64,000 nt of DNA from Janibacter anophelis NBRC 107843. GTDB taxonomy: Bacteria > Actinomycetota > Actinomycetes > Actinomycetales > Dermatophilaceae. The stretch lies in assembly GCF_001570945.1 (NCBI RefSeq), contig NZ_BCSQ01000003.1, positions 1 through 64,000 of the forward strand, read 5' to 3'. Made by a program: the position numbers and the translations under genes. Numbering within the stretch: the stretch's first letter is position 1; each line of letters opens with the position of its first letter. The notes beneath the pieces were generated by a model. The model was given only the letters and a program-made list of their open reading frames with translations. It was not told the DNA's origin and did not search any database. Below are positions 1-64,000 of this stretch, one piece after another.

Positions 1-56
1 CGGGTCGGCGCTGGCGCCGACCCGAGCCTGACGTCGTCCCGCCACCTACGGGACGA
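1..56 (-). terminator. Two hairpins downstream of map
   Basis: Two perfect hairpins lie just past the map stop codon. One (34-56) has 8-bp arms TCGTCCCG/CGGGACGA. The other (1-24) has 11-bp arms around a 2-base loop. Neither is followed by a T-run on the minus strand within the window, so termination is inferred from position and stem strength only. Confidence 0.5.
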
Positions 57-71
57 TCCGCGGTCAGGACA

Positions 72-833
72 TCAGGCGGTCAGGACGATGGGGTCACCCT
101 CGGTGATCGCGACGGTGTGCTCGCTGTGGGCGCCGCGGGAGCCGTCCGCGCTGCGCAGGGTCCAGCCGTCGGGGTCGGTCCGGATCTCGTCGGTCGTGGC
201 GAGGAACCACGGCTCGATGGCGATGACCAGGCCGGGACGAAGGGGGATGCCCCGTCCCGCGCGGCCGTCGTTGGCGACGTGCGGGTCGCCGTGCATCTCA
301 CGGCCCACGCCGTGCCCGCCGAAGTCGGTGTTGATCGAGTACCCCTCGGCGCGGGCGACCCCGGCGATGGCCGCGCTGATGTCACCGATCTTGTTCCCCG
401 GGCGGGCGACCTCGATCGCGGCGGCGAGCGCGCGTTCGGTCGTGTCGATCAGCCGCAGGTCCTCCGGGTCGGGGGTGCCGACGACGAAGGAGCGGGCCGC
501 GTCGCACACCCAGCCGTCGACCTTGACGGCGAAGTCGACGGACAGCAGGTCCCCGTCGCGCAGCCGGTAGTCGTGCGGCAGGCCGTGCAGGACCGCGTCG
601 TTGACCGAGGTGCACAGCACCTTGCCGAAGGGGCTGGCCCCGAACGAGGGGTGGTAGTCGATGTAGCAGGAGGTGCCGCCGGCGTCGCGGATCATCTGGT
701 GCGCGAGCGCATCCAGGTCGAGCAGGTTGGTGCCGACCTCGGCGACCTCGGTGAGCCGCTGCAGCACGTCGTGGACGAGCCGGCCGGCCGGGCGCATCTC
801 CTCGACCTCCCGCGGGGTCTTCAGCTCGATCAC
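72..833 (-). CDS. map: Type I methionine aminopeptidase
   Basis: Removes the initiator methionine from nascent proteins in the cytoplasm. The 253-residue length fits a bacterial type I enzyme without an N-terminal extension. All five metal ligands of the pita-bread fold are visible: D100 in LLSVDFAV, D111 in WVCDAARS, H174 in FGGHGVGREMHG, E207 in AIEPW and E238 in HSEHTV. The ATG overlaps the stop codon of the upstream chorismate mutase gene by four bases (ATGA), so the two are translationally coupled and share that gene's promoter. Actinobacteria usually carry two or more map paralogues, so this may not be the only copy. Identification is secure. Confidence 0.96.
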   Translation of the reverse strand: MIELKTPREVEEMRPAGRLVHDVLQRLTEVAEVGTNLLDLDALAHQMIRDAGGTSCYIDYHPSFGASPFGKVLCTSVNDAVLHGLPHDYRLRDGDLLSVDFAVKVDGWVCDAARSFVVGTPDPEDLRLIDTTERALAAAIEVARPGNKIGDISAAIAGVARAEGYSINTDFGGHGVGREMHGDPHVANDGRAGRGIPLRPGLVIAIEPWFLATTDEIRTDPDGWTLRSADGSRGAHSEHTVAITEGDPIVLTA

Positions 834-1141
834 GCCTGCTCCTGCCCGCTCGCCTGTGCGCTGGCGATCCGCTCGTGGTGGTGGATGACCTCGGCGATGA
901 CGAAGTTGAGGAACTTCTCCGCGAACACCGGGTCCAGCCCGGCGGTGTCGGCGAGGTCGCGCAGGCGGGCGATCTGCCGCTCCTCGCGGGCCGGGTCGGC
1001 CGGCGGCAGGTCGATGCGCGCCTTGAGCTCCCCGACGCTCTGGGTCGCCTTGAACCGCTCGGCGAGCAGGTGGATCAGGGCCGCGTCGATGTTGTCGATG
1101 GACTGGCGCAGCCGCAGCAGCTCGGGGTGTGTCTCGCTCAC
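830..1141 (-). CDS. Chorismate mutase (AroQ class)
   Basis: Predicted to convert chorismate to prephenate, the committed step to phenylalanine and tyrosine. The 103-residue all-helical protein has the AroQ pattern: an N-terminal helix LLRLRQSIDNIDAALIHLLA, a middle K-A-R-I-D segment followed by D-P-A-R-E, and a C-terminal helix. There is no signal peptide, so it is a cytoplasmic monofunctional enzyme rather than a secreted one. The start is GTG at 1141, chosen because a TAGCCT -10 box ends seven bases before it, implying a leaderless mRNA. It is the first gene of a two-gene operon with map. Fold assignment is firm; the physiological role rests on family knowledge. Confidence 0.85.
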   Translation of the reverse strand: MSETHPELLRLRQSIDNIDAALIHLLAERFKATQSVGELKARIDLPPADPAREERQIARLRDLADTAGLDPVFAEKFLNFVIAEVIHHHERIASAQASGQEQA

Positions 1142-1148
1142 CCGGTCA

Positions 1149-1154
1149 AGGCTA
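1149..1154 (-). promoter_or_regulatory. Leaderless -10 box for chorismate mutase-map
   Basis: TAGCCT on the minus strand ends seven bases before the GTG start, placing the transcript start at or next to the start codon. No clear -35 hexamer is seen. Confidence 0.6.
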
Positions 1155-1185
1155 GGTCACCGCCCGGGCCCGCCTCGATCCGATC

Positions 1186-1476
1186 TCACTTCTCGACGAA
1201 GCCCGCGGCGACCCCCTTCGCCATGCCGTCCTGCCGCACGACGGAGGTGACGGCGCCGGGCCGGCGCGTGGTCGAGGGTTGCTCGCGGAGCAGCTCCTCG
1301 AGCGTCGCGAGGGACGAAGGGGGTCCCTCGGCGACGACCTCGACCCTCCCGTCGTCCATGTTGCGGGCGTGGCCGACCAGCCCCAGCTCGAGGGCCCGCG
1401 AGCGGGTCCACCAGCGGAAACCCACCCCCTGGACCCGCCCCCGGACGAAGAAGGTCGCGCGCGCCGTGCTGCTCAT
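1186..1476 (-). CDS. Acylphosphatase
   Basis: Small (96-residue) enzyme of the acylphosphatase family, which hydrolyses carboxyl-phosphate bonds such as acetyl- or 1,3-bisphosphoglycerate phosphates. The signature VRGRVQGVGFRWW at the N-terminus supplies the phosphate-binding loop and catalytic R21, and G-H-A-R-N-M-D-D-G supplies the catalytic N39. Length and motif spacing match the family exactly. The ATG start is preceded at seven bases by TAGTTT, so the transcript is probably leaderless. It is divergently arranged with the O-acyltransferase gene, with both -10 boxes in the short gap between them. Its physiological substrate cannot be told from the sequence. Confidence 0.93.
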   Translation of the reverse strand: MSSTARATFFVRGRVQGVGFRWWTRSRALELGLVGHARNMDDGRVEVVAEGPPSSLATLEELLREQPSTTRRPGAVTSVVRQDGMAKGVAAGFVEK

Positions 1477-1483
1477 GCCCGCG

Positions 1484-1540
1484 AAACTACCGGCCCCGAC
1501 GGTGCGCCTCCCCCACCCCAGTCCCTCGAGTGCCTAGCGT
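1484..1540. promoter_or_regulatory. Divergent leaderless promoters, acylphosphatase and acyltransferase
   Basis: TAGTTT at 1484-1489 (minus strand) ends seven bases before the acylphosphatase ATG. TAGCGT at 1535-1540 (plus strand) ends seven bases before the GTG at 1548. Both fit the TANNNT-N7-start pattern seen across the window. Confidence 0.55.
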
Positions 1541-1547
1541 CGACCTC

Positions 1548-3467
1548 GTGGGTCAGCCAACCGCCACCGCCGACGTCCCGGCCGCCGCGACGTCCGCGCC
1601 CGCCTCCCACCAGCCGGAGGTCACCGCCACCGGACGCCCCCGGCGCGGACACCTCGCGGGCCTCGACGGGCTGCGCGCCGTCGCGATCGTCTCCGTCGTC
1701 GTCTTCCACCTCGACCCCTCGTGGCTGCCGGGCGGGTTCCTCGGGGTCGACGTCTTCTTCGTCATCTCCGGATTCCTCATCACGACGCTGCTCGTGCAGG
1801 AGCGGCGCAGCACGGGCGGGGTCGACCTGCGCGGCTTCTGGACCCGCCGCGCCCGCCGGCTGCTGCCCGCCCTCGCCGTCGTCGTGCCCGCCTCGATCCT
1901 CATCGCCCGCACCGTCGAGGCCGACCTGCTCGTCGGCATCCGGCGCCAGGCCCTGGGGGCCCTGACCTTCTCGACCAACTGGCTCGAGATCGGGCAGGGC
2001 AGCAACTACTTCGCGGCGACCTCGCCCCAGCTGTTCATGAACTTCTGGAGTCTCGCGGTCGAGGAGCAGTTCTACCTCTTCTGGCCGCTCGTGATGATCG
2101 GCCTGCTCGCGCTGCACCGCCGCTTCGCGCTCACCGAGGGCGTGCTCGCCGTCCTCGTGCTCGGCGTGGGACTGGCCTCGGCGGTCGGCATGGCCCTGAC
2201 CTACGACGCGAGCAACCCGACGCGCGCCTACTACGGCACCGACACCCACCTCTTCGGCCTGATGCTCGGCGCGGCCCTCGCGATCGTCTGGACCGGCCCC
2301 CTTCGCGCGTACACGACCTCGCGTCTGTGGTGCGCGCACCGTCGGTGGTTCGTCGGCGCTGCCCTCGCGACGATCGCAGCCCTCTTCGTCCTCGCCGGCG
2401 AGGAGCAGGCGTGGACCTTCGCCCTCGGCATCCCGCTCGTCTCGATCGCGACCGCGGTCCTGATGCTTGCAGCGGTCGAGCGCCCCGGCGCGCTGCGCTC
2501 CGTCCTCGAGCTGCCGCCGCTGGCGTGGATCGGGCAGCGCTCGTACGGCATCTACCTGTGGCACTGGCCGGTCATCCTCATCGTCGCCCAGGACATCCCG
2601 ACGACGGCGGGCACCTCCGCCTTCGTCTGGACTCGCGTGTGGGCGGTCGTCGTCACGCTGGCGCTGGCCGACCTGTCGTTCCGTTTCGTCGAGACGCCCG
2701 TGCGCCGCCTCGGGTTCCGCGAGACCGGTCGTCGCATCCTGCGGGCCTTCGCCCTGCTGCGCTCGGTGCGCGCCCGTCGCATCGTCCTCGGCGGCGTCGT
2801 CGCCTCGGCCCTCGTCCTCGGCATTGTCATGGTCACCGCGCCGGACACGTCGACGACACAACGCACCATCGAGGACAACCAGGCCCGCGCCGCGGCCCCG
2901 CGCGAGACCGAGCCCGCCCCGACCTTCTCCGGCACCAAGAGCTTCACGATGCCGAAGGGGGACGAGATCGACGTCTTCGGCGACTCGATGGTCGTCGGCT
3001 CGGTCCCGGCGCTCGAGTACTACTTCCCCGGTATCCAGATCGATGCCCGGTCCAACCGGCGGTGGAGTGACGGCCTGACGGCCATCGAGTCGGCCGGCTC
3101 GTCGCTGCGTCGCGCGGTCGTCCTCGCCTTCGGCACCAACGCCGGCACCGACCCCGAGACCGTCGAAAAGATCCTCGACGAGATCGGCGAGGACCACATG
3201 GTCGTCATCGTCAACCTCCACGCCGACCGGCTCTCGCGCATCGACGGCGACAACGAGGCGCTGCGCGAGATCGCGGCGAAGCACCCCAATGTCGCCCTCG
3301 CCGACTGGGACGGCGCCGTCACCGGTGAGGACCTGCAGGCCGACGGCATCCACCCCTCGCTCGGCGGCGCGCACACCTACGCCGCGACGATCCGTCAGGC
3401 CCTGGCCGACCTCTCCGAGAAGCACACCGGCAAGCCGGTCGAGCTCAAGGAGCTCCCCCGCCCCTGA
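1548..3467 (+). CDS. OafA/YrhL-type acyltransferase with SGNH domain
   Basis: Membrane O-acyltransferase expected to acetylate an extracellular glycan (peptidoglycan, teichoic acid or exopolysaccharide). The N-terminal 400 or so residues form the acyltransferase-3 domain with about ten membrane segments, including GFLGVDVFFVISGFLITTLL and the motif FWSLAVEEQFYLFWPL. A further membrane segment then leads to a C-terminal extracytoplasmic SGNH domain, with the nucleophile block DVFGDSMVVGS and the catalytic pair in DGIHPS. I prefer the GTG at 1548 (639 residues) over one at 1530, because TAGCGT lies seven bases upstream of it. The cluster shows no glycan-synthesis neighbours, so the acceptor is unknown. 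Family assignment is firm; substrate is not. Confidence 0.9.
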   Translation: MGQPTATADVPAAATSAPASHQPEVTATGRPRRGHLAGLDGLRAVAIVSVVVFHLDPSWLPGGFLGVDVFFVISGFLITTLLVQERRSTGGVDLRGFWTRRARRLLPALAVVVPASILIARTVEADLLVGIRRQALGALTFSTNWLEIGQGSNYFAATSPQLFMNFWSLAVEEQFYLFWPLVMIGLLALHRRFALTEGVLAVLVLGVGLASAVGMALTYDASNPTRAYYGTDTHLFGLMLGAALAIVWTGPLRAYTTSRLWCAHRRWFVGAALATIAALFVLAGEEQAWTFALGIPLVSIATAVLMLAAVERPGALRSVLELPPLAWIGQRSYGIYLWHWPVILIVAQDIPTTAGTSAFVWTRVWAVVVTLALADLSFRFVETPVRRLGFRETGRRILRAFALLRSVRARRIVLGGVVASALVLGIVMVTAPDTSTTQRTIEDNQARAAAPRETEPAPTFSGTKSFTMPKGDEIDVFGDSMVVGSVPALEYYFPGIQIDARSNRRWSDGLTAIESAGSSLRRAVVLAFGTNAGTDPETVEKILDEIGEDHMVVIVNLHADRLSRIDGDNEALREIAAKHPNVALADWDGAVTGEDLQADGIHPSLGGAHTYAATIRQALADLSEKHTGKPVELKELPRP

Positions 3468-3484
3468 CCCGACGGTCGACAGAC

Positions 3485-3550
3485 GCGCATTTCCCCGGGC
3501 AGATGCGCGGGTTCGCGCCCGTGAGCGCGCATTTCCCCGGGCAGATGCGC
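3485..3550. repeat. Two identical 24-base palindromic repeats (family A)
   Basis: Copies at 3485-3508 and 3527-3550 are identical. Each runs GCGCAT, a CCCCGGG-containing centre, then ATGCGC, so each can fold on itself. They fill the gap between the convergent acyltransferase and mutM genes and may serve as a two-way terminator. Related copies lie at 12217-12271 and 13824-13854. Confidence 0.8.
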
Positions 3551-3575
3551 GGCGACGGACTTCTGGACGAAGGGG

Positions 3576-4448
3576 TCAGCGCGGCAGTCCGCGCGGGCGC
3601 ACCTGGCAACGCGGGCAGGACGTCGAGCTGCGGTTCATGAACTGCTCCCGCCGCATCGTCGCCCCGCACCGCGGGCACGGGCGGCCCTCCTGCCCGTAGG
3701 CCGACAGCGACCGGTCGAAGTACCCCGAGGCGCCGTTGACGTTGACGTACAGCGCGTCGAAGCTCGTGCCGCCCTGCGCCAGTGCCTCGGCCATGACGTC
3801 CCGCGCGTGGTCGAGCAACCGACCGATGGCCGGCTTGGTCAGGGTCGACGCGAGCCGCTCACCGTGGATGCCGGCCCGCCACAGCGCCTCGTCGGCGTAG
3901 ATGTTGCCGATGCCGGAGACGACGGTCTGGTTGAGCAGCACCCGCTTGATGCCGCTGCGGCGTCGCTTGATGTCGAGCACCGCTGCCGCGTGGTCGTACT
4001 CGGGGTCGAAGGGGTCGCGCCCGATGTGCGCGACGCTCTCCGGCACCCCGTCGACGAGGTCGGCCAGGGCGAAGCCGCCGAAGGTGCGCTGGTCGACGAA
4101 GCGCAGCTCGCTCCCTTCGTCGGTGAACCGCACCCGGCCGTGCGTGTGCTTGGCCACGGGATCGGCCGGGTCCGTGACGAGCATCTGGCCGCTCATGCCG
4201 AGGTGGACGATCAGGCCCTCGTCGGGGACGGCGTCGGGTCCGCCGGCAAGGGCGAGCCACAGGTACTTGCCGCGGCGGTGGGCGCCGGTCACGGTCCGCC
4301 CGGAGAGTCGGTCCTCGAGGTCGCGGGGACCGGGCACGTGGCGGCGGGCGACCCGCTCGCCGGTCAGCGTGACGGCGGCGATCGTCCGACCGCTCACGTG
4401 GTCAGCGAGACCACGGCGGACGACCTCGACCTCGGGCAGCTCAGGCAC
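3576..4448 (-). CDS. mutM: Formamidopyrimidine-DNA glycosylase
   Basis: Base-excision repair enzyme that removes 8-oxoguanine and formamidopyrimidines and cleaves the abasic site. The mature N-terminus PELPEVE supplies the catalytic proline and glutamate, K61 in HRRGKYLW is the conserved lysine of the family, and the C-terminal zinc finger has two CPRC pairs ([13 protein letters not shown] and [10 protein letters not shown]). The 290-residue length is typical. It follows rnc by eight bases on the same strand, the usual actinobacterial rnc-mutM pairing, so it is read as part of the rpmF-rnc-mutM operon. The downstream end faces a repeat pair shared with the convergent acyltransferase gene. Identification is secure. 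Confidence 0.96.
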
Positions 4449-4456
4449 GGGTCACG

Positions 4457-5197
4457 TCAGGAGGCCGCCTGGTCGGCGGTGAGGGTCCGGTAGGCGTCGG
4501 CAGCGGCCTCCTGCTCGGCCACCTTCTTGGTGCGCCCGGTGCCTCGACCGCGCACGATCTCGCCGATCAGTGCCTCAGCGGAGAAGGTCTTGTCGTGGTC
4601 CGGTCCCTCGTCGCTCGTGCGGTAGTGCACCGAGCCGAGGCCTTGGGCGGCAGCGACCTCCTGCAGCGAGGTCTTCCAGTCCAGGGCGGCGCCGAGGCGG
4701 GCCGAGCTCTCCATGAGCGGTCCGATGAGGGAGTGCACGAGCACGCTCGCCGCCTCGAGCCCCTGCGGCTTGGGCGTGGAGAGGTAGACCGCCCCGATGA
4801 CCGCCTCGACGGTGTCGGCGAGGATCGAGCTCTTGTCACGCCCGCCGGTGGTCTCCTCGCCGCGTCCGAGCGCGACGAAGTCGCCCAGGCCGATGGTGCG
4901 GGCGACGTCGGCGAGGGCGCGCATGTTGACCACGGCAGCACGCAGCTTCGCCAGCTCACCCTCACTGAGGTCGGGGTGCGTGGCATGCAGGTGGTCGGTG
5001 ACGACGAGGCCGAGCACCGAGTCCCCGAGGAACTCGAGGCGCTCGTTGTGCGGCAGTCCGCCGTGCTCGTACGAGTACGAGCGGTGTGTCAGGGCACGCG
5101 TGAGCAGCGGCTCGTCGACGGGCTCTCCGGTGACCTCGGTGAGGTACCGGGCGAGCTCCTCGACGGGCCGCTGCTGCGATGAGGTCCTGTCGCTCAT
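4457..5197 (-). CDS. rnc: Ribonuclease III
   Basis: Double-strand-specific endoribonuclease that matures rRNA precursors and trims structured mRNAs. The nuclease signature [13 protein letters not shown] lies at residues 51-63 and carries the metal-binding acidic residues. The last 70 or so residues ([18 protein letters not shown] onward to [13 protein letters not shown]) form a double-stranded-RNA-binding domain. I place the start at the ATG at 5197 (246 residues). A longer in-frame reading exists, but it runs through rpmF and has low-complexity Arg/Pro sequence. The start lies 13 bases after the rpmF stop, indicating co-transcription. Confidence 0.95.
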
Positions 5198-5210
5198 TGC
5201 GACAGGAGAC

Positions 5211-5405
5211 TCAGGCCTGGTGCTCGGTGCGGTCCGCGGTCGCGTAGTAGCGACCCTTGTAGGTACCGCAGGACGGGCAGGCCTGGTGGGCCGGCGCCGG
5301 GGCCTTGCACTGCGGGCAGGTCGACAGCGCCGTGGGCGTCGCCTTCCAGTTCGCGCGGCGGCTACGGGTGTTGGAGCGCGACATCTTCCGCTTCGGGACA
5401 GCCAC
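5211..5405 (-). CDS. rpmF: Ribosomal protein L32
   Basis: Component of the large ribosomal subunit. Only 64 residues: the basic N-terminus [17 protein letters not shown] is the L32 signature. The two pairs CPQC and CPSC form a zinc ribbon, so this is the zinc-binding (C+) form. The start is GTG at 5405. The gene follows the DUF177 gene by a single base, the conserved DUF177-rpmF pairing seen in most bacteria, and precedes rnc by 13 bases. An upstream in-frame ATG was rejected because it overlaps DUF177 and precedes the universally conserved N-terminus. Confidence 0.97.
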
Positions 5406-5406
5406 G

Positions 5407-6003
5407 TCAGTTCCTCTTCTCTTCGTTGTCCTCGGTCCCCGCGTCGGAGGCGAGAGGCGCCAGCGCCTCGAGTGCCGCCCATCGCGGGTCAATCTGCTCG
5501 TGGTGGTGCTCCGGGTCGTCCGCGAGCCTGGCTCCGCACTCGGAGCACAGGCCGGGGCAGTCGTCCCGGCACACCGGTTGGAACGGGAGGTTCGGCAGCA
5601 CCGCGTCCCTGAGCACCGGCTCGAGGTCGATCCGGTCGTCCTCGATCTGGTGCTCGTCCTGCTCGTCGGCCTCAGCGTCCACCTCGCGGTGGTGCTTCGC
5701 CCGATCGGGCCAGACGAACAGCTCCTGGAAACGCGTGTCGACCGGCAGGTCGAGATCGTCCAGGCACCGCACGCAGGCGCCGACCGCCGTGGCAGAGACC
5801 GTCCCCGTCACCAGCACACCCTCGTGCACGGACTCCATCCGCACCTGCAGGCCCATGCTCTGGCCCTGCGGGACGGACAGCACCTCCGTGCCGAAGTCGG
5901 CCGGTGCCTCGGCCTGGAGGTCCACCTCGTGCATCGACCCGGGTCGGCGGCCCACGTCCTTGGCATCAAGCACCAAGGTCGAGGCGGGGGCGTTGCGGTC
6001 CAT
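5407..6003 (-). CDS. DUF177 (YceD-like) protein
   Basis: Member of the YceD/DUF177 family, which is nearly always encoded next to rpmF. In bacteria and plastids it is linked to 23S rRNA accumulation and large-subunit assembly. The 198-residue protein shows family features: a CVRCLD pair near the middle, an acidic stretch rich in Asp/Glu, and [13 protein letters not shown], with four cysteines likely to bind zinc. I chose the ATG at 6003 because GGAG lies about eight bases upstream. A GTG at 6036 lacks a ribosome-binding site. It heads the DUF177-rpmF-rnc-mutM transcription unit, downstream of a terminator that closes off coaD. Confidence 0.88.
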
Positions 6004-6063
6004 GGCTCCAGTCTCCGAAAGAACGGTCCACGACACGACGACGTAGACCGACGCACCAGACTA

Positions 6064-6105
6064 CCGGCGATCCCCCCTTCGTCCCAAACCGGCGAAGGGG
6101 GCCGG
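6064..6105 (-). terminator. Terminator after coaD made of paired CGAAGGGGG words
   Basis: CCCCCTTCG at 6073-6081 and CGAAGGGGG at 6093-6101 form a perfect 9-bp stem, flanked by outer CCGGC/GCCGG arms. The hairpin abuts the coaD stop codon. It is one of several terminators in the window built from this dispersed word. Confidence 0.65.
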
Positions 6106-6106
6106 C

Positions 6107-6589
6107 TCAGGACCGCGGCAACCGCTCCAGCAGGGCGGTCCGGACGGCCTTGGGGACGAGACCGGTGATGTCGCCGCCGAAGCGGGCGACCTCCTTGACC
6201 AGCGAGCTCGAGATGTGCTCGTGGCGCGGGTCGCCGGGCAGGAAGATCGTCTCGACCCGGGTCAGGTGCCGGTTCATCAGCGCCATCGGCCACTCGTAGG
6301 AGAAGTCGGTCTCGCTGCGCAGCCCCTTGATCATCACCTGGGCGTCGAGGTCGGCGCACACGTCGACGACGAGCCGGTTGGCGAAGGCCTCCACGCGCAC
6401 GTTGCCGAGGTCGGCGACCTCGTCACGGATGAGCGACACCCGCTCCTCGGCGGTGAAGGTGCCCTGCTTGGCGGGGTTGTGCAGGATGGCGACGACCACC
6501 TCGTCGAAGAGGGCAGCGGCCCGACGGAAGACGTCGAGGTGCCCCACGGTGACGGGGTCGTAGGAGCCGGGAGCGACGACACGGGTCAT
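6107..6589 (-). CDS. coaD: Phosphopantetheine adenylyltransferase
   Basis: Catalyses the penultimate step of coenzyme A synthesis, joining 4'-phosphopantetheine and ATP to give dephospho-CoA. At 160 residues it has the family length. The nucleotide-binding motif near the N-terminus reads APGSYDPVTVGHLD, equivalent to the T/S-x-GH element, and the C-terminal block ISSSLVKEVARFGGDI carries the second ATP-binding motif. It lies 18 bases downstream of the hemerythrin-like gene and near rsmD, reproducing the conserved rsmD-coaD neighbourhood. In many relatives these two are adjacent, so the hemerythrin gene looks like a local insertion between them. Identification is secure. Confidence 0.96.
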   Translation of the reverse strand: MTRVVAPGSYDPVTVGHLDVFRRAAALFDEVVVAILHNPAKQGTFTAEERVSLIRDEVADLGNVRVEAFANRLVVDVCADLDAQVMIKGLRSETDFSYEWPMALMNRHLTRVETIFLPGDPRHEHISSSLVKEVARFGGDITGLVPKAVRTALLERLPRS

Positions 6590-6607
6590 GCGATCACCCT
6601 GCCACGC

Positions 6608-7162
6608 TCACTCCGGCTGGTCGTCGTTGGGCAGCAACCCGTCGTCGTACGCCTGCTGGACGATCTGCTCGACCCGCTCGATCGAGCCGGCGCCTTCCTC
6701 GAGCAGCGCGTTGCGCTTGGCGAGCCACCGCTCCCCCAGCTGCCGCCGCAGGTCCTCCGCGGCGTCCTCGCGGGCGGGGTTGAGGATGCTCAGCTCCTCC
6801 TCGCCGATGTGGTGGTTGAGCACCTCGGCGACGGCCTCGAGGGCGTCCTCGAACTTCTGCGTGTCGGTGCCCTTGGCCTGCAGCAGGTGCAGCAGCGCCT
6901 CGTTGGTCGCCGCGTGCTCCTCCTCGCCGTGCTCCTCCTCCTCGCCGTCGATGACCTTCTTCGACTTGAGCCGGGGGTAGACGATCTCCTCCTCTGCCTC
7001 GCTGTGCGCGACGAGCAGGTCGGAGAAGGCGACCCGGGCCGACTCGCGGTCGGCGCTCTCGTCGCGCATCGCGCGCATGAGGTCCTCGAGGAGGCGGTGG
7101 TCGTCGGTGATCAGGTCGACGATGTCACCGGAGGTGGGCGCAGGGATCTCGTAGTCGCTCAT
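6608..7162 (-). CDS. Hemerythrin-like HHE-domain protein
   Basis: Predicted four-helix di-iron protein of the hemerythrin HHE family, whose members bind oxygen, nitric oxide or simply iron. Histidines and glutamates are placed in the family pattern: ITDDHRLLEDLMRAM near residue 18, LLVAHSEAEEEIVYPRL near residue 50, and a second half with NHHIGEEELSILNP. The C-terminal third is Glu/Arg-rich and probably helical. The 184-residue protein sits between rsmD and coaD, which are usually adjacent, so it appears to have been inserted there. No transport signal is present. Whether it acts in oxygen sensing, nitrosative stress or iron handling cannot be told. Confidence 0.82.
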   Translation of the reverse strand: MSDYEIPAPTSGDIVDLITDDHRLLEDLMRAMRDESADRESARVAFSDLLVAHSEAEEEIVYPRLKSKKVIDGEEEEHGEEEHAATNEALLHLLQAKGTDTQKFEDALEAVAEVLNHHIGEEELSILNPAREDAAEDLRRQLGERWLAKRNALLEEGAGSIERVEQIVQQAYDDGLLPNDDQPE

Positions 7163-7213
7163 GGCCCATGTCTACCCGCTGCGCAGCGCGCCGAACAGAC
7201 TGCCGTCGCAGGC

Positions 7214-7789
7214 TCAGATCTGGTAGTCGGGCGCCACGCGGGTGGCGAACCACAGCACCGTCTCGCCGTAGGTGCGCGAGTCCTCGGCAACGATCCCGTC
7301 GGGCCACGTCGGCTCGGGCGAGCGCGCGGAGCGCTCGATGACGATGACCGGCTCGGGCGTGAGCCACTGGTGGGCCAGCAGCATCTCGAGGACCTCGGTG
7401 ATCGACTCCTCGGTGACGTCGTAGGGCGGGTCGGCCAGCACGAGGTCGTAGCGCAGGGAGGCGGGCCGGTTGAGCGCCTGCTCGACCGAGCAGGACTGCA
7501 GCCGCGCACCGGCGACGCCGAGGTCGGAGATGTTGGCGCGGATCGTCGCGGACGCGCCGCGGTCGGACTCGACGAGCAGCACGCTCGCGGCCCCGCGACT
7601 CGCGGCCTCGAGACCGAGGGCACCGGACCCGGCGTAGAGGTCCATGACGTGGGCGCCGTCGATGACGTCGCGCGACTCGAGCGCGGAGAACAGTGCCTCG
7701 CGCACGCGGTCGGTCGTGGGCCGGGTGCCGTCGCCCGTGGGCGTGCGCAGTCGCCGTCCGCCGGCCTCGCCGCTGATGATCCTCGTCAC
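7214..7789 (-). CDS. rsmD: 16S rRNA (guanine966-N2)-methyltransferase
   Basis: Rossmann-fold methyltransferase that modifies G966 of 16S rRNA on the assembled small subunit. Motif I is VMDLYAGSGALGLEAASRGA, binding S-adenosylmethionine, and the catalytic motif IV is LVLADPPYDV, the DPPY tetrad expected for an N2-guanine enzyme. The N-terminus MTRIISGEAGGRRLRTP is diagnostic for RsmD. The 191-residue length is typical. The GTG at 7789 is the only start that keeps the conserved RIISG block intact. It lies downstream of recG with a hairpin between them, in the standard recG-rsmD-coaD order. Confidence 0.94.
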   Translation of the reverse strand: MTRIISGEAGGRRLRTPTGDGTRPTTDRVREALFSALESRDVIDGAHVMDLYAGSGALGLEAASRGAASVLLVESDRGASATIRANISDLGVAGARLQSCSVEQALNRPASLRYDLVLADPPYDVTEESITEVLEMLLAHQWLTPEPVIVIERSARSPEPTWPDGIVAEDSRTYGETVLWFATRVAPDYQI

Positions 7790-7827
7790 GCGTTACATGA
7801 TGCGCCATCCGGGCGGTCGCGACGCAA

Positions 7828-7847
7828 CCGGGACACGTCGGTCCCGG
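7828..7847 (-). terminator. Hairpin between recG and rsmD
   Basis: CCGGGAC and GTCCCGG form a perfect 7-bp stem with a 6-base loop, 44 bases past the recG stop. There is no T-run, so it may be a weak terminator or a processing site. Confidence 0.35.
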
Positions 7848-7890
7848 CCAGCGGCACCTCGACGACGGCACCACGGGGGCGAAGGGGGCG

Positions 7891-10104
7891 TCAGCCCTTC
7901 TCGAGGTAGGCGGCCTGCTCCGCGTCGAGCCAGTCGTCGATCGTGGCCCGCAGGTCGGGGTGCTCGGTGAGCTCGGGGTCGTCGGCCAGGAGGGCCTGGG
8001 CGTCCTCGCGGGCGTCCTCGATGAGCCGCTCGTCGCGCAGCACCGACAGGTGCTGCAGCTGACTGCGCACGCCGTGCTGCGCGGTGCCCAGGACGTCGCC
8101 CTCGCGGCGCTGCTGGAGGTCCAGGCGCGCCAGGTCGAAGCCGTCGGTGGAGCCGGCCACGGCCGTCAGCCGCTCGGCCGCGGTCTCGCTCTCGGTGGCC
8201 GTCATGAGCAGGCAGACCCCCGGGTCGCTGCCCCGCCCGACGCGGCCGCGCAGCTGGTGCAGCTGCGAGACGCCGAAGCGGTCGGCGTCGAGGATGACCA
8301 TCGTCGAGGCGTTGGGCACGTCGACCCCGACCTCGATGACCGTGGTGGAGACGAGGACGTCGATCTCGCCGGCGTGGAACCGCGCCATCACCGCGTCCTT
8401 GTCCTCCGGTGCCATCCGCCCGTGGAGGACCTCGATGGTCAGGCCGTGCAGCGCGGGGTGCTCCCGCAGGGTGACCACGACCTCCTCGACGGCCGAGAGT
8501 GGCCGCTCGGGTCGCTCGTCCTCGAGGCGCTCACCGTCGTCCTGCTCGTCGTCGGTCGGGCCGTCCTCGGCCACGAGGTCGACGCCGTCGAGGTCGTCGT
8601 CGTCACCGCCGATGCGCGGGCAGACGACATAGGCCTGCCGGCCGGCGCTCACCTCCTCGGCGACCCGCTGCCACGTGCGGTCGACCCAGCCCGGTCGCTG
8701 CACCGGCACGATGTGCGTCGTGATCGGCTGCCGCCCACGCGGCAGCTCGCGCAGGGTCGAGGTCTCCATGTCGCCGAAGACGGTCATCGCGACCGTGCGC
8801 GGGATCGGCGTGGCCGTCATGACGAGCAGGTGCGGTGGCGTGGTGCCCTTGGCGCGCAGGGCATCGCGCTGCTCGACGCCGAACCGGTGCTGCTCGTCGA
8901 CGACGACGAGGGCCAGGTCGGCGAAGCTGACCCGGTCCTCGAGCAGCGCGTGGGTGCCGATGACGATGCCGGCGTCACCGGAGGCGATCTCGAGCATCGC
9001 CGCCTTGCGTCGGGCGGTCGACATCGACCCGGTGAGCAGCGCGACGCGGGTGGCGTGCTCGTCGCCACCGAGCATGCCCCCTTCGGCCAGGTCACCGAGC
9101 ATGGAGCGGATCGACGCGGCGTGCTGGCCCGCGAGCACCTCGGTCGGCGCGAGCAGCACCGCCTGCCCGCCCGCGTCGACGGCGGCGAGCATCGCCCGCA
9201 GCGCCACGATCGTCTTGCCGGAGCCGACCTCACCCTGGAGCAGGCGGTGCATCGGCGTGGGGCGCGCCATCTCGTCGAGGATCTCGCGCGAGACCTGCTG
9301 CTGACCGGCGGTCAACTCGAAGGGCAGGCGCTCGTCGAAGGCGGCGAGCAGACCGCCCTCACGCGGAGTACGTCCCTGCGTCACGACGGCCGCGGCCGCG
9401 AGGCGTCGCTGGCCGAGGATGCACTGCAGCACGAGCGCCTCCTCGTAGCGCAGCCGCTGCCGACCGGCGTGCACCTCGCGCTGGTCGCGGGGCGCGTGGA
9501 TGGCGCGAAGGGCGGCGCCCCGGTCGAGCAGGCCCCGCCGGGTGCGCACGGCCGGGGGCACGACGTCGGCGACCTCGTCGAGCTGGCCGAGGACGAGGCG
9601 CACGCAGCGGGTGATCGTCCACGGGTGGACTCCCGGCACGTGCCGGTAGATCGGGATGAGGCCGGTGTGGTCGGCGTCGCCGAGCTCGCCGAGTGCCGCG
9701 GCCTCCTCGAGCGTCGCGTAGCCGGGGTGCGCCAGCTGGCGGTTGCCGCGGAACTCCGAGACGGTCCCGGCGAAGAGGAACTCGCGCCCCGCCACGAGCT
9801 TGTGCTCATGGCCCCGCGCGTCGAAGAAGGTCACCCGCATCCGCGAGCGACCGTCGGTGATGACGACCTCGAGCATCCGCCCGCGGCGCTTGGCCATGGT
9901 GCGGGTGCTGGCCGTCTCGACCCGGGCGACCGCGACGAGGAAGTCGCCGACGCGGGGGTTGCCCAGGTCGGCCTCTGCGGTGCGGTAGCGGCGCGGCCAG
10001 AAGTCGAGCAGGTCGCCGACGGTCTCGATGCCGCGGTGCTTGGCGAGCTTGCTCGCCGCCTGCCCACCGAGCAGACCCTTGAGCCGGGTGGACTCCCCTG
10101 CCAC
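7891..10104 (-). CDS. recG: ATP-dependent DNA helicase RecG
   Basis: Branch-migration helicase that remodels stalled replication forks and Holliday junctions. The N-terminal wedge/OB region (about residues 1-230) precedes a superfamily-2 motor. The motor has Walker A GEVGSGKT at 291-298, the DEQHRFG box at 403-409, TATPIPRT, and RGRVGRG near the end of helicase domain 2. A run of Asp/Glu around residues 500-540 (DDDDLDGVDLVAEDG and following) is an acidic insertion not seen in enterobacterial RecG. It is probably a surface loop between motor motifs. At 737 residues it is slightly long for that reason. It overlaps the DAK2 gene end by one base, so the two are co-transcribed. Confidence 0.96.
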   Translation of the reverse strand: MAGESTRLKGLLGGQAASKLAKHRGIETVGDLLDFWPRRYRTAEADLGNPRVGDFLVAVARVETASTRTMAKRRGRMLEVVITDGRSRMRVTFFDARGHEHKLVAGREFLFAGTVSEFRGNRQLAHPGYATLEEAAALGELGDADHTGLIPIYRHVPGVHPWTITRCVRLVLGQLDEVADVVPPAVRTRRGLLDRGAALRAIHAPRDQREVHAGRQRLRYEEALVLQCILGQRRLAAAAVVTQGRTPREGGLLAAFDERLPFELTAGQQQVSREILDEMARPTPMHRLLQGEVGSGKTIVALRAMLAAVDAGGQAVLLAPTEVLAGQHAASIRSMLGDLAEGGMLGGDEHATRVALLTGSMSTARRKAAMLEIASGDAGIVIGTHALLEDRVSFADLALVVVDEQHRFGVEQRDALRAKGTTPPHLLVMTATPIPRTVAMTVFGDMETSTLRELPRGRQPITTHIVPVQRPGWVDRTWQRVAEEVSAGRQAYVVCPRIGGDDDDLDGVDLVAEDGPTDDEQDDGERLEDERPERPLSAVEEVVVTLREHPALHGLTIEVLHGRMAPEDKDAVMARFHAGEIDVLVSTTVIEVGVDVPNASTMVILDADRFGVSQLHQLRGRVGRGSDPGVCLLMTATESETAAERLTAVAGSTDGFDLARLDLQQRREGDVLGTAQHGVRSQLQHLSVLRDERLIEDAREDAQALLADDPELTEHPDLRATIDDWLDAEQAAYLEKG

Positions 10105-11756
10105 TACTCGGCCCCGACGAGCAGCATGTAGTGCGGCTGGCCGCCGTCGACGATCTCGACCTCGATGCCGGCGCGGCGGGAGCCGATCCAGTCGGTGATC
10201 GCCTCGACGAGGCCGTCGGGGACCCCTTCGCCGGAGACGAGGGTGACCAGCTCGGTGCCGGTCGTGACGATGCCGTCGAGCACCTCGCGGGTGACCTGCT
10301 CGGCGTCGGAGCCGACGATCGTGATGTCACCGCTCACGACGCCCAGCACGTCGCCGACCTCACACAGCCCACCACTGGTCAGGCCGGCCTTGACCGCCAC
10401 CGTCACGGCGCCGTGGCGGGTCGCCGCGGCCGAGCGGGTCATCGTCATCACATTGTGCTGGGTGGTCTCGCCGGGCTCGAAGACGGCGAGCGCGGCGAGC
10501 CCCTGGACGGCCGTGGCCGAGGGGATGACGTGGACGGTCTGGCCCTCCTGCTCGGCGGCGCGGGCCGCCGCGTCGGCGGCCATCCGAGTGTCACGGTCGT
10601 TGGGCAGGAGGATGACCTCCTCGGTGCCCGCGGCGCGGACGGCGGCGACGATCTCCCCGGCGGAGGCGCGGTGCCCCGGACCGGAGGACACCGTCGTCGC
10701 GCCCGCCTCCTCCAGGAGCGCGGCGATGCCCGGCCCGGCCGCGCAGGCGACGATCGAGACCCCGACGCGCGGGCGGGCGACCACCGTCTCGAGCAGGGTC
10801 ACGGCGACCCGCTGCGGCGCGGCGTGGGCGAGGCCGGCCTCGAGGGCGGCGCCGATGTCGTCGGTGTGCACGTGCACGTGGCAGACGTCCTCGGCGGTGG
10901 AGACGACGACGCTGTCGCCGATCTCGTCGAGGCGCTGCCGCAGGGCGGCCACGCCCCCTTCGTCCACGTCGTGCAGCAGGTACATGACCTCGTAGGCCGG
11001 CCCCTCGTGCACCTGGGGCGACCCCTGCTCGGCCTGCGCCCGCGACCAGTCCGCGCGGCGCTCGAGCGAGGTGTTGAGGGTGAACTCGTCGACGGCGAAC
11101 TGGGAGGGCAGTCCCAGCTCGTGCACGACCTGGTCGAGTGCCTCGACGAAGAGCAGGTACCCCGCGCCTCCGGCGTCGACGACACCCGCGTCGGCGAGGA
11201 CCCGCAGCTGCTCGGGCGTGCGGGTGAGCGCGGTCCGCGCGGCGTCGACGGCGGCCCGGGTCAGGTCGCCGAGACAACCGCCCTCGGCGCGCACGGCGGC
11301 CATCCGCTCGGCCGTGGCGTCGGCGACGCTGAGGATCGTGCCCTCCTGCGGCCGCACGACGCTCTCGCGGGCGCGCCGCGCGCCCTGCTGCACGGCCCGG
11401 ACCACCGCGTCGGCGTCGACCGCCTCGAGCCCATCCGCGGAGACGACCTCGCTGACGCCGCGGATCATCTGGCTGAGGATGACCCCGGAGTTGCCGCGAG
11501 CCGACATCAGTGCCGCCCTGGACAGGGCGGCCGCCTCGACCGGGAGGGGCACGAGGCCGAAGACGCCCAGCCGCTCATGCTCGGTGCGTGCGGTGTCGAG
11601 GGCCTGGTCGAGCGTGAGGTACATGTTGGTGCCCGTGTCGCCGTCGGGGACGGGGTAGACGTTGAGCGCGTCGATCTCGGCCCGTCGCGCGGCCAGGGCC
11701 GCCCGCGTGACGACCACCCACCGACGGACCGACTCTGCGTCGAGGACCTCCAGCAC
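10104..11756 (-). CDS. DAK2-domain fatty-acid-kinase-like protein (FakA/YloV family)
   Basis: Predicted ATP-binding subunit of a fatty-acid kinase, which phosphorylates exogenous fatty acids held by a DegV-type FakB partner for entry into phospholipid synthesis. The N-terminal DhaL/DAK2 domain carries VYPVPDGDTGTNMYLTLDQA, the Mg-ATP-binding signature, followed by LMSARGNSGVILSQMIRG. The C-terminal half is the family-typical extension of this FakA-like group. No FakB gene is in the window. GTG at 11756 is chosen because TAACCT ends six bases before it. It is the first gene of the DAK2-recG unit and is divergent from rpmB. Assignment to the family is firm; the biochemical role is by homology. 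Confidence 0.85.
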   Translation of the reverse strand: MLEVLDAESVRRWVVVTRAALAARRAEIDALNVYPVPDGDTGTNMYLTLDQALDTARTEHERLGVFGLVPLPVEAAALSRAALMSARGNSGVILSQMIRGVSEVVSADGLEAVDADAVVRAVQQGARRARESVVRPQEGTILSVADATAERMAAVRAEGGCLGDLTRAAVDAARTALTRTPEQLRVLADAGVVDAGGAGYLLFVEALDQVVHELGLPSQFAVDEFTLNTSLERRADWSRAQAEQGSPQVHEGPAYEVMYLLHDVDEGGVAALRQRLDEIGDSVVVSTAEDVCHVHVHTDDIGAALEAGLAHAAPQRVAVTLLETVVARPRVGVSIVACAAGPGIAALLEEAGATTVSSGPGHRASAGEIVAAVRAAGTEEVILLPNDRDTRMAADAAARAAEQEGQTVHVIPSATAVQGLAALAVFEPGETTQHNVMTMTRSAAATRHGAVTVAVKAGLTSGGLCEVGDVLGVVSGDITIVGSDAEQVTREVLDGIVTTGTELVTLVSGEGVPDGLVEAITDWIGSRRAGIEVEIVDGGQPHYMLLVGAE

Positions 11757-11762
11757 GCGGTC

Positions 11763-11768
11763 AGGTTA
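11763..11768 (-). promoter_or_regulatory. Leaderless -10 box for the DAK2 gene
   Basis: TAACCT on the minus strand ends six bases before the GTG start, so the transcript probably begins at the start codon. Confidence 0.5.
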
Positions 11769-11863
11769 GTGGACCGCGGCGACACCGCGGGCCCCGCGAC
11801 CGCGACGAGACGGGCGAAGGGGGCCTCCCCGGCACCGTTTTGGCCCCCGGCACCGACCTCCGC

Positions 11864-11869
11864 TACTCT
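11864..11869 (+). promoter_or_regulatory. Candidate -10 box for rpmB
   Basis: TACTCT lies about 88 bases before the rpmB start, in the AT-richest part of the gap. rpmB has its own ribosome-binding site, so a leadered mRNA is expected. No convincing -35 is seen. Confidence 0.35.
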
Positions 11870-11956
11870 GTACCGGTTGCCCGGTGACGTGTCCCCCCCC
11901 TTCGGCGGACCGCCCGAGCACATCACTCACGTTACTGACGAACACAGGAGAAACCC

Positions 11957-12151
11957 GTGGCTGCCAACTGCGACGTCTGCGGCAAGGGACCGTCCTTCGG
12001 ACACTCCATCTCGCACTCGCACCGCCGCACCAAGCGTCGCTGGAACCCGAACATCCAGCGCGTTCGGGCCAAGGTGGGCGACGCCGGGGTGACCCCGAAG
12101 CGTCTCAATGTCTGCACTTCGTGCCTCAAGGCCGGCAAGGTCAAGCGCTGA
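11957..12151 (+). CDS. rpmB: Ribosomal protein L28
   Basis: Large-subunit ribosomal protein of 64 residues. The N-terminus [20 protein letters not shown] and the block [12 protein letters not shown] are diagnostic of L28. Two cysteine pairs (CDVC and CTSC) show it is the zinc-binding form. The GTG start is fixed by AGGAGA positioned seven bases upstream. It is a single-gene unit, with a candidate promoter upstream and a strong intrinsic terminator just downstream. The next gene, thiL, is convergent. Confidence 0.97.
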
Positions 12152-12169
12152 CCCGAGCCTGACGAAGAC

Positions 12170-12202
12170 GCCGCCGCTCCCCGATGGGGACGGCGGCTTT
12201 TT
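12170..12202 (+). terminator. Intrinsic terminator of rpmB
   Basis: GCCGCCG pairs with CGGCGGC and TCCCC with GGGGA around a GAT loop, followed directly by TTTTT (12198-12202). This is a textbook rho-independent terminator, 18 bases past the rpmB stop. Confidence 0.9.
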
Positions 12203-12216
12203 CGTGCGCCCGGACC

Positions 12217-12271
12217 GCGCAGGCGCCCGGGCGGATGCGCGCCCACCCGCGCAGGCCCCGGGCGGATGCGC
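12217..12271. repeat. Two palindromic repeats, family A
   Basis: Copies at 12217-12240 (24 bases) and 12249-12271 (23 bases) share GCGCAG at the left, CCCGGGCGGATGCGC at the right. They are diverged relatives of the pair at 3485-3550 and lie in the gap between convergent rpmB and thiL. Confidence 0.65.
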
Positions 12272-12281
12272 GCGAAGGGGG

Positions 12282-13286
12282 TCAGCCGGCGAAGTGGTCC
12301 CAGCCGGTGACCTCCGGGACCTGCCCGTCGACGAGCACCGCCGGCTCACCGGCGACGCACTCCCCGAGCACCTGCCACCCCTGCGGCACCGCCCCGGGTG
12401 CGAAGGTCGCCGCGAGCGAGTGCTCCTCACCGCCCGAGAGCACCTGGCGCAGTGCGTCCGCGGCGCCCAGCGCCTCGGTGAGGGGCCCGGCTGCCTGCTG
12501 CGCGAGGGCGCTGCCCGACAGCTCGATCCGCAGGCCGCTGGCCCGGGCCACCCGGCCCAGGTCACGCACGAGGCCATCCGAGACATCGATCATCGACGTC
12601 GCGCCGGCATCCGCCGCGCGCGGACCCTCCTCCCACGGTGGCCGCCCGGCCGTGCGGTGCACGCGGCACAGCTCGTCGACGGCGCGCTCCCCCGGGCCCG
12701 CCTCCCCGTCGAGGTGGGTGCGGCCACGTCCGGCGAGCAACAGCTGCAGCCCACCCCCGGAGCGACCGAGGTGACCGCGCACGGCGACCAGGTCCCCGGG
12801 CCGAGCACCGTCCCGGCGCACCGGAGGCCGGCCGCCGAGGTCACCGGTCGCGGTGATGGCGACGACGACCGTGCCCTCCTCCGCCGACGACAGGTCGCCG
12901 CCGAGGACGGGCGCGCCGGCGTCCTGCGCCGCAGCAGCGATGCCGGCGGCCAGGTCGAGCACCCACTCGAGCTCCGTGTGCGGGTCGGCGGCGAGCGCGA
13001 CGAGCAGGCCCGTCGGCACGGCCCCCATGGCGGCGACGTCGGCCACATTCTGCGCCACGACCTTGCGGCCGACCTCGTGGCCGGAGGACCACTCGTCGAG
13101 CCAGTCGCGGCCGCGCACCATCGAGTCGGTCGTGAGGACCACCCCGCCCGAGGGCGCCGCGAGGACGGCGGCGTCGTCGCCCGGGCCGAGGAGGACGGGG
13201 GCGGCCCCCTTCGTCCCCGCGAAGAGCGGGAAGAGGTGCCCGAGCACCTCCCCCTCGGGCAGGTCGGACAGGCGTCGGGGGGCCAT
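12282..13286 (-). CDS. thiL: Thiamine-monophosphate kinase
   Basis: ATP-dependent kinase that makes thiamine diphosphate from thiamine monophosphate, the last step of cofactor synthesis. Family features are LLGPGDDAAVL near residue 33, VVLTTDSMVRGRDW near 50, VAQNVADVAAMGA and APVLGGDLSSA in the middle, and MIDVSDGLVRDLGR in the C-terminal half; together these supply the Mg-ATP-binding acidic residues. The 334-residue length is typical. The loop AGTKGAAP just before the first motif is unusual and is encoded by one copy of the dispersed CGAAGGGGG word. A GGAG eight bases before the ATG fixes the start. It is convergent with rpmB and divergent from the DUF3515 gene. Confidence 0.94.
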   Translation of the reverse strand: MAPRRLSDLPEGEVLGHLFPLFAGTKGAAPVLLGPGDDAAVLAAPSGGVVLTTDSMVRGRDWLDEWSSGHEVGRKVVAQNVADVAAMGAVPTGLLVALAADPHTELEWVLDLAAGIAAAAQDAGAPVLGGDLSSAEEGTVVVAITATGDLGGRPPVRRDGARPGDLVAVRGHLGRSGGGLQLLLAGRGRTHLDGEAGPGERAVDELCRVHRTAGRPPWEEGPRAADAGATSMIDVSDGLVRDLGRVARASGLRIELSGSALAQQAAGPLTEALGAADALRQVLSGGEEHSLAATFAPGAVPQGWQVLGECVAGEPAVLVDGQVPEVTGWDHFAG

Positions 13287-13329
13287 CGGTCACGCTCCAG
13301 TCGGACGAAGGGGGGTCAGGACGGCACGG

Positions 13330-13335
13330 TAGCCT
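13330..13335 (+). promoter_or_regulatory. Leaderless -10 box for the DUF3515 gene
   Basis: TAGCCT ends seven bases before the GTG start at 13343. Confidence 0.6.
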
Positions 13336-13342
13336 CCCGGCC

Positions 13343-13825
13343 GTGAGTTCGTCCGCCGGCCGTCACGGCCTCCTGTCCGCCGTCGCCCTGCTGCTGGGCA
13401 CCGTGGCCGCCGGCGTGGTGGGTGTCCTGGTCCTGGTCGACGGACCGACCGAGGTGGCCATGCCGCCCGCCGCGGACCACCCGTCGTGCACCGCCGCGGC
13501 CGAGCACTGGCCGGACGAGCTGCAGGGCCTGGCGCCCCGCGAGACCGAGCCGAGCCACCCCTCGATCCGCGCCTGGGGCGACCCCGCGGTCGTCGCCCGG
13601 TGCGGGATGCCCGCGATGCCGCCGACGGAGGACCAGTGCGTCGTCGTCGACGAGATCGGGTGGGTCGCCGAGGACCTCGGTGGCGCGACCCGGCTGACGA
13701 GCTTCGGGCGCGACCCGGCGATCGAGGTCATCGTGCCGGGTGAGCAGGGGCCGGGGCCGCTGCTGCTGCCCGCCTTCTCCGACGCGGTCGAGCAGCTGCC
13801 GACCAACGACTACACGTGCAGCTGA
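13343..13825 (+). CDS. DUF3515 membrane-anchored protein
   Basis: Conserved actinobacterial protein of unknown function, almost always found between thiL and ddl, as here. Residues 9-32 form one membrane segment (GLLSAVALLLGTVAAGVVGV), so the rest, about 125 residues, should face outside. The outer part has an early HPSCTAAAEHWP cysteine, a CGMP and a DQCVVV cysteine, and a final YTCS. Four cysteines in an exported domain suggest two disulfides. The GTG start is preceded by a leaderless -10 box. Its constant position beside the D-Ala-D-Ala ligase gene suggests a cell-envelope role, but nothing in the sequence shows a reaction. Confidence 0.8.
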   Translation: MSSSAGRHGLLSAVALLLGTVAAGVVGVLVLVDGPTEVAMPPAADHPSCTAAAEHWPDELQGLAPRETEPSHPSIRAWGDPAVVARCGMPAMPPTEDQCVVVDEIGWVAEDLGGATRLTSFGRDPAIEVIVPGEQGPGPLLLPAFSDAVEQLPTNDYTCS

Positions 13826-13854
13826 GCGCGCATCTCCCGGGGAGATGCGCGCTC
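13824..13854. terminator. Perfect 15-bp hairpin (family A repeat) between convergent genes
   Basis: A perfect inverted repeat with arms starting GAGCGCGCATCTCCC and a single central base overlaps the DUF3515 stop codon and ends four bases before the ddl stop. It is the most regular copy of repeat family A and is placed to act as a two-way terminator. Confidence 0.75.
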
Positions 13855-13858
13855 GTGC

Positions 13859-14986
13859 TCAGCGCAGGCCCACGGGCCGCTCGAGCGCGAGCTGGATCAG
13901 CTCGTCGACGAGCTCGGGGTAGGTGACCCCGCTCGCCTCCCACATCCGCGGGTACATCGACGACGGGGTGAACCCGGGCATCGTGTTGATCTCGTTGATG
14001 ACCACGGCGCCGCCGTCGGTGACGAAGCAGTCGACCCGCGCCAGCCCCTCGCAGGAGAGCGACTCGAAGGCCGCGGCGGCCAGGCGCCGCACCTCGTCGC
14101 TCACCGCCTGCGGGAGGTCGGCCGGGCAGGAGAGGACGACGGAGGACTCGTCGAGGTACTTCGCCTCGAAGTCGTAGAAGTCGTGGCCGTGCCCCTCCTC
14201 GACGACGATCTCGCCGGGCATCGAGGTGCGCGGCGCATCGAGGCCACGCCCCTGCAGGACGGCGCACTCGATCTCGCGGCCGACGATGCCGGACTCGACG
14301 ACGACCTTGAGGTCGTGCTCGCGCGCGGCCTCGATCGCGGCCTCGAGGCCCTCGGGGGTGTCGACCTTGGACACGCCCATCGACGACCCGGCCCGGCAGG
14401 GCTTGACGAAGACGGGGAAGGTCAGCGCGTTGACCGCGTCCATCGCCGCGGCCCGGTCGCGGCGCCACTGGGCGTCGGTGATGACGGTGTAGGGCCCGAC
14501 GGGCAGGCCGGCGCCGGCGAAGACGACCTTCATGTAGTGCTTGTCCATGCCCGCCGCGGACGCGAGCACCCCGGAGCCGACGTAGCGGATGTCGGTGAGC
14601 TCGAGCATGCCCTGCAGGGTGCCGTCCTCGCCGTAGGGACCGTGGAGCAGCGGGAAGACGACGTCGACCTCACCGAGGGCCTCGAGCGCCTGCCCGGGAC
14701 GGTGCACCGTGAGGGAGGACTCGCCGACCCTCGTGGGCAGGATCACCTCGGTGCCGGTGTCGGTGACCTCGGGCGTGCGCTCCGGGGTCAGGGCGAGCGC
14801 GTCGGGGTCGTCGGCGGCGAGCACCCAGGCTCCCTGCTGCGTGATGCCGACCGGCACGACGTCGTAGGCGTCCCGGTCGATCGCCCGCAGCACGCCGGCT
14901 GCGGTGGCGCACGAGACGGCGTGCTCGGAGGACCGGCCGCCGAAGACGACGGCGACGCGGGGCTTGCGGCTGGGACGGCTGCTCAT
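13859..14986 (-). CDS. ddl: D-alanine--D-alanine ligase
   Basis: ATP-grasp enzyme that makes the D-Ala-D-Ala dipeptide of peptidoglycan precursors. The N-terminus KPRVAVVFGGRSSEHAVSC is the Ddl signature. LPLLHGPYGEDGTLQG-type sequence, KPCRAGSSMGVSKV and VINEINTMPGFTPSSMYP mark the ATP-grasp domains and metal site. The 375-residue form starting at the ATG at 14986 is chosen because TAGTCT ends seven bases upstream and the residues before it are low-complexity. It is divergent from the PLP-enzyme gene, with the two -10 boxes only five bases apart. The neighbouring gpsA, DUF3515 and thiL match the usual actinobacterial order. Confidence 0.95.
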   Translation of the reverse strand: MSSRPSRKPRVAVVFGGRSSEHAVSCATAAGVLRAIDRDAYDVVPVGITQQGAWVLAADDPDALALTPERTPEVTDTGTEVILPTRVGESSLTVHRPGQALEALGEVDVVFPLLHGPYGEDGTLQGMLELTDIRYVGSGVLASAAGMDKHYMKVVFAGAGLPVGPYTVITDAQWRRDRAAAMDAVNALTFPVFVKPCRAGSSMGVSKVDTPEGLEAAIEAAREHDLKVVVESGIVGREIECAVLQGRGLDAPRTSMPGEIVVEEGHGHDFYDFEAKYLDESSVVLSCPADLPQAVSDEVRRLAAAAFESLSCEGLARVDCFVTDGGAVVINEINTMPGFTPSSMYPRMWEASGVTYPELVDELIQLALERPVGLR

Positions 14987-14993
14987 CGGGGAG

Positions 14994-15010
14994 AGACTAA
15001 CGTCTAGCCT
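14994..15010. promoter_or_regulatory. Divergent leaderless promoters for ddl and the PLP enzyme
   Basis: TAGTCT (minus strand, 14994-14999) ends seven bases before the ddl ATG. TAGCCT (plus strand, 15005-15010) ends seven bases before the ATG at 15018. Only five bases separate the boxes, so the two polymerases must compete for the site. Confidence 0.6.
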
Positions 15011-15017
15011 CGGCGGC

Positions 15018-16112
15018 ATGGAGCAGCACGAGCACGACGCGCAGGCCGACCTGTCCCCCCGCACCAAGGTCGTGGCCCTCGGCCGACCGGAGCGCTCCCC
15101 CGGCGCCTCGCTCAACCCGCCGGTGACCTTCACCTCCACCTACATCCAGGACGGACCGGTCAACTACGCCCGCGTCGACAACCCGACGTGGACCCCCTTC
15201 GAGGAGGCCGTCGGCGAGCTCGAAGGGGGCGCAGCGCTCCTCTTCTCGTCCGGCATGGCCGCGGTGCACGCGGCGCTGGCCCTCGTGCCCACCGGCGGCA
15301 CCGTCGTCGCCCCGGCGGCCGCGTACAACGGCGTCGTCGTCTCCCTGACGGAGGCGCAGGCCGACGGCCGGGTCACCGTGCGCTGGGTCGACGTCACCGA
15401 CGCCGACGCCGTGTGCGAGGCCCTGCCCGGCGCCGACCTGCTGTGGCTGGAGTCGCCGTCCAACCCGCTGCTCGAGGTCGCCGACATCGCCGGCCTGACC
15501 ACCGCGGCCCACGAGGCCGGCGCGCTGGTCGTCGTCGACAACACCTTCGCGACGCCGCTGCTCCAGCGGCCCCTCGAGGACGGCGTCGACGTCGTCGTGC
15601 ACTCGGCGACGAAGTACCTGTCCGGGCACTCCGACGTCATCCTCGGCCTCGTCGTGACGTGCGACGACGAGCTGCGCGCGCGGCTGGCCCGCCACCGCAC
15701 CCTCGCCGGCGCGATCGCCGGACCGATGGAGGCCTGGCTCGCCCTGCGCGGGCTGCGCACGCTCTCCCTTCGCCTGGAGCGCGCGTGCGCCAACGCCGCC
15801 GACCTCGCGGGGCGTCTGGCCGACCACCCGCGGATCGCCCGCGTGCGCTACCCCGGATGGGGGGCGATCGTCTCGATCGAGGTGGACGGCGACGGCGACG
15901 GGAGCGCCGCCGCGGAGGCGCTGACGGCCGGCACCCGGATCTGGTCGGCGTCGACGAGCCTCGGCGGGGTCGAGTCGCAGCTCGAGCGCCGCCGGCGCCA
16001 GCCGGGTGAGCCCGAGGCCGTGCCGGTCAACCTCGTGCGCCTGTCGGTCGGGGTCGAGGACGTCGACGACCTGTGGGCCGACCTGCGACAGGCGCTCGAC
16101 GCGCTGGAGTGA
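15018..16112 (+). CDS. Trans-sulfuration family PLP enzyme (cystathionine synthase/lyase type)
   Basis: Fold-type I PLP enzyme of the Cys/Met metabolism family, acting on cystathionine, homoserine esters or a related thiol amino acid. The cofactor lysine lies in HSATKYLSGHSD, and the substrate/PLP block ALLFSSGMAAVHAAL and VDNTFATPLLQRPLEDG are present. The protein has 364 residues, shorter than the usual 380-400. The segment normally following the HPxVxxVxYPG motif (the P-x-H-E-L-A and G-G-M region) is missing, so the chain goes directly from VRYPGWG to AIVSIEVDG. This is characteristic of a shorter actinobacterial subgroup. The reaction (gamma-synthase, gamma-lyase or other) cannot be assigned from sequence. 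Start fixed by a leaderless -10 box. Confidence 0.85.
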   Translation: MEQHEHDAQADLSPRTKVVALGRPERSPGASLNPPVTFTSTYIQDGPVNYARVDNPTWTPFEEAVGELEGGAALLFSSGMAAVHAALALVPTGGTVVAPAAAYNGVVVSLTEAQADGRVTVRWVDVTDADAVCEALPGADLLWLESPSNPLLEVADIAGLTTAAHEAGALVVVDNTFATPLLQRPLEDGVDVVVHSATKYLSGHSDVILGLVVTCDDELRARLARHRTLAGAIAGPMEAWLALRGLRTLSLRLERACANAADLAGRLADHPRIARVRYPGWGAIVSIEVDGDGDGSAAAEALTAGTRIWSASTSLGGVESQLERRRRQPGEPEAVPVNLVRLSVGVEDVDDLWADLRQALDALE

Positions 16113-17111
16113 CTACTCCGTCTCGCGCTTGCGCGCGCGGGAGAGCAGCACCTGCACCATGTCCTTGGGCGAGACGCCCTCGTGCACGACACGGGCCACC
16201 TGCTCGGTGATCGGCACGTCGACGCCGTGCGCGCGGGCGAGGTCGAGGATCGAGGCGCAGGACTTCACGCCCTCGGCAGTCTGCTTGGTCTGCTCGGTGA
16301 CCTCAGCGACGGACATGCCCTCGCCGAGCCGGACGCCGAAGGAGTGGTTGCGCGACAACGGCGACATGCACGTGGCGATGAGGTCGCCGACGCCGGCGAG
16401 GCCGGCCATCGTGCGCGGGTCGGCGCCGAGGGCCGTCGCCAGGCGCGTCGTCTCGGCCAGCCCACGGGTGATGATCGTCGCCTTGGTGTTGTCGCCGAAG
16501 CCCAGGCCCGCCGCCATGCCGACGGCGAGCGCGATGACGTTCTTCACCGCGCCACCCAGCTCGGCGCCGACGACGTCGGGCGAGGTGTAGGGGCGGAAGA
16601 ACGAGGTCGAGCAGGCGGCCGCGACCCGGTTCGCCGCCTCCACGTCGGGGCAGGCCACGACGCTGGCCGCCGGCTGCTGCTGGACGATCTCGCGGGCGAG
16701 GTTCGGCCCGCTGACGACGCCGATGCGCTCGACGGGCACCCCGGCCGCCTCGTGGATGACCTCGCTCATCCGCTTGGTCGTGCCGAGCTCGATGCCCTTC
16801 ATCAGGGAGACCACGAGCGGCCCGTCGGCGATGAGGTGGCCCCAGTCGGCGAGGTTGGCACGCAGGGACTGCGAGGGCACCGAGAGGATGACGATGTCGG
16901 CACCGTCCGTCACCTCGGCCGGGTCGGTGGACGCGGTGATCCCGGCAGGGAGGCGCACTCCCGGCAGGTAGTCCTCGTTGACCCCCGAGTTGATCTGGTC
17001 GACGAGCTCCTGGCGGCGGCCCCACACCCGCACGTCGTTGCCGCCGTGGGCGAGGATCGTGCTGAAGGCGGTGCCCCAGCTGCCGGCTCCGAACACTGCG
17101 ATGTGGCTCAT
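16113..17111 (-). CDS. gpsA: Glycerol-3-phosphate dehydrogenase [NAD(P)+]
   Basis: Reduces dihydroxyacetone phosphate to sn-glycerol 3-phosphate, the backbone of phospholipids. The N-terminal nucleotide site is IAVFGAGSWGTAFSTILAHGG. The catalytic lysine region is GAVKNVIALAVGMAAGLGFGDN in the C-terminal helical domain. At 332 residues it has the family length. Its ATG overlaps the plsC stop by four bases, so the acyltransferase that uses the product is made from the same mRNA, an obvious functional pairing. The stop codon abuts the end of the convergent PLP-enzyme gene with no spacer. Confidence 0.96.
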   Translation of the reverse strand: MSHIAVFGAGSWGTAFSTILAHGGNDVRVWGRRQELVDQINSGVNEDYLPGVRLPAGITASTDPAEVTDGADIVILSVPSQSLRANLADWGHLIADGPLVVSLMKGIELGTTKRMSEVIHEAAGVPVERIGVVSGPNLAREIVQQQPAASVVACPDVEAANRVAAACSTSFFRPYTSPDVVGAELGGAVKNVIALAVGMAAGLGFGDNTKATIITRGLAETTRLATALGADPRTMAGLAGVGDLIATCMSPLSRNHSFGVRLGEGMSVAEVTEQTKQTAEGVKSCASILDLARAHGVDVPITEQVARVVHEGVSPKDMVQVLLSRARKRETE

Positions 17112-17863
17112 CGGTCATCTCCTGGTCCGTAGTTGCCCGTGACCCGCAGTCCGTGGGCCTTCGGGTCGAATCGTGTTGCGGGAGCGCGCTGCCCGCGCAG
17201 CTCCTCGAGCTCTTGGGTGATGGCGGCCATGATGCGGTCCGTCGCTGTGGCGACCAGCGGACCGGTGATCGACCGACCCTGCAGGTCGGCGAGGTCGACC
17301 GGTGGGCCGAAGCGGATCCGCATCGTCGTGCGCCGTCGCGAGAGGCGGGGGCGCTTGGCGTAGCGGGGCAGCAGGTCCTGCGGCCCCCACTGGGCGATGG
17401 GGATGACGGGGGCTCCGGAGAGCAGGGCCAGCCGCGCGGCGCCGGTCTTGCCGCGCATGGGCCACAGGTCCGGGTCGCGGGTCAGGGACCCCTCCGGGTA
17501 GACGACGACGCACTCCCCCGCCTCGAGCGCCCGCACGGCGTGGCCCAGGGCGTCACTGGCGCGCGCGGTCTCCCGGTCGACGCGCACCTGCTTGGCGTGG
17601 CGCAGCACCCACCCGACGACCGGGGTGTCGAAGAGCGTGCTCTTGGCGAGGAAGACCGGGCTGATGCCGCGGTTGTACAGCACGTGCGCCCAGGGGAAGG
17701 GGTCGATGTGCGACACGTGGTTGGGGGTGACGATGAAGCCACCGGCGTCGGGCACGTGCTCCAGGCCGGTGACCTCGTAGCGGGAGGTCGCCCACATGCC
17801 CGCACGCAGGAGACCGGCTGCCACCCGGTAGATCACCGGGGTGTGCGTGCGGTGGACGACCAT
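17108..17863 (-). CDS. 1-acyl-sn-glycerol-3-phosphate acyltransferase (PlsC-like)
   Basis: Acylates lysophosphatidate to phosphatidate at the membrane surface. The PlsC catalytic box NHVSHIDPF supplies the H-x4-D dyad near residue 50. LAKSTLF, VVVYPEGSLTRDP and the VIPIAQWG segment correspond to the other three acyltransferase motifs. I prefer the ATG at 17863 (251 residues) because AGAGG lies about six bases upstream. Translation could begin 13 codons earlier, but with no site. It overlaps gpsA by four bases. Fold is secure; PlsC relatives in actinobacteria also acylate other acceptors, so the exact substrate is an inference. Confidence 0.88.
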   Translation of the reverse strand: MVVHRTHTPVIYRVAAGLLRAGMWATSRYEVTGLEHVPDAGGFIVTPNHVSHIDPFPWAHVLYNRGISPVFLAKSTLFDTPVVGWVLRHAKQVRVDRETARASDALGHAVRALEAGECVVVYPEGSLTRDPDLWPMRGKTGAARLALLSGAPVIPIAQWGPQDLLPRYAKRPRLSRRRTTMRIRFGPPVDLADLQGRSITGPLVATATDRIMAAITQELEELRGQRAPATRFDPKAHGLRVTGNYGPGDDR

Positions 17864-17934
17864 GTCACCTCTCTGCGTTCGACCGGCCGGCAAGCCAGCC
17901 ACCTCCGTGGGCCGACTTCACCTTAGGCCACGGA

Positions 17935-17940
17935 TACCCT
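17935..17940 (+). promoter_or_regulatory. Leaderless -10 box for the small 68-residue gene
   Basis: TACCCT ends seven bases before the GTG at 17948. Confidence 0.55.
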
Positions 17941-17947
17941 CGGTCCT

Positions 17948-18154
17948 GTGCAAGCGACCGTCTTCTCCCACGACCCTGACACGACCACCGTCGTCACCGA
18001 CGACGGTCGACGCCTGCACGTTGCTCCGGAGGTCTTCGCCGCCAGCGCGTTGCGCTTCGTGCGCCCAGGTCAGCGGGTGAGCATCACCGTCGAGGGTACG
18101 AGGGTGACGCGGCTGTGGATCGTCGGCATCGGCGACGGCGAGACGATCCGCTGA
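17948..18154 (+). CDS. Small conserved beta-rich protein, function unknown
   Basis: A 68-residue protein with alternating hydrophobic and polar residues typical of a small beta-barrel. The core DDGRRLHVAPEVFAASALRFVRPGQRVSITVEG resembles the C-terminal half of cold-shock or KOW-like small folds, but I see no RNP1/RNP2 nucleic-acid motif. It is a single-gene unit between plsC and the convergent HU gene. Similar short proteins occur in this neighbourhood in other actinobacteria. GTG start is supported by TACCCT seven bases upstream, so the mRNA is probably leaderless. No function is claimed. Confidence 0.65.
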   Translation: MQATVFSHDPDTTTVVTDDGRRLHVAPEVFAASALRFVRPGQRVSITVEGTRVTRLWIVGIGDGETIR

Positions 18155-18171
18155 CGACGGCGGAGAGCCGA

Positions 18172-18186
18172 CGACCGTGTCGGTCG
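18172..18186. terminator. Short hairpin between convergent genes
   Basis: CGACCG and CGGTCG pair around TGT, 17 bases past the 68-residue gene and 20 bases past the HU stop. It is short and lacks a T-run. Confidence 0.3.
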
Positions 18187-18205
18187 CCGGCCCTCGTCAC
18201 ACCCC

Positions 18206-18922
18206 TCAGCTGCCGCTGGAGGTGGCCTTCTTCGCCGTGGTCTTCTTGGCCGCGCTCTTCGCCGGGGTGGCCTTCTTCGCCGACGACGTCTTCTTCGTCG
18301 TCGTCGCCTTCTTGGCCGGGGTCGACTTCTTCGCCGTCGAGGTCTTCTTGACCGGGGTGGCCTTCTTCGTCGACGTCTTCTTCGCCGTCGTCGTCGCCTT
18401 CTTGGCTGGGGTCGACTTCTTGGCCGTGGAGGTCTTCTTCGCCGGCGTCGCCTTCTTGGCCGACGACGTCTTCTTGGCCGACGAGGTCTTCTTGGCCGGG
18501 GAGGCCTTCTTGGCCGACGACGAGGCCGCCTTCTTCGGCTTGCGTCCGGGGATGGCGCTCTCGGCGATCCCCAGGGCCGTGCCCGCGGCGGAGGTGACGC
18601 TGCCGGCAGCGGCACGGGCGGCAGCGGGAGCGGCCTTGGGCAGCGAGCGGGGGTCGGCGACGTAGCCCTTGAAGCTCGTCCCGGCCTTGAAGCGCGGAAC
18701 GGACGTCTTCTTGATCTTGACGACCTCACCCGTGCGCGGGTTGCGGCCGGTGCGGGCGGCGCGGGCCGCCTTTTCGAAGGTGCCGAATCCGGTGATGGCG
18801 ACGCGGCCGCCCTTGGCGACCTCGCGCACGATCGTGTCGAGCACGACCTCCAGCGCTTCCTGGGCGGCCTTGCGGCTGCCCAACCTCTCCTCGAGAGCCT
18901 TGACGAGTTCTGCCTTGTTCAC
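18206..18922 (-). CDS. HU-family nucleoid protein with Lys/Ala-rich tail
   Basis: Histone-like DNA-binding protein that compacts the nucleoid. Residues 1-92 form a normal HU domain: NKAELVKALEERLGSRKAA, VAITGFGTFEKAARAARTGR and NPRTGEVVKIK. A 35-residue Ala-rich linker follows. The last 110 or so residues are a tail of KKTST, KKATP and AKKSTPAK-type units, like mycobacterial HupB and Streptomyces HupS. These tails resemble eukaryotic H1 and bind DNA non-specifically, and in mycobacteria they are acetylated. The GTG at 18922 is chosen because GGGGA lies six bases upstream. Length is 238 residues. Chromosomal context next to leuCD is standard for the actinobacterial form. Confidence 0.94.
   Translation of the reverse strand: MNKAELVKALEERLGSRKAAQEALEVVLDTIVREVAKGGRVAITGFGTFEKAARAARTGRNPRTGEVVKIKKTSVPRFKAGTSFKGYVADPRSLPKAAPAAARAAAGSVTSAAGTALGIAESAIPGRKPKKAASSSAKKASPAKKTSSAKKTSSAKKATPAKKTSTAKKSTPAKKATTTAKKTSTKKATPVKKTSTAKKSTPAKKATTTKKTSSAKKATPAKSAAKKTTAKKATSSGS
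18221..18545 (-). repeat. Imperfect tandem repeats encoding the HU Lys-rich tail
   Basis: Units of 15 to 24 bases coding AKK-TS, KK-ATP-A and KK-STPAKKA recur about a dozen times. Repeats like these commonly change length between strains by slippage or recombination. Confidence 0.75.
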
Positions 18923-19160
18923 GGTCACTCCCCGTAGCTGTACGGTCCGGTGATCCCCCGGCGAGGAAGGCCGAGCCGTGCACCCGACCTGTACTGACGG
19001 TAGGGCGGCTGGGTGCCCGGGTGTGAGATTTGGCCCTGCACATTTTCTTGCGCCGCAACCGGGTTCGTGTGCCCGCGACGGGGTACACCGCTCGGGTCCG
19101 CACCAACTCCTCTGCGTCACAACGGGTTTCGTTGCGACAGCCGCTCCCCGACCACCGCAC
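18923..19160. other. Intergenic region upstream of HU
   Basis: Together with the palindrome at 19161-19192 this forms a stretch of about 300 bases with no gene. It should hold the HU promoter; a TACCGT -10 candidate (minus strand) lies at 18997-19002, giving a leader of roughly 70 bases. The remainder has scattered AT-richer patches (for example around 19035) but no reading frame or repeat I can support. Confidence 0.45.
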
Positions 19161-19192
19161 GACGAAGGGGGCGCCGCGGCGCCCCCTTCGTC
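19161..19192. terminator. Perfect 16-bp palindrome, terminator of leuCD
   Basis: GACGAAGGGGGCGCCG is followed immediately by its exact reverse complement. It consists of two head-to-head copies of the dispersed CGAAGGGGG word and lies 33 bases past the leuD stop codon. Confidence 0.75.
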
Positions 19193-19225
19193 CTCACCTC
19201 GGCGACACGCCGGGGTGCCGCATCG

Positions 19226-19819
19226 TCACGACGGCTGCGTCACCGGCTTGAAGCTCGGGCGCTGCGCCTCGAAGTCGGTGACGTCCTGCTCGTGGCGCAT
19301 CGTCAGACCGATGTCGTCCAGGCCCTCGAGCAGGCGCCAGCGCGTGTAGTCGTCGACGTGGAAGGTGCACGTGATGTCGCCGGCGACGATCGTCTTGGCG
19401 GTCAGGTCGACGGTGATCTCACCGCCGGGGGTGTTCTCCAGGTACTTCCACAGCAGCTCGACGTCGTCCTGCGCGACCTGAGCGGCGAGCAGTCCCTGCT
19501 TGCCGGAGTTGCCGCGGAAGATGTCGGCGAAGCGCGAGGAGATGACGACGCGGAAGCCGTAGTCCTTGAGCGCCCAGACGGCGTGCTCGCGGGAGGACCC
19601 GGTGCCGAAGTCGGGACCGACGACGAGCACGGAGCCGTCGCGGTACGCAGGCTGGTTGAGCACGAAGGTCTCGTCGTTGCGCCAGGCCGCGAAGAGGCCG
19701 TCCTCGAAGCCGGTGCGCGAGACCCGCTTGAGGTAGACGGCGGGGATGATCTGGTCGGTGTCGACATTGCTGCGGCGCAGCGGGACACCGGTGCCGGTGT
19801 GGGTGGTGAAGGCTTCCAT
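19226..19819 (-). CDS. leuD: 3-isopropylmalate dehydratase small subunit
   Basis: Swivelling domain of isopropylmalate isomerase, the second step of leucine synthesis. The start [32 protein letters not shown] and the [15 protein letters not shown] block are diagnostic. The 197-residue length is normal. It follows leuC by nine bases and forms the active enzyme with it. The operon is controlled in relatives by the IclR-type regulator encoded divergently upstream of leuC. A palindromic terminator follows. Confidence 0.96.
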
Positions 19820-19828
19820 GACTGCTCC

Positions 19829-21256
19829 TCAGACCGTCTCGAGGGTGGCGGCGGCGGTGGCGGGCTCGAGGTCCGCGGGGCTCGACAGCGTGCCGCGCAC
19901 CGCGGTGGCGGCGGCGACGAGCGGGCTGACGAGGTGGGTGCGACCGCCCTTGCCCTGGCGGCCCTCGAAGTTGCGGTTGCTCGTCGACGCGGAGCGCTCG
20001 CCCGGGGCGAGGGTGTCGGGGTTCATGCCCAGGCACATCGAGCAGCCGGGCAGGCGCCACTCGGCGCCGGCCTCGGTGAAGACCCGGTCCAGGCCCTCGG
20101 CCTCGGCCTGCAGGCGCACGCGGGCGGAGCCGGGCACGACGAGCATGCGCACGGACTCGGCGACGTGGCGCCCCTTGATGACCTCGGCGGCGGCGCGCAG
20201 GTCCTCGATGCGCCCGTTGGTGCACGAGCCGACGAAGACGGTGTCGACGGCGACCTCGCGCAGCGGGGTGCCGGCGGTCAGGCCCATGTACTCCAGTGCC
20301 TTGGCGGCGGCGACGCGGTCGGTCTCGTCGGCCATCGCCTCGGGGTCGGGCACGGCCTCGCCGAGCGGCGAGCCCTGGCCGGGGTTGGTGCCCCACGTGA
20401 CGAAGGGAGTGAGCGTCGAGGCGTCGATGGTGACCTCGGCGTCGAAGACGGCGTCGTCGTCGGTGCGCAGCGTGCGCCAGTGCTCGACGGCGGCGTCCCA
20501 GTCGGCGCCGGTCGGGGCGTGGTCGCGACCCTTGAGGTACTCGAAGGTGACGTCGTCGGGGGCGATCATCCCGGCGCGGGCGCCGGCCTCGATCGACATG
20601 TTGCACACCGTCATGCGCGCCTCCATGGACAGCGCCTCGATGGCCTCACCGCGGTACTCCAGGACGTAGCCCTGGCCACCGCCGGTCCCGATCCTGGCGA
20701 TGACCGCGAGGATGATGTCCTTGGCCGTCACGCCCGGCTGCAGCTGCCCGGTGACGTTGATGGCCATCGTCTTGAAGGGGTTGAGCGAGAGGGTCTGCGT
20801 GGCGAGCACGTGTTCGACCTCGCTCGTGCCGATGCCGAAGGCGAGTGCGCCGAACGCGCCGTGGGTGCTCGTGTGGCTGTCGCCGCAGACGACGGTCATG
20901 CCCGGCTGGGTCAGCCCGAGCTGCGGGCCGACGACGTGGACGATGCCCTGCTCGGCGTCACCCATCGGGTAGAGGCGCACGCCGAACTCGGCGCAGTTGT
21001 CGCGCAGCGTCTCGACCTGGACCTTGCTCACCGGGTCGGTGATCGGGCCGGGCGTCGTCGGGACGTTGTGGTCCTCGGTCGCGAGGGTCAGGTCGGGTCG
21101 GCGCACCTGCCGACCGGCCAGGCGCAGCCCCTCGAAGGCCTGCGGGCTCGTCACCTCGTGAAGGAGGTGCAGGTCGATGTAGAGCAGGTCGGGCTCCCCG
21201 TCGACGTGTCGGACGACGTGCTCTGCCCAGACCTTCTCGGCCAGCGTTCCAGCCAT
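19829..21256 (-). CDS. leuC: 3-isopropylmalate dehydratase large subunit
   Basis: Catalytic [4Fe-4S] subunit of isopropylmalate isomerase, which interconverts 2- and 3-isopropylmalate. The cluster cysteines lie in [15 protein letters not shown] and [30 protein letters not shown] and [19 protein letters not shown] are further hallmark blocks. The ATG at 21256 is fixed by GAAGAGAGAC just upstream and gives 475 residues. Longer in-frame sequence upstream is antisense to the regulator gene and is not coding. It is divergent from the IclR-type gene, with 120 bases between them. Confidence 0.97.
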
Positions 21257-21341
21257 GTCTCTCTTCCCATCCATGCGTGGTGCCACGGTGAGGGCACGGT
21301 GTGTCACCCATGACATTTGCACGTCGCGGGCGGACCGGATC

Positions 21342-21370
21342 TTGCGTCTCACGACATGAGATGTCAGTAT
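21342..21370 (+). promoter_or_regulatory. Promoter of the IclR-type regulator with embedded inverted repeat
   Basis: TTGCGT (21342-21347) and CAGTAT (21365-21370) are separated by 17 bases, and the -10 ends six bases before the ATG, so the mRNA is probably leaderless. The spacer contains the inverted repeat TCTCA-N5-TGAGA (21347-21361), a plausible operator for autoregulation and for repression of the divergent leuCD. Confidence 0.5.
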
Positions 21371-21376
21371 CAGTCC

Positions 21377-22126
21377 ATGGACAACGGTAGTGGAGTGGGC
21401 GTCCTGGACAAGGCCGCCATCGTGCTCGGGGCCCTCGAGGCGGGCCCGTCGACCCTCGCGCAGCTCGTCGGTGCGACCGGCCTGGCCCGGCCGACGGCGC
21501 ACCGGCTCGCCGTCGCGCTCGAGCACCATCGGCTCGTCGCCCGCGACATGCAGGGCCGCTTCGTGCTCGGCCCGCGCCTGGGTGAGCTGGCCGCCTCCGC
21601 CGGTGAGGACAAGCTGCTCGTCGCGGCCGGCCCCGTGCTCGGCGCCCTGCGCGACCACACCAACGAGTCCGCCCAGCTCTTCCGCCGCCAGGGCGAGCAT
21701 CGCGTGTGCGTCTCGGCGGCCGAGCGGCCCGTCGGTCTGCGCGACTCGATCCCGGTCGGCGCGACTCTGTCGATGCACGCCGGCTCCGCCGCGCAGGTGC
21801 TGCTCGCCTGGGAGGAGCCGGACCGGCTGCACCGTGGCCTGCAGGAGGCCGCCTTCACCGCGACGATGCTCTCCGGGGTGCGCCGCCGCGGCTGGGCGCA
21901 GAGCGTCGGCGAGCGCGAGGCCGGCGTCGCCTCCGTGTCGGCACCGGTCCGCTCCCCCAGCGGTCGGGTCATCGCGGCCGTGTCGATCTCGGGCCCGATC
22001 GAGCGCCTGTCCCGCCAGCCCGGTCGCCTCCACGCCGCGACCGTCATCGCCGGCGCCAACAAGCTGACCGAGGTCCTGGAGAAGCACGCCAAGGCAGCCG
22101 AGGCCGCGGACCGCGACACGGAGTGA
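21377..22126 (+). CDS. IclR-family regulator, LtbR-like
   Basis: Winged helix-turn-helix repressor of the IclR family with an N-terminal DNA-binding domain (about residues 1-70, [19 protein letters not shown] as the recognition region) and a C-terminal ligand-binding domain. In corynebacteria and relatives the gene in this exact divergent position next to leuCD is ltbR, a repressor of leucine and tryptophan synthesis. Location and fold support the same role here. 249 residues from the ATG at 21377, which follows a compact leaderless promoter with an inverted repeat in its spacer. Effector unknown. Confidence 0.85.
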
Positions 22127-22169
22127 GTCGGGCTTGCTTCCCGCTCCCGGCCCGGAGGGGCAGCGCGCT

Positions 22170-22240
22170 GCCGATGTCCTTCGTCGTCGTGTGGTCATGT
22201 CGTCGTGCTCAACATCGGCTTGATGCTGCGCCACCCCTCC
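22170..22240. repeat. Hairpin repeat family C, copy 1
   Basis: A 71-base element 43 bases past the regulator's stop, about 80% identical to 29325-29394. Its outer arms GCCGATGT and ACATCGGC pair perfectly. In the second copy the arms are GCCGAAGT and ACTTCGGC: both sides changed together and pairing is kept. Confidence 0.7.
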
Positions 22241-22293
22241 CGCCCGTCCGCTGTACTCGGGTCGAGCGGACAACGCTGCGCGGGCGGACACGA

Positions 22294-22327
22294 CGAAGGC
22301 CCCCGCTCGGATGAGCGGGGGCCTTCG
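22294..22327 (-). terminator. Terminator of the gltX-tRNA unit
   Basis: A perfect 15-bp stem, arms beginning CGAAGGCCCCCGCTC, with a GGAT loop, lies eight bases past the 3' end of tRNA-Glu. Confidence 0.8.
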
Positions 22328-22334
22328 ACCGATG

Positions 22335-22407
22335 TAGCCCCGACGGGATTCGAACCCGCGCTACCGCCTTGAGAGGGCGGCGTGCTAGGCCACTACACAA
22401 CGGGGCC
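22335..22407 (-). tRNA. tRNA-Glu (anticodon CTC)
   Basis: A 73-nucleotide cloverleaf on the minus strand. The acceptor arms GGCCCCG and CGGGGCT pair with one G-U at position 1-72. The anticodon arm is CCGCC-CTCTCAA-GGCGG with anticodon CTC (reads GAG), and the T arm contains GGTTCGAATCC. CCA is not encoded. It lies downstream of tRNA-Gln and gltX on the same strand, probably in one transcript. Confidence 0.95.
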
Positions 22408-22505
22408 ATATGTGCTTCCCGACCGGCTGACCGGCTGGGCAACGGAGAGAACCTTAACCCGAAAGGGGTCACTCTCCGAAATCGAGCGGCGAACCGCTCT
22501 CAGCG

Positions 22506-22577
22506 CTGGGGTACCAGGACTCGAACCTAGAACAACTGAACCAGAATCAGCCGTGTTGCCAATTACACCATACCCCA
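22506..22577 (-). tRNA. tRNA-Gln (anticodon CTG)
   Basis: A 72-nucleotide cloverleaf with acceptor arms TGGGGTA and TACCCCA, discriminator G, anticodon loop TTCTGGT giving anticodon CTG (reads CAG), and a T arm with GGTTCGAGTCC. CCA is not encoded. It sits between gltX and tRNA-Glu. Because GatCAB is encoded in the same window, this tRNA may be charged first with glutamate and then amidated. Confidence 0.94.
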
Positions 22578-22671
22578 AGGGGGTATCACTGACCCTTCGG
22601 AGCGAACTCCGCGCGGCCCGTGAACCGAGAGACGATGCTACCCGTCAACCTCCGTCACCCCAAATCGTCAC

Positions 22672-24216
22672 TCAGGCGAGCGACTCCCGCAGCGAGCGCA
22701 GGCGCGCGAGGGTCGAGGGCTGGCCGAGGATCTCCATCGACTCGAAGAGCGGCGGGCTGATCCGCGCCCCCGAGACCGCGGTGCGCAGCGGGCCGAAGGC
22801 GAATCGTGGCTTGATGCCCATGCCCTCGACGATCGCCTCGCGCAGAGTCGCCTCGATCTGCTCGGCCTTCCACTCGTTGCCGCTGCGGGCCTCCTCCGAG
22901 AGGACCCCCGCGGGCACGTGCAGCCCCTCGAGCGCCGTGATCGCCGCGTCGAGCACCTGGCCCGCGTCGTCCTTCAGCCCGGCGCGCGCGTCCTCGTCGA
23001 TGACGAGGTCGGCGTCGGCGGTGTAGAACGGCCGCACCAGCGCGGAGGCCTCGGTGAGCAGCGCCATCCGGGTCTGGATGAGCTCGGCGACCGACTTCAG
23101 CCGGGCCAGCTCCCCCAGCGACGGGTTGTCGCCGAGCACGCCGTCGGCCTGCAGGTACGGCAGCAGGCGCGAGGTGAAGTCACCCAGCTCGAGGTCGCGG
23201 ATCCACGCACCGTTGAGCCACTCGAGCTTCTTGAGGTCGAAGATCGGGCCGACGGTGTTGACCTTGCTCCAGGCGAAGTCGCGGGAGAACTCCTCGAAGG
23301 TGAACTTCTCGACGTCCTGGCCGTCCTCCCCCTTCGCCGGCGGGTAGGCCAACAGGCCGAGGAAGTTGACGACGGCCTCGGGCAGGTAGCCCTGCTCCTG
23401 GAACCACGTGAGGCGCGCCTCCGGGTTCTTGCGCTTGGAGATCTTCGACTTGTTCTGGTTGCGCAGCAACGGCATGTGCGCGAACTTCGGCGGCTCCAGC
23501 CCGAGCCACTGGTAGAGCAGGACGTGCTTGGGCGTGGAGGAGATCCACTCCTCGCCGCGCACGACGTGGGTGATGCCCATCTCGTGGTCGTCGACGACGA
23601 CGGCCATGTGGTAGGTCGGGAAGCCGTCGGCCTTGAGGATCACCTGGTCGTCGGGACGGGGCGCCGAGACCGTCCCGCGGATGATGTCCTCGAAGGTCGT
23701 CGGCGCGTCCTCGGGGATGAGCATGCGCACGACGGGGGTCTCGTTGAAGCCCTCGAGCTGCGCGCGCTCCTCCCGGGTCTTGCCGACGCACATGCGGTCG
23801 TAGCCCGTGGGCAGCTTGAGCTTCTGCTGCTTCTCGCGCATCGCGGTCAGGCGCTCGGTGGAGCACCAGCAGTGGTAGGCGTGGCCGTCCTCGATGAGCT
23901 TGTCGACGTAGGGACGGTAGGTCTCGAGCCGCTCGCTCTGCCGGTACGGCGCGTAGGGGCCGCCGACGTCCGGGCCCTCGTCCCAGCGCAGGTCGAGCCA
24001 CCCGAGGGTGTCGTAGAGCTGCTGCTCGCTCGTCTCGTTGAACCGGGCCCGGTCGGTGTCCTCGATGCGCAGCACGAACTGGCCGCCCTGCTGCCGCGCG
24101 AAGGCGAGGTTGAACAGGGCCATGTAGGCCGTGCCGACGTGCGGGTCACCGGTCGGCGACGGTGCGACGCGCAGGCGGGGGGCGGAGGGCTTCGAGGGTG
24201 CAGAGGAGTCGCTCAT
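22672..24216 (-). CDS. gltX: Glutamyl-tRNA synthetase
   Basis: Class I aminoacyl-tRNA synthetase. The HIGH-like element is in VAPSPTGDPHVGTAYMAL, and the KMSKS element is SKISKRK about residue 250. An IEDTDR block and VVRGEEWISSTPKHVLLYQ are typical of bacterial GltX. The 514-residue form starts at the ATG at 24216. A longer frame upstream is antisense to the UPF0060 gene and is rejected. The cysteines around CWCSTERL suggest the zinc-containing subtype. Encoded just upstream of tRNA-Gln and tRNA-Glu on the same strand, it is likely non-discriminating if glutamine charging runs through GatCAB. Confidence 0.96.
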   Translation of the reverse strand: MSDSSAPSKPSAPRLRVAPSPTGDPHVGTAYMALFNLAFARQQGGQFVLRIEDTDRARFNETSEQQLYDTLGWLDLRWDEGPDVGGPYAPYRQSERLETYRPYVDKLIEDGHAYHCWCSTERLTAMREKQQKLKLPTGYDRMCVGKTREERAQLEGFNETPVVRMLIPEDAPTTFEDIIRGTVSAPRPDDQVILKADGFPTYHMAVVVDDHEMGITHVVRGEEWISSTPKHVLLYQWLGLEPPKFAHMPLLRNQNKSKISKRKNPEARLTWFQEQGYLPEAVVNFLGLLAYPPAKGEDGQDVEKFTFEEFSRDFAWSKVNTVGPIFDLKKLEWLNGAWIRDLELGDFTSRLLPYLQADGVLGDNPSLGELARLKSVAELIQTRMALLTEASALVRPFYTADADLVIDEDARAGLKDDAGQVLDAAITALEGLHVPAGVLSEEARSGNEWKAEQIEATLREAIVEGMGIKPRFAFGPLRTAVSGARISPPLFESMEILGQPSTLARLRSLRESLA

Positions 24217-24225
24217 GATGGGCCG

Positions 24226-24231
24226 ATCGTA
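24226..24231 (-). promoter_or_regulatory. Candidate leaderless -10 box for gltX
   Basis: TACGAT on the minus strand ends nine bases before the ATG. The nine-base gap leaves at most a two-base leader. Confidence 0.4.
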
Positions 24232-24261
24232 TCGCCGTCGATACCGTCGGCGACCGGACGG

Positions 24262-24286
24262 GACGAAGGGGGCGTCCCCCTTCGTC
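24262..24286 (-). terminator. Terminator after the UPF0060 gene, paired CGAAGGGGG words
   Basis: GACGAAGGGGG and CCCCCTTCGTC form a perfect 11-bp stem with a 3-base loop. It overlaps the stop codon of the UPF0060 gene and insulates gltX. Confidence 0.7.
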
Positions 24287-24620
24287 AGTCCGCGCGAGGT
24301 GCGTACATGATCACGGCGACCCCGACGAGGCAGATGAGTGCGCCCGCGGTGTCCCACCGGTCCGGGCGGAAGCCGTCGACGGCCATCCCCCACAGCAGCG
24401 ACCCGGCGACGAAGACGCCGCCGTACGCGGCGAGGATCCGACCGAAGCTCGCGTCGGGCTGCAGCGTCGCGACCGCCCCGTAGAGGCCGAGCGCCACGAC
24501 TCCGGCCCCGATCCACAGCCAGCCGCGGTGCTCACGGATGCCCTGCCAGACCAGCCATGCCCCGCCGATCTCGAGCAACGCCGCGAGGACGAAGAGCGGG
24601 ACCGACCGGGCGACGTCCAC
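24285..24620 (-). CDS. UPF0060 (YnfA-like) membrane protein
   Basis: Integral membrane protein of 111 residues with four predicted membrane segments ([59 protein letters not shown] and [15 protein letters not shown]). [27 protein letters not shown] and DGFRPDRWD are family hallmarks. Homologues belong to the small-multidrug-resistance superfold, but no substrate is established. GTG start; it follows the fumarylacetoacetase-like gene by 12 bases, so the two share a transcript. Function unassigned. Confidence 0.9.
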
Positions 24621-24632
24621 GTCAGGACCCGG

Positions 24633-25409
24633 TCACTCGGAGGCGACGAAGGGGTTGGACAGGGTGCCGATCGCGTCGATGTCGATCTCGACCCGCTGCC
24701 CGGGGTCGACGAGGCCGACACCCGCCGGGGTGCCGGTGAGGATGACGTCGCCGGGCAGGAGGGTGAAGGACTTCGACGCGTGGCTGATCAGGGCCGCGAC
24801 CCCGTGGACCATGTCGGAGCTGTGGCCGTCCTGGGCCACCTCGCCGTCGAGGCGGGTGACGATCGAGACGTCCTGCGGGTCGAGGTCGGTCTCGATCCAC
24901 GGGCCGAGCGGGCAGAAGGTGTCCATGCCCTTGGCGCGGGCCCACTGGCCGTCGCCGCGCTGCAGGTCGCGAGCCGTGACGTCGTTGGCGATCGTGTAGC
25001 CGAAGATGACCTTCTTGGCCTCCTCGGGCTCGATGTCCTTGCACATCCGGCCGATGATCACCGCGAGCTCGCCCTCGAAGCTGACCTTGGACGTCAGCGC
25101 CGTCGGGATGACGACCGGGTCGCCGGGGCCGACGACGGCCGTGTTGGGCACGAGGAACATCATCGGCTCGGCCGGGACCTCGTTGCCCATCTCGGCGGCG
25201 TGGTCGGCGTAGTTGCGCCCGATGCCGATGATCTTGCTCCGCGGGATGACCGGCGCGAGCAGTCGCACCTCGTCGACCGTCGTCGTCCGACCGGTCAGCT
25301 CGATCCGCTGGTAGAGCGGGTCGCCGGTCACCTCGGCGATCTTCTTGCCGTCTGCGTCGACGAGCCCGTAGACGGGGTCGTCACCTTCGGTGTATCTCGC
25401 GATGCGCAC
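24633..25409 (-). CDS. Fumarylacetoacetate hydrolase family protein
   Basis: Member of the FAH superfamily, whose enzymes cleave or decarboxylate beta-keto or acylpyruvate acids. The 258-residue protein has a short N-terminal domain followed by the catalytic fold. IIGIGRNYADHAAEMG carries the histidine of the catalytic dyad. The metal ligands are in EGELAVIIG, FGYTIANDVTARDLQ and DPQDVSI. VILTGTPAGVGLVDPGQRVEI is the usual C-terminal block. Such proteins are often acylpyruvase or oxaloacetate decarboxylase, but the substrate cannot be assigned here. The GTG at 25409 follows TAGGGT by six bases. The only operon partner is the UPF0060 gene. Confidence 0.88.
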   Translation of the reverse strand: MRIARYTEGDDPVYGLVDADGKKIAEVTGDPLYQRIELTGRTTTVDEVRLLAPVIPRSKIIGIGRNYADHAAEMGNEVPAEPMMFLVPNTAVVGPGDPVVIPTALTSKVSFEGELAVIIGRMCKDIEPEEAKKVIFGYTIANDVTARDLQRGDGQWARAKGMDTFCPLGPWIETDLDPQDVSIVTRLDGEVAQDGHSSDMVHGVAALISHASKSFTLLPGDVILTGTPAGVGLVDPGQRVEIDIDAIGTLSNPFVASE

Positions 25410-25415
25410 GGCACC

Positions 25416-25436
25416 ACCCTAGTGACCATCTAGCCT
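25416..25436. promoter_or_regulatory. Divergent leaderless promoters
   Basis: TAGGGT (minus strand, 25416-25421) ends six bases before the hydrolase GTG. TAGCCT (plus strand, 25431-25436) ends seven bases before the ATG at 25444. Confidence 0.6.
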
Positions 25437-25443
25437 TGCCCCG

Positions 25444-26364
25444 ATGACGACCCTGACCCGTGACGAGTGGCGTGCTCGTGCGCGGGCCCACGAAGCGGCG
25501 GTCGACGAGCTGACGGCCGCCCACCGTGAGCGGCGGGCACGCGGCGAGCGCCACGCGGTCGAGGACTTCCTCTTCGAGTACTACGCCCACCGCCCGTCGC
25601 ACCTGCGCCGCTGGCACCCGGGACCCGACATGACCCTGCTCGACGCCGCCGACGTCTACACCGGGCGCTCCGGCTACACGGTGGACTCGGACGGCAGCGT
25701 CCGCCTCGACGTGGACGACTTCGTCGGGCGAAGGGGGCGGACCGTCACCTTTGTGAGGGACCTGCTCACGGCGACCCTGTCGCGGCCGGGCACCCACGAC
25801 TGCTTCGGCCTGCACGAATGGGCGATGGTCTACCGCCTCCAGCCCGGCGGGCAGCGGCACGAGCAGCTCCCCCTTCGCCTGGGGCAGGAGGCGACGGACG
25901 CGGTCGTCGACGGGCACCGGATCCGGTGCAGCCACTTCGACGCCTATCGCTTCTTCACTCCAGAGGCAGTGGGGCGCAACACCCTTCGCCCGACCCGTGA
26001 TGACCAGGTCGACCACGAGCAGCCCGCCTGCCTGCACGCGGGCATGGACACCTACAAGTGGGCTTTCAAGCTCGCGCCGGCGGTGCCGTCGGAGGTGACG
26101 CTCGATGCCTTCCGACACGCGCTGCGGGTGCGGCGCCTGGACATGCAGGCCTCGCCCTACGACGTGTCGGGGCTCGGGCTGGACCCGGTCGCCATCGAGA
26201 CGGCGGAGGGCAAGGCCGAGTACGTCGCCCGCCAGCGCGAGCTCATGGTGACGTCCAACTCCCTTCGTCGTCGTTTGCTCGAGGTCTGCGACGACCTGCA
26301 TTCCTACATGACAGTGGCCAAGACCAGGCACACCCAGTCCAACGCAGAATTTGGTCAGGGGTGA
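25444..26364 (+). CDS. Conserved actinobacterial protein, 3' end rewritten by island
   Basis: A 306-residue protein of a family conserved in actinobacteria and often labelled 3-methyladenine DNA glycosylase. I see no helix-hairpin-helix or AAG-type motif to support that label. Conserved-looking blocks include DFLFEYYAHRPSHLRRWHPG, SRPGTHDCFGLHEWAMVYRL, CSHFDAYRFFTPEAVGRN and HAGMDTYKWAFKLAP. Many His/Asp/Glu residues would suit a metal enzyme. Up to LLEVCDDLH the coding style is that of the host. The last 19 or so residues (YMTVAKTRHTQSNAEFGQG) are encoded by AT-richer DNA at the edge of the restriction-modification island and probably replace the native C-terminus. Start supported by TAGCCT seven bases upstream. 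Confidence 0.7.
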   Translation: MTTLTRDEWRARARAHEAAVDELTAAHRERRARGERHAVEDFLFEYYAHRPSHLRRWHPGPDMTLLDAADVYTGRSGYTVDSDGSVRLDVDDFVGRRGRTVTFVRDLLTATLSRPGTHDCFGLHEWAMVYRLQPGGQRHEQLPLRLGQEATDAVVDGHRIRCSHFDAYRFFTPEAVGRNTLRPTRDDQVDHEQPACLHAGMDTYKWAFKLAPAVPSEVTLDAFRHALRVRRLDMQASPYDVSGLGLDPVAIETAEGKAEYVARQRELMVTSNSLRRRLLEVCDDLHSYMTVAKTRHTQSNAEFGQG

Positions 26365-26417
26365 GTGCGGAAACATTTGCTGCTCCCAACTTTTCAGCAA
26401 AGACCACGGCCCCTGCC

Positions 26418-26423
26418 TAGAAT
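26418..26423 (+). promoter_or_regulatory. -10 box of the endonuclease gene
   Basis: TAGAAT lies 31 bases before the endonuclease start, giving a leadered transcript. AAAGGA, seven bases before the GTG, is the ribosome-binding site. The leadered layout differs from the leaderless host genes. Confidence 0.5.
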
Positions 26424-26454
26424 CACCCAATAAATCGAGACAAAGGATCACTGC

Positions 26455-27129
26455 GTGCAGATCGAGATTCGAGACTTCAACGGTTCCGCTGAATACTTCG
26501 GAACTACTGGACACCAACGCTGGGCCGAAATCGCTGATGTACTGGACAACCTCACACCGCAACTTCAGGCGAGCGACCAAGCTGGCAAGATTGGCAGACC
26601 GATCTTCGACCCGAAGGGAACCAACGCGCGTCTGACAGTTGCCGCAGACGCAGCGGGCTGGCGCAAGGCTCCAGTACCTGGAGATCTGCGCCCTTTCGGG
26701 AAGGACTGGGACGCAGGCAAAGGCGCAGTCCTAGCCGAGTGGCAGTTCAGCAACTACCCCTTCTTATGGAACAACATCATTCGCAGCGAGGCGATTTTCC
26801 AGTCGAAAGCAGTCGTCGCACCCTTGACGGCTCCAGCAGAAGCGCTCATCATCGTCACGAAATCAGGGTCATTCCCGGCCTCGAATAGCACACTCTACTT
26901 CGAGCAAGCAAATGCACAAATTGATACTGTCACAACTCTCGGAGTCTTCGAGATCCCCATTCGCCTCGTCGGACTTATGGTCCCAAAAACTTCGCCAATG
27001 GAGGCAGCCTGGAACGTGTACGCGGGGCGATACGCACGCGAGGCACAAACAACAATCAGGCAGTTTGACATCACTTGGATGAAATCCACCCAATACGGCA
27101 ACCAAGCCGCGGCGATTCACCCCCGGTAA
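26455..27129 (+). CDS. BglII-like type II restriction endonuclease
   Basis: A 224-residue protein; BglII is 223. The BglII active site is D84, E93 and Q95, spaced D-x8-E-x-Q with glutamine in place of the usual lysine. Here D86, E95 and Q97 (WDAGKGAVLAEWQFSNYPF) have exactly that spacing and the same unusual Q. The adjacent methyltransferase is also the size of M.BglII. I infer a BglII/BstYI-family nuclease cutting AGATCT or RGATCY, as those relatives do. Specificity residues cannot be read with confidence. GTG start with AAAGGA seven bases upstream. Codon use is AT-rich compared with the flanks. It is convergent with the methyltransferase gene, with 118 bases between. Confidence 0.82.
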   Translation: MQIEIRDFNGSAEYFGTTGHQRWAEIADVLDNLTPQLQASDQAGKIGRPIFDPKGTNARLTVAADAAGWRKAPVPGDLRPFGKDWDAGKGAVLAEWQFSNYPFLWNNIIRSEAIFQSKAVVAPLTAPAEALIIVTKSGSFPASNSTLYFEQANAQIDTVTTLGVFEIPIRLVGLMVPKTSPMEAAWNVYAGRYAREAQTTIRQFDITWMKSTQYGNQAAAIHPR

Positions 27130-27247
27130 AGTTGGTTCACATTCTGCAACTCGAATCGCGAAGGTTTACGGCAGCCAGCCAAACCAACCTGCGCACCACC
27201 AAATCTGTTGGATACGACTTTGCGATCCCAGGCAGAGTCAAGCAACG

Positions 27248-28312
27248 CTAAACCGTCTCGTCATCGAATAGCGATGGCGTCGCGTTGGCGCGGAAGCGCC
27301 CTAAGTCAGGCCGACCATCTCCGAGCCCCCGGATACGATCCCCGAAGGCCGCTTCCTCAATGGCGAGACGTTCCTCCAACTGGGCAAGGTGATGCTCTTC
27401 ACTGAATCGCTTTGCCTTTGCGCGCCCAGAGGCAACTCTGGCCGTTTGCACGTCAAATCGGTAGTCAGCTGGGTCGCCCCCAGTCCTCTGGCAATAGTCC
27501 CGAAGAGTCTTAAGGTTCGGAAAAACCCCTTGGGCGTCTGGCTCGCCAGAGAGTCGACGGAGGGCAACCGCATGGTATCCGGCGTCCAGTTCCGCGCCGA
27601 TGTAATGGCGTTCATTGTCCCGCGCAACGACTGCCACCGTGCCAGTGCCCATGTACGGATCCATGACCACATCTCCAGGCTCCGTCGAGCACAGCACAAT
27701 TCGAGAGATTAAATCCTCTGGGAACTGCGCTGGATGGACCGTCTGCTCCTCGTGATTGTGCTTTACATTCTGAAAGATCCAGATATCGCCAGGGTTCTTG
27801 CCAAGAGGGTTGCAGGTCAACTCGCCCTTATTGTCACCCCGCCAAGACTTCTTATTCTGGTACTTTTGAGGAACACGGATCGGGTCAAGGAAAAACTTGT
27901 ACTCATCCGACTTGGTAAACCAGAGCACGGTCTCGTGACGGGCAGAGAATTTATTCTTGCCGTGGAGTCCATGCTGCCGAATCCAGACGATACGGTTACG
28001 CGGGATAAGATCTAGTTCTTCAAGAATTGGAAAGAATCTTACGTCCAAGGGCACGAGAGATCCGTTGTTAGCATAAGCGCCCACTTGCCAGAATATCGAT
28101 CCGGTCGACTTCAAGACTCTGGCACACTCACTCAGAACCTCGGCCTGCTCCTCGAGGTACACCTTGAGGGCCCGTCGGCTCTCATACTCCTTGCCAATGT
28201 TGTACGGTGGCGACGAAACTATTAGGTCTACCGACTCGTCCGGGATGCCTTTGAGCCATTCGAGGCAGTCCCCGTCATGGATGGAGTCCAAATCGAGATG
28301 ACTTCTCGCCAT
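27248..28312 (-). CDS. Type II DNA methyltransferase (beta class)
   Basis: Protects host DNA from the linked endonuclease. The catalytic motif IV is SPPY at residues 34-37 (LIVSSPPYNIGKEY), and the S-adenosylmethionine motif I is DPYMGTGT at 218-225. The order catalytic-first then binding is that of class beta, which includes the N4-cytosine enzyme of the BglII system and also N6-adenine enzymes, so the modified base is not certain. SPPY is more usual for N4-cytosine. It has 354 residues. The start at 28312 has GGAG close upstream. Its promoter lies within a 10-bp inverted repeat. AT-rich codon use marks it as part of the acquired island. Confidence 0.9.
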   Translation of the reverse strand: MARSHLDLDSIHDGDCLEWLKGIPDESVDLIVSSPPYNIGKEYESRRALKVYLEEQAEVLSECARVLKSTGSIFWQVGAYANNGSLVPLDVRFFPILEELDLIPRNRIVWIRQHGLHGKNKFSARHETVLWFTKSDEYKFFLDPIRVPQKYQNKKSWRGDNKGELTCNPLGKNPGDIWIFQNVKHNHEEQTVHPAQFPEDLISRIVLCSTEPGDVVMDPYMGTGTVAVVARDNERHYIGAELDAGYHAVALRRLSGEPDAQGVFPNLKTLRDYCQRTGGDPADYRFDVQTARVASGRAKAKRFSEEHHLAQLEERLAIEEAAFGDRIRGLGDGRPDLGRFRANATPSLFDDETV

Positions 28313-28332
28313 AGCTCTCCGCGCCTTCCTTG

Positions 28333-28374
28333 TCGATCGCCGATGCGGATAACTCTACGACGAACGGCGATCGA
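28333..28374 (-). promoter_or_regulatory. Methyltransferase promoter inside a 10-bp inverted repeat
   Basis: TCGATCGCCG (28333-28342) and CGGCGATCGA (28365-28374) are perfect inverted arms. A minus-strand TAGAGT (28352-28357) lies between them. An operator straddling the -10 box suggests repression, perhaps by the methyltransferase itself, as no separate controller gene is visible. Confidence 0.5.
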
Positions 28375-28477
28375 AAGCATGTTCGACTCGCCCATCGTCG
28401 TCCATGACTCGACTCGGAAGTAGCAGACTGGCCAGTTGGGGAGCTCCACAGACCCCGGGCGATGTCATGCTGGAGGT

Positions 28478-29287
28478 GTGGACGCGCCGCTGGAGACCCA
28501 ACCCCGACGCTTCTACGACGGCGGGCCGTCGGGAGGCGAGCCCGACCCGACCGCTCCCCCGCTCATCGTCCTCGAGCGCACCCTCGACATGCAGGTCGAC
28601 GAGTTCCGCATGGCGCGGCGTCTGGGCTACCGCGACCGTGAGCTCGGGCAGCTGCTCGTGCCGGTCGACACGGCGACCTTCACCACCGACCTGACGTCGG
28701 TGCCGTCGATCTTCCTGTGGCTCGTCCCCCGCACGGGCCGGCACCTGCCCGCGGCGCTGCTGCACGACGGGCTCGTCAGCGGCTCCTACATCGCGGCGCC
28801 AGGGGTGGACATCGACCGAGAACGGGCGGACCTGGTCTTCCGCGCAGCCATGGCCGACACCGGCACCGGCCTCATCCGCCGGTGGCTCATGTGGACCGCG
28901 GTGACGCTCGGGACGATCTTCCAGGACCGTCGCACGCGTTGGTCACCCGCGGAGCTCTGGCGGCTGCGGATCACCGCCGTCGGCACCCTCCTCGTCACCG
29001 CGGTGGTGGGGGTGCTCGCCACCTTCGACCTCTTCGACATCGACGTCCCGCTCGTCGGCGGCGTCCCGTGGATGGGCGAGCAGGACTGGTGGATCGAGCT
29101 GCTCACCGGCGCCGCGGGCGCGATCGTCATCCCGCTGCTGCTCGGCCTGCTCTGGGGTCGATTCCGCGCCGCCGGCATGATCGCCAGCGTCGCCCTCGCC
29201 CTGCTCCTCCACGTCACGGCGGCCGTCGCCGCCCTGACCGCCGTCTACCAGCTGGCGGAGCGTCTCGTCTCACGTTCCTCGGAGTGA
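28478..29287 (+). CDS. DUF1353 protein with C-terminal membrane segments
   Basis: Residues about 20-125 form a DUF1353 domain: FTTDLTSVPSIFLWLVPRTG followed by HLPAALLHDGLVSG is the family pattern, found in phage and bacterial proteins of unknown role. The C-terminal half has three or four hydrophobic segments (LRITAVGTLLVTAVVGVLATF, LLTGAAGAIVIPLLLGLLW and AGMIASVALALLLHVTAAVAA), so it is a membrane protein. I use the GTG at 28478 (269 residues). An ATG at 28436 would extend it by 14 unlikely residues into the island edge. It stands alone, beside the restriction-modification island. A link to phage defence or envelope is possible but unsupported. Confidence 0.75.
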   Translation: MDAPLETQPRRFYDGGPSGGEPDPTAPPLIVLERTLDMQVDEFRMARRLGYRDRELGQLLVPVDTATFTTDLTSVPSIFLWLVPRTGRHLPAALLHDGLVSGSYIAAPGVDIDRERADLVFRAAMADTGTGLIRRWLMWTAVTLGTIFQDRRTRWSPAELWRLRITAVGTLLVTAVVGVLATFDLFDIDVPLVGGVPWMGEQDWWIELLTGAAGAIVIPLLLGLLWGRFRAAGMIASVALALLLHVTAAVAALTAVYQLAERLVSRSSE

Positions 29288-29324
29288 CCGCGTGGTCCTC
29301 CCGACGAAGAAGGATCGGCGCTGG

Positions 29325-29394
29325 GCCGAAGTCCTTCGTTGTCGCGTCGTCACCTCATCGTTCTCGACTTCGGCTTGATTCGCGCCGACCCTCC
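29325..29394. repeat. Hairpin repeat family C, copy 2
   Basis: About 80% identical to 22170-22240, with outer arms GCCGAAGT and ACTTCGGC. It overlaps the last codons of the PucR-type regulator gene, so that protein's C-terminal tail is encoded by the repeat. Confidence 0.7.
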
Positions 29395-30581
29395 TCCGTC
29401 GTCCGGGTGTGCGGGCGGCTCCCGTGACCGCTGTCCTTGGTGGCCACCAGGAGTCCGAGGTGGAGCTCGAGGCGGTCGCGGCCGCGGGAGAGGTCGAGGC
29501 CGGTGAGTGACTCGACGCGGCGCAGGCGGGCGTAGATGCTCTGGCGGTGCAGGCCGAGCCGGTCGGAGGTGGCGGCCATCGAGCCGGCCTCGTCGAGGTA
29601 GATCTGGGCGGTCTCGACGAGCTCCGGTGCGGCAGCGAGCAGCTCGGCGACGGCGGGCGTGCGCACGGCCTCGAGCAGCTCGTCACCGGCCGCGGTGCCG
29701 AGCAGCCGCTCGATGCCGAGCGAGGCCCACGGGTGGACGCGGGCGGCGACGGGCGGGACCTCGCCGCCGGCGGGCGTGGGCCTGACGACGCGAAGGGCGG
29801 CGCGCGCCTCCCGCAGAGAGCTCGCCACGACGGGGAGGGCGACGAGCCGTCCGACGCCGGCGACGACGTGGGCGTCCGTGACCTTGGCCAGGACGCGAAG
29901 GGCGGACTCGGCCGCGTCGTGCACCTCGGGGTCGTCGTCGGCCGGCACGACGAGGACGAGGTCACCCGACCGCTCGGCGACCCCGATGCGGCGCGGCAGC
30001 CCTCCGGGGCCGTGGACCTCCTCGGCGCGCAGCCGCACGCCAGGGGCCGCGCCGAGGACGACGACGGCCGCGTGGGTCGCGGGATCGACGGCGAGCTCGT
30101 CGGCGAGCTCGCGCGCCGGTCCGGCACCGCCGCCCGCAGCCGCGTCGAGCAGGTCGAGCACGAGTCGTTCGGTCTCGTGGCGTCGCGAGGCCAGCCGTGC
30201 GAGGTGGGCGCCCGCCCGGTCGGCGAGGACGGCCGCTGCCCGGATCCGCTCGGGCGTCAGGCCCTCGGGCGGCTCGACTGCCCAGAGGTAGCCGTGGACG
30301 ACGCCGTGCCACCGGGCCGGCAGGCACAGGCGCGCCGCGGTCCCCCGCTCCGGGTCGGCTGGCACGTGCACCGGCCCGGTCGCCCGCGCGATGCCGAAGC
30401 TCTCGAACCACTCCCGCGTGCGCGGGTGCGCACCCCGGGACATGACGGTCTCGACGCGCACGCTGTCGGCGTCCTCGGCGTGGGCGGCGAAGGCGAGCAG
30501 CCGGAAGCGCCGGTCCTCGAGGGTCACCGGGGCGAGGAGGATCGCGGATGCCTCGTCGACGAGGTCCTGCACGTCAGCCAC
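29355..30581 (-). CDS. PucR-family transcriptional regulator, probably of proline catabolism
   Basis: A 408-residue activator-type regulator. The C-terminal helix-turn-helix region reads TAQIYLDEAGSMAATSDRLG then LHRQSIYARLRRVESLTGLD, the PucR HTH_30 hallmark. The N-terminal portion is a variable sensory domain. In Streptomyces and corynebacteria a PucR-type protein encoded beside putA switches on proline use, and this gene is only 1.2 kb from putA, divergent from it. The terminal 25 residues rich in Arg/Glu come from a repeat element. Start GTG at 30581, where a leaderless -10 box (TACATT) ends six bases upstream. The promoter overlaps a 6-bp inverted repeat, suggesting self-control. Confidence 0.85.
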   Translation of the reverse strand: MADVQDLVDEASAILLAPVTLEDRRFRLLAFAAHAEDADSVRVETVMSRGAHPRTREWFESFGIARATGPVHVPADPERGTAARLCLPARWHGVVHGYLWAVEPPEGLTPERIRAAAVLADRAGAHLARLASRRHETERLVLDLLDAAAGGGAGPARELADELAVDPATHAAVVVLGAAPGVRLRAEEVHGPGGLPRRIGVAERSGDLVLVVPADDDPEVHDAAESALRVLAKVTDAHVVAGVGRLVALPVVASSLREARAALRVVRPTPAGGEVPPVAARVHPWASLGIERLLGTAAGDELLEAVRTPAVAELLAAAPELVETAQIYLDEAGSMAATSDRLGLHRQSIYARLRRVESLTGLDLSRGRDRLELHLGLLVATKDSGHGSRPHTRTTEEGRRESSRSRER

Positions 30582-30601
30582 CGGACAAATGTATGCGGTG
30601 G
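30578..30601 (-). promoter_or_regulatory. Regulator promoter with inverted repeat
   Basis: TACATT (30588-30593, minus strand) ends six bases before the GTG start. CCACCG and CGGTGG with a 12-base spacer flank it. The repeat covers both the -10 box and the start codon, a natural autoregulatory site. Confidence 0.45.
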
Positions 30602-30623
30602 TCCACGATCGGTCGTGCGCTCG

Positions 30624-31658
30624 TCAGTCGCCCCGGTCCGTCCGGTCCGAGAGCTCGTTGTGCCGACGGGCCGCGCGGTCACCGAGGACGCTCAGGGCGT
30701 CGACCACCTTCGACCCCAGCTCGGCACGGGCACGAGCACCGACCACGTGGGGTGTCTCGCGCGACATCGACGGCCCGGTCCGCGCACCTCGGGGCAGGGC
30801 TCGGGCCACCAGTCCGAGGAGGCGTGAGGTCGCCCCGGGGGCCACGCCGTGCACGCGGCGACCCACCCAGGTCAGTGGCGTGAGCTCGACCTGCGCACGT
30901 CCCGCCAGCACGGCATCGACGATGCGTCGGGCCGCTCGCGGCCCCGAGACCGACAGCCCGGGCAGCGAGGCTCCCGGGGCGAACCACGCGTAGTCCCGCG
31001 GGGCGTCCCCGACGAACTGCGCGTTGACGTGACCGCCCGTGCGCATCAACCCCGGGATGATCGTCGTCGACGTGACACCCGTGTCGGCCAACTCGGAGCG
31101 CAGCCCCTCGGTCAGGGCTGCTGCGCCGAACTTCGCGACCGAGTACGGCAGCAGGTGCGGCACGGACACGACTCCGCCGACGGAGCTGACGACGCCGATC
31201 CGCCCCGAGCCTGCGGCGAGCATCGTCGGCAGGGCCGCGAGGCAGAGGTGCACCGGACCCATGAGCATCGTCTCGACCGCGGCCCGGAAGTGCCCCAGGG
31301 TCGTCGACTCCACGGGGCCGACCTGGATGATCCCGGCGACGTGGATCGCGACGTCGATCCGCCCTTCGTCCCGGCCGACCTGCTCGACCCAGGCCTCGAC
31401 CGCGGGCGCGTCGGTCACGTCGCAGACGTCCCCGACGAAGGACCCGGCGACCGGCCCGGAGGTCGGGCCGACCAGCCCGTCCTCGATCAGGCGCGCTGCC
31501 CGGTCGAGCTCGGCGCGGTCGCGGGCACACCCGCGGACCCGGTAGCCCCGTGCGGCCAGCTCGGCGCTGACCAGCAGACCGAGGCCCCGGGAGGCACCGG
31601 CAACGACTGCGCAGGGGCCGTCGCGGCCCGCCTGTGTCCGTGCAATGTGCGTCGTCAT
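30624..31658 (-). CDS. Short-chain dehydrogenase/reductase
   Basis: NAD(P)-dependent oxidoreductase of the classical SDR type, 344 residues. The nucleotide site is VVAGASRGLGLLVSAELAAR near the N-terminus. The catalytic pair is Y-x3-K in LLPYSVAKFGAAALTEGL, with the serine in VVSSVGGVVS. A C-terminal extension of about 80 Arg-rich residues (TWVGRRVHGVAPGATSRLLG onward) exceeds the usual 250-residue SDR and is seen in long-chain-substrate actinobacterial members. It lies between the PucR-type gene and putA on the strand of the regulator, but I see no evidence that it takes part in proline metabolism. Substrate unknown. Confidence 0.85.
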   Translation of the reverse strand: MTTHIARTQAGRDGPCAVVAGASRGLGLLVSAELAARGYRVRGCARDRAELDRAARLIEDGLVGPTSGPVAGSFVGDVCDVTDAPAVEAWVEQVGRDEGRIDVAIHVAGIIQVGPVESTTLGHFRAAVETMLMGPVHLCLAALPTMLAAGSGRIGVVSSVGGVVSVPHLLPYSVAKFGAAALTEGLRSELADTGVTSTTIIPGLMRTGGHVNAQFVGDAPRDYAWFAPGASLPGLSVSGPRAARRIVDAVLAGRAQVELTPLTWVGRRVHGVAPGATSRLLGLVARALPRGARTGPSMSRETPHVVGARARAELGSKVVDALSVLGDRAARRHNELSDRTDRGD

Positions 31659-31710
31659 GCCGATGCCGTACCCCCGCGCCCACCGCGGCATGCCACGTGG
31701 GACGACACTA

Positions 31711-31783
31711 GACATCTGTATGTCGATATCCGGACCGATTCGGACACCTGTCCGTGGCGCGGGCCACGTCGCACGCCTACCGT
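31711..31783 (+). promoter_or_regulatory. putA promoter region with two inverted repeats
   Basis: TACCGT (31778-31783) ends seven bases before the putA ATG. Upstream lie GACAT-N4-ATGTC (31711-31724) and the near-perfect palindrome CGGACA-CC-TGTCCG (31741-31754), the latter ending 23 bases before the -10. A similar CCGGACA motif is in the regulator promoter, so both may bind the PucR-type protein. Confidence 0.5.
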
Positions 31784-31790
31784 CGACAGC

Positions 31791-34700
31791 ATGACGACCA
31801 TCACGAGCACCGACCCGGCCACCGCAGCGTTCGCCCCCTTCGTCGAGGACGCGATCGCCCTCGCCGAGCGCTGGTCCGCGTCCGCGGAGGCCGGCGAGAC
31901 CAAGCGTGAGGCGCAGACGACCGGCCAGCTCGCCGCGCTGCTGTCCGACCACGCCGGGCTCGACCTCGCGGTGTTCTTCGTCGACCGGGTCGCCCGCCCC
32001 GAGGACAACCGGGTGGCGGCCAAGGCGCTCAACCGGATCACGGCGTCGGACTCGGCCTCCTTCCTCGGTGGGCTCGACCGCGCCCTCCTCGGCCTCGGCG
32101 CACGCGCCGCCCGGATCGCCCCGCAGGTCGTCGTGCCCGCCGCCCGCGCGCGGATGAAGCAGATGGTCGGCCACCTCATCGTCGACGCCCGCGACCCCCG
32201 GCTCGGCAAGCACCTCGCCGCTGCGCGCGAGGACGGGTTCCGCCTCAACATCAACCTGCTCGGCGAGGCCGTGCTCGGCGAGGGCGAGGCCGCCTCGCGC
32301 ACCGAGCGCACCCGGGAGATCCTCGCCCGCGACGACGTCGACTACGCCTCGATCAAGGTCTCCTCGCTCGTCAGCCAGATCAGCACCTGGGACACCGACG
32401 GCACCGTCGAGCGCTGCCTCGACCGCCTGCGCCCCCTCTACGAGACGGCCAAGGCGTCCACGCCCCACGCCTTCGTCAACCTCGACATGGAGGAGTACCG
32501 CGACCTCGAGATGACGATGGAGGTCTTCATGGCCCTGTTGTCCGAGCCGCAGTTCCACGACCTCGAGGCCGGCATCGTCCTGCAGGCCTACCTGCCCGAC
32601 GCGCTGCCCGCCCTCGAGCGGCTCATCGAGTTCGCGACCGCCCGACGTGACGCCGGCGGCGCCCCGATCAAGGTGCGCCTGGTCAAGGGCGCCAACCTCG
32701 CCATGGAGCGCGTCGAGGCCGTCATGCACGGCTGGGAGCAGGCGCCCTACTCGACGAAGGCCGACGTCGACGCCAACTACCTGCGCTGCATCGAGCGGGC
32801 GCTGCGTCCCGAGCTCGCCGGTGCCCTGCGTCTGGGTGTCGCCTCGCACAACCTCTACGACGTGGCCGCCGCCCACCTGCTCGCGCAGCACCGCGGGGTG
32901 CAGTCCGCCCTGGACGTCGAGATGCTCCAGGGCATGTCGCCGGCGCAGGCCCGCGCCGTGCGCGACGAGGTCGGCACGGTCATCCTCTACACGCCCGTGG
33001 TCGCCCCCAAGGACTTCGACGCCGCGGTCTCCTACCTCGTGCGCCGGCTCGAGGAGACGGCCTCGCCGGAGAACTACATCCACGCCTCGTTCTCCGACGA
33101 CCCCAGCGCCATGCCCGAGCAGGAGGCCCGCTTCCGGGCCAGCGTCGAGGCAATCGGGTCGACCCCCGTCGGGCCGCGTCGCTCCGCGGAGCGGGCGCCC
33201 ATCGGCGACGTCTTCGACAACACCCCCGACTCCGACCCGGCCCTGCCCGCCCACCGCGAGTGGGCCGCCCGCGCGGTCACGGCTGGTCGACCCGAGCCGA
33301 CCTCCCCGCACCTGGGCAGCACCGGCGCGGTCGACGAGGTCGTCGCCACCGCCCGGGACGCCCACGTGGCCTGGGCCGCGAGGCCGGCTGCTGAGCGAGC
33401 AGACCTGCTGCGCAAGGCTGCTCGCGAGATCGACTCCCGCCGCGAGGAGCTGCTCGCCATCATGGCGGGTGAGGCCGGCAAGACCGTCGCCGAGGCCGAC
33501 CCCGAGATCTCCGAGGCCGTCGACTTCGCCCGCTACTACGCCGACCGCGCCCTCGAGCTGGAGGACGGGCCGATGACCGACGGGGCGGGATTCACCCCCT
33601 TCGCCCTGACGCTCGTCACCCCGCCGTGGAACTTCCCCGTCGCCATCCCGATCGGTGGCGTCCTCGCGGCCCTGGCCGCCGGCTCGTCCGTCATCATCAA
33701 GCCGGCCCCGCAGACCCCGGTCTGCGTCGAGGCGACCGTCGCAGCGCTCCACGACGCCGGCATCCCGCGCGACGTGCTCCAGGTCGTGCGCACCGACGAG
33801 GACGAAGTCGGTCAGCACCTCGTCGCCCACGCGGACGTCGACGCCGTCGTGCTGACGGGCGCGAGCGAGACCGCGCGCCTCTTCGCGGGGTGGCGGGCCG
33901 ACCGCGAGCACGGCGCCCGCGTCCTCGGTGAGACCTCGGGCAAGAACGCCCTGGTCATCACCCCCTCCGCCGACATCGACCTCGCCGTCGCGGACCTCGT
34001 GCAGTCGGCCTTCGGCCACGCGGGCCAGAAGTGCTCGGCCGCCTCGCTCGGCATCCTCGTCGGCTCGATCGGGACCTCCGAGCGATTCCGCCGGCAGCTC
34101 GTCGACGCGGTCGAGTCGATCGCCGTCGGCTGGCCGAGCGACCTCGGCACCCGCATGGGGCCGGTCATCGAGGCTCCGAGCGGCAAGCTGCTGCGTGCCC
34201 TCACCACCCTCGAGCCCGGCGAGACCTGGCTCGTGGAGCCGAAGCAGCTCGACGAGACCGGTCGCCTGTGGTCGCCGGGCGTCAAGGACGGAGTGCGTCC
34301 CGGCTCCTTCTTCCACCTCACCGAGGTCTTCGGCCCCGTGCTCGGCCTGATGCGTGCCGACTCCCTCGACGAGGCGATCGAGCTGCAGGACGCGACGGAC
34401 TTCGGCCTGACGGGTGGTCTGCACAGCCTCGACGAGGACGAGATCGCGCGCTGGACCGACACGGTCTCGGTCGGCAATGCCTACGTCAACCGGCACATCA
34501 CCGGCGCGATCGTGCGCCGCCAGTCCTTCGGTGGGTGGAAGGCCAGCTCGATCGGCCCCGGCGCCAAGGCGGGTGGCCCCAACTACGTGGCCCAGCTCGG
34601 CACGTGGTCGGCGACCGGCCTGCCGACGAAGGGGGCGCCCGTCACCTCCGCCGTCCGCTCCACCGTCGACGCCCAGCTCGCCGGGCTCGGCGAGCGGGTC

Positions 34701-35207
34701 TCCGCAGACGAGCGGGCCTGGCTCGACGCGGCGCTGGCGAGCGACGCGGCCGCGTGGGCCGACGAGTTCGGCGTGGAGCACGACGAGAGCGCCCTGGTCG
34801 TCGAGACCAATGCCTTCCGCTACCGCCCGCACCCGCAGGTGCTCGTGCGCGCTGCCGCGGGCACGCGGGTCGTCGAGGTCGTGCGCCTGGTCGCCGCCGC
34901 GACCCTCACCGGCGCCCACGTGACGATCTCCGCCGACCCGGCCGTGGAGCTGCCCGCCAGCCTGGGGCACGTGCAGGTCGTCGCCGAGGACGACGCCGCT
35001 GCGCTCGCCCGGGCGCAGCACGCCCGCGACGTGCGGGTGCGCGCGATCGGTGACGTGCCCGCCGCGCTCGTCGACGGACTCGTCGCCGCCGGCGTCGACG
35101 ACATCACCGGCGAGGTCCTGGCCACGGGACGCCGGGAGGTCCTCCCCTTCGTCCGGGAGCAGGCGGTGAGCACGACCCGGCACCGGTTCGGCCACGTGGC
35201 CGGCTGA
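31791..35207 (+). CDS. putA: Bifunctional proline dehydrogenase / P5C dehydrogenase
   Basis: Oxidises proline to glutamate in two steps, passing electrons to the membrane through FAD. Residues to about 430 form the proline dehydrogenase barrel (INLLGEAVLGEGEA, VKVRLVKGANLAMERVEA and the substrate motif YLVRRLEET). Residues about 480-1000 form the aldehyde dehydrogenase, with GHAGQKCSAASL carrying nucleophile C748 and LGETSGKNALV the conserved glutamate block. The remaining 120 or so residues are a C-terminal domain. There is no N-terminal ribbon-helix-helix, so unlike enterobacterial PutA it cannot repress its own gene. That fits a separate PucR-type regulator nearby. Length 1138 residues. 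ATG start seven bases after TACCGT. Confidence 0.96.
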   Translation: MTTITSTDPATAAFAPFVEDAIALAERWSASAEAGETKREAQTTGQLAALLSDHAGLDLAVFFVDRVARPEDNRVAAKALNRITASDSASFLGGLDRALLGLGARAARIAPQVVVPAARARMKQMVGHLIVDARDPRLGKHLAAAREDGFRLNINLLGEAVLGEGEAASRTERTREILARDDVDYASIKVSSLVSQISTWDTDGTVERCLDRLRPLYETAKASTPHAFVNLDMEEYRDLEMTMEVFMALLSEPQFHDLEAGIVLQAYLPDALPALERLIEFATARRDAGGAPIKVRLVKGANLAMERVEAVMHGWEQAPYSTKADVDANYLRCIERALRPELAGALRLGVASHNLYDVAAAHLLAQHRGVQSALDVEMLQGMSPAQARAVRDEVGTVILYTPVVAPKDFDAAVSYLVRRLEETASPENYIHASFSDDPSAMPEQEARFRASVEAIGSTPVGPRRSAERAPIGDVFDNTPDSDPALPAHREWAARAVTAGRPEPTSPHLGSTGAVDEVVATARDAHVAWAARPAAERADLLRKAAREIDSRREELLAIMAGEAGKTVAEADPEISEAVDFARYYADRALELEDGPMTDGAGFTPFALTLVTPPWNFPVAIPIGGVLAALAAGSSVIIKPAPQTPVCVEATVAALHDAGIPRDVLQVVRTDEDEVGQHLVAHADVDAVVLTGASETARLFAGWRADREHGARVLGETSGKNALVITPSADIDLAVADLVQSAFGHAGQKCSAASLGILVGSIGTSERFRRQLVDAVESIAVGWPSDLGTRMGPVIEAPSGKLLRALTTLEPGETWLVEPKQLDETGRLWSPGVKDGVRPGSFFHLTEVFGPVLGLMRADSLDEAIELQDATDFGLTGGLHSLDEDEIARWTDTVSVGNAYVNRHITGAIVRRQSFGGWKASSIGPGAKAGGPNYVAQLGTWSATGLPTKGAPVTSAVRSTVDAQLAGLGERVSADERAWLDAALASDAAAWADEFGVEHDESALVVETNAFRYRPHPQVLVRAAAGTRVVEVVRLVAAATLTGAHVTISADPAVELPASLGHVQVVAEDDAAALARAQHARDVRVRAIGDVPAALVDGLVAAGVDDITGEVLATGRREVLPFVREQAVSTTRHRFGHVAG

Positions 35208-35225
35208 CGGAGACCTCGCCGACGC

Positions 35226-35288
35226 GCGGGTGGATGCCGACCCGCCGACGAATGACCCGCGCGTATACCTCCAGCCGGCGGCCTCAGC
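35226..35288. repeat. 63-base repeat family B, left copy
   Basis: About 94% identical to 36001-36063, in the same orientation. The core GCGCGGGT and ACCCGCGC can pair. It lies between putA and vapB, and with the right copy it brackets the VapBC module. A diverged third copy is at 47700-47746. Confidence 0.85.
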
Positions 35289-35320
35289 CGACCAGCGACG
35301 GCTGATGGTAGATTTATGCC

Positions 35321-35566
35321 ATGAGGACAACCATCGATGGAGCGGGCAGGATCGTCGTCCCGAAGTCTCTGCGCGACGCGATGCGGTTCGAGGCCGGCCA
35401 GCAGATCGACATCGTCTTCACCGATGGTCGGTTGGAGATCGAGGTCGCACCGACGGCAGCACGCGTGGTCGCGGACGATGCAGGTGTGCGTCTCGTTCCC
35501 GACGAGCCGCTGCCGCCCCTCACTGATGACGAGGTCCGCGACGCCCTCGAGCAGACCCGCCGGTGA
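35321..35566 (+). CDS. vapB: VapB-type antitoxin (AbrB/SpoVT fold)
   Basis: Antitoxin of 81 residues with an N-terminal AbrB-type swapped-hairpin DNA-binding domain (TTIDGAGRIVVPKSLRDAMR, FEAGQQIDIVFTDGRLEIEV). The acidic C-terminal tail PLPPLTDDEVRDALEQTRR should wrap round the toxin. It is expected to repress its own operon and neutralise the adjacent PIN-domain toxin. The stop codon overlaps the toxin start by four bases (GTGA), the usual coupled arrangement. The pair sits between two nearly identical 63-base direct repeats. Confidence 0.9.
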   Translation: MRTTIDGAGRIVVPKSLRDAMRFEAGQQIDIVFTDGRLEIEVAPTAARVVADDAGVRLVPDEPLPPLTDDEVRDALEQTRR

Positions 35567-35982
35567 GCCGATCCGACCAGCACACTTGCGACACCAGCGT
35601 GCTCGTGCCGGCACTGGCCTCGTGGCATGAACACCACGAGGTGGCCGGGGCCGCCATGGCGCGCTGCACGGCCCTGCCGGGGCATGTGCTCCTCGAGACC
35701 CTCAGCGTCCTCACCCGACTGCCCGCTCCCCACCGGCTCGACGGTCCGGTGGTGCTCGAGGCCTTGGAGCAGCTCGACCTGCCGGTCATCACACTCTCAC
35801 CCGACGGACACCTCGAGGCGCTTCGCCGACTCACCGCCCGAGGCCTGCGTGGCGGAACGGTCTACGACGGTCTCGTCGCGTCCACGGCCAAAGAGCATGA
35901 CCATGCGCTCCTCACCCGCGATCGCAGGGCACGACAGACCTATGAGGCCGTCGGCGTGCGGCTCGCCCCGATCTCGTCCTGA
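35563..35982 (+). CDS. vapC: VapC-type PIN-domain toxin
   Basis: Putative endoribonuclease toxin of 139 residues. The four acidic metal-binding positions of the PIN fold are visible: CDTSVLVPAL, LLETLSVLTRLP, VYDGLVASTA and LLTRDRRARQ. PIN toxins of this class cut tRNAs or rRNA. Translation starts at the GTG overlapping the antitoxin stop. The module lies in a gap between the putA and cimA transcription units and is bracketed by repeat family B. Confidence 0.9.
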   Translation: MSRSDQHTCDTSVLVPALASWHEHHEVAGAAMARCTALPGHVLLETLSVLTRLPAPHRLDGPVVLEALEQLDLPVITLSPDGHLEALRRLTARGLRGGTVYDGLVASTAKEHDHALLTRDRRARQTYEAVGVRLAPISS

Positions 35983-36000
35983 CTCCACAGGCCGCCCTTC

Positions 36001-36063
36001 GCGGGTGGACGCCGACCCGCCGACGAATCACCCGCGCGCATACCTCCACCCGGCGGCCTCAGC
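36001..36063. repeat. 63-base repeat family B, right copy
   Basis: Direct repeat of 35226-35288 with four substitutions. Its end overlaps the cimA stop codon by five bases, so the native gap may originally have held a single copy. Confidence 0.85.
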
Positions 36064-37639
36064 GCACCGGCACCCTTGCCCGCATCAGGCCGTAGGTGAT
36101 GCCGTCGACGAGCGCCTCCCACGAGGCCTCGACGATGTTGGGCGCGACGCCGACGGTCGTCCACGAGGTCTGGCCGTCGCTGTGCTCGATGAGCACCCGC
36201 GTCGTCGCGTCGGTGCCGTGGGCGGCGTCGAGGATGCGCACCTTGTAGTCGATGAGCTCGATCCGCTCCAGCTCCGGGTAGACGACCGACAGCGCCTGGC
36301 GCAGGCCCTGGTCGAGCGCGTTGACCGGACCGTTGCCCTCCCCCGTCGCGACGAGCCGCTGCCCGCCGGCGACGGCCTTGACCGTCGCCTCGGAGAGGGC
36401 GTCGACCCCGCCGCGGGCGTCGATCATGATCCGCCAGGACTCGACCTGCGCGTACTCCGGCGCGGCCTCCTCGAGCTCACGCCGCAGCAGCAGCTCGAAG
36501 CTCGCGTCGGCCGCGTCGAAGGTGTACCCGCGCTGCTCCATCTCCTTGACCTTCGCCAGCACCCGCGTGAGGGCGGCGTCGTCACCGGCGAGGTCGACGC
36601 CGAACTCGCGGCTCTTGAGCTCCACGGTCGCGCGCCCGGCCATGTCCGAGACGAGCATGCGCATGTCGTTGCCGACGTCCTTGGGCTCGATGTGCTGGTA
36701 GAGGTCGGGGTCGACCTTGATCGCGCTCGCGTGCAGTCCGGCCTTGTGCGCGAAGGCCCCCGAGCCGACGTACGGCTGGCGGGAGAAGTGCGGGAAGTTG
36801 GTCACCTCGCTCACCGCGTGCGCGATGCGGGTGGCGTCCTGCAGCCGGTGCGGCTCGACGAGGTCCATGCCGAGCTTGAGCTGGAGGTTGGCGACGACGG
36901 TGATCAGGTCGGCGTTGCCGGTGCGCTCGCCGTAGGCGTTGACCGTGCCCTGCACGTGGTCGGCCCCGGCCTCGACGGCGGCCATCGTGTTGGCGACGGC
37001 ACAGCCGGTGTCGTTGTGGCAGTGGATGCCCAGCCGCGCCCCGGTGGCCTCGATGACGTCGGCGACGGCCGCGCTGACCTGGCCCGGGAGCATGCCGCCG
37101 TTGGTGTCGCACAGGGCGACGACCTCGGCGCCGGCCTCGTGGGCGGCGCGCACGCAGGCCAGCGCGTAGTCGCGGTCGAGGTGGTAGCCGTCGAAGAAGT
37201 GCTCGCCGTCGACCATGACCGCGCGCCCCTGTGCGCGCAGGTGCGAGACGGTGTCGGTGATCATCGCGAGGTTCTCCTCGCGGGTCGTGCGCAGGGCTCG
37301 CTCGACGTGCCCGGGGTGCATCTTGGCCACGAGGGTGATGACCGGCGCCTGCGAGTCGAGCAGCGCCTGCACCTGCGGGTCGGTCGCCGCGGACCCACCG
37401 GCGCGACGCGTGGCGCCGAAGGCCGCGAGCGTCGCCGTGTGCAGCTGCAGCTCGGTACGCGCCCGGGCGAAGAACTCGGTGTCGTTGGGGTTGGCCCCGG
37501 GCCATCCCCCTTCGATGTGGGTGACGCCGAGGTCGTCGAGGTGACGGGCGATCGTCAGCTTGTCCACGACCGAGAGGTTGATGCCCTCCTGCTGGGCACC
37601 GTCGCGCATCGTCGTGTCGTAGACGTGGAAGCCGGTCAT
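36059..37639 (-). CDS. cimA: Citramalate synthase
   Basis: Condenses pyruvate with acetyl-CoA to give (R)-citramalate, a threonine-independent entry to isoleucine. The HMGL-like barrel has the signature DTTMRDGAQQEGINLSVVDK at the start, the metal histidines in GIHCHNDTGCAVANT and the GERTGNADL element. The last 120 residues form a LeuA-type allosteric domain (PVNALDQGLRQALSVVYP onward), so it is likely feedback-inhibited by isoleucine. 526 residues from the ATG at 37639, with GGAG nine bases upstream. Its leader carries an attenuator with a peptide ending Leu-Ile-Ile. It opens the branched-chain amino-acid region. Confidence 0.94.
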   Translation of the reverse strand: MTGFHVYDTTMRDGAQQEGINLSVVDKLTIARHLDDLGVTHIEGGWPGANPNDTEFFARARTELQLHTATLAAFGATRRAGGSAATDPQVQALLDSQAPVITLVAKMHPGHVERALRTTREENLAMITDTVSHLRAQGRAVMVDGEHFFDGYHLDRDYALACVRAAHEAGAEVVALCDTNGGMLPGQVSAAVADVIEATGARLGIHCHNDTGCAVANTMAAVEAGADHVQGTVNAYGERTGNADLITVVANLQLKLGMDLVEPHRLQDATRIAHAVSEVTNFPHFSRQPYVGSGAFAHKAGLHASAIKVDPDLYQHIEPKDVGNDMRMLVSDMAGRATVELKSREFGVDLAGDDAALTRVLAKVKEMEQRGYTFDAADASFELLLRRELEEAAPEYAQVESWRIMIDARGGVDALSEATVKAVAGGQRLVATGEGNGPVNALDQGLRQALSVVYPELERIELIDYKVRILDAAHGTDATTRVLIEHSDGQTSWTTVGVAPNIVEASWEALVDGITYGLMRARVPVR

Positions 37640-37769
37640 CGTGGTCACTCCGGGATGGGGACGAAGGGAGGCGCTCGCCTCCCGCGGTGAGTGTGACACC
37701 TGCTCGTCGCGCCCGTCCGTGGCTGGGGTGTGCTCCGGACCCGATTGCTGTTGTCGCTGCCTGCTCGAC

Positions 37770-37829
37770 AAAAGCAAAAGACCCCCCGGGTGTGGGAGGT
37801 CCGCGCGACGAGCAGGTGGCTCGTCGCGC
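37770..37829 (-). promoter_or_regulatory. cimA attenuator: stem next to leader stop, then terminator
   Basis: Reading the minus strand: a perfect 11-bp hairpin (GCGCGACGAGC with its complement, loop 5; 37803-37829) directly follows the leader stop codon. One base later a GACCTCCC...GGGGGGTC terminator stem (37780-37801) ends in TTTTGCTTTT (37770-37779). Translational attenuation by the leader peptide is inferred. Confidence 0.7.
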
Positions 37830-37880
37830 CTAGATAATGAGCTGGGTCGCGGTGGCGACTCGGGTCGTCATCTGAAGCAT
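37830..37880 (-). CDS. cimA leader peptide (Leu-Ile-Ile end)
   Basis: A 16-residue open reading frame ending TATQLII and a TAG stop, directly followed by the first attenuator hairpin. A GTG three bases upstream could add one residue. The tandem isoleucine codons (ATT ATC) just before the stop make ribosome stalling sensitive to charged Ile-tRNA. That fits cimA, which feeds isoleucine. The peptide itself probably has no other function. Confidence 0.6.
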   Translation of the reverse strand: MLQMTTRVATATQLII

Positions 37881-37948
37881 CACCCGGTCACCATGGCACC
37901 ACCGGCGCACACGCGGCACCGGGCGTCCGGATCGTGGGATCCGGCGGT

Positions 37949-38740
37949 TCACCCGATGAGACCCTCGAGGACCTGCGCGACGCCGTCCTCGTCGTTGGCC
38001 GGCGCGCGGTCGGTCGCGGCCGCGAGCACCTCCGGGTGGGCATTGGCCACGGCGAAGGAGCGGCCCGCCCAGGTGAGCATCGGCAGGTCGTTGGGCATGT
38101 CCCCGAAGGCCCACACCTGGCTCGCGTCGATGCCCAACTCGGCGCACCAGCCGGCCAGCGCGGCCGCCTTGGTCACGCCCGCCGCGGAGATCTCCGCCAG
38201 GCCGCCCGCCCCGGAGAAGGCGACGATCGCCCGGTCCCCCACCACTTCGGTGACGACCTCGATGAACTGCTCGTCGGTCAGGTGCGGGTTGCGGGCGAGC
38301 AGCTTGCCGACGGACGCGTCGGTGAGCAGCTCGATCGCCGAGGTCGTCACGAGGTCCTCGGGGTGGTCATGGATCGCGGCGAACATGCTCTCCGCCGCGA
38401 GGCCGGTGTGCCGCTCGGCGGCGAAGCCGGTGCCGGGCAGCTGCTCGCGCAGGTCGCGGACGATCTCGGTGACGACGTCGCGCGGGATCGAGCGCACGCC
38501 GAAGATCCGCCGCTCGGCGACGTCGTAGCGGAAGGCGCCGTTGCCGCAGATCGCCACGCCGCGGGCCCCGACGACGTGCGCGAGCTCGTCGAGCCAGCGC
38601 GGCGGGCGGGCGGTGACCAGGACCGTCTCGAGGCCCGCGTCCGCGACGGCTCGAAGGGCGTCGACCGAGCGCTGCGAGACGGTCCCGTCCGTGCGCAGGA
38701 GGGTGCCGTCGAGATCGGTGGCGATGAGTCGCGGGTCCAC
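37949..38740 (-). CDS. Cof-type HAD phosphatase
   Basis: Haloacid dehalogenase-superfamily hydrolase, 263 residues. The nucleophile motif is IATDLDGTLLRTDG, the second motif the VLVTARPPRWL threonine, and the last is WAFGDMPNDLPMLTWAG with the metal aspartates. A type-IIB cap is present in the middle. Such enzymes dephosphorylate sugar phosphates or flavin intermediates; the substrate cannot be predicted. It lies between cimA and ilvE on their strand, 28 bases downstream of ilvE. The start is GTG at 38740. Confidence 0.9.
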   Translation of the reverse strand: MDPRLIATDLDGTLLRTDGTVSQRSVDALRAVADAGLETVLVTARPPRWLDELAHVVGARGVAICGNGAFRYDVAERRIFGVRSIPRDVVTEIVRDLREQLPGTGFAAERHTGLAAESMFAAIHDHPEDLVTTSAIELLTDASVGKLLARNPHLTDEQFIEVVTEVVGDRAIVAFSGAGGLAEISAAGVTKAAALAGWCAELGIDASQVWAFGDMPNDLPMLTWAGRSFAVANAHPEVLAAATDRAPANDEDGVAQVLEGLIG

Positions 38741-38768
38741 GGCACCAGTGTCCGCGACGGGTCGTGGC

Positions 38769-39869
38769 TCAGACGAGACGGGTCATCCAGCCACGCGTGT
38801 CGGCGGCGCGGCCGTACTGGATGTCGAGCAGCGCCTGGCGGATCGACCGGGTGACCTCTCCGCCCCCTTCGCCCGCGGTGGACGCGGCCGAGCCGCCGGC
38901 CCAGCGCAGCTCGCCGACGGGCGTGACGACCGCGGCGGTGCCGCAGGCGAAGACCTCGGTGATCTCGCCGGAGGCGACGCCGTCCTTCCACTCGTCGATC
39001 TCGATGCGCGACTCCTCGGGCGTCAGACCGAGGTCGGGAGCGATCTCGAGGATGGAGGCGCGGGTGACGCCCTCGAGGATCGAGCCGGTGAGCGCGGGCG
39101 TGCGCAGGCGACCGTCCTTGGTGACGAAGAAGAGGTTCATCCCGCCGAGCTCTTCGATGTAGGTGTGCGTCGAGGAGTCGAGGAAGACGACCTGGTCGCA
39201 GCCCTGGGCGATGCCCTCCAGCTGCCCGGCGAGCGAGGAGGCGTAGTTGCCGCCGCACTTGGCCGCTCCCGTGCCCCCGTCACCGGCGCGGGCGAAGTCG
39301 GTGCTCAGCCACAGGTTGACCGGCTTGAGGCCACCGGGGAAGTACGCGCCGGCCGGGCTGGCGATGACCGAGAAGGTCACCTCGTTGGCCGGGCGCACCC
39401 CGAGGAAGGCCTCGGACGCGAACATGAAGGGCCGCAGGTAGAGGCTCTCCTCCTTGGTGCTGAAGGCCGGGACCCACGGCTCGTCGGCCTCGACGAGCGC
39501 GGTGATCGACCGGATGAAGTCCTCCTCCGGCAGCACCGGCAGCGCGAGCCGCTCGCAGCTGCGCGCCATGCGCGCGGCATTGCGGTCGGGGCGGAAGGTC
39601 CAGACCGAGCCGTCCTCGTGGCGGTAGGCCTTCATCCCCTCGAAGACCTCCTGCGCGTAGTGCAGGACGGCCGCGGCCGGGCTGACCTGGAGGGGCCCGA
39701 AGGGGCGCACCTCACCGGTGTGCCAGCCCTCCCCCTTCGTCCACGTCGCGGTGACCATGTGGTCGGTGAAGTGGGAGCCGAACCCGGGGTCGGCGAGGAT
39801 CGCGGCGCGGTCCGTGTCGGACGCCGCGGTCTCGCTGCGGGTGGTCGTGAAGGTCAGCTCAGCGGTCAT
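38769..39869 (-). CDS. ilvE: Branched-chain amino acid aminotransferase
   Basis: Final step of valine, leucine and isoleucine synthesis, transferring amino groups from glutamate to the keto acids. Fold-type IV PLP protein of 366 residues: VFEGMKAYRHEDGSVWTFRPDRNA, KCGGNYASSLAGQLEG and FLDSSTHTYIEELGGMNLF are the group hallmarks. The ATG at 39869 is preferred to a GTG at 39878 because the GAGGAG site then has an 11-base spacer rather than two. A promoter (CTGACA-N16-TAACCT) lies at the leuB stop. It follows leuB and precedes the HAD gene on the same strand. Confidence 0.95.
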   Translation of the reverse strand: MTAELTFTTTRSETAASDTDRAAILADPGFGSHFTDHMVTATWTKGEGWHTGEVRPFGPLQVSPAAAVLHYAQEVFEGMKAYRHEDGSVWTFRPDRNAARMARSCERLALPVLPEEDFIRSITALVEADEPWVPAFSTKEESLYLRPFMFASEAFLGVRPANEVTFSVIASPAGAYFPGGLKPVNLWLSTDFARAGDGGTGAAKCGGNYASSLAGQLEGIAQGCDQVVFLDSSTHTYIEELGGMNLFFVTKDGRLRTPALTGSILEGVTRASILEIAPDLGLTPEESRIEIDEWKDGVASGEITEVFACGTAAVVTPVGELRWAGGSAASTAGEGGGEVTRSIRQALLDIQYGRAADTRGWMTRLV

Positions 39870-39904
39870 CGGTGACACGTCTCCTCGGGGGTCTGGTGTG
39901 TTGC

Positions 39905-39932
39905 AGGTTACCCCCCGGCAGGGAGGTGTCAG
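39905..39932 (-). promoter_or_regulatory. ilvE promoter
   Basis: CTGACA (39927-39932) and TAACCT (39905-39910), minus strand, are separated by 16 bases. The -35 overlaps the leuB stop codon. The expected leader is about 30 bases, with GAGGAG as ribosome-binding site. Confidence 0.55.
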
Positions 39933-40969
39933 AGCCGGCCGGCCACGGCGTCACCGATCTGGCTGGTCGACCGCTCACCCGCGCGCTCGGCGAGGTCGGC
40001 GGCGACGGCCGCCTCGACGCGCTGGGCGTCCTCGGACAGACCGAGGTGGTCCAGGAGCATCGCGGCGGAGAGGATGGCGGCGGTCGGGTCGGCCTTGCCC
40101 TGGCCGGCGATGTCGGGGGCGGAGCCGTGGACCGGCTCGAACATGCTCGGCGCCTCGCGCGTCGGGTTGATGTTGCCGCTCGCGGCCAGCCCGATGCCAC
40201 CGGCGACGGCCGCGGCGATGTCGGTGATGATGTCGCCGAAGAGGTTGTCGGTGACGATGACGTCGAAGCGCGCCGGGTCGGTCGCGAGGAAGATCGTCGC
40301 CGCGTCGACGTGCTGGTAAGCGGTCTCGACGTCGGGGAACTCCGCGCCGACCTCTTCGACGGTGCGGCGCCAGAGGTGGCCGGCGTGGGTGAGCACGTTG
40401 TGCTTGTGGACGAGCGTCAGGTGCCGGCGCGGGCGGGCCTGGGCGCGGGCGAAGGCGTCACGCACGACCCGCTCGATGCCGAAGCGGGTGTTGACGCTGA
40501 CCTCGGTCGCGACCTCGTGCGGGGTGCCGACGCGCAGCGCGCCGCCGTTGCCGACGTAGGGACCTTCGGTGCCCTCGCGGACGACGACGAAGTCGAGCCC
40601 CTTGTCGGTCACCTCGGTCGACAGCGGGCTCGTGACGCCCGGGTAGAGCTTGGCCGGGCGCAGATTGACGTAGTGGTCGAGCGCAAAGCGAAGGGGGAGC
40701 AGCACGCCCCGCTCGAGGACGCCGGAGGGGACGCTCGGGTCGCCGATGGCGCCGAGCAGGATGCCGTCGTGTCCGCGCAGCTCCTCGACGACGGAGTCCG
40801 GCAGGGTCTCGCCGGTGCGGTGCCAGCGCGCGGCACCTAAGTCGTACTCGGTCGTGCGGATGTCGACACCGCTGGCACCGAGGACCTTCAGGCCCTCCGC
40901 GACCACCTCGGGGCCGATCCCGTCGCCCCCGATGACGGCGATGTCGAAGCTGGTCTGCGCGTCGTTCAT
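39929..40969 (-). CDS. leuB: 3-isopropylmalate dehydrogenase
   Basis: NAD-dependent oxidative decarboxylation of 3-isopropylmalate, third step of leucine synthesis. The N-terminal [17 protein letters not shown], the [15 protein letters not shown] metal-binding block and the C-terminal [20 protein letters not shown] signature are diagnostic. 346 residues from the ATG at 40969, with TAGGGT seven bases upstream, so leaderless. An upstream in-frame ATG is rejected for that reason. Separated from leuCD by 20 kb, as is common in actinobacteria. Confidence 0.96.
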
Positions 40970-40976
40970 GGGCGCC

Positions 40977-40982
40977 ACCCTA
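40977..40982 (-). promoter_or_regulatory. Leaderless -10 box for leuB
   Basis: TAGGGT on the minus strand ends seven bases before the leuB ATG. Confidence 0.55.
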
Positions 40983-41043
40983 GGTCGCCGTCCCGACATG
41001 TGAACCCCGCGTCCCGACATTCGGACGCGTCAACGGGGTGGGC

Positions 41044-42888
41044 TCAGTCGACCTTGCGCGCGGCGCCCTTGTCGGCGGACTGGGCGAACTTCGCGAAGAT
41101 ATTCAGCGCGGGCGTGACGTGGCGGTCACGCGGGGCGGCGGGGGCCCACCCCTTCGCGTCCTGCTCGGTGCGGCGCCGGGCGAGCTCCTCGTCGTCGACG
41201 AGCAGGTTGACCCGACGACCGGGGATGTCGAACTCGATGACGTCGCCGTCCCGGACCAGGCCGATCGCGCCGCCGGAGGCGGCCTCCGGGGAGACGTGCC
41301 CGATCGACAGTCCAGAGGAACCGCCGGAGAAGCGGCCGTCGGTGATCAGGGCGCACTTCGGGCCCAGACCGGTGCCCTTGAGGTAGGAGGTCGGGTAGAG
41401 CATCTCCTGCATGCCGGGGCCGCCCTTGGGGCCCTCGTAGCGGATGACGACGACCTCGCCCTCCTGCACCTGCTTGGAAAGGATCATCTCGACGGCCGCA
41501 TCCTGGGACTCGGCGACGCGGGCCGGCCCGGAGAAGTTCCACTGGTGCTCGGGCACGCCGGCGGTCTTGACGATGCACCCGTCCGGGGCGAGGTTGCCGG
41601 TGAGGACGGCCAGGCCCCCTTCGCTCGTGTAGGCGTGCTCGACGGAGCGGATGCACCCGTCCTCGCCATCGGTGTCGAGGCTCGACCACCGGTTGGTGGA
41701 GGAGAAGGCCTGCGTCGTGCGCACCCCACCGGGGGCAGCGTGGAAGAGCTCGGTCGCCTTGCCCGTCGCCAGCCCGGAGCGGATGTCCCAGTCCGAGAGC
41801 CACGACTCGAGGTCGGGGCTGTGCACCGAGCGCACGCTCGTGTCGAGCATCCCACCGCGGTGCAGCTCGCCGAGGATCGCGGGGATGCCGCCGGCGCGGT
41901 GCACGTCCTCCATGTAGTAGTCGCCGCTGTTGGGGGCCACCTTGACCAGGCACGGGGTGACCCGCGAGAGCGCGTCGATGTCGTGCTGGTCGAAGTCGAC
42001 GCCGGCCTCCTGCGCGGCCGCGAGCAGGTGGAGGATCGTGTTGGTCGAGCCGCCCATGGCGATGTCCAGGCGCATGGCATTGGCGAAGGCGGGCTTCGTC
42101 GCGATCGAGCGCGGCAGCACCGACGCGTCGTCGTTGTCGTAGTAGTCGCGGCACAGGTCGACCACGAGGCGGCCGGCGTCGAGGAAGAGGTCCCGGCGGG
42201 CGCTCGCAGTCGCCAGCGTCGAGCCGTTGCCGGGGAGGGAGAGGCCAAGGGCCTCGGTCAGGCAGTTCATCGAGTTGGCGGTGAACATGCCCGAGCAGGA
42301 CCCGCAGGTCGGGCAGGCGGACTGCTCGATCGCGGTGATCTCGTCGTCGGAGACGTTCTCGTCGACGGCCTTGACCATCGCGTCGACGAGGTCGAGCCGG
42401 GTGAAGGTCTCGCCGTCGTCGCCGATGATCGCCTTGCCGGCCTCCATCGGGCCGCCGGAGACGAAGACGGTGGGGATGTTCAGCCGCAGCGCGGCCAGGA
42501 GCATGCCGGGCGTGATCTTGTCGCAGTTGGAGATGCACACCAGGGCGTCGGCGCAGTGCGCGTTGACCATGTACTCGATCGAGTCGGCGATGACCTCACG
42601 GCTCGGCAGCGAGTAGAGCATGCCGTCGTGGCCCATCGCGATGCCGTCGTCGACGGCGATGGTGTTGAACTCCTTGCCGACTCCCCCGGCCTCCTCGACG
42701 GCGCCGGCGACGAGCTGGCCCATGTCCTTGAGGTGGACGTGCCCGGGGACGAACTGGGTGAAGGAGTTGGCGATCGCGACGATCGGCTTGCCGAAGTCAC
42801 CCTCTCCCATGCCCGTCGCACGCCAGAGCGCGCGGGCACCGGCCATGTTGCGTCCGTGGGTCGTGGTGCGGGATCGAAGCTGCGGCAT
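41044..42888 (-). CDS. ilvD: Dihydroxy-acid dehydratase
   Basis: Iron-sulfur dehydratase of the valine and isoleucine pathways, making the 2-keto acids that IlvE aminates. The 614-residue length and the cysteines in [12 protein letters not shown] and [17 protein letters not shown] identify the cluster site. [20 protein letters not shown] and [17 protein letters not shown] are further family blocks. The ATG start lies six bases after TACCGT, so the mRNA is leaderless. On the same strand as leuB, 74 bases upstream, but leuB has its own -10 box. Confidence 0.97.
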
Positions 42889-42894
42889 GACACC

Positions 42895-42900
42895 ACGGTA
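42895..42900 (-). promoter_or_regulatory. Leaderless -10 box for ilvD
   Basis: TACCGT on the minus strand ends six bases before the ilvD ATG. Confidence 0.55.
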
Positions 42901-42986
42901 GTTCGCCGTTCCGGGGACTGATACCGCGTCTCAGTCCCCGGCCGGTCCGCTCACCCCGTGGACTGGTCGTCACCGTGGGGACGTAC

Positions 42987-43021
42987 GACGCGGCCGCCCC
43001 CGGATCGGGGGCGGCCGCGTC
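42987..43021 (-). terminator. Strong terminator hairpin of the small ORF
   Basis: Perfect 16-bp arms beginning GACGCGGCCGCCCCCG with a GAT loop. It lies 18 bases past the stop codon of a 26-residue reading frame and separates it from the ilvD promoter. Confidence 0.75.
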
Positions 43022-43039
43022 GATGTGCGTGGGTGCGGG

Positions 43040-43120
43040 TCAGTCCCGGCTGCCCTGCTCGCGGCGGTCCAGGCTCTCCTGGAGCGCGCGGCGGGCCTCG
43101 GTGGTGGCCTCGTCGGTCAT
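43040..43120 (-). CDS. Small 26-residue protein, function unknown
   Basis: A short reading frame starting MTDEATTEARRALQESLD and ending in Arg/Gln/Gly/Ser/Arg/Asp. Three things support it as real: a good ribosome-binding site (GAGGAG about five bases before the ATG), a strong terminator just past its stop, and an amphipathic helical composition. Its short charged helix is typical of small regulatory or stability proteins, but I recognise no family. It stands alone between ilvD and the next plus-strand gene. Confidence 0.5.
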   Translation of the reverse strand: MTDEATTEARRALQESLDRREQGSRD

Positions 43121-43268
43121 GACGACTCCTCGTGCGTGCGTGGTGGATCAGGTGCGGGCACGACATGGGTGGGAGTGCCGAAGGGGACGGGGCCGGGTGG
43201 GCGCCGACCGCACGACGGTACGCCGCTCGGGACGCGCGACGGAACGCCCTGTCCAGTCCGTGGACCGG

Positions 43269-43414
43269 GTCTCGAGGCTCGGGCGCGGGCGCCCTCACAC
43301 CTCGACCAACGTTGGGAGCCCCCCACCCCCACGCTGGCTGAGGAGCGAGGAACGAGCCTCGAAGCCACAGGTCTCGAGGCTCGGGCGCGAACGCCCTCGC
43401 ACCTCGACCAGCGT
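43269..43414. repeat. Two 44-base direct repeats (family D)
   Basis: Copies at 43269-43312 and 43371-43414 start CTCGAGGCTCGGGCGCG and end ACCTCGACCA.CGT, with four or so differences. A short fragment CCCTCGACCAACGT (43422-43435) looks like a third, partial copy. They occupy the otherwise gene-free gap of about 340 bases between the small ORF and the next gene. Function unknown; such intergenic repeats are common in related genera. Confidence 0.75.
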
Positions 43415-43449
43415 CCGTTGTCCCTCGACCAACGTCAGGTGTCTCGTCG

Positions 43450-43455
43450 TACGGT
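43450..43455 (+). promoter_or_regulatory. Leaderless -10 box for the 208-residue gene
   Basis: TACGGT ends seven bases before the ATG at 43463. The intervening GGAGGGG is also a fair ribosome-binding site but too close to the start. Confidence 0.5.
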
Positions 43456-43462
43456 GGAGGGG

Positions 43463-44089
43463 ATGCATCCCGCCGACTACCCGTGGACCGTGCCCGCCGT
43501 GACCGGCGTGGTGTGGCCGGACGGGATCGAGGTCGGGGACCTCCCTTCGCCCGACGCACTGGCCGCCCGCACGCCGGTCGTCGCCGTCGGGTCCAATGCC
43601 TCCCCCGCCGTCCTCGTCGCGAAGCTCGGCGACCTCCTCGCCACCGGACTGCCCGTCGCGCCGGCGGTGGTCACCGACCTGACGGTGGGGCACTTCGCGC
43701 AGGTGGCGGCGCGCGGTTTCGTCGCGGCCGCGCCCGCACGCTCCCCCGGTGCACGCCGCGAGCTGTCGGTCGGCTGGTTCGACGACGCGCAGCTCGCGGC
43801 GCTCGATCTGACCGAGCCCAACTACCGCCGCGAGGTCCTCACCTCCGCGTGCACGTGGGCCGGGGGCGAGGTGGTCGGGGCACAGGTCTACGTCTCCTCA
43901 CACGGTCTGCTGGCGGACGAAGGGGAGGTCCTCCCCCTTCGTCCCCAGGCCGAGGTGCTCGCCTGGCTGGGCCGGCGTCTGCCGGACCTGGCCCACGAGC
44001 TCACCCACGACCGCCTCGTCGACCTCGACGTGCGCGAGCGCGTGCGCCTGGCGCTCATCGAGAGGGGCCTGGTCACCCACCCCTGGTGA
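43463..44089 (+). CDS. Uncharacterised protein, possible gamma-glutamylcyclotransferase-like fold
   Basis: A 208-residue protein with the segment VVAVGSNASPAVLVAKLGDL near residue 40. The GSN here resembles the YGSN loop of gamma-glutamylcyclotransferase-like folds. Later segments VAAAPARSPGARRELSVGWF and LTEPNYRREVLTSACTW fit a compact beta-barrel, but the expected catalytic glutamate of that family is not clearly placed. No signal peptide. It is followed by the ABC exporter gene at 51 bases, but that gene has its own -10. Function unassigned. Confidence 0.5.
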   Translation: MHPADYPWTVPAVTGVVWPDGIEVGDLPSPDALAARTPVVAVGSNASPAVLVAKLGDLLATGLPVAPAVVTDLTVGHFAQVAARGFVAAAPARSPGARRELSVGWFDDAQLAALDLTEPNYRREVLTSACTWAGGEVVGAQVYVSSHGLLADEGEVLPLRPQAEVLAWLGRRLPDLAHELTHDRLVDLDVRERVRLALIERGLVTHPW

Positions 44090-44125
44090 ACCAGAAATTC
44101 GGAGGCGCGTGTCGGTGGGTGGACA

Positions 44126-44131
44126 TAGCCT
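44126..44131 (+). promoter_or_regulatory. Candidate leaderless -10 box for the ABC exporter
   Basis: TAGCCT ends nine bases before the ATG. The nearby TTGACA at 44131 is too close to the start to be a -35. Confidence 0.45.
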
Positions 44132-44140
44132 TGACAGGCC

Positions 44141-47100
44141 ATGACCCAGACCCTCGAGCGGACCGCAGTACCGCCTCCCACGACCACCCGACCGACTCCC
44201 CCGGAGCGCACCGTCAACTGGCGACGCATGCGCTCGCCTGCCGCGGGCGCCGCGCTCGCGTGCTCGGCCGTCGCCGCGGTGCTGCTCACCCTCGGCACGG
44301 TCGTCGTCGGTCGGCTCGCGGAGGACCCGACCACCCGACTCGTCCAGCTGCTCGCCCTGCTCCTCATCGGCGGCGCGGTCATCGACAACGTCGGCAAGGT
44401 CATCTGGGTCGGCCTGTCCGACCGCGCCGAGGGCGTGCTGCGCGACGACCTGCTCGACGCCGCCCTCGCCCAGCCCGTCGCGACGCTCTCCGAGCAGGCC
44501 GCCGGCGAGATCCTCGACCGGGTCGACGACGACACCCACGAGGTCGGCAACCTCATGCGGTGGCAGGTGTGGATGTTCGCGCGCACCTCCTTCTCCGTGC
44601 TGCCGATGTGGATCGTCGCGGGCATCACGTGGTGGCCCGCGTGGCTGCTCTTCCCGCTGCTCGGCGGGGTCACGGCCGTCGCCGTCCGTCCCCTCCTGGG
44701 CGAGATCTCCCGGCGCAAGGTCATCGAGGAGATGGCCTGGACCGACCACGCCAGCGCCCTCGAGGAGGGCATCGCCGGTCGCGACGACCTGCGCACCAGC
44801 CTGGGTCAGGCCCACATGCTCCAGCGCCTCGCGACGCTCACCGCGCGGGTGCACGCGCGCTTCGCCGACGTCGTCGTCCTCGAGAGCCGGCTGGCCCGCC
44901 GGGCCGGCCTGCTGCTGCACTCCCTGCTCGCCGGCATCGGCGTCGCGGGGATCGCGCTGGCCGTCGGTGGCGCGCTGTCCGTGGGTGAGCTCGTCACGCT
45001 CTTCATCGTCACGTCGACCTTCGTCGGACTCGTCGGCCAGCTCTCCCACCAGCTGCCCGACCTGCAGGCCGGTCTGGGCGCCGTGATCCGGTTGCGCCAG
45101 ATGCTCGCGGTCGAGCCGGAGCCGCAGGGGGGCGCCCCCGTCCCCGCCGGCGCCGAGCTGTCCGTCGAGGTCCGCGGGCTCGACTTCTCCTACAGCGAGG
45201 GCAGCTTCGCGCTGCGCGACGTGACCTTCGCCTGCCCGGCCGGCGAGACCGTCGCCCTCGTCGGGCGGACCGGGTCGGGCAAGTCGACCCTGGCGTCCTT
45301 CGTCTCCCGGGCGGTCGAGCCGCCCCGGGGCAGCGTCTTCGTCGGCGGGGTCGACGTGCGCGACATCGACCTCGAGCAGCTGCGCACCGACGTCGGCGTC
45401 GTCACGCAGCGCACCGAGATCATCGCCGGCTCGCTCGCCGACAACATCACCCTCTTCGACGACACCCCGCGCGAGGACGTCGTCGCAGCCGTCACCGAGC
45501 TCGGCCTGGCCGACTGGGTCGACGGGCTGCCCGACGGGCTCGACACCCTCCTCGGGCCCGGGGGCACGACCCTCTCGGCCGGTGAGGAGCAGCTCGTCGC
45601 CTTCGCCCGCCTGCTCGTGCGCGACGTGCGGGTCGTCGTCCTCGACGAGGCGACCGCCCGCATGGACCCGCTCACCGAGCGCCGGGTCGTCTCGGCCTCG
45701 GACCGCCTGCTCGTCGGCCGCACCGGCATCCTCATCGCCCACCGGCTCAACACCATCGAGCGCGCGCCGCACGTCGTGGTCCTCGACCACGGGCGGGTCA
45801 TCCAGCAGGGTCGGCGCATCGACCTGGCGCGCGAGCCCGGCCCCTTCCGCAGCCTGCTGCTCGACAGCCGGGCCGAGTCCGACACCGACGTGCCGTCCGC
45901 GGAGGGGCACGTCGACCACGCGGACCTCGACCCGGTCGGCGGGCGTCGCCGCACGACGACGCCTCCCGAGGTGCCAGAGGTCGGCGACGGGCCGTCGCTC
46001 GGGCGCGGCATCGCCCACGCCCTGTCGGTCAAGCCGCAGTGGGGCATCGCCGGTGCCCTCTGCTTCCTCGCCATGTCCCTGCTCGGGGCCCAGGGGGCGA
46101 TCACGGGTCTCGTCTGGGGCCGCGCGATCGAGGACCTGCAGGCCGGGCGCACGCCCACGCTGCTCGGTCTCGCCCTCGTCGCGTGCCTGCTCGTCGTCCC
46201 CTTCCTCACGTCGCAGGCCTTCTTCCGCTACCCGCGGTGGTGGATCGAGGTCATGCTGCGCACCCGCTTCGCCGTGCTCGTGGGTCAGACCCGCGCCGAG
46301 CGGCTGCCGCGCACGCCCCCGGGCGAGGTCGTGGCCCGCTCGATGGACGCCGACCGCTACGCGCGGTACGCGGACCGGTGGGTCGACTTCATCAACGGCC
46401 TCGTCATCGCCGCGCTCACCGCGGTGCTCGCGGGCACCTGGGTCGCCGGCGCGGTCCTGCTGACCGTGATGGTCAGCTCGGCGCTGGCCGCGAGCCTGGG
46501 ACGGCCCGTGGCAGGTCGGTCGGCGGCCGCGGCCTCCCTCGCCCGCGCGCGCTTCGGCCGTGCCGTCGTCTCGGCGCTCGAGGCGGTCCGCACGGTCAAG
46601 CTGGCGGCGGCGACTCCCTTCGTCCGACGTCACCTGCGTCAGGTCGACGGTGGCCGCGTCGAGGCGGCGGTCAAGGAGCACCGCGTCCAGGCCGTGCTCG
46701 ACGCCGTCCCGCTCGTCATGGTCCAGTGCGGCGTCGTCGCGACGTGGTGGATCCACGTCGCGGGCGGCTGGGGCCTGGGCACGGCGATCCTCGTCTCCGG
46801 GGCAGTCGCGGGCTTCGACTGGTTCGGTCGCGTCGCGAGCATGGTCGTCACCGAGGCGCCGGGCACCCGGGCCTGGCAGGTCGAGACCGCGCGCTTCGCC
46901 GGTGGGGTCGACCTGATGGACCTGCCCGAGGGCGTGGACCTCGTCGAGGGCGTCTCGCCGGCGCCCGTCGCCGGTGAGCGCGAGCCCCTGCGCCGCCTCG
47001 AGCTGCGCGACGTCACCGTCGTCCACGACGACGGCACGATCGGGGCCAGCGACATCGACCTGACCGTCGACGCCGGTGAGCTCGTGCTGCTCGTCGGGCA

Positions 47101-47668
47101 GGTCGGCTCGGGCAAGTCGAGCCTGCTCGCCTCGCTCGCCGGTCTCGTCGACCACCGCGGCGAGGTGCTGTGGAACGGCACTGCCGTCACCGACCCGCAG
47201 CGGGTGCTGCGGCCCGGACGAGTAGCGCACGTCGCGCAGGTGCCGCGGGTGCTGTCGGGGACCTTCGTCGACAACGTGCGGCTCGGGCACGAGCGTCCGC
47301 TCGACGCCCCCATCGGGTTGGCGCGGATGAGCGAGGACGTCTCTGCCGCAGGCGGGCCCGACTCGCTCGTCGGCCACCGCGGGGTGCGCCTGTCCGGCGG
47401 CCAGGTGCAGCGACTGGCGTTGGCCCGTGCGCTGGCGACCGAGGCCGAGCTGCTGCTCGCCGACGACGTCTCCTCCGCCCTCGACGCCACGACCGAGATC
47501 GACCTGTGGCGCGGCCTGCGCGAGCGAGGCGCGACCGTCATCGGCGCGACCTCCAAGCGCGCGGCGCTCGAGCAGGCGGACCGGGTCGTCGTCCTCGACG
47601 GTGGCCGCGCGGTCGCCACCGGCACCTGGGCGCAGCTCTCCCCCGCCTGGGGGCACCTCGCCGGCTGA
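44141..47668 (+). CDS. Fused ABC exporter, TMD-NBD-TMD-NBD
   Basis: A single 1175-residue chain with the domains of a full heterodimeric exporter. Half 1: membrane domain to about 340, Walker A GRTGSGKST at 375-383, degenerate signature LSAGE near 478, Walker B with E503 and switch histidine H534. Half 2: membrane domain about 620-900, Walker A GQVGSGKSS (K992), canonical LSGGQ near 1084, Walker B LLLADD where the catalytic glutamate is aspartate, and no switch histidine (ATSKR). The two sites are thus one canonical (NBD1 Walker A/B with NBD2 signature) and one degenerate, as in heterodimers such as TmrAB. Substrate unknown; the ilv neighbours give no clue. Confidence 0.9.
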   Translation: MTQTLERTAVPPPTTTRPTPPERTVNWRRMRSPAAGAALACSAVAAVLLTLGTVVVGRLAEDPTTRLVQLLALLLIGGAVIDNVGKVIWVGLSDRAEGVLRDDLLDAALAQPVATLSEQAAGEILDRVDDDTHEVGNLMRWQVWMFARTSFSVLPMWIVAGITWWPAWLLFPLLGGVTAVAVRPLLGEISRRKVIEEMAWTDHASALEEGIAGRDDLRTSLGQAHMLQRLATLTARVHARFADVVVLESRLARRAGLLLHSLLAGIGVAGIALAVGGALSVGELVTLFIVTSTFVGLVGQLSHQLPDLQAGLGAVIRLRQMLAVEPEPQGGAPVPAGAELSVEVRGLDFSYSEGSFALRDVTFACPAGETVALVGRTGSGKSTLASFVSRAVEPPRGSVFVGGVDVRDIDLEQLRTDVGVVTQRTEIIAGSLADNITLFDDTPREDVVAAVTELGLADWVDGLPDGLDTLLGPGGTTLSAGEEQLVAFARLLVRDVRVVVLDEATARMDPLTERRVVSASDRLLVGRTGILIAHRLNTIERAPHVVVLDHGRVIQQGRRIDLAREPGPFRSLLLDSRAESDTDVPSAEGHVDHADLDPVGGRRRTTTPPEVPEVGDGPSLGRGIAHALSVKPQWGIAGALCFLAMSLLGAQGAITGLVWGRAIEDLQAGRTPTLLGLALVACLLVVPFLTSQAFFRYPRWWIEVMLRTRFAVLVGQTRAERLPRTPPGEVVARSMDADRYARYADRWVDFINGLVIAALTAVLAGTWVAGAVLLTVMVSSALAASLGRPVAGRSAAAASLARARFGRAVVSALEAVRTVKLAAATPFVRRHLRQVDGGRVEAAVKEHRVQAVLDAVPLVMVQCGVVATWWIHVAGGWGLGTAILVSGAVAGFDWFGRVASMVVTEAPGTRAWQVETARFAGGVDLMDLPEGVDLVEGVSPAPVAGEREPLRRLELRDVTVVHDDGTIGASDIDLTVDAGELVLLVGQVGSGKSSLLASLAGLVDHRGEVLWNGTAVTDPQRVLRPGRVAHVAQVPRVLSGTFVDNVRLGHERPLDAPIGLARMSEDVSAAGGPDSLVGHRGVRLSGGQVQRLALARALATEAELLLADDVSSALDATTEIDLWRGLRERGATVIGATSKRAALEQADRVVVLDGGRAVATGTWAQLSPAWGHLAG

Positions 47669-47699
47669 GGGCACTCGCCCCCTCCCCCCTCCCCCCGCG

Positions 47700-47746
47700 A
47701 TTGGAGGTAACCGCGCTGACGAATCACCTGCGCGTATACCTCCAAT
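47700..47746. repeat. Repeat family B, diverged third copy
   Basis: ATTGGAGGTA and TACCTCCAAT form perfect 10-bp outer arms, with GCGC pairs inside. GACGAATCACCTGCGCGTATACC matches the core of the vapBC-flanking repeats over about 25 positions. It lies between convergent ABC and ilvC genes. Confidence 0.7.
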
Positions 47747-47779
47747 GGCGGGCCCCTGCGGTCGAGCCGGCGGGCATGA

Positions 47780-47823
47780 CGAAGGGGGCGTCCCCGGCTG
47801 GTGAGCCGGGTGACGCCCCTTCG
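47780..47823. terminator. Long hairpin between the exporter and ilvC
   Basis: CGAAGGGGGCGTC and CCCCGGCT on one side pair, with small bulges, with AGCCGGG and GACGCCCCTTCG on the other. One arm is a copy of the CGAAGGGGG word. It can end transcription from either convergent gene. Confidence 0.6.
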
Positions 47824-47904
47824 GGGACCCGCGCGGGGTGGCCGCGGCGGGTGGTCCTGTGAGCAGCGGGCTCGCTGGCGCTCGCTGCGATGCTCGCGCT
47901 CTCG

Positions 47905-49017
<1,113 letters not shown>

Positions 49018-49527
49018 TCAGTGTCTGGAACGGTCGGTGATCGAGCGGGGTCCGCGGCCGATGGCGACGACGCCCGACTGGACGAGCTCCTTGACGCCGT
49101 ACGGCTCGAGGATGTCGAGCATCGAGTTCAGCTTGTCGGCATTGCCGACGGCCTGCAGGACGATCGCGTCGGCGGTGGCGTCGACGATCTTGGCCTTGAA
49201 CATCTGCGCGGTCTCGAGGATGCCGCTGCGGCTCGTCGCGTCGGCCCGCACCTTGACGAGCACGACCTGGCTGTTCACCGAGGCGAGCGGGTCGAGCTCG
49301 ACGACCTTGAGCACCTCGACGAGCTTGTTCAGCTGCTTGGTCACCTGCTCCAGGGGCAGCAGGTCGACGTCGACGACGACGGTCATCCGGGAGACCTCGG
49401 GGTGCTCCGTGGGCCCGACGGCGAGCGAGTCGATGTTGAATCCCCTGCGGGAGAACAGCGCCGAGATCCGGGCGAGGACGCCGGGCTTGTTCTCCACGAG
49501 GACGGACAGGGTGTGCTTGGTGCTCAT
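49018..49527 (-). CDS. ilvN: Acetolactate synthase small (regulatory) subunit
   Basis: Binds the IlvB catalytic subunit, raises its activity and confers valine feedback inhibition. The N-terminal ACT domain reads HTLSVLVENKPGVLARISAL and the region FSRRGFNIDSLAVGPTE is diagnostic. The second half ARADATSRSGILETAQMFK-like sequence is the ALS_ss_C domain. 169 residues from the ATG at 49527, which lies 14 bases after the ilvB stop. Longer frames upstream overlap ilvB and are rejected. Confidence 0.96.
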   Translation of the reverse strand: MSTKHTLSVLVENKPGVLARISALFSRRGFNIDSLAVGPTEHPEVSRMTVVVDVDLLPLEQVTKQLNKLVEVLKVVELDPLASVNSQVVLVKVRADATSRSGILETAQMFKAKIVDATADAIVLQAVGNADKLNSMLDILEPYGVKELVQSGVVAIGRGPRSITDRSRH

Positions 49528-49541
49528 GCGTGGGTGCTCCC

Positions 49542-51443
49542 TCACTGGCCGTCGTGGTCGGCGTCGGTGTCCTGCTCGACCGCCTCGGACTCCTCGCGGT
49601 CCCACACGGGCGCGGCGTCACGGGCGGTCTGGATGGCGTCATTGCTCACGCCGGCGGGGACCATCGGCCACACCATGGCGTCGCGCTCGACGACGAAGTC
49701 GATGACGACCGGGCGGTCGTTGATCGCCATCGCCTGCTCGATCGTCGCGTCGAGGTCCTCGGGCCGCTCGCAGCGCAGGCCGACGCAGCCGTACGCCTCG
49801 GCGAGCTTGACGAAGTCGGGGATGCGGTTGCCGACCGACGTGTGCAGGTCGGTGTTGGAGTAGCGCTCGTTGTAGAACAGCGACTGCCACTGGCGCACCA
49901 TGCCCAGGCTCGAGTTGTTGATGACCGCGACCTTGATCGGGATGTCGTTGATGACGCAGGTCGCGAGCTCCTGGTTGGTCATCTGGAAGCAGCCGTCGCC
50001 GTCGATCGCCCACACGACCCGGTCGGGCTCACCGACCTTGGCCCCCATGGCGGCAGGCACCGAGTAGCCCATGGTGCCGGCACCACCGGAGTTGAGCCAC
50101 GAGTTGGGACGCTCGTAGCCGATGAACTGCGCGGCCCACATCTGGTGCTGACCGACGCCCGCGGCGTAGACGGCCTCGGGACCGGCGATCGCGCCGATGC
50201 GCTCGATGACGTGCTGCGGCATGAGGGCGCCCTCGTGCGCCGGGGTGTAACCGACGGGGTACTCCTGCGCCCACCCCTTCGTCGTGGTGACCCACCCGCG
50301 GTAGGTGTCGGGAGTGACCTGCCCGGCCTCTCCCTCCCCCGTCTCGATCGCCGCGATGAGCTCGCTGATGATCGCCTTGGCGTCACCGACGATCGGCACG
50401 TCGGCGACGCGGTTCTTCGAGATCTCCGCGGGGTCGATGTCGGCGTGGATGACCCGCGCGTCCGGGGCGAAGGACGAGAGCTGCCCCGTCACCCGGTCGT
50501 CGAAGCGCGCGCCGACCGCGATGATCAGGTCGCTGCGCTGCAGGCCGGTGACGGCTGCGACCGACCCGTGCATGCCCGGCATGCCCAGGTGGAGGGGGTG
50601 CCCGTCGGGGAAGGCGCCCCGGGCCATCAGGGTGGTGATGACCGGGATGCCCGTCAGCTCCGCCAGCCGGCGCAGCTCGGCGTGCGCGCCGGCGCGGATC
50701 ACGCCACCGCCGACGTAGAGGACCGGCTGGCGGCTGGCGGCCATGAGGCGCACGGCCTCACGGATCTGCTTGGCGTGCGGGCGCGTCACCGGGTGGTAAC
50801 CCGGCAGGTTGATCTGCGGCGGCCACGTGAAGGTGGTCGTGGCCTGCAGCGCGTCCTTGGCGATGTCGACGAGGACGGGGCCGGGTCGGCCGGTGCTCGC
50901 GATGTGGAAGGCCTCGGCGATGACCCGCGGGATGTCCGCGGCGTCGGTCACGAGGTAGTTGTGCTTGGTGATCGGCATCGTGATGCCGCGGATGTCCGCC
51001 TCCTGGAAGGCGTCGGTGCCGATGGCCGCGGACGCGACCTGCCCGGTGATCGCGACCATGGGCACGGAGTCCATGTGGGCGTCGGCGATGGCCGTGACGA
51101 GGTTGGTGGCACCGGGCCCGGAGGTGGCCATGCACACGCCGACCCGGCCGGTGGCCGATGCGTACCCCTCGGCCGCGTGGCCGGCGCCCTGCTCGTGGCG
51201 CACGAGGATGTGGCGGACCTTGGTCGAGTCCATCAGCGGGTCGTAGGCCGGCAGGATCGCGCCACCCGGGATGCCGAAGACGACATCGGCACCGACGTGC
51301 TCCAGGGCGAGGATCAGGCTCTTGGCGCCGGTCACCTGCTCCGGGGTCGCTCTGCTGGCCTCGGTCCGGCGCGCCATCGCGGCCGGGCTCGGGGTGCTGC
51401 TGCTCGTGTCAGTCACCGTGTGTCCTTCGGTTCGGCGTGCCAT
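49542..51443 (-). CDS. ilvB: Acetolactate synthase large subunit
   Basis: TPP- and FAD-dependent enzyme joining pyruvate with pyruvate or 2-ketobutyrate, the first common step of valine, leucine and isoleucine synthesis. Domain order is TPP-pyrimidine ([16 protein letters not shown], with E in [14 protein letters not shown]), central FAD-binding ([22 protein letters not shown]) and TPP-pyrophosphate domain ([20 protein letters not shown]). 633 residues. The ATG at 51443 has a perfect GGAGGA site seven bases upstream. The N-terminus repeats the hexapeptide MARRTE at residues 1 and 23, probably a short duplication. An attenuator and a leucine-rich leader peptide precede it. Confidence 0.97.
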
Positions 51444-51475
51444 CTGCTGGTCCTCCCTGATCCTCTCCCGGCATG

Positions 51476-51539
51476 AAAAAGCCCCTCAGTCCGGGTGCGG
51501 ACATGAAGGGCGCGCGCTACGTCGGCGACGGGTCGTCGC
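51476..51539 (-). promoter_or_regulatory. ilvBNC attenuator
   Basis: On the minus strand a short hairpin (GCGACG/CGTCGC, 51525-51539) abuts the leader stop. A longer terminator follows (51481-51511: stem GCCCTTCA/TGAGGGGC plus GTCCG/CGGAC) and ends in TTTTT (51476-51480). The arrangement is the same as at cimA. Confidence 0.8.
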
Positions 51540-51578
51540 TCAGGCAGCGCGCCGGGGAAGTACGAGGAGGAGGGCCAT
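51540..51578 (-). CDS. ilvB leader peptide MALLLVLPRRAA
   Basis: A 12-residue peptide with Leu-Leu-Leu-Val-Leu (codons CTC CTC CTC GTA CTT), so stalling would respond to leucine and valine supply. A TTGACA-N17-GAGAGT promoter ends six bases before its ATG, making the mRNA leaderless. Corynebacterial ilvBNC is known to be controlled by attenuation with a similar short leader. Confidence 0.85.
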   Translation of the reverse strand: MALLLVLPRRAA

Positions 51579-51584
51579 GCCCGT

Positions 51585-51613
51585 ACTCTCTCCCGCCGCC
51601 CGCCCCGTGTCAA
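51585..51613 (-). promoter_or_regulatory. ilvBNC promoter
   Basis: A perfect TTGACA -35 (51608-51613) and GAGAGT -10 (51585-51590), 17 bases apart, read on the minus strand. The transcript start should coincide with the leader peptide ATG. Confidence 0.7.
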
Positions 51614-51739
51614 CGCTTGAGACAGCAGCATCCACGATGCGGACATGGACGAAGGGTGTGGCCCCGGACCGGAGGAGTCGCGAAGGGGGTGCGCCGGAAT
51701 TCGCGTGACAGGCACCGCCCGCGGCGGGAGGCTGCCTCC

Positions 51740-52666
51740 ATGACGAGCCGAGACGCGCCCCCCTTCGTCCTGCCGGCCGGCGTCGACCTCACAGTCCGCC
51801 CGCTCGAGCCCGCCGACGCCCCGGCGGTCGTCGCGCTGGCCCGCGCCGACGAGGCCGAGTCCCTCCCCGAGCCGTTCACCGAGCTCGTCGACGTCGAGCG
51901 CACGTGGCGCCAGCCCTCGACCGACCTCGCCACCCGGTCCGTCGCCCTGCTCGACGGAGACGATCTCGTCGCCTACGCGCTCGTCGGGCAGCGCGGTCAC
52001 CTCGACGCCGTCGTCCCGCAGGCGTGGCGCGGTCGTGGGATCGGGCGCGCACTCCTCGACCACGCCATGTCCATCGCTCGCGCCCACGACGACGACGAGG
52101 TGTCGCAGACGGTGCCCGTGGGCAGCGCGGCACAGCGCTTCCTCGAGGCGGCGGGCGCCCGCCCGACCTACGACGCGTGGATCCTCGAGCTGCCCCACGG
52201 CCGCACCGTGGCCGACCAGTCCCTCCCCGACGGGTTCGCCCTCGGCGAGGGCCGCCCGGACGAGATGCTCACCGTGCACCGCGTCATCGAGGACGCCTTC
52301 AACGAGTGGCCGGGGCGCCGTCCGACGAGCTTCGCGGACTGGTCCGCCGACTTCCTCGAGGGCGACGAGGCCGCGCCCTGGCGCTGCCGGGTCGTGCGCG
52401 ACCGCGCGGGTGAGGTCGTCGGCGCGGCGATGGTCATCGGGAGCGAGGACGGGATGCTCTGGGTCGACCAGCTCGCCGTGGCCGCCCGTCACCGCGGGCT
52501 CGGCCTGGCCCGCGCCCTGCTCGCGGACTCCTTCGCCGAGGGCCGCCGACGCGGCCTGCAGCGGGCCGGCCTGTCGACCGACTCGCGCACCGGCGCGCTG
52601 GGGCTCTACGAGCACGTCGGCATGGAGATGACGGCGACCTTCCGCCACTACGTCCTGGCGGTGTGA
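51740..52666 (+). CDS. Tandem GNAT acetyltransferase
   Basis: A 308-residue protein with two GNAT folds, about residues 1-145 and 150-308. The acetyl-CoA loops are VPQAWRGRGIGRALLDHAMS in the first and VAARHRGLGLARALLADS in the second. This double-domain layout is like mycothiol synthase MshD, which acetylates the last mycothiol intermediate in actinobacteria. Identity with MshD is not shown: there is no gene context and I cannot check binding residues. Many other actinobacterial tandem GNATs exist. A GGGAGG site eight bases before the ATG fixes the start. Confidence 0.75.
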   Translation: MTSRDAPPFVLPAGVDLTVRPLEPADAPAVVALARADEAESLPEPFTELVDVERTWRQPSTDLATRSVALLDGDDLVAYALVGQRGHLDAVVPQAWRGRGIGRALLDHAMSIARAHDDDEVSQTVPVGSAAQRFLEAAGARPTYDAWILELPHGRTVADQSLPDGFALGEGRPDEMLTVHRVIEDAFNEWPGRRPTSFADWSADFLEGDEAAPWRCRVVRDRAGEVVGAAMVIGSEDGMLWVDQLAVAARHRGLGLARALLADSFAEGRRRGLQRAGLSTDSRTGALGLYEHVGMEMTATFRHYVLAV

Positions 52667-52675
52667 CGCAGGTCC

Positions 52676-52702
52676 TGTCACGCGGACCGCCCGGCCGGTG
52701 TC
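52676..52702 (+). promoter_or_regulatory. Candidate ECF41-type promoter
   Basis: TGTCACG (52676-52682), 16 bases, then TGTC (52699-52702). The reported ECF41 promoter motif, as I recall it, is TGTCACA-N16-CGTC, so this differs at two positions. It drives the decarboxylase gene next to the ECF41 sigma gene, the family's typical target. Confidence 0.55.
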
Positions 52703-52750
52703 TTCATGGTGAACGGCCCGACGACGGGCCGACCGACGAAGGGAACCACC

Positions 52751-53338
52751 GTGCCCAGCTCCTTCCGCATCCCCCGCGCCGACCTGACCTCCTCCCCCTT
52801 CGGCCGGCTCGTCGCGGGCCTCAGCCGACGGCTCTACGGCGAGGTGCCCGACAACGCCCACGTCCTCTTTCACAACCGCAAGGTCCTCATGACGACCTTC
52901 GGCCACGAGCGCCGGATCGCGACGTGGGACGCTCTCGACCCCCACCTCAAGATCTACGCGGTCATGGCCTCGGCGGCGACGATCGGGTGCTCGTGGTGCC
53001 TCGACTTCGGCTACTGGACCGCCCACGAGGACGGGCTCGACCTCGACAAGGTGCGCGAGGTGCCGCGCTGGCGCGAGTCGGACGTCTTCACCGACCTCGA
53101 GCGGGACGTCATGGAGTACGCCGAGGCGATGACCGCGACCCCGCCGACCGTGACCGACGAGCTGTCCACGCGACTGCGCGAGCGGCTGGGCACCTCGGCC
53201 CTCGTCGAGCTGACGATGATGGTGGCGGTGGAGAACGAGCGCTCCCGCTTCAACGCCGCCGCCGGCCTGTCGAGCCAAGGGTTCTCCGAGGTGTGCGAGC
53301 TCCCCCTCGCCGGGCGCGACGCGGGCGTGGGACGGTGA
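52751..53338 (+). CDS. Carboxymuconolactone decarboxylase family protein
   Basis: AhpD/CMD-like all-helical protein of 195 residues. The redox or proton-relay motif is in ATIGCSWCLDFGYWTAHE, where CxxC precedes a histidine by eight residues, as in peroxidase-type members. These often act as reductants or in lactone chemistry; the substrate is unknown. I use the GTG at 52751, with AAGGGA six bases upstream. An ATG at 52706 would lie at or before the transcript start predicted from the ECF41-like promoter. Its stop lies four bases before the sigma gene start, so the two form an operon. Confidence 0.85.
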   Translation: MPSSFRIPRADLTSSPFGRLVAGLSRRLYGEVPDNAHVLFHNRKVLMTTFGHERRIATWDALDPHLKIYAVMASAATIGCSWCLDFGYWTAHEDGLDLDKVREVPRWRESDVFTDLERDVMEYAEAMTATPPTVTDELSTRLRERLGTSALVELTMMVAVENERSRFNAAAGLSSQGFSEVCELPLAGRDAGVGR

Positions 53339-53342
53339 GTGC

Positions 53343-54230
53343 GTGAGCACCATCGGGAGCGGCGACGACGCCGCCACGTCGGCGTGGGTCGCCCACCGCA
53401 ACCTGCTCTACACCGTCGCCTACGAGATGCTCGGCTCCGCAGCGGACGCCGAGGACGTGCTCCAAGAGGTGTGGCTGCGCTGGTCGCGGGTCACCGACGA
53501 CGTCCACGACCCGCGCGCCTACCTCGTGCGGGTCACGACCCGGCAGGCGCTGAACCACCTGCGCAGCAGCAGCCGTCGGCGCGAGGAGTACGTCGGGCCG
53601 TGGCTGCCCGAGCCGCTGCTCACCACCCGCGACGTGGCCGAGGACGTCGAGCTCGCCGACAGCGTCTCGACCGCGATGCTGCTCGTGCTCGAGACGCTCG
53701 CGCCGGTGGAACGCGCCGTCTTCGTGCTCCGCGAGGTCTTCGACCTGCCCTACGACGAGATCGCCGCTGCGGTCGACAAGACGCCCGAGGCTGTCCGGCA
53801 GGTCGCCCACCGGGCCCGCCGGCACGTCACGGCCCGCAGGCCACGGCAGACGGTCACCGCGGACGAGCGGGCGGCGGTGATGGAGCGGTTCCTCGCGGCG
53901 GTCGCCGGCGGCGACCTCCAGTCACTCGTCGACGTGCTCGCCCCCGACGTCGTGCTGCTCACCGACGGCGGCGGGGTCAAGCAGGCCGCCCTCAAGCCGA
54001 TCATCGGGGTGGACAAGGTGCTGCGCTTCCTCCAAGGCGTCTACGTGGCGGCCACCTCGGCACAGGCCGTGGAGGTCAACGGGGCGCCCGCCCTTCGCCT
54101 GGAGATCGACGGCGAGCTCGAAGCCGTCGCGACGTTCACCGTCGTCGACGGGCAGGTCGCCGCCGCCTACGTCGTGCGCAACCCGCACAAGCTGACGTCG
54201 CTCACGACGCCCGCCGCGCTCACCCGCTGA
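53343..54230 (+). CDS. ECF41-family RNA polymerase sigma factor
   Basis: Extracytoplasmic-function sigma of 295 residues. Regions sigma2 (YEMLGSAADAEDVLQEVWLRW) and sigma4 (VFDLPYDEIAAAVDKTPEAV, RQVAHRARRH) are clear. The C-terminal third is a SnoaL-like extension with the three family marks: PWLPEPL in the linker, DGGGVK, and NPHKL near the end. In ECF41 this extension replaces an anti-sigma factor and switches activity. No anti-sigma gene is present, and the partner upstream is a carboxymuconolactone decarboxylase, the classic ECF41 association. It starts four bases after that gene and overlaps the convergent phosphatase gene by 11 bases. Confidence 0.92.
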   Translation: MSTIGSGDDAATSAWVAHRNLLYTVAYEMLGSAADAEDVLQEVWLRWSRVTDDVHDPRAYLVRVTTRQALNHLRSSSRRREEYVGPWLPEPLLTTRDVAEDVELADSVSTAMLLVLETLAPVERAVFVLREVFDLPYDEIAAAVDKTPEAVRQVAHRARRHVTARRPRQTVTADERAAVMERFLAAVAGGDLQSLVDVLAPDVVLLTDGGGVKQAALKPIIGVDKVLRFLQGVYVAATSAQAVEVNGAPALRLEIDGELEAVATFTVVDGQVAAAYVVRNPHKLTSLTTPAALTR

Positions 54231-54762
54231 CGGGAGCCGGCCTCGGGGCGCGCAGCTCGTCGAGCACGGCCGCCCCGTAGGCCAGGTCCTGCCAGTGCCC
54301 GGAGAAGCGCAGCACCGCGGCCGCCCCCGGGGGGAACCCGTTGCTCAGCTGCTCGTGGGCCTCGTCGTCGCCCTCGCCGTCGGCGAGCAGGCTGACGGCC
54401 GTCGGCAGGCCGGGAGCATGCCCGACGACGAGCAGCACGTTGGCGTCGTCGGTCGACTCACGGATGACGGCCAGGACGTCGTCGGCGTCCGCGTTGTACA
54501 GGCGGTGCTCGATCTGCACCTCCGCCTCCGGGCATCCGGCTGCTGCGACCTCCTGCATCGTCTCGCGGGTACGCAGCGCCGGCGAGCACATGACCTCGTC
54601 ACAGCCGAGCCCGTGCTCGCGCAGCCAGCGCCCCACCTCCTGCGCCTGCTCCCGACCGAGCTCGGTGAGTGGTCGTTCGCGGTCGTCCTGACCGGCACCG
54701 CCCGGCTCGGGCTCGGCGTGCCGCAGCAGGATCAGGGTCCGGTCCTCTGCTGACGTCGTCAT
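54220..54762 (-). CDS. SixA/phosphoglycerate-mutase-like histidine phosphatase
   Basis: Histidine-phosphatase superfamily protein of 180 residues. The phosphohistidine motif is LILLRHAEPEP at the N-terminus, and the second histidine is in LLVVGHAPGLPTAVSLL. The form resembles SixA, which dephosphorylates histidine phosphotransfer domains, but other small members act on nucleotide or sugar phosphates. ATG at 54762 (MTTSAEDRT), with CACACT six bases upstream as a weak -10. It ends within the sigma gene's last codons, the only overlap of convergent genes here besides abutting stops. Confidence 0.85.
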   Translation of the reverse strand: MTTSAEDRTLILLRHAEPEPGGAGQDDRERPLTELGREQAQEVGRWLREHGLGCDEVMCSPALRTRETMQEVAAAGCPEAEVQIEHRLYNADADDVLAVIRESTDDANVLLVVGHAPGLPTAVSLLADGEGDDEAHEQLSNGFPPGAAAVLRFSGHWQDLAYGAAVLDELRAPRPAPVSG

Positions 54763-54805
54763 GATCCGAGTGTGGCCCCGGACACACTCCGGCGCCACCC
54801 CTCGG

Positions 54806-54811
54806 TAGCCT
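54806..54811 (+). promoter_or_regulatory. Leaderless -10 box for the sugar dehydrogenase
   Basis: TAGCCT ends six bases before the ATG at 54818. Confidence 0.6.
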
Positions 54812-54817
54812 CGGTGC

Positions 54818-55957
54818 ATGACGCCGCACGCTGTGGTCGGGTCACTCCTCGGCATGTCCGCGGCGGTGCTCCTCGCGGCCTGCAGCGGGGGGTCCGGCGG
54901 CGGTGACGCGCCGTCGTCCGTGGGCGGCAGCGCCACCCCGTCCACGTCGTCGTCGTCCGGGACGACAGCGTCGCCCGACTCCGGCCCACCGGAGGTCACC
55001 GAGGTCGCCCGCGACCTCGACGTGCCGTGGGACATCGCCTTCGTCCCCGACGGCGACGCGCTCGTCACCCTGCGCGACCGCGGCACGATCGTGCGGATCG
55101 CGGACGGTCGGGTGAGCGAGGTCGGCACCGTCCCCGGCGTGGCGGCCGATGGCGAAGGGGGCCTGCTCGGCCTCGCGGTCTCCCCCGACTTCGCGCAGGA
55201 CGAGACGATCTTCGTCTACGCCACGACCGACGAGGACAACCGCGTCCTGCGGATGACGTTGGGGGACAACGGCCTCGGCTCACCGGAGCCGGTCCTCACC
55301 GGCATCCCGAACGCCGGCATCCACAACGGCGGCCGGATCGCCTTCGGCCCCGACGGTCACCTCTACGTCGCGACCGGCGACGCCGGCGAGACCTCCTCGT
55401 CACAGCGCGCCGACAGCCTCGGCGGCAAGATCCTGCGGATCACGCCTGACGGCGAGCCGGCACCGGGCAACCCCGAGGCGGACTCCCCCGTGTGGAGCTC
55501 GGGCCACCGCAACGTGCAGGGTCTCGCCTGGGGCGAGGACGGGACGATGTGGGCCAGCGAATTCGGCCAGTCGACGTGGGACGAGCTCAACCGGATCACG
55601 CCCGGCAGCGACTACGGGTGGCCCCAGGTCGAGGGCGTCGGCGGACGGTCCGAGTTCGTCGACCCGGTCGCGACGTGGTCGACCGCCGAGGCGTCGCCGA
55701 GCGGCATCGCGGTCGCCGACGACGGCTCGGTCGTCATGGCGGCGCTGCGTGGAGAGAGCCTGTGGCGCGTGCCCGTCACGGGCGAGGGAGAGGGCACGCA
55801 GGTCGGCACGCCGCAGCGGCTGCTCGAGGGTGAGCACGGGCGGCTGCGCGACGTCGCGCTCGCTCCCGACGGGAGCCTGTGGGTGCTGACCAACAACACC
55901 TTCCGCGGAGAGCCGCGCGAGGGTGACGACCGTGTCCTGCGCATCACGCTGCGGTGA
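54818..55957 (+). CDS. Lipoprotein glucose/sorbosone dehydrogenase-like beta-propeller
   Basis: Exported PQQ-dependent sugar dehydrogenase-like protein, 379 residues. The signal peptide ends in the lipobox LLAAC (cysteine near residue 22), so it is anchored to the outer face of the membrane. A Gly/Ser/Thr-rich linker follows, then a six-bladed propeller with LDVPWDIAFVPDGDALVTL, EGGLLGLAVSPDFAQDETIF, NAGIHNGGRIAFGPDGHLYV, SGHRNVQGLAWG and GSDYGWPQVEG, all hallmarks of the soluble glucose dehydrogenase family. Substrate unknown. Actinobacteria rarely make PQQ, so many homologues may not use it. Two more propeller genes follow. Confidence 0.9.
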   Translation: MTPHAVVGSLLGMSAAVLLAACSGGSGGGDAPSSVGGSATPSTSSSSGTTASPDSGPPEVTEVARDLDVPWDIAFVPDGDALVTLRDRGTIVRIADGRVSEVGTVPGVAADGEGGLLGLAVSPDFAQDETIFVYATTDEDNRVLRMTLGDNGLGSPEPVLTGIPNAGIHNGGRIAFGPDGHLYVATGDAGETSSSQRADSLGGKILRITPDGEPAPGNPEADSPVWSSGHRNVQGLAWGEDGTMWASEFGQSTWDELNRITPGSDYGWPQVEGVGGRSEFVDPVATWSTAEASPSGIAVADDGSVVMAALRGESLWRVPVTGEGEGTQVGTPQRLLEGEHGRLRDVALAPDGSLWVLTNNTFRGEPREGDDRVLRITLR

Positions 55958-55982
55958 CCGGGCGGGCCCGGTGTCGCGGCCC

Positions 55983-55988
55983 TAGGAT
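55983..55988 (+). promoter_or_regulatory. Leaderless -10 box, first membrane beta-propeller gene
   Basis: TAGGAT ends eight bases before the ATG at 55997. Confidence 0.45.
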
Positions 55989-55996
55989 CCGGGCAC

Positions 55997-57361
55997 ATGG
56001 GACGTGCAGGGGTGGCCGGGGTCGGACTCGTCGCGGTCGGAGTGGCCGGGATCGTGGTGGCCGTGGTCGCCGACCTGGGGCGATGGCCCTACTACGGCGG
56101 CGCTGCCGCGGTCGCCGTCGGACTGGGTCTGCTGCTCGCCCGCGTCCTGCGTCGCCGCACGCTCCTCGTCCCCGCGGTGACCGCCGTGGCGGTCCTCGTC
56201 GGTGGCGGTGCATGGCTCGGGCTCAACGGGATCCCCGAGGACCACGCTGCGTGGCCGGAACGGGCCGAGGGGTACGACATCACCGGCGATGCCGGGCGAC
56301 TGGGCGACGCATGGTTCACCGGGGCAGCCGCCTACGACACGGCGACGGGCGCGGTCCGCTGGACCACGTGGGGAGACGGCGCCGCTCCCTCCACCGCCGA
56401 GGACATCGATCTCGTCGCGCTCACGGACACCGCGGTCATCAGCTTCGAGCCGACGGAGGACCGACGCAGCGGACGGTTGGTCTCCCGGGCCCCGAGCGAC
56501 GGCAGCGAGCAGTGGGCGGTGACCTCGCCGTTCGGACGAGGTGTGGCCGTCGACGAAGACATCCTTGTCCTCAGCGGTTCGGAGGGCACGCGGGCACACG
56601 ACCTGCGCTCGGGCGAGCAGGTGTGGACCTCCGCCCTTCCCTCGGCCACGATGTGCGAGCTCGGCGACCTGCACCACTCCTACGGCCCGGCCCGGGGGCA
56701 GTCGGTCGTCGTGGCGATGGACGAGGAGGCTGCCGGTGCCTCGGCAGACCTGCTGCGGGTGGTCGACGGCGAGACGATCTCGTCGGACGTCTCCTGCCTG
56801 AACGGCGCCCGCGTCCTGGCTGACGTCCTGGTTCAGGCTGACGGGGATCGGCTCGAGGGTCGCTCGGTCGAGGACGGCGCCGTGCTGTGGCGCGCACCCG
56901 AGCACCTCGAGCCGCTGGCCTGGGCCATCTCCGGGTCCGGGTCGACCGCCTTCGTCCCGGATGACCTCGAGTACTTCGCCGTCGACGTGGCCACCGGCGC
57001 GGTCACGAAGACGAGCCCGCCCGACGGCTGGCGGGTGCCGTTGGACGAGACCCACGACGAGTTCGGCGACCCCGTCCGCCAGCCCGTCGTCGGCGAGGAC
57101 GGTGGCCTGGGTGTCTGGGAGCTCGGCACCGACCGGGTCATCGAGGTGCCGGCCGCCGCTTCCTACCGCGAATTCGTCCAGGACTGGGCAAGCGGGTGGT
57201 TCGTGCTGGCGGCCGACGTCGAGGACGCCGTGGGTGACCGGCACCGCCGGGCGTGGGCCATCTCCCCCGAGGGTGGGCTCCGCGGTCCCTTCGAGGGGCG
57301 CAACGCCTACATCGCCGATGGGCTGCTCCAGGTCGACGACGTCGTCCACCCCGTGGACTGA
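55997..57361 (+). CDS. Membrane-anchored PQQ-like beta-propeller protein, copy 1
   Basis: A 454-residue protein with three N-terminal membrane segments (to about residue 80). The rest is an exported propeller made of PQQ-like blades such as YDTATGAVRWTTWG, DLRSGEQVWTSALP and SVEDGAVLWRAPEHL. Two cysteines (ATMCELGDLHH and ISSDVSCLNGARV) are conserved in the paralogue downstream and probably form a disulfide. There is no catalytic or metal motif I can name, so binding of a ligand or partner is more likely than catalysis. Followed by its paralogue after 60 bases with its own -10 box. A duplication pair, function unknown. Confidence 0.75.
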   Translation: MGRAGVAGVGLVAVGVAGIVVAVVADLGRWPYYGGAAAVAVGLGLLLARVLRRRTLLVPAVTAVAVLVGGGAWLGLNGIPEDHAAWPERAEGYDITGDAGRLGDAWFTGAAAYDTATGAVRWTTWGDGAAPSTAEDIDLVALTDTAVISFEPTEDRRSGRLVSRAPSDGSEQWAVTSPFGRGVAVDEDILVLSGSEGTRAHDLRSGEQVWTSALPSATMCELGDLHHSYGPARGQSVVVAMDEEAAGASADLLRVVDGETISSDVSCLNGARVLADVLVQADGDRLEGRSVEDGAVLWRAPEHLEPLAWAISGSGSTAFVPDDLEYFAVDVATGAVTKTSPPDGWRVPLDETHDEFGDPVRQPVVGEDGGLGVWELGTDRVIEVPAAASYREFVQDWASGWFVLAADVEDAVGDRHRRAWAISPEGGLRGPFEGRNAYIADGLLQVDDVVHPVD

Positions 57362-57408
57362 CCCCACACGCGTCGGCGCGGTGCCACGGTCGGCTCGGGC
57401 CCCCGACC

Positions 57409-57414
57409 TACACT
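57409..57414 (+). promoter_or_regulatory. Leaderless -10 box, second membrane beta-propeller gene
   Basis: TACACT ends seven bases before the ATG at 57422. Confidence 0.6.
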
Positions 57415-57421
57415 GCGGCAC

Positions 57422-58801
57422 ATGCGCAGGGTGCTCGAGTGGCTGACGAAGCACGTCGCGCTCTGCGGTGCGGCCCTCTGCGCCGTCGGTATCGGCCTGC
57501 TCGCGGCATCGGTCCTCGCTGACCTCGGGCGGTGGACCTACTACGGCGGGGTCGTCCTGCTCGTCGCCGGCCTCGCCCTGCTGCTCTCCCGTGTGCTGCG
57601 CACGCCCCTGGTCCTCGCGGCTGTCTGCCTGGCCGTCGCACTCGTTGCGGCGGGCGGCTCCTGGCTGGCGCTCAACGGGCTGCCCGACCAGCACGAGCAC
57701 TGGGACGAGACGGGCGCGCCCAGCCACCTGACCGAGGACTCCTTCCGGCAGGATCGGGTCCTCTTCGCCGGGGGCAGCGCGCGCGACCTCGCCACCGGAG
57801 CCGTGCTGTGGACCGTCCCCGAGGACAGCCACGTGATGACGACGACCGACGAGACCGTCATCCTCAGCGAGCCCGTCGAGGACGGCGAGGGCACTCGTCT
57901 CATCGCGCGACTCATCGACACCGGCCACCAGGTGTGGTGGGCCGACGTCGGCGAGGACCCCCACGCCATCGCCCAGCACGACGGCGTGCTCGTCGTCTCC
58001 TCGCGCAGCGGCACCGTCGGGCACGACCTGACCTCCGGCGTGGAGCTGTGGACCTCGGCCCGCCCGTCGGGGACGGAGTGCAAGCAGCGCGCGCCCTGGA
58101 TCCCGGACTCCCGCGACCTGCGCCAGTCAGCGGTCTTCCTCCCCACGCCCGGCAGTGACACCGACACCGTCGACGTGCACCGGGTGGGCGACGGCGAGGT
58201 GTTGATCGAGGGCCTGGACTGCTCCGCCGCCGGCCGGATCGTCGGTGACGTGGCCGTCGAGCACGGCACCGACTCGATCCGCGGTGTCTCCGTGTCCTCG
58301 GGCGAGACCCGGTGGGAGCAGGAGTGGATCCGCGACGCCCAGCCCTTCGCCCTGCCCGACACCGGAGACGTCATCCACATCCCCGGTGACGAGGGCCAGT
58401 ACCACTCCCTGGACCTGGTCACGGGCGAGGTGACACCGACCGCGGCTCCCGACGGGTGGGTCGCGACGCACGACGAGATCCGCCACCAGCGGGCCGAGGT
58501 GCTCTGGCAGCCGGTGCGCCGCGGCGCGGAGGTGGGCCTGTGGGAGATCGGCAGCGACCGCGTCGTGCGCATCCCCGGCACCCCGTCCCTCGGCATCGCC
58601 GAGGCCGACGTCAGCGGGTGGGTGGCCGTCGTCGGCTCGACGCAGGACATCGTCGGCGACCGGCACCGCGCCACATGGGCGGTCTCACCCGAAGGTGAGG
58701 TGCGCGGTCCGTTCGCCGGTGGCAATGCCGCCCAAGACGGTGCCGCGACCATGGCCGACGGCGTGCTGCGGATCGGCGCGCGCGTCTATCCGCTCGACTG
58801 A
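57422..58801 (+). CDS. Membrane-anchored PQQ-like beta-propeller protein, copy 2
   Basis: A 459-residue paralogue of the preceding gene: the same three membrane segments (ALCAVGIGLLAASVLADLGRW, YYGGVVLLVAGLALLLSRVL and VLAAVCLAVALVAAGGSWLAL), then ARDLATGAVLWTVPE, DLTSGVELWTSARP, SSGETRWEQEWIRD and a closing VRGPFAGGNAAQDGA stretch. Cysteines in GTECKQRAP and GLDCSAAGR match those of copy 1. Shared ending (RIGARVYPLD versus QVDDVVHPVD) supports tandem duplication. No partner or pathway is visible. It may sense or bind an extracellular ligand, but this is speculation. Confidence 0.75.
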   Translation: MRRVLEWLTKHVALCGAALCAVGIGLLAASVLADLGRWTYYGGVVLLVAGLALLLSRVLRTPLVLAAVCLAVALVAAGGSWLALNGLPDQHEHWDETGAPSHLTEDSFRQDRVLFAGGSARDLATGAVLWTVPEDSHVMTTTDETVILSEPVEDGEGTRLIARLIDTGHQVWWADVGEDPHAIAQHDGVLVVSSRSGTVGHDLTSGVELWTSARPSGTECKQRAPWIPDSRDLRQSAVFLPTPGSDTDTVDVHRVGDGEVLIEGLDCSAAGRIVGDVAVEHGTDSIRGVSVSSGETRWEQEWIRDAQPFALPDTGDVIHIPGDEGQYHSLDLVTGEVTPTAAPDGWVATHDEIRHQRAEVLWQPVRRGAEVGLWEIGSDRVVRIPGTPSLGIAEADVSGWVAVVGSTQDIVGDRHRATWAVSPEGEVRGPFAGGNAAQDGAATMADGVLRIGARVYPLD

Positions 58802-58850
58802 GCGCGACCGGCTGGCTGTCGGCCGACCCGAGCGTCCGTGCCCGACCGGC

Positions 58851-59768
58851 TCAGCCGCGGTCGACGACGTGGATGGGTTCCTCCCCGGCGACCAGTCGGG
58901 CGAGCTGCTCGCGAAGCAGCGCCACCATGCGCGGACGGAATGCCTCGGTGACCCCGCCGACGTGCGGGCTGATGATGACACCGGGGGCCGACCACAGCGG
59001 GTGGCCTGCCGGCAGCGGCTCCGGGTCGGTGACGTCGAGCGCGAAGCGCAACCGGCCCGCCTCAGCGAGCGCCGCCTCGGTGTCCAGCGCGGGTCCGCGA
59101 CCGACGTTGACGACGAGTGCCCCGTCGGGCAGGGCCGCGAGGGCCTCGGCCCCGAGGATGCCTCGGGTCGTGGCCGTCCCCGGCAGGACCGAGATGACGA
59201 TGTCGTGCTGCGGCAGCAGGTCGAGCAGCTTGTCCGTGCCGTGGACGCGCTCGACGAGTTCGTCGCCGCCACGGGCGCGGGAGGCGAGCGCGGTCAGCTC
59301 CACCTCGAAGGGAGCCAGTCTCCGGCCGATCGCCGAGCCCACCGAGCCGTAGCCGAGGATCAGAACGCGCTTGTCGGCGAGCCCGGGGCGGAACTTCCGA
59401 GGCAACCACTCCCCCTTCGCCTGGGCCGTGGCGAACTCGTCGAACCCGCGCTGCGACGCGAGGACCAGCCCCACCGCCAGCTCCGCGGTCGCCGCGTCGT
59501 GCACGCCGTGCGCATTGGCGATCGCCACGTGCTCGGGGACGACCGGCAGTGCCGCGTCGACGCCGGCCGACAGGAGCTGGACCAGGCGGACGGACGGCAC
59601 CTGCGCGACCGGCTCGATGAGGTCCGGACCGCCCATGTACGGGGCGACGAAGACATCGAGCTCCTGCGTCGGCGGCGGATCCGTGGGGTCCCACACGAGT
59701 GCGGTGACGCCCTCGACCGGACCCACGTCGTCGCGCCAGCTGCTGTCGGGGAAGGAGACGGTGACCAT
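58851..59768 (-). CDS. D-isomer-specific 2-hydroxyacid dehydrogenase
   Basis: NAD(P)-dependent oxidoreductase of 305 residues. The nucleotide loop is VLILGYGSVGSAIGRRL. The catalytic arginine, glutamate and histidine appear in NVGRGPALDTEAAL, DVTDPEPLPAGHPLW and ISPHVGGVTEAF. Substrate (glyoxylate, hydroxypyruvate, phosphite or an alpha-keto acid) cannot be told. Start ATG at 59768 is fixed by TAGGCT six bases upstream. It is a single-gene unit, divergent from the 167-residue membrane protein gene. Confidence 0.9.
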   Translation of the reverse strand: MVTVSFPDSSWRDDVGPVEGVTALVWDPTDPPPTQELDVFVAPYMGGPDLIEPVAQVPSVRLVQLLSAGVDAALPVVPEHVAIANAHGVHDAATAELAVGLVLASQRGFDEFATAQAKGEWLPRKFRPGLADKRVLILGYGSVGSAIGRRLAPFEVELTALASRARGGDELVERVHGTDKLLDLLPQHDIVISVLPGTATTRGILGAEALAALPDGALVVNVGRGPALDTEAALAEAGRLRFALDVTDPEPLPAGHPLWSAPGVIISPHVGGVTEAFRPRMVALLREQLARLVAGEEPIHVVDRG

Positions 59769-59774
59769 GGATCG

Positions 59775-59816
59775 AGCCTAGGCCGCCCCCGGGATCTCGC
59801 CGAGGCGACCTACCCT
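59775..59816. promoter_or_regulatory. Divergent leaderless promoters
   Basis: TAGGCT (minus strand, 59775-59780) ends six bases before the dehydrogenase ATG. TACCCT (plus strand, 59811-59816) ends six bases before the ATG at 59823. Confidence 0.55.
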
Positions 59817-59822
59817 CGGGTC

Positions 59823-60326
59823 ATGCGACGTCGTCCGGACCCCGAAGCACTCGCGGCCACCTGGACCGGTGCGCTCAGGCGCGGCGAGACGATCGTCATC
59901 GAGCAGAGCCGCCTGCCCGCCGTCCGCTACCTGCTGCTCGTCATCGGGATGACGGTCGTGTGTGCGTGGGTGCTCACCCGCGACGGGTGGTGGCTGCGCA
60001 CCGGCCTCATGTGGCTCGGCATCGTCCTCTTCGGCGTCGTGGGGATCCCCGTGCTCGTCCGCCAGGTCGTCCGCGGCAAGGAGCCCGTCGTGCGGATCAC
60101 CGGCTCGACCGTCAGCGTGGGCGACGAGGTGATCCCCCTCGCCGAGATCACCGCGGTCCGGCGCCACGACGGGGCCTACGGCGATCAGGCCCCCGAGGGC
60201 CCCGGCGGGGTCAGCGTCCTGCGCGGTGAGGAGCACGCGCTCGAGATCCCACTGCCGCCGTGGGTGCCGACCGGGGCGGTGGAGCGCACGCTGCTCCCCG
60301 GACCCCCAGCACCCGGTTCGAGGTAG
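59823..60326 (+). CDS. Uncharacterised membrane protein
   Basis: A 167-residue protein with two hydrophobic helices (residues about 38-55 LLLVIGMTVVCAWVLT and 64-83 GLMWLGIVLFGVVGIPVL). A C-terminal cytoplasmic beta-rich domain follows, containing EPVVRITGSTVSVGDEVIPL and AEITAVRRHDGAYG. The layout recalls bacterial PH-like or bPH domain proteins, but I recognise no specific family. It is nested as the last third of a longer open frame whose earlier part is antisense to the dehydrogenase gene, so only this part is real. TACCCT six bases upstream fixes the start. Function unknown. Confidence 0.7.
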   Translation: MRRRPDPEALAATWTGALRRGETIVIEQSRLPAVRYLLLVIGMTVVCAWVLTRDGWWLRTGLMWLGIVLFGVVGIPVLVRQVVRGKEPVVRITGSTVSVGDEVIPLAEITAVRRHDGAYGDQAPEGPGGVSVLRGEEHALEIPLPPWVPTGAVERTLLPGPPAPGSR

Positions 60327-60354
60327 TCGACGGCCTCCTGGGGGCACTCGACCA

Positions 60355-60396
60355 GATCGACCCGGGGGACGCGGGACGCGCTCCCCCGGGTCGATC
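60355..60396. terminator. Perfect 15-bp hairpin between convergent genes
   Basis: Arms beginning GATCGACCCGGGGGA pair perfectly around a 12-base loop. It lies between the 167-residue protein gene and gatB and can serve both. Confidence 0.8.
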
Positions 60397-60402
60397 CCGA
60401 GA

Positions 60403-61971
60403 TCAGGCGCCGAGCTTGGCGAGGATCATCTCGCGCGCCTTGCCGGCGTCGGCCTGGCCCTTCATCTCCTTCATGACCTGACCGATGAGCGCCCCAGCGG
60501 CCTGGACCTTGCCGCCGCGGATCTTGTCGGCGACGTCGGGGTTGGCCTCGATGACCTTGTCGACCGCTGCCTCGAGGGCGCCGTCGTCCTGGACCAGCTC
60601 GAGACCGCGCGCATCGGCGACGGCGGTGGGGCCCCCTTCGCCGTCGAGGACGCCCTCGAGGACCTGACGGGCCATCTTGTCGTTGAGCCGGCCCGCGCCG
60701 ACCATCGACTCGAGCTCTGCGACGTGCGCCGGGGTGACGCCCACCTGCTCGGCATAGGTCGTCAGGTCGACACCCTCGGTGTTGGCCCGGCGGGAGGGCT
60801 CGCCGAGCCACCACTTGCGGGCGGCCTGCGGCGTGGCGCCGGCGGCGACGGTCTCCTCGATGAGCTCGGTCGCGCCCGCGTTGAGCACGTCGCGCATCTC
60901 CAGGTCGGAGTAGCCCCACTCGCCCTGCAGCCGCTTGCGGCGCTGGGCCGGCGGCTCGGGCAGCGTGGCGCGCAGCTCCTCGACCCACTCACGGCTGGGC
61001 GCGACGGGCACGAGGTCCGGCTCGGGGAAGTAGCGGTAGTCCTCGGCGTCGGACTTCTCCCGGCCACTCGTCGTGATGCCGGTGTCCTCGTGCCAGTGGC
61101 GCGTCTCCTGCAGGATCGAGCCGCCGGAGGTCAGGACCGCGGCGTGGCGGCAGACCTCGTAGCGCACCGCCCGCTCCACCGAGCGCAGCGAGTTGACGTT
61201 CTTGGTCTCGGTCCGGGTGCCGAGCGGGACGGCGAGCTGCTCGGGAGCGGCCGGGTCGCTCCCTTCGCGCGGACGCAGGGAGAGGTTGACGTCGCAGCGC
61301 ATCGAGCCCTGCTCCATCTTGACGTCGGAGACGTCGAGGGCGCGCAGCAGGTCACGCAGCGCGGCGACATAGGCCTTGGCGACCTCCGGGGCGCGCTCGC
61401 CCGCGCCGACGATCGGACGGGTGACGATCTCGATGAGCGGGATGCCGGCGCGGTTGAAGTCGACGAGCGAGTACTCGGCGCCCTGGATGCGGCCGGTGGC
61501 GCCACCGACGTGCAGGCTCTTGCCGGTGTCCTCCTCCATGTGGGCGCGCTCGATCTCGACTCTAAAAATCTCTGAGGTCTCGCCATTCTTGCCCGGGATC
61601 TCGACGTCGAGGTAACCGTCGAAGGCGATCGGCTCGTCGTACTGCGAGGTCTGGAAGTTCTTCGGCATGTCCGGGTAGAAGTAGTTCTTCCGGGCGAAAC
61701 GGCACCACTGCGCGATCTCGCAGTTGAGGGCAAGGCCGATGCGGATCGCCGACTCGACGCCGATCGCGTTGACGACCGGGAGGGCGCCGGGCAGGCCGAG
61801 GCACACCGGGCAGACCTGCGTGTTGGGCTCGGCGCCGAATCCGGTGGCGCACCCGCAGAACATCTTGGTGTTGGTGCCGAGCTCGACGTGGACCTCCAGG
61901 CCCATGACGGGGTCGAAGGTGGACAGGGCCTCGTCGTACCCGAGGACCTCGTCGGTGGTGCTGCTCGCCAT
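60403..61971 (-). CDS. gatB: Aspartyl/glutamyl-tRNA amidotransferase subunit B
   Basis: Activates and positions mischarged Glu-tRNA(Gln) or Asp-tRNA(Asn) for amidation. [18 protein letters not shown] and [15 protein letters not shown] near the N-terminus carry the zinc-like cysteines. [11 protein letters not shown] and [17 protein letters not shown] follow, and the C-terminal YqeY-like tail ends [24 protein letters not shown]. 522 residues. A short patch near 61560-61574 uses rare codons (ATT TTT AGA) not seen in neighbouring genes. It follows gatA by three bases. Confidence 0.97.
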
Positions 61972-61974
61972 GTC

Positions 61975-63489
61975 TCAGGCTCCCTTCATGACGGCCAGCT
62001 CGGGGGCCTGCTCGAGCAGGTGACCACCCCAGGCGGAGACGAGACGCTGCTCGAGGGCGGCGCCGACGGTGTAGAGGCGGTCGTCCGCCATGGCGGGCGC
62101 GAGGATCTGGAAGCCCGCGGGCAGCCCGTCCTCGGCGCGGCCGCTCGGCAGCGACATGCCGGGCACTCCGGCGAGGTTGGCCGGGATGGTCGCGATGTCA
62201 CCGCGGTACATGGCCATCGGGTCGTCCGTCTTCTCACCGAAGCGGAAGGCGGTCGTCGGCGCCGTCGGGCTGACGAGGACGTCGGCGGCCTGGAAGGCCG
62301 CGGCGAAGTCGTCGGCGATGAGGCGGCGGACCTTTTGCGCGCTGCCGTAGTAGGCGTCGTAGTAGCCCGAGGAGAGGGCGTAGGTGCCGAGGATGATGCG
62401 GCGCTTGACCTCGTCACCGAAGCCGGCGTCACGGCTGGCGGCCATGACCTGCTCGGCACTCGGGGCGTCGACGCCCTCGGGACCGACCCGCAGGCCGTAG
62501 CGCATCGCGTCGAAGCGGGCGAGGTTGCTGCTCGCCTCGCTCGGCATGATCAGGTAGTACGCGCCGAGAGCGTGCACGAAGTTGGGGCAGGAGACCTCGA
62601 CGACCTCTGCGCCGGCGTCGACGAGGTGCTGGACCGACTCGTCGAAGCGGGCCTGCACGAGCGGCGAGAAGCCCTCTCCCGTCAGCTCCTTGACGATGCC
62701 GATGCGCATCCCGGAGACGTCGGCGCGCTGGGCGGCGCCGACGACGTCGGGCACCTGCTGGTCGATGGAGGTCGAGTCGAGCGGGTCGTGACCGGCCATG
62801 ACCTCGTGCAGGAGCGCGGTGTCGAGGACGGTGCGCGCGCACGGGCCGGCTTGGTCGAGGGAGGACGCCATGGCGACGAGGCCGTAGCGGGAGACGGCGC
62901 CGTAGGTGGGCTTGACGCCGACCGAACCGGTGACGGCAGCGGGCTGGCGGATCGAGCCACCCGTGTCGGTGCCGGTCGCCAGCGGTGCCTGCCAGGAGGC
63001 GACGACCGCGCTGGACCCACCGCCGGAGCCACCGGGGATCCGGTCGAGGTCCCACGGGTTGCGGGTCAGGCCGTAGGCGGAGTGCTCGGTGGAGGAGCCC
63101 ATCGCGAACTCGTCCATGTTGGTCTTGCCGAGGATCGGCAGGCCGGCCGCCTTGAGGCGAGCGACGACGGTGGAGTCGTACGGCGGGACCCAGCCCTCGA
63201 GGATCTTGGAGCCGGCGGTCGTCGGGATGCCGGTCGTCGTCATGACGTCCTTGACCGCGATCGGGACGCCGGCGAGACGGTGCAGGCTCTCTCCCTTCGC
63301 GCGGCGCTCGTCGACGGCACGGGCCTCGGCGAGGGCGGACTCGCCGGCGACGTGCAGGTAGGCGCCGACCTGCTCGTCGACTCCCTCGATGCGGTCGAGG
63401 TGGGCGCGGGTGACCTGCTCGGAGGAGAGGTCACCGGAGGCCAGCGCGTCCGCGAGCGCGGCAGCGGTCATGCGGGTGGGGTCGCTCAT
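61975..63489 (-). CDS. gatA: Glutamyl-tRNA amidotransferase subunit A
   Basis: Amidase-family subunit that releases ammonia from glutamine for the GatB reaction. The Ser-cisSer-Lys triad is in [14 protein letters not shown] (lysine) and the glycine/serine-rich block [16 protein letters not shown] followed by [15 protein letters not shown]. 504 residues, typical. It starts 14 bases after gatC and ends three bases before gatB. The order C-A-B is the standard one. Confidence 0.97.
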
Positions 63490-63503
63490 GGGGTCCTTCT
63501 GGC

Positions 63504-63800
63504 TCAGTCTTCGGTGAGGATGCGCGGGACGGCGAAGCGCTGGACCTCGGAGGCCGGCGCCATGGCCAGGGCCTGCTCGGGCGTCAGCGACGGGCGCACC
63601 TCGTCCGGACGGGTGACGTTGACGATCGGCATCGGGTGGCTCATCGGCTCGACGCCCTCGATCGGCGCCTGCTGGACGGCCTCGACGGAGGAGATGATCG
63701 TCCCGAGCTCCCCGACCATGCGGTCGAGCTCGGCGGCGGAGAGGTCGATACGGGCCAACGAGGCCAGATGGGCCACGTCGTCGCGGGAGAGGTCAGACAT
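63504..63800 (-). CDS. gatC: Glutamyl-tRNA amidotransferase subunit C
   Basis: Small (98-residue) subunit that wraps around GatA and stabilises the complex. [21 protein letters not shown] and the later [21 protein letters not shown] are the characteristic blocks. It is first in the gatCAB operon. ATG start seven bases after TAGACT, so a leaderless mRNA. Confidence 0.94.
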
Positions 63801-63807
63801 GGCGCAC

Positions 63808-63813
63808 AGTCTA
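63808..63813 (-). promoter_or_regulatory. Leaderless -10 box for gatCAB
   Basis: TAGACT on the minus strand ends seven bases before the gatC ATG. Confidence 0.6.
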
Positions 63814-63904
63814 GGAGCCGACGAAGGGGGTGGCCGCGCCGGTCGTCGCGGAGTCCCGTGGGGCCGCAGGGAGCGCGGGCTCGGCGTCCGGCCAAGGTGA
63901 CTCG

Positions 63905-64000
63905 CGGGTACGACGACACGCTCGGTGGAGCCTCTTGCGCTGACCCCCGCTGTGACGCGGCGAGGTCACGCACGGTACGACGCGCATGTCGTCGTACCCG
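63905..64000. repeat. Long-range inverted repeat at the window edge
   Basis: CGGGTACGACGACA (63905-63918) and its exact complement (63987-64000) are 68 bases apart. A smaller inverted repeat GTGAC/GTCAC lies between them. No gene is visible in the last 200 bases beyond the gatC promoter. The repeat may belong to a feature cut off by the window edge. Confidence 0.6.

Follow-up and report, generated by a model that had tools for sequence, protein, structure and literature searches.

The stretch of DNA analysed here (hereafter, the window) comprises 64,000 nt of the Janibacter anophelis NBRC 107843 genome (contig NZ_BCSQ01000003.1). Open reading frames and family scans gave the minus-strand order ilvD, leuB, ilvE, a Cof-type HAD hydrolase gene, a short leader, and cimA; the ilvD label is a reading of its ORF, made without a family scan. 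The gene cimA (36059..37639, minus strand, ATG start codon at 37639) encodes citramalate synthase, as had been stated in an earlier note on this DNA and as borne out by TIGR00977, whose cut-off of 450 bits was exceeded with a score of 639. Its product is 95% identical to a Janibacter limosus protein, the best named relative.

Upstream of cimA, on the same strand, a leader ORF (37830..37883) starts with GTG at 37883 or ATG at 37880 and stops with TAG at 37832-37830. Its codons are GTG ATG CTT CAG ATG ACG ACC CGA GTC GCC ACC GCG ACC CAG CTC ATT ATC TAG, giving the peptide (V)MLQMTTRVATATQLII, and the C-terminal Ile codons are kept in relatives. The candidate sensor codons are the terminal ATT ATC (Ile-Ile; 37833..37838, minus strand), with AUU enriched relative to its usage in cimA coding sequences. 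Directly 3' of the stop codon begins hairpin 1 (37803..37829, minus strand), the proposed antiterminator, whose 11 bp are formed by the left arm GCGCGACGAGC (37829-37819) and the right arm GCTCGTCGCGC (37813-37803) around the loop CACCT. The terminator hairpin (37779..37802, minus strand; 9 bp, 6-nt loop) follows with a linker of 0 nt, and its U tract, TTTTGCTTTT (37770..37779, minus strand; TTTT-GC-TTTT), has a first T that is also paired in the stem. Hence, the leader peptide ending Leu-Ile-Ile, the 11-bp hairpin at once after it, and the T-tract terminator that the earlier note had described were all recovered on the minus strand.

The fold z-score of the element was -4.85, and none of 200 shuffles was as stable (0/200). 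Between 37600 and 38000, terminator-like patterns occurred three times, all overlapping versions of one terminator, compared with a shuffle mean of 0.1. An intrinsic terminator, as expected of leader-peptide attenuators, is indicated by the fold, the terminator search, and covariation in relatives, which also extends to hairpin 1. The distance from the terminator to cimA is 137 nt, with 130 nt between the end of the U tract and the cimA ATG.

A -10-like hexamer, CATGGT (37890..37895, minus strand), lies 6 nt before the GTG start, and a transcript beginning at this GTG would be leaderless. A consensus scan found no TTGACA/TATAAT-type promoters. Further upstream, a palindrome resembling GTCCA-N5-TGGAC was seen in 21/75 relatives, mostly ~100 nt upstream of hairpin 1, against 1/75 shuffled sequences (one shuffle each). 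It may be a regulator site. As a family-wide operator it was rejected, and the window holds only a degenerate form (TCCCACGATCCGGAC; 37925-37939, minus strand). We also observed, in the coding part of 36/76 cimA leaders (no control), a third hairpin ~24 nt upstream of hairpin 1 with an NACC loop and changing arms.

That the element is more than chance follows from the presence of the same leader upstream of cimA in relatives. With E 0.001 as the upper limit, a covariance model (R1) matched 76/80 cimA loci from related species, 54 of the 80 having been used to train it. In two of the four misses, L076 and L083, no more than 69 nt separate the gene from the contig end; in L047, cimA apparently lies directly after ilvE, and in L066 no element was seen. 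Since 54 of the 80 loci had trained the model, we also drew 138 genomes evenly from the class; in these, 105 cimA genes scored above the TIGR00977 cut-off. R1 matched upstream of 73 of these 105 on the same strand, at 31-233 nt (median 76). Of the genome-wide matches at E < 1e-10 in the 138 genomes, 52/57 lay upstream of cimA; the other five comprised four ilvB leaders and one cimA fragment under the family cut-off. With search filters that lose some weak matches, no R1 match was found for 32/105 cimA genes of this draw; these 32 include 9/9 of family f25 and 9/9 of family f33, and one other lies at a contig start. In a larger draw, 232/394 class genomes had an element match at E up to 0.01. 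The even draw is the basis of the 138-genome counts only, other genome loci having been hand-picked from match lists, and the sets overlap, the leader of some genomes being the same as that of a named locus (e.g., L130 and L080). Within the J. anophelis genome itself, the cimA element was the sole significant model match, the next matches having E values of 0.35 and above. L116, a full-length but weak match (E 1.19), was dismissed as a further copy because a leader-like layout was absent by eye. Thus, the search for the same leader before cimA that the earlier note had proposed, and for which it had named a lack of conservation as refuting, showed that the leader with its Ile codons, hairpin 1, the terminator, and the association with cimA are all kept far beyond the genus.

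The position of the Ile codons is tied to hairpin 1. With the frame fixed by the hairpin, codon -11 was Ile in 118/151 leaders and codon -8 in 119/151, against a background of 1.1% for Ile triplets upstream, and the codon at the hairpin arm was a stop in 105/151. AUU made up 68/175 of the sensor Ile codons at the related-species cimA loci vs. 23/1334 of the Ile codons in the cimA coding sequences of the same loci. The leader is, in this respect, a short ORF (median peptide length 10 among cimA leaders) carrying codons for the end product of the pathway. In 140/150 cimA leaders, a start codon in frame lay 5-9 nt beyond a -10-like hexamer (6-7 nt in 128), compared with 60/435 out-of-frame starts at such a distance; this comparison is somewhat generous, as the in-frame count uses the most favourable start of each leader, TTG included, while the control counts ATG and GTG singly. 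For the start and codon-usage counts the frame was picked by its Ile run, and L228, which has no Ile codons, was dropped (150 of 151).

Comparison among relatives likewise supports the two hairpins, both of which covary. The training alignment (A1) consisted of 54 of 73 parsed loci plus the window, giving 55 rows, with the window row 10 nt shorter at its 3' end. In six loci the search pattern had taken an upstream stop; starts were reset in L013, L025, L028, and L054, and L029 and L031 were left out. In A1, 97.2% of cells were paired vs. at most 56.5% in slid versions, and 9/19 pairs showed changes on both sides, compared with 6.5 in shuffles (5/500 shuffles reached 9). In another 75 cimA leaders, which were fitted to the model, 97.1% of cells were paired vs. 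at most 60.6% when slid, and both-side changes occurred in 12/19 pairs, a value attained by 0/500 shuffles. The total length of hairpin 1 ranged from 19 to 76 nt among these 75 leaders. Nevertheless, in folds trimmed to the two hairpins, 93 of 151 cimA elements had no linker between hairpin 1 and the terminator, 55 had one of 1 nt, and 3 had one of 2 nt, so that the spacing is held while hairpin size is not. When folded with 45 nt of leader, 150/151 leaders had both hairpins in their minimum free energy (MFE) structure, with linkers of 0, 1, and 2 nt in 104, 43, and 3; because the hairpins coexist, thermodynamics alone predicts no switch. By comparison across relatives, we regard the leader, its codons, both hairpins, their fixed spacing, and the link to cimA as established.

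The same architecture also stands before other genes. From the downstream DNA, 171 match loci, hand-picked from match lists, were assigned to cimA (80), ilvB (51), leuS (21), leuA (3), ilvA (3), and others (13). NCBIfam matches exceeded their cut-offs for one example each of leuS, ilvB, and leuA and identified leuB in two of the 13 others; the best matches of the ilvA example were threonine ammonia-lyases, below their cut-offs. Taking the sensor frame as the longest I/L/V run, which is neutral among the three residues, we counted 164 Ile, 43 Leu, and 35 Val in cimA leaders (79 loci), 60 Leu and 4 Ile in leuS leaders (21 loci), 87 Val, 76 Leu, and 34 Ile in ilvB leaders (49 loci), 10 Leu and 1 Ile in leuA leaders (3 loci), and 2 Ile, 1 Leu, and 1 Val in ilvA leaders (3 loci). 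The sensor codons therefore switch with the gene (Leu for leuS, Val/Leu for ilvB), as attenuation predicts, which agrees with the remark in the earlier note that Ile codons make sense before cimA. A single model, R1, thus finds cimA, ilvB, leuS, leuA, and ilvA leaders, placing the element among the actinobacterial ilvB/leuS leader attenuators; the leaderless feature of that type was assessed on cimA leaders only. In a phylum-wide draw of 198 genomes, an R1 match with E no higher than 1e-4 was present in 39 (33 from outside the class), and downstream comparison assigned 38 picked loci to ilvB (30), leuA (2), and cimA (1), with 5 left without assignment.

Family f25 shows a distinct distribution: in the 138-genome draw its cimA genes lacked the element (9/9), and its three matches at E < 1e-3 all lay before ilvA. 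At L226, L293, and L294 of this family, the element precedes ilvA-like genes (threonine ammonia-lyase) and not cimA. The 13 other loci include an isocitrate lyase gene (L281), a gene near prephenate dehydratase (L265), contig ends, and chance matches. At L281, an element of the same type with the codons Val-Ala-Ile-Ala stands before the isocitrate lyase gene, and at L306 a leader ending Ile-Ile-Ile-stop precedes a 112-aa product without an NCBIfam match; the genome concerned carries a cimA element as well. The weak matches L296, L304, L307, L311, and L312 have no leader gene downstream, and four of the five have E values above 0.005; these look like chance and were set aside.

We consider it very likely that the element attenuates transcription by way of the ribosome and so adjusts cimA expression to the supply of charged tRNA-Ile, and the sequence comparisons lead us to expect that the cimA leader would function in this way in vivo. 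RNA polymerase would start at or next to the GTG, allowing a ribosome to load on the leaderless mini-ORF. When Ile is plentiful, the ribosome would reach the stop codon adjoining hairpin 1, and its footprint would cover the left arm, so that hairpin 1 would be blocked, the terminator would close, and transcription would stop. When Ile is scarce, the ribosome would stall on the Ile codons, which in the family as a whole precede the arm by 6-14 nt, and the left arm would be left largely free; hairpin 1 could then form as antiterminator, the terminator would fail, and RNA polymerase would read through to cimA. The direction of this switch is taken by analogy from published actinobacterial ilvB work. 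With a 26-nt footprint (PMC13236596), a ribosome at codon -14/-11 frees most of the left arm, and one at the stop codon covers it. In Janibacter, the Ile codons stand at -9/-6, a shift of 2 nt toward the arm relative to the most frequent register (-11/-8). The same footprint (PMC13236596) then leaves only about 5-6 of the 11 bp with the ribosome on the first Ile, so that the preceding Leu codon may play a part or a weaker response may result. Hairpin 1 and the terminator adjoin almost without exception, and the predicted folds show no base common to the two; we therefore propose that hairpin 1 would exclude the terminator by abutment. In such a model, the GC-clamped duplex set directly against the 5' end of the terminator stem could not enter the RNA exit channel along with it, which would leave the base of the stem open.

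This mechanism has to be weighed against three others. Trp-type attenuators work by exclusive base pairing, and it is conceivable, albeit unlikely, that the cimA leader follows the same principle, with an unseen pairing of the right arm or of the leader with the terminator serving as the antiterminator and hairpin 1 serving as a protector (1:2) or pause hairpin. However, antiterminator and terminator were not mutually exclusive through shared bases in the predicted folds of the 151 cimA leaders, and direct extension of hairpin 1 was 0 in 137/151. If a single bulge of at most 2 nt is allowed, the possible extension of hairpin 1 is 0, 1, 2, or 3 bp in 53, 26, 65, and 7 leaders, respectively, with a mean of 1.17 vs. 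1.32 in re-paired controls; an extension of 2-3 bp in 72/151 leaves room for a small overlap between hairpin 1 and the terminator, in keeping with the 3-nt overlap of antiterminator and terminator in C. glutamicum ilvBNC (PMC11857589). When competing pairings were sought in the 151 leaders, the mean longest helices were ~5 bp (G-U allowed) and at most about 1 SD above re-paired controls, a control that is blind to any pairing that never varies: 4.86 vs. 4.98 for right arm with terminator, 5.50 vs. 5.58 for leader with terminator, and 4.87 vs. 4.80 for leader with right arm. A classical 2:3 antiterminator was accordingly rejected, complementarity in the 151 leaders showing no excess over these controls. 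Least probable of all, and in our view hardly credible, is that the element is the ordinary intergenic terminator of the ilvE/HAD-hydrolase unit and that the ORF has its Ile codons by chance. The element does sit between the Cof-type HAD gene and cimA, and its terminator is a good one; yet Ile codons at a fixed distance, the AUU bias, the leaderless start, and hairpin 1 all recur in relatives, and the sensor codons switch with the downstream gene.

The last of the three would place control after transcription, with the right arm pairing nearer to cimA and acting on translation or RNA decay. The partner would be a third occurrence of the left arm of hairpin 1 (37697..37712, minus strand), a 16-nt stretch able to pair with the right arm and the loop, which the genus comparison and the MFE of the full leader brought out. 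While the span 37770-37880 given in the earlier note covers the leader and both hairpins, this copy (37712-37697) falls outside it. In its favour, a complementary run of 8-16 bp was present in 16/16 genus genomes (G-U allowed, no shuffle control), the hairpin-1 loop letters change together with the copy (e.g., L008, L009, and L098, in a genus set including L085-L099), and the pairing is chosen in the full-leader MFE. By exact matches and shuffling, however, only 10/75 loci reached p <= 0.05, with ~4 expected by chance, and only three of these ten are Janibacter (L005, L007, and L009), whereas Janibacter L006 (p 0.945) and L008 (p 0.11) were not significant. The copy lies 35-66 nt before the coding sequence in 15/16 genomes with located CDS start, which also argues against such a role. 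We consider this reading very improbable, and the copy was rejected as a family-wide part, though it is genus-wide in Janibacter.

On the reading we prefer, as a ribosome-mediated attenuator, citramalate synthase, the pyruvate-based entry to isoleucine, would join the genes under attenuation. The covariance model can be used to annotate the cimA attenuator, and the cimA leader could serve as an Ile-responsive switch in strain engineering. It also raises the mechanistic question of how an antiterminator works while taking no base of the terminator. More tentatively, and with somewhat less than even confidence, we suggest that Actinomycetota may possess one modular attenuator, with no shared base, in which an abutting hairpin blocks zipping of the terminator, and which would be reused with swapped codons before cimA, ilvA, ilvB, leuA, leuB, and leuS. 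Given the pattern in family f25, this module may also pass from one entry enzyme of isoleucine synthesis to the other.

Searches of databases and literature gave no counterpart before cimA. At the gathering score, Rfam release 15 found two tRNAs in the window and nothing at the element, and the T-box covariance model had no match in the window; with five relatives searched at E up to 10, Rfam again gave nothing at the element. SCO5529, which we take to be the S. coelicolor cimA, appeared in one paper in the open PMC literature, on Lon protease, whose accessible part reports only its reduced expression. The earlier note had called cimA attenuation little described, and this fits our searches of the open PMC literature, in which no title or opening of an abstract dealt with the subject; the two closest-looking papers are silent on cimA attenuation in their accessible sections. 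The same holds for the accessible sections of PMC1262725, PMC8079986, PMC11857589, PMC10272879, PMC13236596, PMC3223726, PMC13158618, and PMC13033682, and by name counts cimA is not named in PMC1262725 or PMC8079986.

Several known systems nonetheless resemble the cimA element, as far as the accessible sections of the cited papers describe them. Like the actinobacterial ileS T-box, it would sense Ile supply through tRNA-Ile, but the T-box binds tRNA directly and has no leader peptide (PMC1262725). The LEU element of leuA in Actinobacteria shares a leader peptide before a sister enzyme, 2-isopropylmalate synthase; however, it forms a pseudoknot with a base stem over the Shine-Dalgarno box and has no terminator, whereas a terminator is present here (PMC1262725). 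The Streptomyces leuS attenuators also combine a short ORF with a run of sensed codons, hairpins, and a terminator, and the cimA model matches leuS leaders, although there the codons are Leu and the gene is an aminoacyl-tRNA synthetase (PMC1262725, PMC8079986). For the S. coelicolor ilvB leader, changes of the sensor codons were reportedly without effect on regulation (cited in PMC1262725). With C. glutamicum ilvBNC, the cimA element shares a leaderless leader peptide, a coding hairpin (H1), an antiterminator (H2), and a terminator (H3) (PMC11857589, PMC10272879), the coding hairpin of 36/76 cimA leaders (no control) resembling H1 in its nearly fixed place. The gene and codons differ, and H2 and H3 of ilvBNC have 3 nt in common (PMC11857589), while such an overlap is unsupported in cimA leaders. 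In M. tuberculosis ilvB1, the antiterminator can form upon stalling but is blocked by a ribosome that has reached the stop codon (PMC13236596), and the same ribosome states are assigned to ON and OFF in M. tuberculosis ilvB1 and C. glutamicum ilvBNC (PMC13236596, PMC11857589). The M. tuberculosis ilvB1NC leader has LVVI codons before ilvB1 rather than Ile codons before cimA, and its structures are called mutually exclusive whereas those of the cimA leader coexist in predicted folds (PMC13236596). In common, the two have branched-chain amino acid codons in a short upstream ORF, an antiterminator favoured by stalling, masking by the ribosome at the stop codon, and an intrinsic terminator (PMC13236596), although for the cimA leader the stalling and masking steps are those of the proposed mechanism.
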